From positions 1 through 20,160 of the IMG/VR virus record IMGVR_UViG_3300021136_000072: DNA of 20,160 bases. The stretch is one strand, 5' to 3'. The stretch comes from a virus. This document shows positions 1 through 20,160 of the stretch, piece after piece. Positions within the stretch are counted from its first letter, which is position 1, and every line of letters begins with the position of its first letter. A model generated the notes under the pieces. It made no database searches and was not told the DNA's origin. It worked only from the letters and a program-made list of their open reading frames with translations. Position numbers and translations under genes: made by a program.

Positions 1-705
1 TATGACAATGCTCAAGAAGCATGGACAGCTCGCTACAACCACGAAACTATCGCCCTTGGCTTTAGCTTGACTGAAGAAGCAATCGAAGATAACCTCTACG
101 ATTCTCTCTCAGCTCGCTATACCAAAGGTCTAGCTCGTGCTATGGCTTATACCAAGCAAGTTAAAGCTGCTGCGGTATTGAATAATGGCTTTAATACCCA
201 AGTTACTTATGGTGACGGGCAAGCCTTGTTCTCTACAGCACATCCTTTAGTTTCTGGTGGTACCAATGCCAATACTCCATCAACCCCTGCTGATTTGAAC
301 GAAACTGCACTTGAAAACGCTGTTATTCAGATTGCTGCGTGGACAGATGAACGTGGTTTGTTGATTGCTGCTCGTCCTAAAAAGCTTGTTGTTCCACCAG
401 CATTGCAGTTCGTTGCAACTCGTTTGTTAGACACAGAACTCCGTGTTGGTACAAACAATAACGATATCAATGCTATTAAGAACAATGGTTCCGTTCCAGA
501 AGGTTACGCAATTAACCACTTCTTGACCGCAACTAACGCATGGTTCTTGACCACTGATGTACCAAATGGTTTGAAACATTTTGTTCGTATTCCATTGCAG
601 AACTCAATGGACGGGGATTTCGATACCGGTAACGTACGTTACAAATCCCGTGAGCGTTATAGCTTCGGTGTTTCTGACCCATTAGGTGTATACGGTTCAT
701 ATTAA
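1..705 (+). CDS. Major capsid protein, HK97 fold (Mu gpT-like), 5' partial
   Basis: The frame is open from base 1, so the 5' end lies outside the window; an internal TTG at 67 is not the start. The visible 234 residues contain a long helix-rich stretch (AIEDNLYDSLSARYTKGLAR), then a G-D-G-x-x-LF-S-T-A-H-P motif, a P-R-P-K-K-L-V-V-P-type strand, and a C-terminal segment ending SFGVSDPLGVYGSY. This combination is known from Mu-like gpT major head subunits and related HK97-fold capsid proteins that form the icosahedral shell. A strong intrinsic terminator follows 31 bases after the stop, the usual arrangement for a very highly expressed capsid gene. The assignment comes from motif recognition, not an alignment; another HK97-fold capsid subfamily is possible. 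Confidence 0.85.
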   Translation, partial: YDNAQEAWTARYNHETIALGFSLTEEAIEDNLYDSLSARYTKGLARAMAYTKQVKAAAVLNNGFNTQVTYGDGQALFSTAHPLVSGGTNANTPSTPADLNETALENAVIQIAAWTDERGLLIAARPKKLVVPPALQFVATRLLDTELRVGTNNNDINAIKNNGSVPEGYAINHFLTATNAWFLTTDVPNGLKHFVRIPLQNSMDGDFDTGNVRYKSRERYSFGVSDPLGVYGSY

Positions 706-735
706 TCTGCAGCAAGCAAACGTAAAGAAGTTTGG

Positions 736-766
736 ACCCCGCTCAAAAGGCGGGGTTTTTCTTTTT
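736..766 (+). terminator. Intrinsic terminator after the capsid gene
   Basis: A 6-bp GC-only stem (CCCCGC at 737-742 with GCGGGG at 750-755, extended by an A-T pair) closes a 7-base loop and is followed directly by TTTTTCTTTTT. It would stop transcription after the capsid gene, separating it from the homing endonuclease unit. Confidence 0.9.
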
Positions 767-772
767 AAATAC

Positions 773-800
773 TTGCATAATATAAAAAGCATGGTATTAT
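773..800 (+). promoter_or_regulatory. Candidate sigma70-type promoter (extended -10) before the homing endonuclease
   Basis: TTGCAT at 773-778 could be a -35 box and TATTAT at 795-800 a -10 box, with a 16-base spacer and a TG at 792-793 giving an extended -10 (TGGTATTAT). It lies immediately after the capsid terminator and 20 bases before the start of the next gene, where a promoter would be needed to restart transcription. The -35 box is weak. Confidence 0.5.
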
Positions 801-819
801 AGTCCTAAGGAACTTAATC

Positions 820-1404
820 ATGCCATATGCACAAGACTACATAGGGATCTATAAAATTCGTAATAAAGTTACGGGTAAATGCTATGTTGGCCAATCGCAA
901 CATGTTAAAAAACGTATTCATGAACATTTTCGCCTTTTAGAAAAAGGTTATCATGTAAATCGTATATTACAAAATTCATACAATAAGCATGGTAAAAATG
1001 CTTTTGACTGGGCATTAGAAGTTGAGTGCGTAGATACAAAAGATTTAGATGATCTTGAAAATGCATTTTTGCAAGGTCAGGCATATTTTGACGAGCCTAC
1101 ATATTTTAATATTGCTAATACTGCTAAAGCCCCAATGCGGGGTAAAAAACACACTCAGCATACTAAAGATATGATTTCGCTTACCAAATTAAGTAATAAA
1201 AAACCCGTAACAACAGAGCATATTGAAAAATTAAAAAAGGTTCGGCAAAATACAGCCTTATTAAATTTAAAATATTTTGCAATTGTTAAGTTTATAGTTA
1301 ATAATCCAGATATGTCCTACGCTGAGAGGGGCCGTGTCACTAGTAAAGATACATCTACTACTAGAAAAATTGCTCTCAAATATTCATATTTAAAGGAGTT
1401 GTAA
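820..1404 (+). CDS. Free-standing GIY-YIG homing endonuclease
   Basis: The 194-residue protein begins with a GIY-YIG nuclease domain: GIYKIRN at about residues 9-15, CYVGQS at 21-26, an Arg in VKKRIHEH, then the LQNSYNKHGKNAF block typical of group I intron/HEG nucleases, and a Glu in LENAFL (about residues 79-84) that fits the metal-binding Glu of the fold. The C-terminal half has GKKHTQHTKDMISLTK-like sequence resembling NUMOD3 DNA-binding modules. These enzymes cut a specific site in related genomes and spread their own gene by repair. An AAGGA ribosome binding site lies at 807-811. The gene is visibly more AT-rich than its neighbours, consistent with independent mobility. No intron flanks are evident, so it appears free-standing between structural genes. 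Confidence 0.85.
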   Translation: MPYAQDYIGIYKIRNKVTGKCYVGQSQHVKKRIHEHFRLLEKGYHVNRILQNSYNKHGKNAFDWALEVECVDTKDLDDLENAFLQGQAYFDEPTYFNIANTAKAPMRGKKHTQHTKDMISLTKLSNKKPVTTEHIEKLKKVRQNTALLNLKYFAIVKFIVNNPDMSYAERGRVTSKDTSTTRKIALKYSYLKEL

Positions 1405-1405
1405 A

Positions 1406-2107
1406 ATGGCACGTACCGTACTAGAAGGTCCGATTCTATCGGGTGATAATCGTTTTGGTCCACAACGTGACGTTGGTCCAGTCTTATTGGCTCAACAAGC
1501 CTTTTTAGATTTTTCTGTAACTTCCGCAGGTCAAGCTAATTATGGTGGCGGTTCTGGTGTATTTGTTACTTCTGACAATATTCCTAACCAAGCAGCAACT
1601 ATTTGGAACCCACAGTCTGGTGTTTATAGCACTAATGGTCCTACTGTTGCTACTGCTCCTACAGCAGATGCTTCTGGAACTATTTATCGTGGCGTATCAT
1701 TTTTGATCCCACAAGGATCAAACATTACTGATGTAATTATTGATGTTGGTGTTTTGCCAACTGATGGAACAGTAACAGCTAACTCTATTCAACCATACGT
1801 TTCTAACAAATTTGCTACTGCTACAGGTGTGTATGCAACGATGGCTGCTATTACTTCAGCAACTCGTGGCACTGCAACATTTGTAGGTACACAGTTAGAT
1901 TACGCTTATGGCACATTACAAGACGTTCAAAATATTCAACCTGGTCAACAGCCTACATGGTTTAGCCAGATTGTTGTAACATTGAAGATCACCAATACTA
2001 GTTTAGTAGCTCCTACTTCTGGTCAAATTGCTGTGACATTGAAATATGCACAACAAGATATGAACATTGGTAATGCGACAACTTACCCATACGGTAACTT
2101 TGACTAA
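1406..2107 (+). CDS. Putative virion structural protein (unknown family)
   Basis: A 233-residue protein with no recognisable enzymatic motif. It is rich in Gly, Thr, Ser, Ala and Val, low in charge and predicted mostly beta, for example the alternating segment SQIVVTLKITNTS and a final ITVTLKYAQQ-like strand, as in capsid-decoration or fibre proteins. The N-terminus MARTVLEGPILSGDNRFG looks soluble; no signal peptide is present. AAGGAG at 1393-1398 lies inside the last codons of the upstream endonuclease, 7 bases before the ATG, and a terminator follows the gene. Its position right after the capsid gene suggests a head decoration or head-associated protein; that role is inferred from context only. 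Confidence 0.7.
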   Translation: MARTVLEGPILSGDNRFGPQRDVGPVLLAQQAFLDFSVTSAGQANYGGGSGVFVTSDNIPNQAATIWNPQSGVYSTNGPTVATAPTADASGTIYRGVSFLIPQGSNITDVIIDVGVLPTDGTVTANSIQPYVSNKFATATGVYATMAAITSATRGTATFVGTQLDYAYGTLQDVQNIQPGQQPTWFSQIVVTLKITNTSLVAPTSGQIAVTLKYAQQDMNIGNATTYPYGNFD

Positions 2108-2121
2108 TTAATCGAATAAAT

Positions 2122-2180
2122 GGGGCGCACAGCTGAAGGTCGTTGCGCTTAAACGAGTGTCCTTAACACCGCCCCTTTTT
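2122..2180 (+). terminator. Long structured intrinsic terminator
   Basis: GGGGCG at 2122-2127 pairs perfectly with CGCCCC at 2170-2175 and is followed by TTTTT. The 42-base interior can fold further (AAGG at 2136-2139 with CCTT at 2161-2164; CGTT at 2141-2144 with AACG at 2152-2155), giving an extended, bulged hairpin rather than a simple stem-loop. It ends the endonuclease/structural-gene unit. Confidence 0.65.
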
Positions 2181-2199
2181 ATAACTTTAGGAGATTAAT

Positions 2200-3054
2200 A
2201 TGGCACAAAGCGCTAATGGAATACCTAGCACTAATAACTCGGTGCAGTCTATCAGCCGTCAAGCAAAATATGAACCGTTTGACTTGCAAGTATCTCGTGG
2301 TCAAATCAGTGGTCACACGCCTTTAAATATTTTTGGCTACGGCACAACTGGCACAACTGCTGGTTTATTTGTAACCATGTGGGAAAATTCTCCTACAACT
2401 AACTATGTATTTCCAGTATCAGCACAAGTAATGTACGTTGCTAGTACTGTAGGCGCTGGTGATTCAGGCGCATTAATTCAAGTGACTGGATTAGATGCAA
2501 ACTACAACCCAATTTCTGAAGTCGTTGCATTAGGCGCAACCGCAGGTACAGGCGTAGCTACTACAAAATCATACTTTAGAATTAACAACATATCTGTTTC
2601 ATTATCTTCAACAGTACAGCCTACTGGTGTTATTACCCTTCAAAACCAAGCTGCAACATCTGGTGCAGTTGAGTATGCCCAGATTAATACAGCTACTTTT
2701 AACGGTAGCACTATTAGCCTTGGCACATCCCAAATGTCGGTGTATACAGTTCCAGCAAATACTACTTTGCAGTTGACAAGATTTACTGCAAATAGTTCTT
2801 TTACTGGTAATACTGCAAACTATTGCACATATAGGGTTGTAGCACAATATCCATCAGTATTAAATTCTTCTGCCACATTGGTTCGCAGAGTGATTTTAAA
2901 TACACCTTTTGTACAACAGTTTAATATTCAACGTACTTTTCCATTTGCATATCCAGCTGGTACGGATGTTCAATGGCAAATTGCCCCCAGTGCCACTACT
3001 GCTTGTACAGTAGGTATTAATATTGGTGGTGTTTTAATCGATAGCGGTATTTAA
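2200..3054 (+). CDS. Putative virion structural protein
   Basis: A 284-residue, beta-rich, Thr/Ser/Gly-rich protein with no catalytic motif. It resembles the previous structural gene in composition but not in an obvious shared sequence. Segments such as ITLQNQAATSGAVEYAQI and the C-terminal VGINIGGVLIDSGI have the alternating hydrophobic pattern of surface beta-proteins. AGGAG at 2189-2193 precedes the ATG by 6 bases. It follows a terminator without a visible promoter of its own, so it probably depends on read-through or on a phage-specific promoter not recognised here. It may be a capsid fibre or decoration protein; the specific role is unknown. Confidence 0.7.
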   Translation: MAQSANGIPSTNNSVQSISRQAKYEPFDLQVSRGQISGHTPLNIFGYGTTGTTAGLFVTMWENSPTTNYVFPVSAQVMYVASTVGAGDSGALIQVTGLDANYNPISEVVALGATAGTGVATTKSYFRINNISVSLSSTVQPTGVITLQNQAATSGAVEYAQINTATFNGSTISLGTSQMSVYTVPANTTLQLTRFTANSSFTGNTANYCTYRVVAQYPSVLNSSATLVRRVILNTPFVQQFNIQRTFPFAYPAGTDVQWQIAPSATTACTVGINIGGVLIDSGI

Positions 3055-3056
3055 AA

Positions 3057-3296
3057 ATGACTGCAACTTGGCAACGTAAAGAAGGCAAAAACTCAAATGG
3101 CGGATTGAATGCCAAGGGCCGTGCCTCTTTAAAAGCTGAAGGTCACAATATCAAACCACCGCAGCCTGAAGGTGGTTCACGGAAAAAATCTTTCTGTGCT
3201 CGTATGGAAGGCATGAAAAAAAGACTGACTAGTGCAGAAACGGCACATGACCCAGATTCAAGAATTAACAAATCGTTGCGTAAATGGAAATGTTAA
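3057..3296 (+). CDS. Small conserved phage protein, DUF6321-like
   Basis: A 79-residue, strongly basic protein. The signature is WQRKEGKNSNGGLNAKGR near the N-terminus, KSFCARMEGMKKRLT in the middle and a C-terminal DPDSRINKSLRKWKC. I recognise this layout from a small family widespread in environmental tailed phages (I believe DUF6321); its function is not known. Cys residues at FCAR and at the extreme C-terminus are family features. It begins 2 bases after the preceding stop and has no clear Shine-Dalgarno, suggesting translational coupling. The family name is from memory; the family resemblance is more certain than the number. Confidence 0.75.
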   Translation: MTATWQRKEGKNSNGGLNAKGRASLKAEGHNIKPPQPEGGSRKKSFCARMEGMKKRLTSAETAHDPDSRINKSLRKWKC

Positions 3297-3297
3297 A

Positions 3298-3546
3298 ATG
3301 AGCGAAATGGACCCAATTTTAACCGCTAGAGAGCTAGCAACACACGCTAGTGACATTGAGCATCTTCAGGCTGATATGGACAAACTTGTTAAAGATATGG
3401 AAGATGTAAAAGAGTCCTTAGCAGCGATTCAAAGAATGCTGGGTGAGCAGGCTTCTGCTAAGAAAACATTGCATAATGTATTAACTATTGGCGCTGGCTT
3501 GGCTGGCGGTATTGTAGTTTGGATCCTTGATAGGTGGTTTAAATAA
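3298..3546 (+). CDS. Coiled-coil protein with C-terminal membrane segment (holin/XhlA-like architecture)
   Basis: An 82-residue protein. Residues about 17-50 have a heptad-like pattern (IEHLQADMDKLVKDMEDVK) consistent with a coiled coil, followed by a basic stretch and one hydrophobic segment at about 59-77 (VLTIGAGLAGGIVVWILD), ending RWFK. XhlA-type lysis proteins and other small phage membrane proteins share this layout, so a holin-associated or other membrane role is plausible but unproven. The ATG at 3298 is preferred over upstream in-frame starts because it begins directly after the previous stop and has GGAA 8 bases upstream; starting upstream would overlap the preceding gene by more than 60 bases. 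The stop overlaps the next ATG (TAATG). Confidence 0.7.
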   Translation: MSEMDPILTARELATHASDIEHLQADMDKLVKDMEDVKESLAAIQRMLGEQASAKKTLHNVLTIGAGLAGGIVVWILDRWFK

Positions 3547-3788
3547 TGGCTAAAAACGGATATGATCAAACTTACGAGAATGACCGTAAGGAAAATGAAG
3601 AGACTAAGGATTTGCCAAGACGTGCTGCTAGAGCGGCCGTTGATTTAGTTAAACCAAAAGAAACTAAACCTGATACTGGCGAGACTACAAATCCTATGGG
3701 TGATAAATATAAGTCAGGTGGTAAAGTGCGCTCTTCTGCATCTAAACGTGCTGATGGATGTTGTAACAAAGGATTTACTCGTGCCTAG
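3546..3788 (+). CDS. Small basic phage protein with RADG-type C-terminal tail
   Basis: An 80-residue, highly charged and probably disordered protein. The N-terminal half is Glu/Asp/Lys/Asn-rich; a central alanine-rich Arg segment (RRAARAAVDLVKPKE) could form an amphipathic helix. The C-terminus reads YKSGGKVRSSASKRADGC then CNKGFTRA, a version of the GGKV...RADG...KG-T-R tail that recurs on other small proteins here. Function unknown. The TAATG overlap with the upstream gene and the 8-base overlap with the next gene indicate translation as a coupled series. Confidence 0.7.
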   Translation: MAKNGYDQTYENDRKENEETKDLPRRAARAAVDLVKPKETKPDTGETTNPMGDKYKSGGKVRSSASKRADGCCNKGFTRA

Positions 3789-4437
3789 TACCAGTAAAAA
3801 GCAGCACAATTTTATGGAAGCAATCGCCCATAATAAAGCGTTTGCGAAGAAAGTAGGAGTTCCTCAGTCGGTTGGCGAGGATTTTGTAGCGGCCGATAAA
3901 GGCAAACATTTTAAAAAAGGTGGAACTAACATGATGTCAAAAAAACGTATTAACCCAGTAGCAGCAATGATGGCAGCTCGTGCTATGCAAGCACCAGCTC
4001 CAATGATGGCCCCTCCACAAGGTGCTATGCCTGCTCCAGGCGGCATGAAAGAAGGCGGCTTGTCTAAAGAGCACCACAAGCATTTGGCTCACCACCATTT
4101 AGCTATGGCTGAGCATCACATGAAAGAGCATGAAGGACATCACAAAATGAAAAAAATGGCTTCAGGCGGCAAAGCTGAATCAATGGGCCCACGCTCAATG
4201 AAAGAAGATGTTGAAAAGGGTTCTAACAAAGAAACCAAATTTGGCGAATCTAAAGTTCAAAAACGTGGCCACACAGAAGACCGTCATCCAAAGATGAAAG
4301 AAAAAGGTCTAAATGATATTGGCACCGAAGGAATGAAGCATGGTGGCAAAGTTAAGAAAATGGCTCATGGCGGATCTACTTCTGCTCGTGCTGATGGCGC
4401 TGCTGTTCGTGGTAAAACAAAAACCAAATATTGTTAA
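3781..4437 (+). CDS. Histidine-rich basic phage protein with tandem GG motifs and RGKTKTK tail
   Basis: 218 residues from a GTG start at 3781, chosen because AAAGGA at 3768-3773 is correctly spaced and the resulting N-terminus (MPSTSKKQHNFMEAIAHNKA, then VPQSVGEDFVAADKGK) matches a familiar small phage-protein domain. Residues 60-88 are Ala/Met/Pro-rich. Residues 98-121 contain 11 histidines in 24 positions. Five GG motifs preceded by basic residues (KKGGT, KEGGL, ASGGK, KHGGK, AHGGS) lead to a C-terminal ARADGAAVRGKTKTKYC. The protein is probably extended and could bind metal or nucleic acid; neither is shown. A second in-frame ATG pair at 3931 with AAAAAAGGTGG upstream might give a shorter form. 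Confidence 0.7.
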   Translation: MPSTSKKQHNFMEAIAHNKAFAKKVGVPQSVGEDFVAADKGKHFKKGGTNMMSKKRINPVAAMMAARAMQAPAPMMAPPQGAMPAPGGMKEGGLSKEHHKHLAHHHLAMAEHHMKEHEGHHKMKKMASGGKAESMGPRSMKEDVEKGSNKETKFGESKVQKRGHTEDRHPKMKEKGLNDIGTEGMKHGGKVKKMAHGGSTSARADGAAVRGKTKTKYC

Positions 4438-4450
4438 TTAGGAGAAGTAT

Positions 4451-4648
4451 ATGAAACCCCATGTAACTAAAGAGCATATGGAGCCAATGGCTGGTCCAGA
4501 TATGGAGCGCCATGATGAGTTCATTTCTGAGCATGAAACTGAGAGCCATAAGCATCATAAGCATGAATTCAAAAAGCACAAAGCTTCGCATGAGCACCAT
4601 ATGGATCATGTAGAAAAAATGTGTCACGGTGGCAAGGCTCACAAATGA
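4451..4648 (+). CDS. Very histidine-rich small protein
   Basis: A 65-residue protein with 15 histidines (23%), mixed with Glu, Lys and Met, for example HKHHKHEFKKHKASHEHHMD. A single Cys sits near the C-terminus in KMCHGGKAHK, whose GGK motif echoes the neighbouring proteins. AGGAG at 4440-4444 precedes the ATG by 6 bases, and the stop overlaps the next gene's ATG (ATGA). The composition suggests metal (zinc, nickel or copper) binding or pH-dependent charge. I do not recognise the family. The strong ribosome binding site and operon position argue that it is a real gene. Confidence 0.65.
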   Translation: MKPHVTKEHMEPMAGPDMERHDEFISEHETESHKHHKHEFKKHKASHEHHMDHVEKMCHGGKAHK

Positions 4649-4905
4649 GAGCCAGTCGTGGAATGGGCGCAGTAAACCCTTCCAAGATGCCCAGTAGAAA
4701 GATTATCCAAAGAAAGGATAATCCTGATGCTGTTGCGATGTATGCAAAAGGTGGGGAAGTTTGGGATAAACCTCGTCCGAAAGGACTTGGAAAACCTAAG
4801 CATTTAAGTGCTGCTAAAAAGTCAAAAGCTAAAGCAATGGTGAAAGCTGCTGGCAGGCCTTACCCAAATTTAGTTGACAATATGAGAGCTGCAAGGAAAA
4901 AATAA
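4645..4905 (+). CDS. Small basic conserved phage protein
   Basis: 86 residues starting at the ATG that overlaps the previous stop as ATGA; an in-frame upstream GTG at 4621 is less likely. The N-terminus MRASRGMGAVNPSKMPSRKI, then IIQRKDNPDAVAMYAKGGEV, and the C-terminal PKGLGKPKHLSAAKKSKAKA and AAGRPYPNLVDNMRAARKK are blocks I recognise as a recurrent small protein of environmental podovirus-like genomes. It is very rich in Lys, Arg, Ala and Pro and could bind nucleic acid, but its role is unknown. It lies just upstream of the adaptor gene, so it may act in DNA packaging or head completion; this is inferred from position only. Confidence 0.75.
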   Translation: MRASRGMGAVNPSKMPSRKIIQRKDNPDAVAMYAKGGEVWDKPRPKGLGKPKHLSAAKKSKAKAMVKAAGRPYPNLVDNMRAARKK

Positions 4906-5084
4906 TGGCTGAAAAATGGATTCAACACGCTATTAAACGAGCTGGTGCTTTGAGAGAAGCGCTGCACGTAAAAGAAGGCCATAAAATCCCAGAAAAGAAG
5001 CTGGAAGCTGCCGCTAAGAAGCCTGGAAAGTTAGGTCAACGTGCTCGTCTTGCTGAAACTCTTAAAGGTTTTAAGCATAAATAA
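4905..5084 (+). CDS. Very small basic phage protein (59 aa)
   Basis: ATG at 4905 overlaps the previous stop (TAATG) and the TAA stop at 5082-5084 overlaps the ATG of the adaptor gene, so the frame fits exactly between its neighbours. The product begins MAEKWIQHAIKRAGALREAL, continues HVKEGHKIPEKKLEAAAKK and ends GKLGQRARLAETLKGFKHK. WIQ-AIK-xxGALR, KKLEAAAKKPGKLGQRARLAETL is a conserved small-protein pattern I recognise from many marine and freshwater phages. It is probably helical and DNA- or RNA-friendly because of its charge; function unknown. It is below the usual 60-residue cut-off and easily missed by gene callers. Confidence 0.8.
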   Translation: MAEKWIQHAIKRAGALREALHVKEGHKIPEKKLEAAAKKPGKLGQRARLAETLKGFKHK

Positions 5085-6049
5085 TGACTACTACTGGAGC
5101 ATCCGTATTTGATTTAAACATGAACGAACTCGTAGAAGAGGCGTTCGAGCGGTGCGGTGCTGAATTAAGAACGGGTTATGATTTAAGAACGGCTACTCGG
5201 TCATTAAATATTTTGACTGTTGAGTGGGCCAATCGAGGTATTAACCTTTGGACGGTAGAAGAAGGTCAGATCCCCATGAATACGGGTCAGATTACCTATC
5301 CATTGCCAATTGACACAATTGATTTATTAAGCCAAGTGATTCGTACTGGGACGCTGCAAAACCAGATCGACATTAACATTAGCCGTATTTCTGAAGATAC
5401 TTACTCCACCATTCCTAATAAATTGGCCGTTGGCAGACCTATTCAAGTATGGATCAATCGTCAATCTGGTCAAACCAATCCTACGGCTTATACTCTTGTT
5501 GGCAACGGCTCTAATGGTAATGGCGGCATCTCTGCTACAGATACCACGATTCAGCTTACTCCAGCTGATTTAACGGGTCTTGCAGCCACTGGTTATATCA
5601 AAATAGACTCTGAGATTATCTACTATCCAAATGTCTCTACGACCTCTGCACAGCTGTTAAATTGCTATCGTGGACAGGCTGGCACAACGGCTGCAACACA
5701 TGCCACTTCTGCGCCAATTAGCACAACCAATTTGCCGTGTATCAACGTCTGGCCTACCCCCAATTCACCAGGTAGTCAATACACATTTGTCTACTGGCGT
5801 TTGCGTAGAATTCAAGATGCTGGTTCTGGCGTTACAACCAACGATATTCCATTCCGTTTTATTTCAGCTTTAGTGGCTGGATTAGCATACTATTTATCCC
5901 AGAAGGTTCCTGGCGTTGATCCAAATAGAATAGCCATGCTGAAAGCAGACTACATGGAACAATGGACGCTGGCATCCGAAGAGGATCGTGAAAAAGCGCC
6001 CGTACGCTTTGTGCCACGAGCTTCTTTTTATACGGGGGGTAGACGGTAA
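5084..6049 (+). CDS. Head-tail adaptor / P22 gp4-like tail accessory protein with inserted beta domain
   Basis: 321 residues. The N-terminal helical part (NELVEEAFERCGAELRTGYD, then LRTATRSLNILTVEWANRGINLWT) and the Y-PLPIDTIDLLSQVIRTGT block are typical of podovirus adaptor proteins that attach below the portal and extend the connector. IPNKLAVGRPIQVWINRQ ends the first half; INVWPTPN and FVYWRLRRIQDAG resume it. Between them, residues about 130-215 form an apparent insertion with a TTIQLTPADL strand, GYIKIDSEIIYY and a CYRGQAGTTAATHATSAPI motif seen as a mobile beta module in other phage proteins. The C-terminal ISALVAGLAYYLSQKVPGVD helix packs the adaptor bundle. It connects DNA-filled heads to the tail; exact subfamily uncertain. 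Confidence 0.8.
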   Translation: MTTTGASVFDLNMNELVEEAFERCGAELRTGYDLRTATRSLNILTVEWANRGINLWTVEEGQIPMNTGQITYPLPIDTIDLLSQVIRTGTLQNQIDINISRISEDTYSTIPNKLAVGRPIQVWINRQSGQTNPTAYTLVGNGSNGNGGISATDTTIQLTPADLTGLAATGYIKIDSEIIYYPNVSTTSAQLLNCYRGQAGTTAATHATSAPISTTNLPCINVWPTPNSPGSQYTFVYWRLRRIQDAGSGVTTNDIPFRFISALVAGLAYYLSQKVPGVDPNRIAMLKADYMEQWTLASEEDREKAPVRFVPRASFYTGGRR

Positions 6050-6573
6050 TGCCTGATTTAAAGCTTACCCCTCAAGAAAAAAATATTGTTCAATATCATA
6101 GGGATAATATTGCATTTAACAATGTTGGCACTGGCCCACAAGGAGAGCCTGTGACTGTATATAGCACAGGCGTAACTATGGATAGCGGGCCCCACAAAGG
6201 TAAGTCTGCATTAGTTCCTGGTTATATCCAAGGCAAACAATATGAAGATCCAGATCTTATTCGAGAATATTGGCGTACAGATATAAACAAAGGTAAGTTC
6301 CCTATTTATAATACTCCTGAAGAAGGAGATAAACGGGCTAAAGAAATACACAAAATTATGGACGAAGAAGTTGGCGCTGCTGAAAAAGCTGGTAGAGCAT
6401 CAAAATCTGAACAATATAAAAAAGGCGGTGCGGTACAAGATAAATACCGCAAAGAAAAGTTAGTCAAAGGATATTCTGGTCAGCCCACTAGTCAGACTAG
6501 AGTATTTAATGGAACTATAGTACGTGGTCACGGCATCGAAACGAAGGGCAAGACTAAAGGCAGGATAGTTTAA
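6049..6573 (+). CDS. Conserved phage protein with KGKTKGRIV tail
   Basis: 174 residues in two parts. The N-terminal ~110 residues (LTPQEKNIVQYHRDNIAFNN, then a VTMDSGPHKGKSALVPGYIQGK strand pair and KGKFPIYNTPEEGDKRAKEI-HKIMDEE helix) resemble a small domain common in podovirus virion-region genes of the type Y-x-x-P-T-x-x-G-K...FPSYxSExEAExR...MH. Its function is not established. The C-terminal ~60 residues are basic and probably disordered: YKKGGAVQDKYRKEK and finally VRGHGIETKGKTKGRIV, the clearest copy of the tail shared by several small genes here. It starts in a TAATG overlap with the adaptor gene and ends in another with the next gene. Confidence 0.7.
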   Translation: MPDLKLTPQEKNIVQYHRDNIAFNNVGTGPQGEPVTVYSTGVTMDSGPHKGKSALVPGYIQGKQYEDPDLIREYWRTDINKGKFPIYNTPEEGDKRAKEIHKIMDEEVGAAEKAGRASKSEQYKKGGAVQDKYRKEKLVKGYSGQPTSQTRVFNGTIVRGHGIETKGKTKGRIV

Positions 6574-7007
6574 TGCCTAGTAAATATGCATCAGGCAAAT
6601 ATGCTATTGCCCAATGTGATAGATGTGGCTTTAGATACAAGTTGATGGATTTAAAGAAAGAAATTATCAAGACAAAACTTTATAATATTAAAGTTTGTCC
6701 TGAATGTTGGGATCCAGATCAGCCACAGTTGAGCTTGGGATTATATCCTGTGAATGATCCTCAGGCGGTGCGTGAGCCTCGCCCAGACGTAAGTTATCAA
6801 GTTGGCGGTACTTATGGGTTAATGACCAATCCATATGACCCAAATGTAAACGCTCTTGATAGTGCAGGCTACTCATCTGATGGCAGTAGGCAGATACAAT
6901 GGGGTTGGAACCCTGTAGGTGGTGCAAGTTATTTTGACAGTTATTTAACTCCAAACTCCTTGCTTCCTGTTATAACAATCGGTACAGTATCAATTACAAC
7001 GACTTAG
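6573..7007 (+). CDS. Zinc-ribbon phage structural-region protein
   Basis: 144 residues. CDRC at residues 15-18 and CPEC at 42-45 form a four-cysteine zinc ribbon with a 23-residue linker (GFRYKLMDLKKEI in between). The ribbon is followed by WDPDQPQLSLGLYPVNDPQA and VREPRPD, a proline-rich block that I recognise as a recurrent pair with this ribbon in podovirus-like genomes. The C-terminal third is low-complexity and beta-prone, ending GTVSITTT. Zinc would stabilise the N-terminal fold; the partner could be DNA or another virion protein. The gene sits between adaptor-region genes, so a connector or head-completion role is likely but not shown. Confidence 0.75.
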   Translation: MPSKYASGKYAIAQCDRCGFRYKLMDLKKEIIKTKLYNIKVCPECWDPDQPQLSLGLYPVNDPQAVREPRPDVSYQVGGTYGLMTNPYDPNVNALDSAGYSSDGSRQIQWGWNPVGGASYFDSYLTPNSLLPVITIGTVSITTT

Positions 7008-7017
7008 GAGTATTAAA

Positions 7018-7242
7018 ATGGATAAAGAAGATATCAAACAAGACAAAAAGCTCATTAAAAAAGCTTTTGGTATGCATGACAAACAAGAACATCATGGCGA
7101 ACATACTGATCTTTCTGGCCTGAAAAAAGGCGGTAAGATTAAAAAGATGGCTAAAGGTGGCGTGACAGGCAAAGAAATGAAAGCTGTCGGCCGCAATATG
7201 GCCCGTGCTATGAATCAAAAATCAAGCTCAAGAGGTCGTTAA
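7018..7242 (+). CDS. Small Lys/Gly-rich protein with GGK repeats
   Basis: 74 residues. The N-terminus MDKEDIKQDKKLIKKAFGMH followed by DKQEHHGEHTDLSGL is a short helical domain I have seen on small proteins of environmental phages. It is followed by KKGGKIKKMAKGG, the same basic GGK-IKKMA-GG module found in the His-rich protein at 3781-4437, then VGRNMARAMNQKSSSRGR. TAGGAG lies 7 bases before the ATG. No catalytic residues are visible; the protein is likely partly disordered and nucleic-acid or phospholipid binding is possible because of its charge. Confidence 0.7.
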   Translation: MDKEDIKQDKKLIKKAFGMHDKQEHHGEHTDLSGLKKGGKIKKMAKGGVTGKEMKAVGRNMARAMNQKSSSRGR

Positions 7243-7243
7243 T

Positions 7244-7558
7244 ATGGCAACCGCAAAGAATGTAAAGCCTACAACCAAGAATAGCCCAAAGGTTACAATT
7301 GGTAAGAATAAATTTGCTGAACCAGCAGATACTTATGCCAATCCGCACACCAATAAAGAAAAGCATATTACTGGCCAAGAAGTGATGGATCGTGGTGAGT
7401 TTGTCCATACCAAATCAGCTAAAGATGCTAAGTTAACAGATCCTGTTAAAAGCGGTGTTTGCTACGCTGAAACCAAAGAAACTAAAACTTCTGGCATAGA
7501 AATGCGTGGCGCAGGCGCAGCAACTAAAGGACGCATGTCCAGAGGCCCAATGGCATGA
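7244..7558 (+). CDS. Small conserved phage protein with basic C-terminal tail
   Basis: 104 residues, charged and low in hydrophobic residues, begun 1 base after the preceding stop with AGAGG upstream. A central segment (HITGQEVMDRGEFVHTKSAK) is followed by DAKLTDPVKSGVCYAETKET and the C-terminal KTSGIEMRGAGAATKG then RMSRGPMA. The last 20 residues are a diverged form of the RGxGAATKGRxxRG tail seen on other small genes. Function unknown. Its stop overlaps the start of the next gene (ATGATGA), linking it to the second adaptor protein. Confidence 0.7.
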   Translation: MATAKNVKPTTKNSPKVTIGKNKFAEPADTYANPHTNKEKHITGQEVMDRGEFVHTKSAKDAKLTDPVKSGVCYAETKETKTSGIEMRGAGAATKGRMSRGPMA

Positions 7559-8484
7559 TGACATACCAGCAGCTGTGGCAAGCGATTCAAGATTACGCTG
7601 AAACCACAGAGTCACTCTTTGTAGCAAATATTCCCCTGTTTGTTCAGGAGGCGGAAGACCGCATCTATAATTCGGTGCAGATTCCTTCCTTACGGAAAAA
7701 TGTTACAGGTAACTTAACTGCTGGTAATCCTTATTTATCGTTGCCAATGGACTATCTATCAACCTATTCATTGGCTATTATTGATAGTAGTGGCAACTAC
7801 AATTACATTTTGAATAAAGATGTAAACTTTTTGCGTCAGTCATTCCCCAATCCAAATACCACTGGAATGCCTTATTGTTACGCCCTTTTTGGGTCACAGT
7901 TGGCTAATATCAATGAATTGTCATTGATTATTGGGCCTACGCCAGATTCCAATTACACGGCAGAATTGCATTATTATTACTATCCGACAACCATTGTTCA
8001 GGGTCAAATTAACATTTGGAATATTGTTAATCCAGGATCTAGCTATGCTGCTGGAACCTACGAAAATATACCGTTGACAGGCGGAACGGGTTCTGGCGCT
8101 ATTGCCACGATTGTTGTTGGAAATACCAGCACGGTGACATCCGTTACCATTACTAATGGCGGTAATTACTATGTTGTTGGCGATCAATTAAGCGCTGCTA
8201 CCACCAATTTGGGCGGTGGTACTGGTACAGGGTTTACCCTTACGGTTACTAGCATATCAAATGCTACAGGCACCAGCTGGCTTGGTGATAACTATGACCC
8301 AGTGCTTTTTTATGGCGCTATGCGTGAAGCGATGCTTTTCCAGCGTCAAGAGGCCGATGTTATTAAATCTTATGAAGAGAAGTACCAAGAGGCTCTTGCA
8401 CAACTCAAACGCCTTGGAGATGGTCTGGAGCGTAATGATGCTTACAGACGTGGTCAAACTAGCCTACCTTATAACAGACTATAA
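7555..8484 (+). CDS. Second adaptor-like connector protein with inserted beta domain
   Basis: 309 residues; two adjacent ATGs (7555 and 7558) are both possible starts. The N-terminus MMTYQQLWQAIQDYAETTES, then IPLFVQEAEDRIYNSVQIPS and a LSLPMDYLSTYSLAIIDS strand, and the C-terminal WLGDNYDPVLFYGAMREAM, Glu/Ala-rich helix and RLGDGLERNDAYRRGQT are typical of phage adaptor (tail-connector) proteins of podoviruses. Residues about 150-238 look like an insertion between PTTIV and TSWLGDN: a glycine-rich beta module with GGTGSGAIATIVV, VTSVTITNGGNYYVVGDQLS and GTGTGFTLTVTSIS. The same module occurs in fibre proteins of other phages. It would project from the connector. Position and family suggest it links the first adaptor to the tail hub. 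Confidence 0.8.
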   Translation: MMTYQQLWQAIQDYAETTESLFVANIPLFVQEAEDRIYNSVQIPSLRKNVTGNLTAGNPYLSLPMDYLSTYSLAIIDSSGNYNYILNKDVNFLRQSFPNPNTTGMPYCYALFGSQLANINELSLIIGPTPDSNYTAELHYYYYPTTIVQGQINIWNIVNPGSSYAAGTYENIPLTGGTGSGAIATIVVGNTSTVTSVTITNGGNYYVVGDQLSAATTNLGGGTGTGFTLTVTSISNATGTSWLGDNYDPVLFYGAMREAMLFQRQEADVIKSYEEKYQEALAQLKRLGDGLERNDAYRRGQTSLPYNRL

Positions 8485-8486
8485 CT

Positions 8487-8945
8487 ATGCCAATCTTCCA
8501 AGCCGCTTGTAATGTGTTCCAGCAAAATTTGCTCAATGGTAATGAGAACTTTACCAACGGCACTTATTACATTGCTTTATACAATGCCAATGCCAATTTG
8601 AACGCCACCACCACGGCCTATACCACAGTAAATGAGGTTACAGGAACGGGTTATACGGCTGGCGGAATACCATTAGTAATATCCCAGACCCCTACGATTA
8701 ATAACCAATACAACACGACTTACGTGTCATTTCAAAACGCAGTTTGGAGTCCTGCTGCGTTTACTTGTAGGGGTGCATTGGTATATAATTACACTACAAA
8801 AGCAGCTTGTTTTGTGTTGAATTTTGGGTCTGATAAGACTTGTAACAACAGCTTTACGGTGACTTTCCCAGCAGCGACTTACTCGTCTGCTATTTTAACG
8901 ATTAGTAGTTATACGGATGCAAACGTAGTCAGTTCAGGCGATTAA
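8487..8945 (+). CDS. Fibre/baseplate-type structural protein (conserved phage family)
   Basis: 152 residues. It begins with a short helix (FQAACNVFQQNLLNGNENFT) and then GTYYIALYNANANLNATTTA with TTVNEVTGTGYTAGGIPLV, followed by VSFQNAVWSPAAFTCRGALV and YNYTTKAACFVLNFGSDKTC. This order (IALY, then EVxGTGYTAGG, then VxW-xxFTxRGAxxYN, then LxFGxD) is a recurrent phage virion-protein family with no established biochemical role. It is nearly all beta. It starts 2 bases after the adaptor gene, opening the series of fibre-type genes. Confidence 0.7.
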   Translation: MPIFQAACNVFQQNLLNGNENFTNGTYYIALYNANANLNATTTAYTTVNEVTGTGYTAGGIPLVISQTPTINNQYNTTYVSFQNAVWSPAAFTCRGALVYNYTTKAACFVLNFGSDKTCNNSFTVTFPAATYSSAILTISSYTDANVVSSGD

Positions 8946-8954
8946 GGAGATTTC

Positions 8955-9557
8955 ATGACTAAAGAATTATCAAATTTTGGCGATCAAGCCGTGGCAACAT
9001 TACAAGCTAATGCTGTTATCCCAGAAGGTATGGGCGTAGAAGGTTACTACCATGTAGAGTGCCGTGATGCAAATGGCAATCTTAAATGGACAGATGACCT
9101 TCCTAACCTGGTTGTTGCCGTAGGTAAACAGCTAATGCTCAATACCTTATTGACAACATCTGGCACATATACCACTGTTGGACCATTTTTAGGTTTGATT
9201 TCTAATAGCTTTACTGCTTCAGCATCAGACACAATGGCTTCCCATACATGGACAGAGTTTACTAACTACACGGTTAGTGGTTCAGCAGTTCGTGGTACAG
9301 CCGTATTTGGCGCAGCAACCTCTACTGGTTCTACACCATCTAACGTAACTTCATCTACCGCTACTGCTATTACATACACTATTACTGGTGCTGGTGGTAC
9401 TATTTATGGTTGCTTCTTGGTAACTGGTACTAGCGCTGTAAGCACACAAAGCTCAACAGCTGGTGTTTTATACAGTGAAGGATTGTTTAGTACAGCTAAA
9501 ACAACTACATCTGGTGATACAGTTTCGGTAACATATTCGACTACTGCTACTAGCTAA
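8955..9557 (+). CDS. Putative tail/fibre structural protein
   Basis: 200 residues. The N-terminal part contains GVEGYYHVECRDANGNLKWT and LPNLVVAVGKQLMLNTLL, a pattern I recognise from phage virion proteins in which a short beta hairpin (V-E-x-x-D-A-N-G-x-x-K-W) precedes a conserved N-x-V-x-x-x-G-K-x-x-(L) helix. The remainder is Thr/Ser/Ala/Gly-rich beta sequence, including YTITGAGGTIYGCFLVTGTS. AAGGAG at 8944-8949 gives a strong start. Likely part of the tail tip or a fibre base; specific role unknown. Confidence 0.65.
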   Translation: MTKELSNFGDQAVATLQANAVIPEGMGVEGYYHVECRDANGNLKWTDDLPNLVVAVGKQLMLNTLLTTSGTYTTVGPFLGLISNSFTASASDTMASHTWTEFTNYTVSGSAVRGTAVFGAATSTGSTPSNVTSSTATAITYTITGAGGTIYGCFLVTGTSAVSTQSSTAGVLYSEGLFSTAKTTTSGDTVSVTYSTTATS

Positions 9558-9567
9558 GGAGCTTTAA

Positions 9568-10275
9568 ATGGCTCTAGTGATAGCGGATCGTGTCCAGCAG
9601 CAGGGATCGGCCAATACTACTGTTAGTTTTACGCTCAGTTCGGGCGTAACAGGGTATCAATCGTTCTCTGTTATTGGTAACGGCAATACAACTTACTATT
9701 CTGCAACCGATGCTTCTGGTAACTGGGAGGTCGGTGTTGGAACCTATTCAACCACTGGACCAACATTAACTCGTACTACCATTATCTCCTCTTCCAATTC
9801 GGGAAGTGCTGTATCTACATTTGGTAACCCAGTAAACGTATTTGTTACTTATCCATCCGAAGACGCTGTATACGCAAACGGCACAGTATTAGTTGCTCCT
9901 AGTGGCGCATTACTACCAACCGCTAACGGTGGTACAGGAACATCAGGCTTAAGCGGATACGTTTACGGCAATGGTGGTTCTGCTATGACGGCTAGCACCA
10001 CAATCCCTACTAGCGCTTTATCTGGCACTGTACCAATCGCTAATGGCGGAACAGGTCAAATTACAGCTAGCGCAGCATTTAACGCATTATCACCAATTAC
10101 TACAACTGGTGATTTAATCATTGGTAACGGCACAAACAGCGCAACACGTCTTGGTATTGGCACTAGTGGATATGTTTTAACCTCTAATGGTACAACAGCT
10201 TCTTGGCAGACACTTCCTGCATCGGGCGTAACTAAAGCACAAAGTATTGCTTATGCCATGACCTTGGGCTTCTGA
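9568..10275 (+). CDS. Tail fibre protein with GGTG motifs
   Basis: 235 residues. The N-terminal ~100 residues (ALVIADRVQQQGSANTTVSF, then GYQSFSVIGNGNTTYYSATD, GNWEVGVGTYSTTGPTLTRT and VNVFVTYPSEDAVY) are a familiar anchoring domain of short phage tail fibres. It is followed by fibre-shaft motifs: TANGGTGTSGLSG, then IANGGTGQITASAAFNALSP, GDLIIGNGTNSATRLGIGTS and GYVLTSNGTTASWQT. The GGTG-containing repeat is common in collagen-free trimeric shafts. It ends VTKAQSIAYAMTLGF with no receptor-binding tip, so it may be a base or adaptor fibre to which other tip proteins attach. AAGGAGC precedes the ATG. Confidence 0.8.
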   Translation: MALVIADRVQQQGSANTTVSFTLSSGVTGYQSFSVIGNGNTTYYSATDASGNWEVGVGTYSTTGPTLTRTTIISSSNSGSAVSTFGNPVNVFVTYPSEDAVYANGTVLVAPSGALLPTANGGTGTSGLSGYVYGNGGSAMTASTTIPTSALSGTVPIANGGTGQITASAAFNALSPITTTGDLIIGNGTNSATRLGIGTSGYVLTSNGTTASWQTLPASGVTKAQSIAYAMTLGF

Positions 10276-10296
10276 AAATTTAAAGGAAAATAAATC

Positions 10297-10701
10297 ATGG
10301 CAAACCCAAACATTGCAGCACTAACCTCTATATATGGCAACACGGCTTATGTGGTTCCATCGACAACGGCAGCTACTGCTACATGGACTTATAACGGCTC
10401 AACATCACTCACTGGCTTAACACCAGCGTCTGGCACCGTTAATAAAATTACTGGATTGATTGTGTCTAACACAACTGCTTCAGCTGCTTATGCAACTGTT
10501 GGTGTGGGCAACAACGCCACGTTCGGCTCTGCTACAGTGATTGGCTACTTGGCTTATCAGATCTCTGTACCAGCCAACGCTTCTTTGATCGTGGTTGATA
10601 AAACCACTGATCTGTATATCACGGAGAATCAATCTGTTGGTGTGACTTCTGGTACAGCTTCTGCGCTGACCTACACAGCAATTTTTGAGGCAATCTCATA
10701 A
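10297..10701 (+). CDS. Putative virion-associated beta protein
   Basis: 134 residues, Thr/Ala/Ser-rich and beta-prone, with AAAGGA upstream of the ATG. Segments ITGLIVSNTTASAAYATVGV and SVPANASLIVVDKTTDLYI followed by ITENQSVGVTSGTASALTYT match small phage virion proteins found beside fibres (a short jelly-roll-like arrangement is plausible). No catalytic motif is seen. It ends directly before the RCC1 series; its stop codon lies in the left arm of an inverted repeat whose right arm contains the start of the next gene. Confidence 0.6.
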   Translation: MANPNIAALTSIYGNTAYVVPSTTAATATWTYNGSTSLTGLTPASGTVNKITGLIVSNTTASAAYATVGVGNNATFGSATVIGYLAYQISVPANASLIVVDKTTDLYITENQSVGVTSGTASALTYTAIFEAIS

Positions 10702-10712
10702 TTTATTATGAG
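10695..10712 (+). promoter_or_regulatory. Inverted repeat spanning a stop and a start codon
   Basis: CTCATAA (10695-10701) and TTATGAG (10706-10712) are perfect inverted copies separated by TTTA. The left arm carries the stop of the upstream gene and the right arm the ATG of the first RCC1 gene, which has no properly spaced Shine-Dalgarno. In mRNA the start codon could be held in a weak 7-bp hairpin that a ribosome ending the upstream gene would open, giving translational coupling. The stem is AT-rich, so its stability is uncertain. Confidence 0.4.
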
Positions 10713-11844
10713 TGAAAGATATGTAGGTGCTTGGCTTACTGATGGCGGATTTAATCCGCTGACTGCGCCTACGCCTAGTTACACATATAATTTATACGCT
10801 TGGGGGGATAATTCTCAAGGTCAATCAGGTCTTGGAAATACAACAACATATTCATCACCTAAACAAGTTGGCTTTTTAGCCAATTGGTTAAGTGTTTCTA
10901 GTGGCATGTATTTTACAATGGCAATTAAAACAGACGGCACACTTTGGACTTGTGGATACAATACTGTTGGCCAACTAGGACTTGGAAACACAACTAATTA
11001 CTCTTCACCCAAACAAGTAGGCGCATTAACAAATTGGCTAAACGGTTCTTGTGGAACCAATTATTGTGCGGCAATAAAAACTGATAACACCCTTTGGACA
11101 TGGGGTGGCAATACCACTTTTGGGCAACTAGGTTTAGGAAATAGAACAAGCTATTCCTCACCAAAACAAGTTGGATTACTGACTAATTGGTTGATTGTTT
11201 CATGCGGTCAGTATCATACAATGTCTATTAAAACTAACGGAACATTATGGGCTTGGGGAAGAAGTGACTCTGGTCAGTTAGGGTTAAATAACGGAACATA
11301 TTATTCTTCTCCTAAACAAGTTGGATCTCTTACTAACTGGGCAAATATTGTTTGCGGAACTGGTTGTTCTATCGCTATAAAAACAGATGGGACATTATGG
11401 GGTTGGGGAATAAATACAAGTGGTCAATTGGGTATAGGCACTTATACCAATATTTCTAGTCCACAACAAATTGGCGCTTTAGCAACTTGGTCAAAAATAG
11501 CCACAGCAAGTGTAAGCACTTTTGCAATTAAAACCAATGGCTCTTTGTGGGGTTGGGGGTCAAGCAACTATGGACAATTAGGCATCAACAACACAACAAA
11601 TTATTCATCTCCAAAACAAATTGGATCTTTAACGACTTGGAACACTGTCACAGGGTTAAGATATTCTACTTTAGCAATAAAAACTGACGGAACCCTATGG
11701 TCTTGGGGCCAAAATAGTACCGGTCAATTAGGAATAGGAAATACAACAGCATATTCATCTCCAAAACAAGTGGGACTTTTAACTACATGGGCTGTGCTAC
11801 CTAAAGGTACACAAACAACTTCAGCTTTTGGATTAGCTTACTAA
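10708..11844 (+). CDS. RCC1-type seven-bladed beta-propeller protein A
   Basis: 378 residues: a ~28-residue leader (SERYVGAWLTDGGFNPLTAP) then seven repeats of about 50 residues. Each repeat has the form LW-x-WG-x-N-x-x-GQLG-x-x-N-x-T-x-YSSPKQVG-x-L-x-x-W, then a variable ~10-residue segment and A-IKTDGT. This is the RCC1 repeat, and seven copies make one full propeller. The last strand (TSAFGLAY) would pair with the first to close the ring. Eukaryotic RCC1 binds Ran and chromatin, but nothing here implies that; propellers often mediate protein or glycan binding. With its position among fibre genes, a virion tip or receptor-binding protein is the best inference. No signal peptide and no clear Shine-Dalgarno are present. 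Confidence 0.85.
   Translation: MSERYVGAWLTDGGFNPLTAPTPSYTYNLYAWGDNSQGQSGLGNTTTYSSPKQVGFLANWLSVSSGMYFTMAIKTDGTLWTCGYNTVGQLGLGNTTNYSSPKQVGALTNWLNGSCGTNYCAAIKTDNTLWTWGGNTTFGQLGLGNRTSYSSPKQVGLLTNWLIVSCGQYHTMSIKTNGTLWAWGRSDSGQLGLNNGTYYSSPKQVGSLTNWANIVCGTGCSIAIKTDGTLWGWGINTSGQLGIGTYTNISSPQQIGALATWSKIATASVSTFAIKTNGSLWGWGSSNYGQLGINNTTNYSSPKQIGSLTTWNTVTGLRYSTLAIKTDGTLWSWGQNSTGQLGIGNTTAYSSPKQVGLLTTWAVLPKGTQTTSAFGLAY
10792..11844 (+). repeat. Seven RCC1 repeats in protein A
   Basis: Seven tandem units of roughly 150 bases. The invariant core (WG-x-x-x-x-GQLG and SSPKQ) is also repetitive at DNA level (CCAAAACAAGTTGG-like segments), while the segment between blades varies in sequence and slightly in length. 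Confidence 0.85.
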
Positions 11845-11845
11845 T

Positions 11846-13009
11846 ATGCCAATAACCTACCCCTACATCCAATACGGTGGCATCTGGACAACAAGCCAAG
11901 CCACTGATGCCGTTGCCTCTGGCACTTGGGCTGTTCCACCTACGCCTAAGTTATATGCTTGGGGCCAAAATAATTATGGACAATTAGGATTAGGAAGCAC
12001 AACAGCTTACTCTTCTCCTAAACAAGTTGGCACATTAACCACGTGGCTAACCGTATCTAGCGGTCTTTATTTTGCTGCAGCTATTAAATCCGATGGCACT
12101 CTTTGGATGTGGGGAAGAAATAATCAAGGGCAGTTAGGATTAGGAAATACAACATCCTACTCATCTCCAAAACAGGTTGGAGCGTTAACGAATTGGTCAA
12201 AAATATCAACTGAATTTAGTAGTGCAGCCACACCATTTACTGTAGCAATTAAAACTGATGGAACACTTTGGTCCTGGGGGTACAATGCTCAAGGCCAACT
12301 TGGCCTTGGAAATCAGACTTATTATTCATCGCCTAAACAAATAGGCGTGTTAACAAACTGGTTAACTTTATCTAATCAATATAATCACGTAATCTCTGTT
12401 AAAACCGATGGTACTTTATGGGGTTGGGGTGGTAATGCCCAAGGACAACTTGGGCTTAATAATCGGACCAATTATTCATCTCCTAAACAAATTGGAGCCT
12501 TAAATAATTGGTCTGTCGCTACAGCAGCAACAAATGCTACTTTAGCTATTCAAACCAACGGAACTTTATGGGCTTGGGGTTTTAGTTCGTTTGGGCAATT
12601 AGGAAGAGGTGGAAATGGAAAATATTCTTCTCCAGTACAAGTGGGTTCCCTTACTAATTGGCTAAACATAACTAGCAGTAGATATAGTATGCTGGCAACA
12701 AAAACCGATGGTACTCTATGGTCTTGGGGATTTAACAGTTTTGGACAATTAGGTTTGGGTAATACAACAAACTATTCATCTCCAAAGCAAGTTGGGTCTT
12801 TAACCAATTGGTCAACAATAAGTGGCGGAAGATATGTATTTGCTAGTATTAAACCAGACGGCACTCTTTGGATGTGGGGAAATAATACTCAAGGTCAATT
12901 AGGCTTTGGAAACACAACATATTATTCATCGCCAAAACAAGTTGGATCTTTAACTTCTTGGTTAAATATTTCAGCAAATTATGGCACTTTAGGCATTGCA
13001 AAAACATAA
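11846..13009 (+). CDS. RCC1-type seven-bladed beta-propeller protein B
   Basis: 387 residues, a paralogue of the preceding protein. The leader differs (MPITYPYIQYGGIWTTSQAT, then GTWAVPPTPKLYAWG) and is followed by seven RCC1 repeats, again one complete ring. Blade 5 is the most diverged (FGQLGRGGNGKYSSPVQVG), while the other six keep YSSPKQ-(V/I)-G. The protein closes with a TLGIAKT strand. No transmembrane segment or secretion signal is visible. It starts 1 base after protein A without a convincing ribosome binding site, so coupled translation is likely. A 61-base spacer with a promoter-like site follows. It is a candidate receptor-binding or fibre-tip protein, inferred from location. Confidence 0.85.
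   Translation: MPITYPYIQYGGIWTTSQATDAVASGTWAVPPTPKLYAWGQNNYGQLGLGSTTAYSSPKQVGTLTTWLTVSSGLYFAAAIKSDGTLWMWGRNNQGQLGLGNTTSYSSPKQVGALTNWSKISTEFSSAATPFTVAIKTDGTLWSWGYNAQGQLGLGNQTYYSSPKQIGVLTNWLTLSNQYNHVISVKTDGTLWGWGGNAQGQLGLNNRTNYSSPKQIGALNNWSVATAATNATLAIQTNGTLWAWGFSSFGQLGRGGNGKYSSPVQVGSLTNWLNITSSRYSMLATKTDGTLWSWGFNSFGQLGLGNTTNYSSPKQVGSLTNWSTISGGRYVFASIKPDGTLWMWGNNTQGQLGFGNTTYYSSPKQVGSLTSWLNISANYGTLGIAKT
11951..13009 (+). repeat. Seven RCC1 repeats in protein B
   Basis: Seven tandem ~150-base units. A 26-base stretch at 12143-12168 is identical to 15662-15687 in protein C, showing recent shared ancestry or exchange between the separated paralogues. Confidence 0.85.
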
Positions 13010-13017
13010 TGCATACC

Positions 13018-13044
13018 TTGTTCGTACTCATTTTTGTGTATACT
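13018..13044 (+). promoter_or_regulatory. Candidate promoter before the sulfotransferase fusion gene
   Basis: TTGTTC at 13018-13023 and TATACT at 13039-13044 resemble -35 and -10 boxes, with a short 15-base spacer. They lie in a 61-base non-coding gap, unusual in this tightly packed region, and are followed by AAGAGGAGG (13054-13062), a strong ribosome binding site 8 bases before the ATG at 13071. The -10 box is good; the -35 box is poor. Confidence 0.4.
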
Positions 13045-13070
13045 AATCCCCCCAAGAGGAGGATATACCC

Positions 13071-14843
13071 ATGAAAAAAACATTACATTTTCTGTCTGGA
13101 ATTCCACGTTCAGGCTCTACAGTATTAGCTGCTATTCTTAACCAAAACCCAGAAACCCACGTCAGCACAACTTCTGGCTTGGTTCATGCGCTAGATGGTC
13201 TTGCCAATACTTGGCATTCTGCTGGGTTACTTAATGAAAACGACCCAGACCGCAAGAAGTTAGCGCAGACTATGCGTGGCATGATTGATGCGTTCTATGA
13301 GGACACTGATAAGCCCGTAGTAATCGACAAAGGTCGTGGTTGGCCTATTCCCATCATTATGGGCGCTATGACTCAGGTATTAGGTCACGCACCAAAGATC
13401 ATCGCTACAGTACGCCCTGTACCAGACTGTATGGCTTCTTTTGTACGAGTAGCAAAGCCCGAAGACCTTGATGAGTTCATGTACTCAGGACAGTTGGCTG
13501 ACCACTTAAAGGCAGCTTATATCTCCCTACAGCAAGGCTATGAAGCCATGCCAGAGAACTTCCTGTTTGTAGAGTACGACAACCTACTCGCAGACCCTAA
13601 AAAAGAATTAGACCGCATCCATGAGTTCCTTGGATTAGCGCCATTTGAGTATGACTTGTCTAACATTGACGGCACACCAGTAAAAGAAGATGACGAGAAC
13701 CTACATGGTTACGCTGGTATGCACGACATCAAGCCAGAGCTAAAGAAACAGCACTCAGACCGCTCGCAAGATCTATTAAAGCATCACTACAATCAGTTCT
13801 GCCAGCCAGAGTTCTGGAATGACAACAAGCGCACTATGCCTGAGTTAGATGACTTAGACTTGCAGTTAGCCGCTGGTAAAATCGGTGACTTTGTTGAGGG
13901 ATGGAGACTATCTGAGAAGCTACATGCCGAGCGCCCAACAGACCATCGTGCAGCCTATAACCGTTCATGGTACTTACTCAAGCAAGGAAAGGTGCGGGAA
14001 GGCTATAAAGAGATGGATCGAGGACGTTTCTGTGGAATCATTGGCGAGCGTCATCCAGACACCCCAATGCCAGAATGGGACGGGCGTTCTAAAGGCACAA
14101 TCTTGCTCTATTGCGATCATGGATTAGGCGATCAGATCCATCAAGTACGCTATGCTAAAGACTTAGTTGCCCGTGGTAATAAAGTGATTGTTTGCTGTTC
14201 TGGTCAACTGGCGCAGTTGTTTTCCCAAGTTGAAGGTGTGTCTGCTGTGATTCAGCATGGTGCTGAGTATGGTATTTACCATGACTTTTGGGCGTTTGCT
14301 ATGGTAGCTCCAAACTACCTTGGCTATGAGATGAGTGACCTTAAAGGCGCACCATACATTCCTAAGCCAAACGTCATCAAAGGCCGTAAAAAGCGCATTG
14401 GATTGCGTTGGCAGGGTAACTCTAAGTTCGAAGATGACCATAACAAGAAGTTCCCATACAACTTGTTATTTAATGCGGTACAAGGTGCTGACTATGAGTT
14501 CATCTCATTGCAGCGTGACGAAGGCGCAGATGCTTGCCCACCATGGGTAAAACGGGTATCATTAGATAGTTGGCAAGATACCCAGGCAGCAGTAGCGTCT
14601 TGTGACTTGGTGATCTCGTCATGCACCTCAGTAAGCCATTTGGCAGCCGCTATGGGCATTGAGACTTGGGTAGTTATTCCAGTGATGGGTTACTACCTGT
14701 ACGCTTTAGATGGCGATACATGCCCGTACTACGACAACATGACCTTGTTCCGCCAAGAAGTATTTGGTGAATGGCAAACTCCGTTTGATCGCATTAAGGC
14801 TAAACTAACAGTAGAAAAACCACAGATAAGAATGGTAAGTTAA
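13071..14843 (+). CDS. Sulfotransferase - helical (TPR-like) linker - GT-B glycosyltransferase fusion
   Basis: 590 residues in three parts. Residues 1-250: sulfotransferase; the 5'-phosphosulfate loop is SGIPRSGSTVL (9-19), a DKGRGWP motif is at 86-92, and the 3'-phosphate-binding R-x3-D-x3-S is VRPVPDCMASF (R115, D119, S123). It should take sulfate from PAPS. Residues ~260-320: helical, resembling a TPR pair (FVEGWRLSEKLHAERPTDHR, YNRSWYLLKQGKVREGYKEM). Residues ~340-580: GT-B domain of the GT9/TPR-associated type, with GLGDQIHQVRYAKDLVARG (351-369), IGLRWQGNSKF (443-453) and CDLVISSCTSVSHLAAAMG (511-529). Sugar donor and acceptor are unknown. The fusion suggests consecutive sugar addition and sulfation of one acceptor. 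Codon use is visibly more GC-rich than in the RCC1 genes on either side, suggesting separate origin. Confidence 0.85.
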   Translation: MKKTLHFLSGIPRSGSTVLAAILNQNPETHVSTTSGLVHALDGLANTWHSAGLLNENDPDRKKLAQTMRGMIDAFYEDTDKPVVIDKGRGWPIPIIMGAMTQVLGHAPKIIATVRPVPDCMASFVRVAKPEDLDEFMYSGQLADHLKAAYISLQQGYEAMPENFLFVEYDNLLADPKKELDRIHEFLGLAPFEYDLSNIDGTPVKEDDENLHGYAGMHDIKPELKKQHSDRSQDLLKHHYNQFCQPEFWNDNKRTMPELDDLDLQLAAGKIGDFVEGWRLSEKLHAERPTDHRAAYNRSWYLLKQGKVREGYKEMDRGRFCGIIGERHPDTPMPEWDGRSKGTILLYCDHGLGDQIHQVRYAKDLVARGNKVIVCCSGQLAQLFSQVEGVSAVIQHGAEYGIYHDFWAFAMVAPNYLGYEMSDLKGAPYIPKPNVIKGRKKRIGLRWQGNSKFEDDHNKKFPYNLLFNAVQGADYEFISLQRDEGADACPPWVKRVSLDSWQDTQAAVASCDLVISSCTSVSHLAAAMGIETWVVIPVMGYYLYALDGDTCPYYDNMTLFRQEVFGEWQTPFDRIKAKLTVEKPQIRMVS

Positions 14844-16075
14844 TGAGCTATCGGTATTCTAATTCCTTCATTGACCCAGGGTTAAACACCCTGACTAGTC
14901 CATCCCCCTCTGGATCATACACCCAATATGGAGGCATCTGGAAACTCTCCGCAGCAAGCGCAGCTCAGGGGGCTGGCACTTGGGCTACTCCGCCAGCTCC
15001 TCATCTATTAAGTTGGGGAAATAATAATAACGGCCAATTAGGCATTAGTAACATTACTAATTATTCTTCTCCTAAACAAGTAGGAGCATTAACAAATTGG
15101 TCTGTTATTTCTGCTCAAAATATTGCGTTTGTTTCCATTAAAACAGATGGTACTTTATGGTCTTGGGGCGCTAATAATTTGGGTCAATTAGGAAACGGTA
15201 ATACTACCAAATATTCATCACCAAAACAAGTGGGCGCTTTAACAAACTGGTTAAAAGTTTCTTGCGGTTCTTACCATGCGGTCGCCATCAAAACTGATGG
15301 CACAGCTTGGGTATGGGGATATAATTATTCTGGTCAATTAGGTATTTCAACAAACGCTGGTGTAGTTACCGCTGGAGCAACATCGCCTGTTCAACTAGGA
15401 GCGCTGACAAATTGGTCAAAATCTTTTTGTGGCGGTCAAAATTCTTTTGCGATTAAAACAGATGGCACTCTATGGGCTTGGGGAAATAACGGTCAAGGTC
15501 AACTAGGCTTGGGAAATAGAACAAATTATTCATCTCCAAAGCAAGTTGGTTCATTAACAAATTGGCTTAGCATTGCATCTGGTTATTATTTAACAGTTGG
15601 ATTACAAACAAATGGCACAATTTGGTCTTGGGGGCAAAATAACTACGGGCAATTAGGCCTTGGAAATACAACATCCTACTCATCTCCTAAGCAAGTTGGG
15701 TCTCTTACTACATGGCTAAACGCAACAGCAACTTATGGTTCTGTAACTGCTATCAAAACTGACGGCACTCTCTGGTCTTGGGGGTATAACACAGCTGGCC
15801 AATTAGGTATAGGAAACACAACCAATTATTCGTCCCCTAAGCAAATAGGATCCCTAACCAATTGGGCTGTAATATCTGGGGCTGGCGCTTCTCAAGCAGC
15901 AATATATGGCATTAAATCAGATGGCTCTTTATGGGCTTGGGGGTATAACGCTCAGGGGCAATTAGGACTAGGAAACATAACAAATTATTCTTCTCCAAAA
16001 CAAGTTGGTTCATTAACTACATGGTCAACAATTTCAATAAGCCAAAATTCAACATTTGGTATAGCAAAAACTTAA
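14843..16075 (+). CDS. RCC1-type seven-bladed beta-propeller protein C
   Basis: 410 residues, third paralogue. Its leader combines features of the other two: YRYSNSFIDPGLNTLTSPSP resembles the start of A, and YTQYGGIWKLSAASA...GTWATPPAPHLLSWG resembles the leader of B. Seven RCC1 repeats follow, giving one full propeller. Blade 3 carries an insertion (ISTNAGVVTAGATSPVQLG in place of the usual YSSPKQVG loop). It ends TFGIAKT, almost the same closing strand as B. The ATG overlaps the sulfotransferase stop (TAATG), so propeller and modifying enzyme are translationally coupled. Likely a fibre-tip or receptor-binding protein, by context. Confidence 0.85.
   Translation: MSYRYSNSFIDPGLNTLTSPSPSGSYTQYGGIWKLSAASAAQGAGTWATPPAPHLLSWGNNNNGQLGISNITNYSSPKQVGALTNWSVISAQNIAFVSIKTDGTLWSWGANNLGQLGNGNTTKYSSPKQVGALTNWLKVSCGSYHAVAIKTDGTAWVWGYNYSGQLGISTNAGVVTAGATSPVQLGALTNWSKSFCGGQNSFAIKTDGTLWAWGNNGQGQLGLGNRTNYSSPKQVGSLTNWLSIASGYYLTVGLQTNGTIWSWGQNNYGQLGLGNTTSYSSPKQVGSLTTWLNATATYGSVTAIKTDGTLWSWGYNTAGQLGIGNTTNYSSPKQIGSLTNWAVISGAGASQAAIYGIKSDGSLWAWGYNAQGQLGLGNITNYSSPKQVGSLTTWSTISISQNSTFGIAKT
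15005..16075 (+). repeat. Seven RCC1 repeats in protein C
   Basis: Seven tandem ~150-base units homologous to those of proteins A and B, with one longer unit (blade 3). Confidence 0.85.
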
Positions 16076-16091
16076 CAAAAGGAGTATTAAC

Positions 16092-16484
16092 ATGGCATTA
16101 TATGTACAAGTATTAAACAATGAAGTTAAACAGTGTATCGACACCTTACCTGCTGAAGGCGTAGGTAATGCTGGATGGAAGAACGCAATTGAAGTTCACC
16201 CAACCATCATTCCAAATCGTCAAGGTTACACAGCGCACACATTTGATCTAACTCAAGATCCAGTGCAAATCGTGTACGGCACATTTGACATTCCTGTAGC
16301 AGATCGTCAGGCTGGCATGATTGCTAACGCTAATTTTGAAGTAAGTCAATTACTCCAAGGTATGGCACGTGATCCATCTATATTTGATGCGACTAAAGTA
16401 TCTGCTGCTCAGTCTGCTGCTGCGACCAAAATTGCGGCTATTGAAGCTGCTACAACGCACGACCAATTGGATGCTATTCAGTGA
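16092..16484 (+). CDS. Small fibre-associated protein (possible fibre assembly protein)
   Basis: 130 residues, with AAAGGAG before the ATG. The N-terminal part (YVQVLNNEVKQCIDTLPAEG, GWKNAIEVHPTIIPNRQGYT, then FDLTQDPVQIVYGTFDIPVADRQ in pieces) is beta and resembles the short segment phages carry beside fibres, in which a residue string of the type P-V-x-I-x-Y/W-x-x-x-D-x-P-V-x-x-R occurs. The C-terminal ~50 residues are alanine-rich helix (VSAAQSAAATKIAAIEAATT). The layout is reminiscent of tail fibre assembly proteins, but I do not recognise the family firmly. The stop overlaps the GTG start of the methyltransferase. Confidence 0.6.
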   Translation: MALYVQVLNNEVKQCIDTLPAEGVGNAGWKNAIEVHPTIIPNRQGYTAHTFDLTQDPVQIVYGTFDIPVADRQAGMIANANFEVSQLLQGMARDPSIFDATKVSAAQSAAATKIAAIEAATTHDQLDAIQ

Positions 16485-17029
16485 AACTAAATTTGGGTTG
16501 TGGGTACAATAAGTTTGATGGCTACGTCAATGTAGACCATGATTCCCTGTGCCAGCCCGATATCGTTGCAGACCTAGAAGACCGATTGCCTTTTGAAGAT
16601 AACTCGGTGGATGAGATTATTATGTATCACGTCTTGGAGCATTTGGGTCAGGATGTAAAGACTTACTTTTCTATATGGAAAGAGCTTTACCGCATTCTCA
16701 AAAATGACGGAGAGTTGAAAATTACGGTTCCCCACTGGAACCATGAAAACTTCCATCACGATCCTACCCATGTCCGCAAAGTGACTCCTGTTGGCGTTAA
16801 TATGTTTAGTCAAAAGAAAAATCGCCAGACGATTGAAGAAAATGGTCAAGAAACAACACTAGGGTTACAACTAGGAATAGATATAGAGGTTGTTGGCGTA
16901 CACTATGATTTATCGCCTTGGTTCCAGCAAGCTATGCAGGGTCAACCCAGAGAAATAGTGGAAAGGGAAATGGGGCGATATAACAATAGTTGTCATCAAA
17001 TCCACATCTATGCAAAGGCGATTAAATGA
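16481..17029 (+). CDS. Class I SAM-dependent methyltransferase
   Basis: 182 residues from a GTG that overlaps the upstream stop (GTGA). Motif I is LNLGCG at residues 3-8; an acidic residue follows in YVNVDHDS; LPFEDNSVDEIIMYHVLEHL (about 36-55) is the Methyltransf_11-type motif with the usual post-motif HVLEH; ELYRILKNDGELKITVPHW is the beta-strand 5 region. A His-rich segment, NHENFHHDPTHVRKVTP, is typical of the envelope/glycan-modifying branch rather than DNA methyltransferases; no DPPY-type motif exists. The substrate is unknown; a sugar or lipid-linked acceptor is plausible given neighbouring sulfo- and glycosyltransferase domains. The next gene overlaps by ATGA. Confidence 0.8.
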   Translation: MKLNLGCGYNKFDGYVNVDHDSLCQPDIVADLEDRLPFEDNSVDEIIMYHVLEHLGQDVKTYFSIWKELYRILKNDGELKITVPHWNHENFHHDPTHVRKVTPVGVNMFSQKKNRQTIEENGQETTLGLQLGIDIEVVGVHYDLSPWFQQAMQGQPREIVEREMGRYNNSCHQIHIYAKAIK

Positions 17030-17862
17030 AAAAGATCCTCATCATGGGCTTGCCAGGTTCTGGTAAGACTTATTTAGCACAAGCATTAAAAGCTTATTTA
17101 GAAGAGCATGGGGAAATGTCCTATGCTAGAGCATTACAAGAGCATATTGTTGATCTTGGTTGCCAAGTGACTTGGTTCAATGCCGATGAAGTGCGTAAGA
17201 AATATAACGACTGGGATTTCTCAAAAGAAGGGCGTATTCGTCAATCTCTACGCATGGCTGAGTTTGCGCTGTCCGCTGGCGGTGATTATGTGATCTGTGA
17301 TTTTGTAGCGCCCTTGGTTGAGATGCGTAACAACTTCAAAGCAGACTGGACAATCTGGGTCGATACCATTGACGCTGGTCGGTTTGAAGATACCAACAAA
17401 GCGTTCGTGCCTCCAGAGGTGTACGACTTCAGAGTAACGGAACAAAACTGCGAGAAATGGGCTGAGTTCATTGGCAACCACATTATTGAGAATCGCAGAC
17501 GCCCTACCTTTGATTGGCAAAAAGAGACAGTACAAATGTTAGGCAGGTGGCAGCCGTGGCATGTGGGCCACAGAGCGCTATTTGAACGCTCTATAGCTAA
17601 GACTGGTCAAGTAGTTATTCAGATTCGTGACTGTCAAGGCTGGCAGGGTTCCAACCCATTTGCCATAGAGCAAGTTAAGGGCTATATCAAGCGTGATCTA
17701 GATCCGTTGTATCAAGGACAGTATGAAATCCAAGTAGTGCCAAATATTGTAAATATCACCTATGGACGTGATGTTGGCTATAAAATTGAGCAAGAAAGCT
17801 TTGATAAATCAGTAACTGATATTAGTGCTACAAAAATCCGCAAGGAGATGGGAATTGAGTGA
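17026..17862 (+). CDS. APS-kinase-like P-loop domain fused to an HxGH nucleotidyltransferase domain
   Basis: 278 residues. Residues 1-160: a P-loop kinase (GLPGSGKT at 8-15) with WFNADEVR at 50-57 in the place of the LDGD-x-(V/I)-R of CysC, NDWDFSKEGRIRQSLRMAE at 61-79, VICDFVAPL at 89-97, IWVDT at 110-114 and FEDTNKAFVPPE at 120-131, all characteristic of adenylylsulfate kinases; these phosphorylate APS to PAPS, the sulfate donor. Residues 165-278: a nucleotidyltransferase with GRWQPWHVGH (HVGH at 179-182) and ISATKIR at 266-272, as in NMN adenylyl- or cytidylyltransferases. A segment of ~15 extra residues precedes the DEVR motif. Whether the second domain makes APS, NAD or a nucleotide sugar cannot be told from motifs. 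It could supply PAPS to the sulfotransferase encoded 2.2 kb upstream. Confidence 0.8.
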   Translation: MKKILIMGLPGSGKTYLAQALKAYLEEHGEMSYARALQEHIVDLGCQVTWFNADEVRKKYNDWDFSKEGRIRQSLRMAEFALSAGGDYVICDFVAPLVEMRNNFKADWTIWVDTIDAGRFEDTNKAFVPPEVYDFRVTEQNCEKWAEFIGNHIIENRRRPTFDWQKETVQMLGRWQPWHVGHRALFERSIAKTGQVVIQIRDCQGWQGSNPFAIEQVKGYIKRDLDPLYQGQYEIQVVPNIVNITYGRDVGYKIEQESFDKSVTDISATKIRKEMGIE

Positions 17863-18058
17863 TAGCCCCGTTAGAAGCTTAGCTAAAGCCATTTCTTGGA
17901 GGGTTACAGGAACGCTAGATACCTTTATAATTAGCTGGATTATAACTGGTCAAGCGCTATTGGCTTCTAGCATTGCTTTAACCGAGATTATGACAAAAAT
18001 ATGCCTGTTTTGGCTTCATGAACGGGTTTGGAATAAGATTAACTTCGGTAGACAATAA
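17855..18058 (+). CDS. DUF2061 small membrane protein
   Basis: 67 residues from a TTG start at 17855. AAGGAG at 17842-17847 lies 7 bases upstream, and the next residues, SDSPVRSLAKAISWRVTGTL, match the DUF2061 beginning, so this start is preferred over the in-frame upstream codon at 17825. Two hydrophobic segments at about 21-32 and 34-54 separate the conserved RSLAKAISWRVTGTLDTF and HERVWNKINFGR blocks, the standard layout of this two-helix family of unknown function. It overlaps the APS-kinase-like gene by 8 bases, which points to a functional link, perhaps membrane tethering or transport related to sulfate activation. The stop overlaps the next ATG (TAATG). Confidence 0.85.
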   Translation: MSDSPVRSLAKAISWRVTGTLDTFIISWIITGQALLASSIALTEIMTKICLFWLHERVWNKINFGRQ

Positions 18059-18888
18059 TGTTTGGAATAACAGCCTTCGCACAATCTCCTTATGCCAGTT
18101 TAGGCGGCAATAGTTATCAGCTTTCTATTACGGAAGCTACGGTAGCTGTTGCCGATGCTAACAGCGAAGCAGATCAATTTTTTGAGGGCATTGTAGAAGG
18201 CTTTACTGCGGCAGATAGTAATACACAAAGTTCCGCTTTCTTGGATACTTTGATTGAAAATATTACGATGGCCGATTCTGAAACGGCCGCACAAACATCC
18301 AGTTTAAGTATTGCTGAAAATTTCAATCCTTTAGAAAATGAAGTGATTGGTTCTGCTTATACATTCTCATTATCAGAGAATGTCAATATGGCGGAAACAG
18401 AAACCTATGTTTATCTCATAGGGTTTACCATTACCGAAAATGTAAGTATGGCAGATTCTTATGTGGCTAATGCTGCTTTATTTAATAGCATTACTGAAAA
18501 CTTTAGTGTTGGAGATGTCAACAGCCAGGCAGACGCTTTCTTTGATTCAATTGTTGAAGGACTTGGTGTTGCCAACTCCCAGGCGGTACAGGCTGCTTTA
18601 AAAGACAGTATTACAGAAAATATTGGTATGGCAGATTCTTATGTATTCGGATTTATAGCATCCGTTACAGAGAATGTTGGAATGGCAGATTCTAATACAG
18701 CTGCGTTGGTCATTACATTTACTATTGCTGAAAATTTCAATATTGCTGATAGCTATAGCTCTCCATTCCATTTCCTTGATTCTATTATAGAAAATGTCAA
18801 CCTGGGCGATTTGAATAGTACCACGGATTGGATTAAAATTAACGACAATCAGACCCCAAATTGGGTACAAATTAACAATAATCAGTAA
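18058..18888 (+). CDS. Tandem-repeat fibre protein (12 x ~20 aa)
   Basis: 276 residues. After a ~20-residue N-terminus (MFGITAFAQSPYASLGGNSY) come about twelve ~20-residue repeats with consensus S-I-x-E-N-(V/I/F)-x-M-A-D-S-x-x-x-x-A-x-x-F-x, for example SITENIGMADSYV, SVTENVGMADSNT and TIAENFNIADSYS. The acidic, Asn/Ser-rich repeat likely forms a beta-rich shaft, as in tail or capsid fibres carrying similar ESL/M-ADS repeats. It closes with WIKINDNQTPNWVQINNNQ, a short C-terminal motif also known on other phage structural proteins. The protein is notably acidic, unlike the basic small proteins upstream. Predicted virion component; not homologous to the RCC1 proteins. Confidence 0.75.
   Translation: MFGITAFAQSPYASLGGNSYQLSITEATVAVADANSEADQFFEGIVEGFTAADSNTQSSAFLDTLIENITMADSETAAQTSSLSIAENFNPLENEVIGSAYTFSLSENVNMAETETYVYLIGFTITENVSMADSYVANAALFNSITENFSVGDVNSQADAFFDSIVEGLGVANSQAVQAALKDSITENIGMADSYVFGFIASVTENVGMADSNTAALVITFTIAENFNIADSYSSPFHFLDSIIENVNLGDLNSTTDWIKINDNQTPNWVQINNNQ
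18121..18828 (+). repeat. Twelve ~20-residue tandem repeats
   Basis: Repeats of about 60 bases within the gene at 18058-18888. The best-conserved codons are those for ACAGAAAAT (Thr-Glu-Asn) and ATGGCAGATTC (Met-Ala-Asp-Ser); the copies have diverged, so this is an old duplication rather than a recent expansion. Confidence 0.75.
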
Positions 18889-18896
18889 GGATTAAC

Positions 18897-20160
18897 ATGG
18901 CAGAATCGTACTCAACATCACTAAGATTAACCCTGATTGGGGATGGTGACTTATCTGGCACATGGGGTGACGTAACCAACGCTAACATTGGAACCCTTTT
19001 GGAAGAGGCCATTTGTGGCGTTATTTCAGTACCAATGGGTGATACTAACTATACCCTGCAAAGTTTAAACGGAGTAAAAGACCAGGCTAGGGCTGCCGTC
19101 ATTGTAGCTACAGGCGCTAACACGGCCGTACGTCAAGTAATTGCCCCATTGGTTCCTAAACTGTATATTCTGAATAACTCTACTACTGGCGGTTATAACG
19201 TCACCATTGGTGGATCAACAGGCTCTGTAGTCACAGTTCCAGCTGGTCAATCGGCTCTTGTTTATTGCGATGGCACAAACTTTTATAACGGTATTACCGT
19301 GGCAGCATCAGCCGCAACTACCTTGGGCGGAGGAGCAGCCAATCAAATCCTATACCAAGCCAGTACAAGTAATACTCAATTTATCACGGCCCCTACCACA
19401 GCCAATTCTTTTTTATACTGGACAGGATCTTCTTTTTCATGGAGCACAATTAGCGCAACTTTGACAGTTGGCTTATCAGCCATTAGTGGTGGTACTTCTG
19501 GTTATGTTCTTTACAACAATGGTGGTGTTTTAGGAAATTCAGCCGTAACAGGATCTGGAACTGTTGTTCTAGACAATAGCCCATCATTTACAGGAACTCC
19601 TACATTTGCTTCTGCTCCTACCGTTGGCGGTTATTCTGTGTTGACAACCAATACTGGCGTATCTGCTGGTGGTAACAATACCTTTACTGGCACCAATTCA
19701 TTTAGCACGGCTCCAACAGTTGGCGGCTATAGCGTAGTAACAACCAATAATTTATCTGGGTATGCTCAATTAAGTGGCACAAATAACTTTACTGGAGCAA
19801 ATAACTATAGTTCTACAGCTAGCATAACCGCAACAGGAACCAACGCAGGTAACCAGCGTATTGGTGTAACTTACAGCACTTATAGTTCTGGACTTTCAGC
19901 TGTGTCATTGCAACTTGCTGGTAATGGTGTTGGAGTTTTATTTGATACAAGTACTTATAGTTTGGGTCTTTTAAATGGCTTTGGAGGTGGTAGTGGTACA
20001 TATTTATCAATAACTCCTATAAGTGGTGCTATTGGATTAAGTAATAATACTTTATATACATCCGCTGTTGATGCTATTAAAGGTGGTAGTTCTACTGCGT
20101 GGATTGCTACGTCAGACATTCGCCTTAAAAATAATATCCAAGACTATACAAAAGGTCTTG
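18897..20160 (+). CDS. Tail fibre with S74 intramolecular chaperone domain, 3' partial
   Basis: Open to the window end (421 complete codons). TAAGGA precedes the ATG. The N-terminus AESYSTSLRLTLIGDGDLSG and TWGDVTNANIGTLLEEAICG is a phage fibre anchoring domain. After a beta region (YILNNSTTGGYNVTIGGSTG, VPAGQSALVYCDGTNFYNG), the shaft contains two related units around FTGTPTFASAPTVGGYSVLT and FTGTNSFSTAPTVGGYSVVT. The last visible residues, ATSDIRLKNNIQDYTKGL, begin a peptidase S74 (endosialidase-type) chaperone: SD-x-RLK includes the catalytic Ser and Lys for autocleavage after trimerisation. The receptor-binding region would be just before this; the rest of the chaperone lies beyond the window. 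It is the most probable major tail fibre. Confidence 0.85.
   Translation, partial: MAESYSTSLRLTLIGDGDLSGTWGDVTNANIGTLLEEAICGVISVPMGDTNYTLQSLNGVKDQARAAVIVATGANTAVRQVIAPLVPKLYILNNSTTGGYNVTIGGSTGSVVTVPAGQSALVYCDGTNFYNGITVAASAATTLGGGAANQILYQASTSNTQFITAPTTANSFLYWTGSSFSWSTISATLTVGLSAISGGTSGYVLYNNGGVLGNSAVTGSGTVVLDNSPSFTGTPTFASAPTVGGYSVLTTNTGVSAGGNNTFTGTNSFSTAPTVGGYSVVTTNNLSGYAQLSGTNNFTGANNYSSTASITATGTNAGNQRIGVTYSTYSSGLSAVSLQLAGNGVGVLFDTSTYSLGLLNGFGGGSGTYLSITPISGAIGLSNNTLYTSAVDAIKGGSSTAWIATSDIRLKNNIQDYTKGL

Follow-up and report, generated by a model that had tools for sequence, protein, structure and literature searches.

The window, by which we mean the whole stretch of 20,160 nucleotides of viral DNA that was analysed (IMG/VR record IMGVR_UViG_3300021136_000072), carries a gene that starts at ATG and remains open throughout, specifying a single chain of 590 aa in which a predicted sulfotransferase is joined through a TPR-like helical module to a predicted glycosyltransferase of the GT-B type. 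The gene was delimited from its reading frame, Pfam domains, superpositions of a structural model and the maintenance of the fusion in viral contigs, and its features are as follows.

13057..13062, + strand: AGGAGG ribosome-binding site of the fusion gene, read from the sequence
13071..14843, + strand: sulfotransferase-TPR-GT-B fusion gene, 590 aa
13071..13844, + strand: predicted sulfotransferase domain, residues 1-258
13104..13121, + strand: predicted 5'-phosphosulfate (PAPS) loop PRSGST, residues 12-17, invariant across 16 diverse sequences
13413..13439, + strand: predicted 3'-phosphate motif R115...D119...S123, with R115 and S123 invariant
13845..14042, + strand: TPR-like helical module, residues 259-324
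14079..14822, + strand: predicted GT-B glycosyltransferase domain, approximately residues 337-584
14121..14132, + strand: GLGD motif, residues 351-354, with invariant D354 in alignments
14619..14630, + strand: SCTS motif, residues 517-520, in which Cys518 aligns with Asp in bacterial TPR-glycosyltransferase relatives

An earlier note, made from the DNA letters, had read the motifs PRSGST, R-D-S, GLGDQI (residues 351-356) and CDLVISSCTS-V-SHL (CDLVISSCTSVSHL, residues 511-524) in one polypeptide, and all of them are present. The domains that it assigned from these motifs were compared with known structures by AlphaFold2 modelling. A first model, derived from close relatives only, was mediocre (pLDDT 70) and was replaced by a second and good one derived from 16 diverse relatives (pLDDT 88, pTM 0.73). 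In the second model the best match of residues 1-258 is to tyrosylprotein sulfotransferase 1 (TPST1; Z 19.7, 242 residues, 3.7 A), a superposition in which the sulfotransferase fold spans the whole N-terminal domain. The helical linker of the earlier note corresponds to residues 259-324, which match the TPR of AspH with an rmsd of 1.6 A over 65-66 residues. The GT-B fold on which the note had staked its reading of the C-terminal half is likewise found, residues 342-583 superposing on E. coli WaaC (Z 16.3, 229 residues, 3.2 A), residues 329-587 on TibC (Z 15.5, 242 residues) and the GT-B half on the GT9 structure 3tov (Z 15.4). The fusion is real and, as modelled, so are both of its folds.

The N-terminal half is matched above the Pfam cut-offs by Sulfotransfer_3 (5.8e-16, 59.8 bits against a cut-off of 27) and Sulfotransfer_1 (1.3e-8), in agreement with the earlier placement of a sulfotransferase there. 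In an alignment of 16 fusion sequences with identities down to 42%, R13, S14, G15, S16, T17, D86, K87, R89, W91, R115 and S123 are invariant. The note had also raised the prospect of degenerate catalytic residues, and here the outcome is divided: the PAPS-binding residues are intact, whereas an equally invariant Thr34 occupies the column that holds Glu in an olefin-synthase sulfotransferase and, in TPST2, E99, the catalytic Glu of that enzyme. PAPS-dependent sulfotransferases use a His or Glu located between the two PAPS motifs as their catalytic base (PMC6637879). Residues 17-115 of the aligned fusions have no invariant His or Glu; D86 is invariant and could act as the base in the predicted sulfotransferase. 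The Glu is also absent from unfused phage relatives and from a bacterial relative (AAMSSP), which makes its absence look like a trait of the subfamily rather than decay of the window's gene.

One could nevertheless take Thr34, and the lack of Glu in further members of the subfamily, to mean that the glycosyltransferase half alone is a conventional enzyme, and that the sulfotransferase-fold half has lost its transfer chemistry and binds the acceptor, the donor or another protein. We regard such a loss as rather improbable, given the invariance of the PAPS-binding residues, D86 and K87, the very low dN/dS and the presence of an APS-kinase-like gene that tracks the sulfotransferase and not the glycosyltransferase. 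The fusion has the sulfotransferase fold (Z 19-19.7) and PAPS motifs in common with TPST1 and TPST2, and the same features are common to it and RaxST, a bacterial protein-tyrosine sulfotransferase (PMC6637879); it is, however, only 13-16% identical to these enzymes and has Thr34 in place of their catalytic Glu. Its filing as a TPST was rejected on the absence of an E99-type catalytic Glu.

Filing of the C-terminal half under GT9 was rejected as well, since Glyco_transf_9 (PF01075) matches it below the curated cut-off (E 0.25, 11.1 bits against 22); what the model contains is a GT-B fold, and G351, G353, D354, C518, T519, S520 and H523 are invariant in the 16 sequences. Bacterial TPR-glycosyltransferases have a homologous glycosyltransferase domain, TPR helices and the conserved GD motif, and profile matches in bacterial genomes, down to 6.7e-63, extend over both the helices and the domain. 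These bacterial proteins differ from the fusion in having no sulfotransferase joined to them in the genomes sampled, and in having D-T ahead of an H-L-A segment where the phage branch has C-T. All 155 ORFs that matched in the fetched phage loci have C-T, whereas Asp is present in 12 of the 13 bacterial loci sampled, and because of Cys518 in place of Asp we file the phage glycosyltransferase as a branch separate from the bacterial family. TibC, a bacterial autotransporter heptosyltransferase, is a cytosolic WaaC-like GT-B enzyme that adds sugar to a repetitive surface protein (PMC4358343), and it provides a precedent for enzymes of this kind acting on surface proteins. The likeness seen between the fusion and TibC or the BAHT family is one of fold: TibC is 11% identical, uses ADP-heptose as donor, has no sulfotransferase half and forms a dodecamer with added parts of its own, and the dodecamer with iron and family-specific parts are the marks of that family. 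Stand-alone phage glycosyltransferases of 324-369 aa also exist (L148-L162); those that were aligned share the SCTS motif, and an RCC1 gene was undetected in 14 of these 15 loci.

The earlier note had proposed a search for the same fusion elsewhere. A scan of IMG/VR yielded 59 loci, 44 of them with the whole fusion and no internal stop, and the 26 full-length fusions that were aligned are 63-96% identical; further scans, started from an alignment and from a distant relative, added many more, down to ~42% identity. Among the bacterial genomes scanned, the fusion occurred in three MAG contigs only, the longest of which (L129) has ORFs that were read by eye as phage terminase, portal and capsid-like genes. 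The 185 genomes of one bacterial class included ~30 with the glycosyltransferase or the sulfotransferase alone, and both lay in one frame only on L129. The idea of a host gene taken up ready-fused was rejected on this basis, the search of the class having returned single-domain relatives and one fusion, on a phage contig in a MAG. The dN/dS ratio is ~0.03-0.09 in both halves where it was estimable, many comparisons being saturated at synonymous sites. The fusion is thus conserved, virus-borne and under strong purifying selection, and many lake and sea phages carry it among genes of the tail-fibre type.

The genes that surround the fusion in the window are the following.

9568..10275, + strand: fibre-base protein, matching the N-terminal part of the S74 fibre (1201 aa) found in sibling phages
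10297..10701, + strand: small protein of 134 aa, present alongside the cassette in 75 of 92 loci
10708..11844, + strand: RCC1-repeat protein, candidate fibre component and acceptor (PF00415 3.3e-68, 7 stretches)
11846..13009, + strand: RCC1-repeat protein, candidate fibre component and acceptor (PF00415 2.5e-69, 7 stretches)
14843..16075, + strand: RCC1-repeat protein, its start codon overlapping the fusion gene's stop codon (PF00415 4.7e-74, 7 stretches)
16092..16484, + strand: small protein of 130 aa that accompanies the fusion, in 68 of 92 loci, with no Pfam match
16481..17029, + strand: methyltransferase (Methyltransf_11 6.3e-9), a relative of which is fused to a glycosyltransferase in phage BUCT-ZZ01
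17026..17862, + strand: APS-kinase-like protein (APS_kinase 3.7e-10) with an NMNAT-like nucleotidyltransferase as its C-terminal half

The overlap with the third RCC1 gene is the TAATG at 14841-14845. Of the 114 ORFs in the fetched loci that fuse the sulfotransferase to the glycosyltransferase (ST-GT), 87 have an RCC1 gene no more than 300 bp away, as do 58 of the 81 that fuse the glycosyltransferase to a methyltransferase (GT-MT); these counts are not independent, the loci being related by descent. A further set of relatives (n = 23) was picked by the structural gene at 5084-6046, each with 7.5 kb or more of sequence downstream. Neither RCC1 nor ST-GT genes are present in 21 of them, both are present in one (on a contig also listed as L007), and the remaining one has a glycosyltransferase-type gene only, upstream and on the other strand. 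In phages whose structural gene is 89% identical, the place of the cassette is taken by a 1201-aa Peptidase_S74-chaperone fibre; its position there, and the match of its N-terminal part to gene 9568, put the RCC1 genes at a tail-fibre position, so that the fibre locus suspected in the earlier note is borne out. One such sibling (L256:8106-11711), with the S74 fibre replacing the RCC1/ST-GT cassette, presents a fibre-type switch. The same observations bear on the proposal that the fusion is an auxiliary metabolic gene serving the sulfur or glycan metabolism of the host, with no role in the virion. Sulfotransferases of phages have been counted as metabolic genes (PMC10580990), but the fixed place of this one among fibre-position genes, its loss together with the RCC1 genes and the absence of the fusion from the host genomes sampled render a purely metabolic role scarcely credible.

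The DNA of the window and that of L007 are ~99% identical over 4613-9896, except for 6054-6571 (where there is no long match), and 96% identical from 18054. Their RCC1 proteins are only 59-63% identical, as against 90% for the ST-GT protein (86% at the DNA level), which indicates that the RCC1 proteins diverge fast while the enzyme is kept. Receptor-binding parts of phages often diverge fast. RCC1 proteins are hypervariable between near-identical phages, and the second and third of the window share a segment ahead of their repeats, YGGIW..S.A..A...GTWA.PP.P.L..WG, that is perhaps an attachment part. We infer that RCC1 proteins belong to the virion in the phage family of the window; in phage phAPEC6 the RCC1-type "DNA condensation proteins" gp549 and gp551 were found among the virion proteins by mass spectrometry (PMC7247149). 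A literature search for a link between RCC1 proteins and sulfotransferases in phages found no relevant paper among those it covered.

Unfused and differently fused forms of the same domains occur in cultured Synechococcus phages. The gene order in S-SRM01 is long tail fibre distal subunit, RCC1, a hypothetical gene, RCC1, TPR-glycosyltransferase, several small genes, RCC1 and sulfotransferase, with a nucleotide-sugar epimerase further along. The two halves of the fusion are thus separate genes in this phage, gp338 (TPR-glycosyltransferase, 27% identical) and gp345 (sulfotransferase, 29% identical), each of them immediately preceded by an RCC1 gene in the vicinity of the long tail fibre. The same fibre locus holds gp347 (L332:27237-28772), annotated as a beta-1,4-glycosyltransferase, which is a second glycosyltransferase-methyltransferase fusion, composed of GT2 and Methyltransf_24. 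In BUCT-ZZ01, UTS52179.1 has a homologous glycosyltransferase domain (33% identity, with the SCTS motif), differing from the fusion in that it lacks the sulfotransferase half and is joined instead to a C-terminal methyltransferase, which is 32% identical over 179 aa (E 8e-32) to the product of 16481-17029 in the window; it comes after a tail fibre and a 14-repeat RCC1 protein. This GT-MT form recurs in ~80 IMG/VR loci (L166-L245), where it mostly stands just after RCC1-repeat proteins of up to ~2000 aa. Sulfotransferase and glycosyltransferase are separate neighbours also in AG-345-E08 and several IMG/VR loci. Among 50,697 phage records, the matches to the glycosyltransferase half and the top RCC1 matches fell in the same three phages, with the exception of one weak glycosyltransferase match elsewhere. 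Taken together, the unfused and re-fused arrangements and the phages matched in common would argue that glycosyltransferase, sulfotransferase and methyltransferase act on one shared product.

A further association is that of the fusion with the gene at 17026-17862. Its product exceeds the Pfam cut-off for APS_kinase but differs from APS kinase in being fused to an NMNAT-like half; it scores 32.2 bits with NCBIfam apsK, far below the cut-off of 138.7, and for this reason we call it "APS-kinase-like". The second half is an NMNAT-like HxGH nucleotidyltransferase. About half of the relatives have the kinase half alone, which marks the kinase as the constant part, and APS_kinase is the best Pfam family for such kinase-only relatives in two of three tested (1.2e-15 and 6.1e-15), the third being below cut-off. 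Of 56 ST-GT loci, 47 have an APS-kinase-like gene no more than 6.5 kb downstream, as against 1 of 56 GT-MT loci (Fisher value 7e-21, which overstates the case, as the loci are related), and both GT-MT loci that have any such kinase also carry ST-GT. Relatives with 35-39% identity exist in Stenotrophomonas, Xanthomonas and Clavibacter phages. The two regions that were read around the kinase relatives of Stenotrophomonas and other phages have no annotated sulfotransferase, on which ground we rejected the kinase as proof of PAPS supply.

From these observations we propose that the fusion combines two enzymatic activities and decorates RCC1-repeat fibre proteins of the phage itself, a reading to which we give an even chance of being right. 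The decoration would take place while the RCC1 proteins are being made: the GT-B half would transfer a sugar onto an acceptor on them, and the sulfotransferase half would attach sulfate, drawn from PAPS, either to that sugar or to a nearby part of the RCC1 protein. The methyltransferase encoded next to the fusion may cap this glycan, with the APS-kinase-like neighbour as a possible source of the PAPS. The observed basis of this model consists of the fusion, its folds, the selection on it, the RCC1 linkage, the unfused pair in S-SRM01 and the co-occurrence of the kinase; we infer both activities, the acceptor, the order of the steps and any benefit, be it in receptor binding or in protection from host enzymes. 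Against the model stand Thr34 in the position of the catalytic Glu of TPST2, Cys518 in that of the bacterial Asp, and the stand-alone glycosyltransferases of L148-L162, for most of which an RCC1 gene went undetected. A wider scheme, which we offer tentatively as possible though on balance doubtful, is a sulfation system for virion proteins or glycans in which ST-GT acts on RCC1 fibres, a phage kinase makes PAPS and ST-GT, GT-MT and sulfotransferase alone are interchangeable modules. Modification of virion proteins by phage-encoded enzymes is known, and what is unusual here is the fusion and the possible chemistry, sulfation; we know of no described sulfated phage fibre. Phage sulfotransferases have been met repeatedly, and their function was called unclear in a report on OM43 phages (PMC10580990); phage RCC1 proteins carry annotation as chromosome-condensation factors. 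The RCC1 linkage provides a joint hypothesis for both, that of decorated fibres, testable in S-SRM01 and BUCT-ZZ01. If it is true, receptor-binding parts of phages bear sulfated groups, with a bearing on how fibres recognize their hosts.

The earlier note had left the choice between the phage's fibres and the host envelope as target. The LPS heptosyltransferases WaaC and RfaF are among the closest solved glycosyltransferase structures, and bacterial sulfotransferases often act on surface glycans, so that the fusion might modify the host surface (LPS core, O-antigen or capsule) with a sulfated sugar that blocks competing phages, or the adsorption of the phage's own progeny to debris. The gene is located, however, among RCC1 genes at a fibre position, one of which it overlaps, the glycosyltransferase follows RCC1 genes in unrelated cyanophages too, and no membrane-anchoring helix pattern is evident in the model. 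Modification of the fibres is favoured, and we consider the host surface an unlikely target.

Another possibility is direct, TPST-like sulfation of RCC1-repeat tyrosines by the sulfotransferase half, with other residues as the targets of the glycosyltransferase half. Among solved structures, those of tyrosylprotein sulfotransferases come closest, and Tyr precedes the SSP of the repeats in 77-86% of repeats where the ST-GT is at least 70% identical to that of the window, as compared with Arg or Lys in 85% of GT-MT loci. This contrast is confounded by lineage, however, the residue being mostly Arg with ST-GT proteins of less than 60% identity and in L047. Acidic residues, which are usual near sulfated tyrosines, are rare in these RCC1 proteins, and the catalytic Glu is missing; direct tyrosine sulfation seems to us highly unlikely. 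The Tyr before SSP was retained as a suggestive lead only and not as the acceptor, as it follows lineage, with exceptions in L047, L129, L130 and L244.

The composition and signals of the gene bear on how the cassette was assembled. The separate spacer (61 bp) and strong ribosome-binding site of the earlier note are there, but its promoter-like site is not distinguishable from chance, a consensus search having found 4 such sites against 3.5 expected. The GC content that the note had thought richer than that of the neighbours is so with respect to the RCC1 genes (46.3% against 39-41%; GC3 0.45 against 0.25-0.28), but not with respect to the downstream methyltransferase and kinase genes, whose GC3 of 0.43 is nearly equal. 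Acquisition as a unit can accordingly be kept in part: the fusion gene is horizontally shuffled, but it travels with RCC1 genes, with gene 16092 and often with the methyltransferase and APS-kinase-like genes, and the shared GC3 and accompanying RCC1 genes led us to reject its acquisition alone. Elsewhere in the window, directly after a capsid-like gene, the AT-rich segment 820-1404 (GC 0.32) is a GIY-YIG gene of the homing-endonuclease type (TIGR01453 8e-21) that looks like a free-standing homing endonuclease.

Follow-up and report, generated by a model that had tools for sequence, protein, structure and literature searches.

The CysDNC and rhizobial NodPQ systems, with the Nod-factor sulfotransferase, serve the modification of surface or secreted glycans, and the HxGH superfamily of nucleotidyltransferases includes ATP sulfurylase. 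In viromes, viral 'cysC' auxiliary metabolic genes have been reported as adenylylsulfate kinase and assigned either to assimilatory sulfate reduction or to energy metabolism (PMC9789665, PMC8066274, PMC12713726), and the sulfotransferases of S-SKS1 and OM43-phage genomes have been reported without a donor-making gene and with their function stated as unclear (PMC10580990). Here a viral locus is described in a window of 20,160 nucleotides (IMG/VR record IMGVR_UViG_3300021136_000072, positions 1 to 20,160), in which a sulfotransferase gene (13071-14843) lies about 2 kb upstream of a gene whose product joins an APS-kinase-like domain to a trimmed HxGH adenylyltransferase domain, NT (17026-17862, 278 aa; the fusion is abbreviated KNT). 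We give a probability of about two in three (0.68) to the reading that the phage encodes a sulfation module complete in itself, with KNT as a minimal bifunctional PAPS synthetase.

A sequence-only reading of the window had proposed a cassette of sulfotransferase, methyltransferase, APS-kinase-like and DUF2061 genes, and gene calls and Pfam matches place all four on the plus strand within 13071-18058. The locus is laid out as follows.

10708-13009, plus strand: two RCC1-repeat proteins adjoining the sulfotransferase (PF00415, 7 repeats each)
13071-13856, plus strand: sulfotransferase domain, the N-terminal ~262 aa of a 590-aa protein (PF13469, 5.8e-16; PF00685, 1.3e-8; PHROG 27463, 4.8e-48)
13857-14843, plus strand: TPR / GT9-like (heptosyltransferase-like) part fused to the sulfotransferase (weak PF01075 match)
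14843-16075, plus strand: another RCC1-repeat protein, the third, adjoining the sulfotransferase on its downstream side (PF00415, 4.7e-74)
16481-17029, plus strand: SAM-dependent methyltransferase, an optional neighbour (PF08241, 6.3e-9)
17026-17490, plus strand: APS-kinase-like P-loop domain of the KNT fusion (PF01583, 3.7e-10)
17515-17862, plus strand: HxGH adenylyltransferase (NT) domain of the KNT fusion (NMN adenylyltransferase models, PDB profile, AF2)
17855-18058 (frame from 17825), plus strand: DUF2061 small membrane protein (PF09834, 1.6e-21)

The methyltransferase stop and the KNT start overlap by 4 bases, and the 8-base overlap reported earlier between the DUF2061 and kinase genes holds if DUF2061 starts at the TTG at 17855.

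By family score (59.8 bits against a PF13469 cut-off of 27) and PAPS-binding residues, the N-terminal part of the 13071 gene is a predicted PAPS-dependent sulfotransferase. The 5'-phosphosulfate loop GIPRSGST and the 3'-phosphate motif VRxxxxxxxS are kept among 60 unique relatives, with RSGST conserved in at least 95% and the R...S pair in 100% of the 60 sequences, and the closest solved structures are protein-tyrosine sulfotransferases. The domain had been recognized in the earlier reading; the fused C-terminal part of 330 aa had been overlooked. This part is weakly like glycosyltransferase family 9 (PF01075, E 0.11) and matches cyanophage S-SRM01 proteins annotated as tetratricopeptide repeat, and such a part is present in 61 of the loci examined, either fused to the sulfotransferase or beside it. 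The neighbouring RCC1-repeat proteins are candidate sulfate acceptors.

The kinase domain of KNT scores 40.5 bits against the PF01583 cut-off of 21.1, misses the cut-off of the NCBIfam equivalog TIGR00455 (32 vs 138.7 bits), and as a family profile retrieves only APS kinases as its top chains (2yvu, 1.8e-11; PAPSS1, about 1e-9). PAPSS1 and APSK structures are the first Foldseek matches of the AF2 model, and by family score and predicted fold the domain belongs to the APS-kinase family (CysC, PF01583). Aligned to the known APS-kinase features, among them the catalytic Asp/Arg, the adenine-stacking Phe and the FxxP loop, the Walker A GLPGSGKT, D54, R57, F65, R70 and FVAP are invariant or nearly so; the APS-kinase DGD motif (DGDNxR) reads NAD in KNT, and DTNKxFxPPxxYDF stands where APS kinases have the C-terminal KGLYKKA/FTGID segment. 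A lone APS kinase at 17026, as first proposed, is ruled out because a C-terminal HxGH adenylyltransferase domain, missed in the earlier reading, is fused to the kinase in the same protein. The kinase domain is always paired with an adenylyltransferase of this superfamily, fused in phages and, in SAR11 and SAR86, encoded as a pair of overlapping genes.

The NT domain (aa ~164-278) carries the motifs GRWQPWHVGH, YGRDVGY and ISATKIR, and GRxQPxHxGH, R(K)201, NP, GRxVGY and ISxTxxR are invariant across the family. NMN adenylyltransferase models match 21 of 21 family members with bit scores far under the curated NMNAT cut-offs (28.9 vs 127), and in the PDB the alignment of the NT profile with NMNAT 2qjt (3.4e-10) is confined to residues 7 to about 78 of NT, mostly its ATP-binding half. 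The AF2 model of the domain (pLDDT 87.5, pTM 0.80) is nearest to PPAT and NMNAT in Foldseek, with no match by fold below 1e-3 in the PDB. Having no full-length match that includes the NMN-binding half, NT does not appear to be an NMN adenylyltransferase. Nor did the ATP sulfurylase families (PF01747 or CysD) give a significant match, the best being one of 21 NT domains with PF01747 at E 0.036; NT is a member of neither known ATP sulfurylase family, though it may have an ATP-sulfurylase-like activity. KNT has the architecture that would be expected of a minimal PAPS synthetase, and most likely the fused NT domain supplies the ATP sulfurylase step, with sulfate as its presumed acceptor.

In SAR11 and SAR86 chromosomes the kinase-NT pair tracks with sulfotransferases or stands in for textbook sulfate-activation genes. 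SAR86 chromosomes hold sulfotransferase, kinase and NT in a single operon, with the sulfotransferase immediately upstream of kinase-NT on the same strand in at least 17 genomes. Among 101 SAR86 genomes, 56 have KNT and a sulfotransferase, 2 KNT only, 5 a sulfotransferase only and 38 neither (Fisher 7e-20, without correction for phylogeny or genome incompleteness). A search of these genomes for CysD found none above the cut-off, and beyond KNT (one KNT fragment included) no APS-kinase-like match was better than 4.6e-6. A literature search found no paper combining SAR86 with sulfotransferase. Strong KNT matches are present in 94 of 118 SAR11 genomes, and all 6 genomes with CysD and CysNC are without KNT (Fisher 4e-5, likewise uncorrected for phylogeny or incompleteness); Sat occurs in only 6 of the 118 and a sulfotransferase above the cut-off in 80. 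Sulfotransferase presence and KNT are not correlated in SAR11, where 10 genomes with a sulfotransferase have neither KNT nor CysD. KNT is rare elsewhere, as the search of Pseudomonadota gave 2 positives among 398, the second of which (G568) showed no sulfotransferase beside KNT.

The closeness of NT to NMN adenylyltransferases in sequence, together with a NADAR gene that, rather than a sulfotransferase, directly abuts the KNT homologue of Casjensviridae, would suit NAD salvage, in which a nucleoside kinase and an NMN adenylyltransferase (NadR-like activities in reverse order) raise host NAD during infection and the sulfotransferase is an unrelated neighbour. We regard this as unlikely, because the kinase profile matches APS kinases and not nicotinamide riboside kinases, the likeness of NT ends past the ATP-binding half in a domain of 115 aa (about 165-180 for NMNAT), and both the SAR86 operon and sulfotransferase co-occurrence and the SAR11 complementarity with CysD/CysNC would be left unexplained.

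In viruses, a PF13469-type sulfotransferase is present at 70 of 145 distinct KNT loci, on the same strand in 70 of 70, with a density of 3.9 per 100 kb compared to 0.42 in related control loci lacking KNT, a nine-fold difference. The controls came from a structural-gene anchor set (n=80), in which 3 loci have a sulfotransferase and 1 has KNT. After clustering of KNT at 90% identity, a PF13469-type sulfotransferase is nearby in 15 of 51 clusters, or 23 with a borderline family added. At least four distinct sulfotransferase subfamilies adjoin the same KNT, and other KNT loci, including those of isolated Casjensviridae phages, have sulfotransferases of different families. Casjensviridae had been taken as counterexamples (KNT beside NADAR, whole genomes without a PF13469 match) and were rejected as such, since Bhz60 has a Sulfotransfer_4 gene, previously annotated as hypothetical, two genes upstream of KNT; three other Casjensviridae have a near-identical or similar gene at that position. 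The whole genome of DLP_6 gave no PF13469 match, 35 of 106 KNT loci with sufficient upstream sequence have no sulfotransferase by the profiles used, and at 30 KNT loci without one no sulfotransferase family is among the commonest 25 of 105 families of upstream neighbours.

These loci could also be a variable tail-fibre region collecting independent cargo, with proximity arising from a hot spot and lineage and no pathway. Phages that lack KNT can have sulfotransferases too, no sulfotransferase is seen close to KNT in many phages, and the linkage in part follows the RCC1-fibre lineage (47 of 52 RCC1-bearing KNT loci also have a sulfotransferase). Mere lineage is countered by the anchor controls, with the RCC1 tracking leaving partial confounding, and independent cargo is slightly less probable still than NAD salvage, given the uniform strand, the excess over controls, the several subfamilies and gene orders, and the SAR86 operon, a chromosomal arrangement remote from tail genes.

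Co-occurrence of the four genes, which the sequence-only reading had offered as a check, stood for KNT and the sulfotransferase and not for the rest: DUF2061 is found at 32 of 145 viral KNT loci (30 of these have it no more than about 110 bases from KNT) and a methyltransferase of the 16481 type at fewer than 20%, and an obligate four-gene cassette is ruled out, both genes being optional. The DUF2061 protein belongs to its family by score (PF09834, 76.9 bits against a cut-off of 23.1), and its best plasmid homologues (59% identity) are on Mesorhizobium symbiosis plasmids with the gene order sulfotransferase-DUF2061-cysD-cysN; no paper combining DUF2061 with phage was found in a literature search. 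The substrate of Cj1415, a protein with an APS-kinase annotation, is cytidine diphosphoramidate. By this precedent and the methyltransferase overlap, KNT might activate some other small oxyanion or group as its 3'-phosphoadenylyl (or cytidylyl) donor, in the manner of Campylobacter O-methyl phosphoramidate synthesis; the 'sulfotransferase' would then transfer that group and the methyltransferase complete the modification. This is the least probable of the alternatives, as SAR11 complementarity and the DUF2061 link to cysD-cysN indicate sulfate, the PAPS-binding residues are invariant and the methyltransferase is no constant partner of KNT.

The proposed module would most likely combine PAPS supply with sulfation through a non-canonical, NMNAT/PPAT-like ATP sulfurylase. 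NT would adenylylate sulfate (ATP + SO4 -> APS + PPi), the kinase would phosphorylate the APS 3'-OH to give PAPS and so pull the unfavourable first step, and the sulfotransferase domain would move sulfate from PAPS onto an acceptor, the likeliest being a glycan or fibre protein on which the fused glycosyltransferase-like part acts, with DUF2061 as a membrane accessory. Such a module may serve to decorate virions or glycans or to exclude superinfection, as the sequence-only reading had suggested. We infer both PAPS as the KNT product and the nature of the final acceptor; PAPS production by the predicted synthetase draws its support from co-occurrence and complementarity. Donor supply and transfer, as first suggested, are well supported by the co-directional linkage in phages and by the SAR86 and SAR11 patterns, which a sequence-only reading could not have shown; the pathway as drawn was incomplete because an APS kinase alone requires ATP sulfurylase. 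Counted against a PAPS synthetase are the resemblance of NT to NMN and pantetheine-phosphate adenylyltransferases and not to ATP sulfurylase, the abutting NADAR gene, the 15 of 51 clusters, the RCC1 lineage, DLP_6, the SAR11 non-correlation and the altered kinase motifs.

With somewhat less assurance than for the phage module, we favour the view that NT descends from adenylyltransferases of the NMN/pantetheine-phosphate type, not from Sat or CysDN, and represents a third type of ATP sulfurylase. With the kinase it would form the smallest known PAPS synthetase and the main sulfate-activating system of SAR11 and SAR86, which otherwise mostly have none, as well as of many phages, whose sulfation targets would be themselves or their hosts. 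If so, PAPS synthesis in these abundant bacteria of marine and fresh waters, and in many phages, follows a pathway not recognised so far, some viral genes filed as assimilatory 'cysC' serve sulfation instead, and phage sulfotransferases gain both a source of donor and a function that can be tested.

Compared by description with published viral cysC, the phage kinase has NT as its fusion partner and a sulfotransferase gene in linkage, an arrangement suggestive of sulfation. Phage sulfotransferases of S-SKS1 and OM43-phage genomes share the PF13469 family with the 13071 gene. NadR and NadM share GRxQPxHxGH, ISxTxxR and the ATP-binding half with NT, whereas in NT the acceptor half is reduced, with an invariant YGRxVGY segment in its place, and the partner kinase of NT is APS-kinase-like. 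As in CysDNC and NodPQ with the Nod-factor sulfotransferase, sulfate activation would lie beside a sulfotransferase, and the Mesorhizobium plasmid cysD-cysN operon also holds DUF2061; the phage locus differs in having neither CysD (PP-loop) nor CysN (GTPase) but one small, phage-borne fusion. The animal PAPS synthetases PAPSS1/2, the first Foldseek match of the KNT model, likewise have APS kinase first and an HxGH-superfamily nucleotidyltransferase second, and the same reaction is proposed for KNT, which at 278 aa (about 620 for PAPSS1/2) has instead a trimmed NMNAT/PPAT-like second domain with no significant ATP-sulfurylase family match and is proposed as a new ATP-sulfurylase type.

All four genes named in the sequence-only reading lie on the + strand of this 20,160-base virus record, at the positions claimed, and score above Pfam cut-offs. 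The gene described there as APS-kinase-like does contain a kinase domain but is not a single-domain gene, as an HxGH-type nucleotidyltransferase (NT) domain with the motifs GRWQPWHVGH, NPF, YGRDVGY and ISATKIR follows; the fusion is termed KNT. RCC1-repeat proteins flank the sulfotransferase gene on both sides, and its product has an N-terminal sulfotransferase domain and a C-terminal part weakly similar to glycosyltransferase family 9. The sequence-only reading missed both this part and the NT domain.

10708-11844, RCC1-repeat (beta-propeller) protein
11846-13009, RCC1-repeat (beta-propeller) protein
13071-14843, + strand, sulfotransferase, 590 aa
14843-16075, RCC1-repeat (beta-propeller) protein
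17026-17862, + strand, KNT fusion, 278 aa; kinase domain then HxGH nucleotidyltransferase domain

The three RCC1-repeat proteins share near-identical NTTxYSSPKQVGxLTNW repeats, uncommon for a phage tail region. A GIY-YIG homing endonuclease gene (820-1404) immediately follows the major head protein gene, and a tail-fibre-like gene (18897-20159) continues past the window end; its product there ends in SDIRLKNNI, which by our own reading resembles the beginning of an intramolecular chaperone of the peptidase S74 type (no Pfam match).

APS-kinase-like domains act on a 5'-adenylyl compound, which is phosphorylated at the 3' position. The best solved structures for the KNT kinase-family profile are APS kinases (2yvu, 1.8e-11; Aquifex SAT/APSK, 3e-10; human PAPSS1, about 1e-9), and the first structural matches of the KNT AlphaFold2 model (pLDDT 86, pTM 0.64) are human PAPSS1 and other APS kinases. 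Walker A, D54, R57, F65, R70, FVAP and R101 show little or no variation, the APS-kinase DGD motif reads NAD, and a family-specific DTNKxFxPPxxYDF segment replaces the usual C-terminal lid. NMN adenylyltransferase (NMNAT) models match 21 of 21 representative NT domains, mainly in the ATP-binding half, and ATP sulfurylase matches one of the 21, marginally. The NT domain spans 115 residues versus about 165-180 in NMNAT, with a short segment bearing an invariant GRxVGY where the acceptor half usually stands; its model (pLDDT 87.5, pTM 0.80) is nearest in fold to PPAT and NMNAT. The NT domain probably adenylylates a small acceptor, and APS would be the simplest 5'-adenylyl compound explaining the KNT gene neighbours.

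The 60 unique sulfotransferase relatives found next to KNT conserve RSGST, the 5'-phosphosulfate loop, as well as the Arg and Ser of the 3'-phosphate motif, which lie eight residues from each other; protein-tyrosine sulfotransferases are the closest solved structures. KNT is encoded by at least several hundred viral contigs. Across 145 distinct viral KNT loci, the sulfotransferase profile of the window recognises a gene in 70 (70/70 on the KNT strand; 56 of the 101 having at least 5 kb upstream). DUF2061 occurs in 32 of the 145, and in 30 of these its distance from KNT is at most about 110 bases. Sulfotransferase density is 3.9 per 100 kb at KNT loci versus 0.42 in 80 control loci selected by one of the window phage's structural genes; the single control locus with KNT also has a sulfotransferase and DUF2061. 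Sulfotransferases of other kinds are found at further KNT loci, with a borderline PF13469 family at 13, a PF13469 member directly adjoining KNT at L012, and a Sulfotransfer_4 at L200. The linkage has limits. When KNT is clustered at 90% identity, 15 of 51 clusters have a PF13469-type sulfotransferase (23 counting the borderline family), and 11/29 large KNT contigs have an above-cut-off PF13469 match versus 0/9 comparators. The linkage in phages in part tracks RCC1 fibres.

Eleven viral KNT loci (e.g. L242) have a separate HldE-C-type cytidylyltransferase gene (TGGFDPIHSGH) shortly upstream of KNT; in eight of the 11 no sulfotransferase was recognised. Other loci (L060:7440-8408, L173, L179, L183, L184 and L215) encode, directly upstream of KNT, a protein of ~320 aa that ends in another, divergent APS-kinase-like domain and has an N-terminal domain of a different kind.

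Five Mesorhizobium symbiosis plasmids carry the closest plasmid relatives of DUF2061, at 59% identity. The one plasmid that was read has the order nodB-nodC-nodI-permease-sulfotransferase-DUF2061-cysD-cysN, so the phage KNT occupies the place of CysDN in a sulfation operon. Unrelated gene settings also hold DUF2061.

Isolated Casjensviridae phages encode KNT of 35-39% identity and at first seemed to be counterexamples, as they give no PF13469 match and a NADAR gene adjoins KNT. In Bhz60 the gene preceding NADAR, although annotated as hypothetical, scores above the Pfam cut-off for Sulfotransfer_4, and the three other phages have close relatives of it in that position. In locus L084 NADAR, placed between KNT and the sulfotransferase, overlaps KNT by 8 bases at the KNT start (same order in L329, L330 and L331):

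7559-8002, NADAR
7995-8735, KNT

A genome scan found the family on SAR11 and SAR86 chromosomes, with kinase and NT as two overlapping genes, and KNT fusions in a few alphaproteobacteria. Among 101 SAR86 genomes, 56 have KNT and sulfotransferase, 2 KNT only, 5 sulfotransferase only and 38 neither (Fisher 7e-20), and CysD is above cut-off in none. In at least 17 of these genomes a gap of 144-339 bases (domain to gene) separates the sulfotransferase from the kinase that follows it in the same orientation, and one locus reads:

5714-6823, sulfotransferase
6858-7265, kinase
7261-7650, NT, then a 2-hydroxyacid dehydrogenase

Among 118 SAR11 genomes, 94 have a strong KNT and 80 a sulfotransferase above cut-off, whose presence KNT does not predict; Sat and CysD are each found in only 6. 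The six CysD-bearing genomes are the ones with canonical CysNC, and all lack KNT (Fisher 4e-5, ignoring kinship among genomes), the pattern seen when one sulfate-activation system takes the place of another. Ten genomes have a sulfotransferase but neither KNT nor CysD, for which incompleteness might or might not account. SAR11 KNT neighbours are one-carbon and organosulfur genes, without sulfation genes (e.g. L096:8682-12177). They include Rieske oxygenase, methylenetetrahydrofolate-reductase-like, methyltransferase and dimethylglycine-dehydrogenase-like genes, named by look of sequence except the Rieske protein.

In the most probable mechanism the NT domain would adenylylate sulfate, the kinase would 3'-phosphorylate the product to give PAPS, and the sulfotransferase would move sulfate from PAPS onto an acceptor. 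Candidate acceptors are a host surface glycan, an RCC1-repeat fibre, and a glycan that the fused glycosyltransferase-like part would build. The analysis establishes the identities of the domains, the conservation of the PAPS site, the linkage and the co-occurrence; we infer that sulfate is what the NT domain adenylylates, that PAPS is made, which acceptor is used, and any gain for the phage. Viral cysC genes have been reported and classed under sulfate assimilation or energy metabolism (PMC9789665, PMC8066274, PMC12713726), and phage sulfotransferases have been reported with function stated as unclear (PMC10580990); the literature searched gave no account of the KNT fusion or its sulfotransferase link. 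By function KNT would be a PAPS synthetase, and by sequence its NT domain falls outside both known ATP-sulfurylase families.
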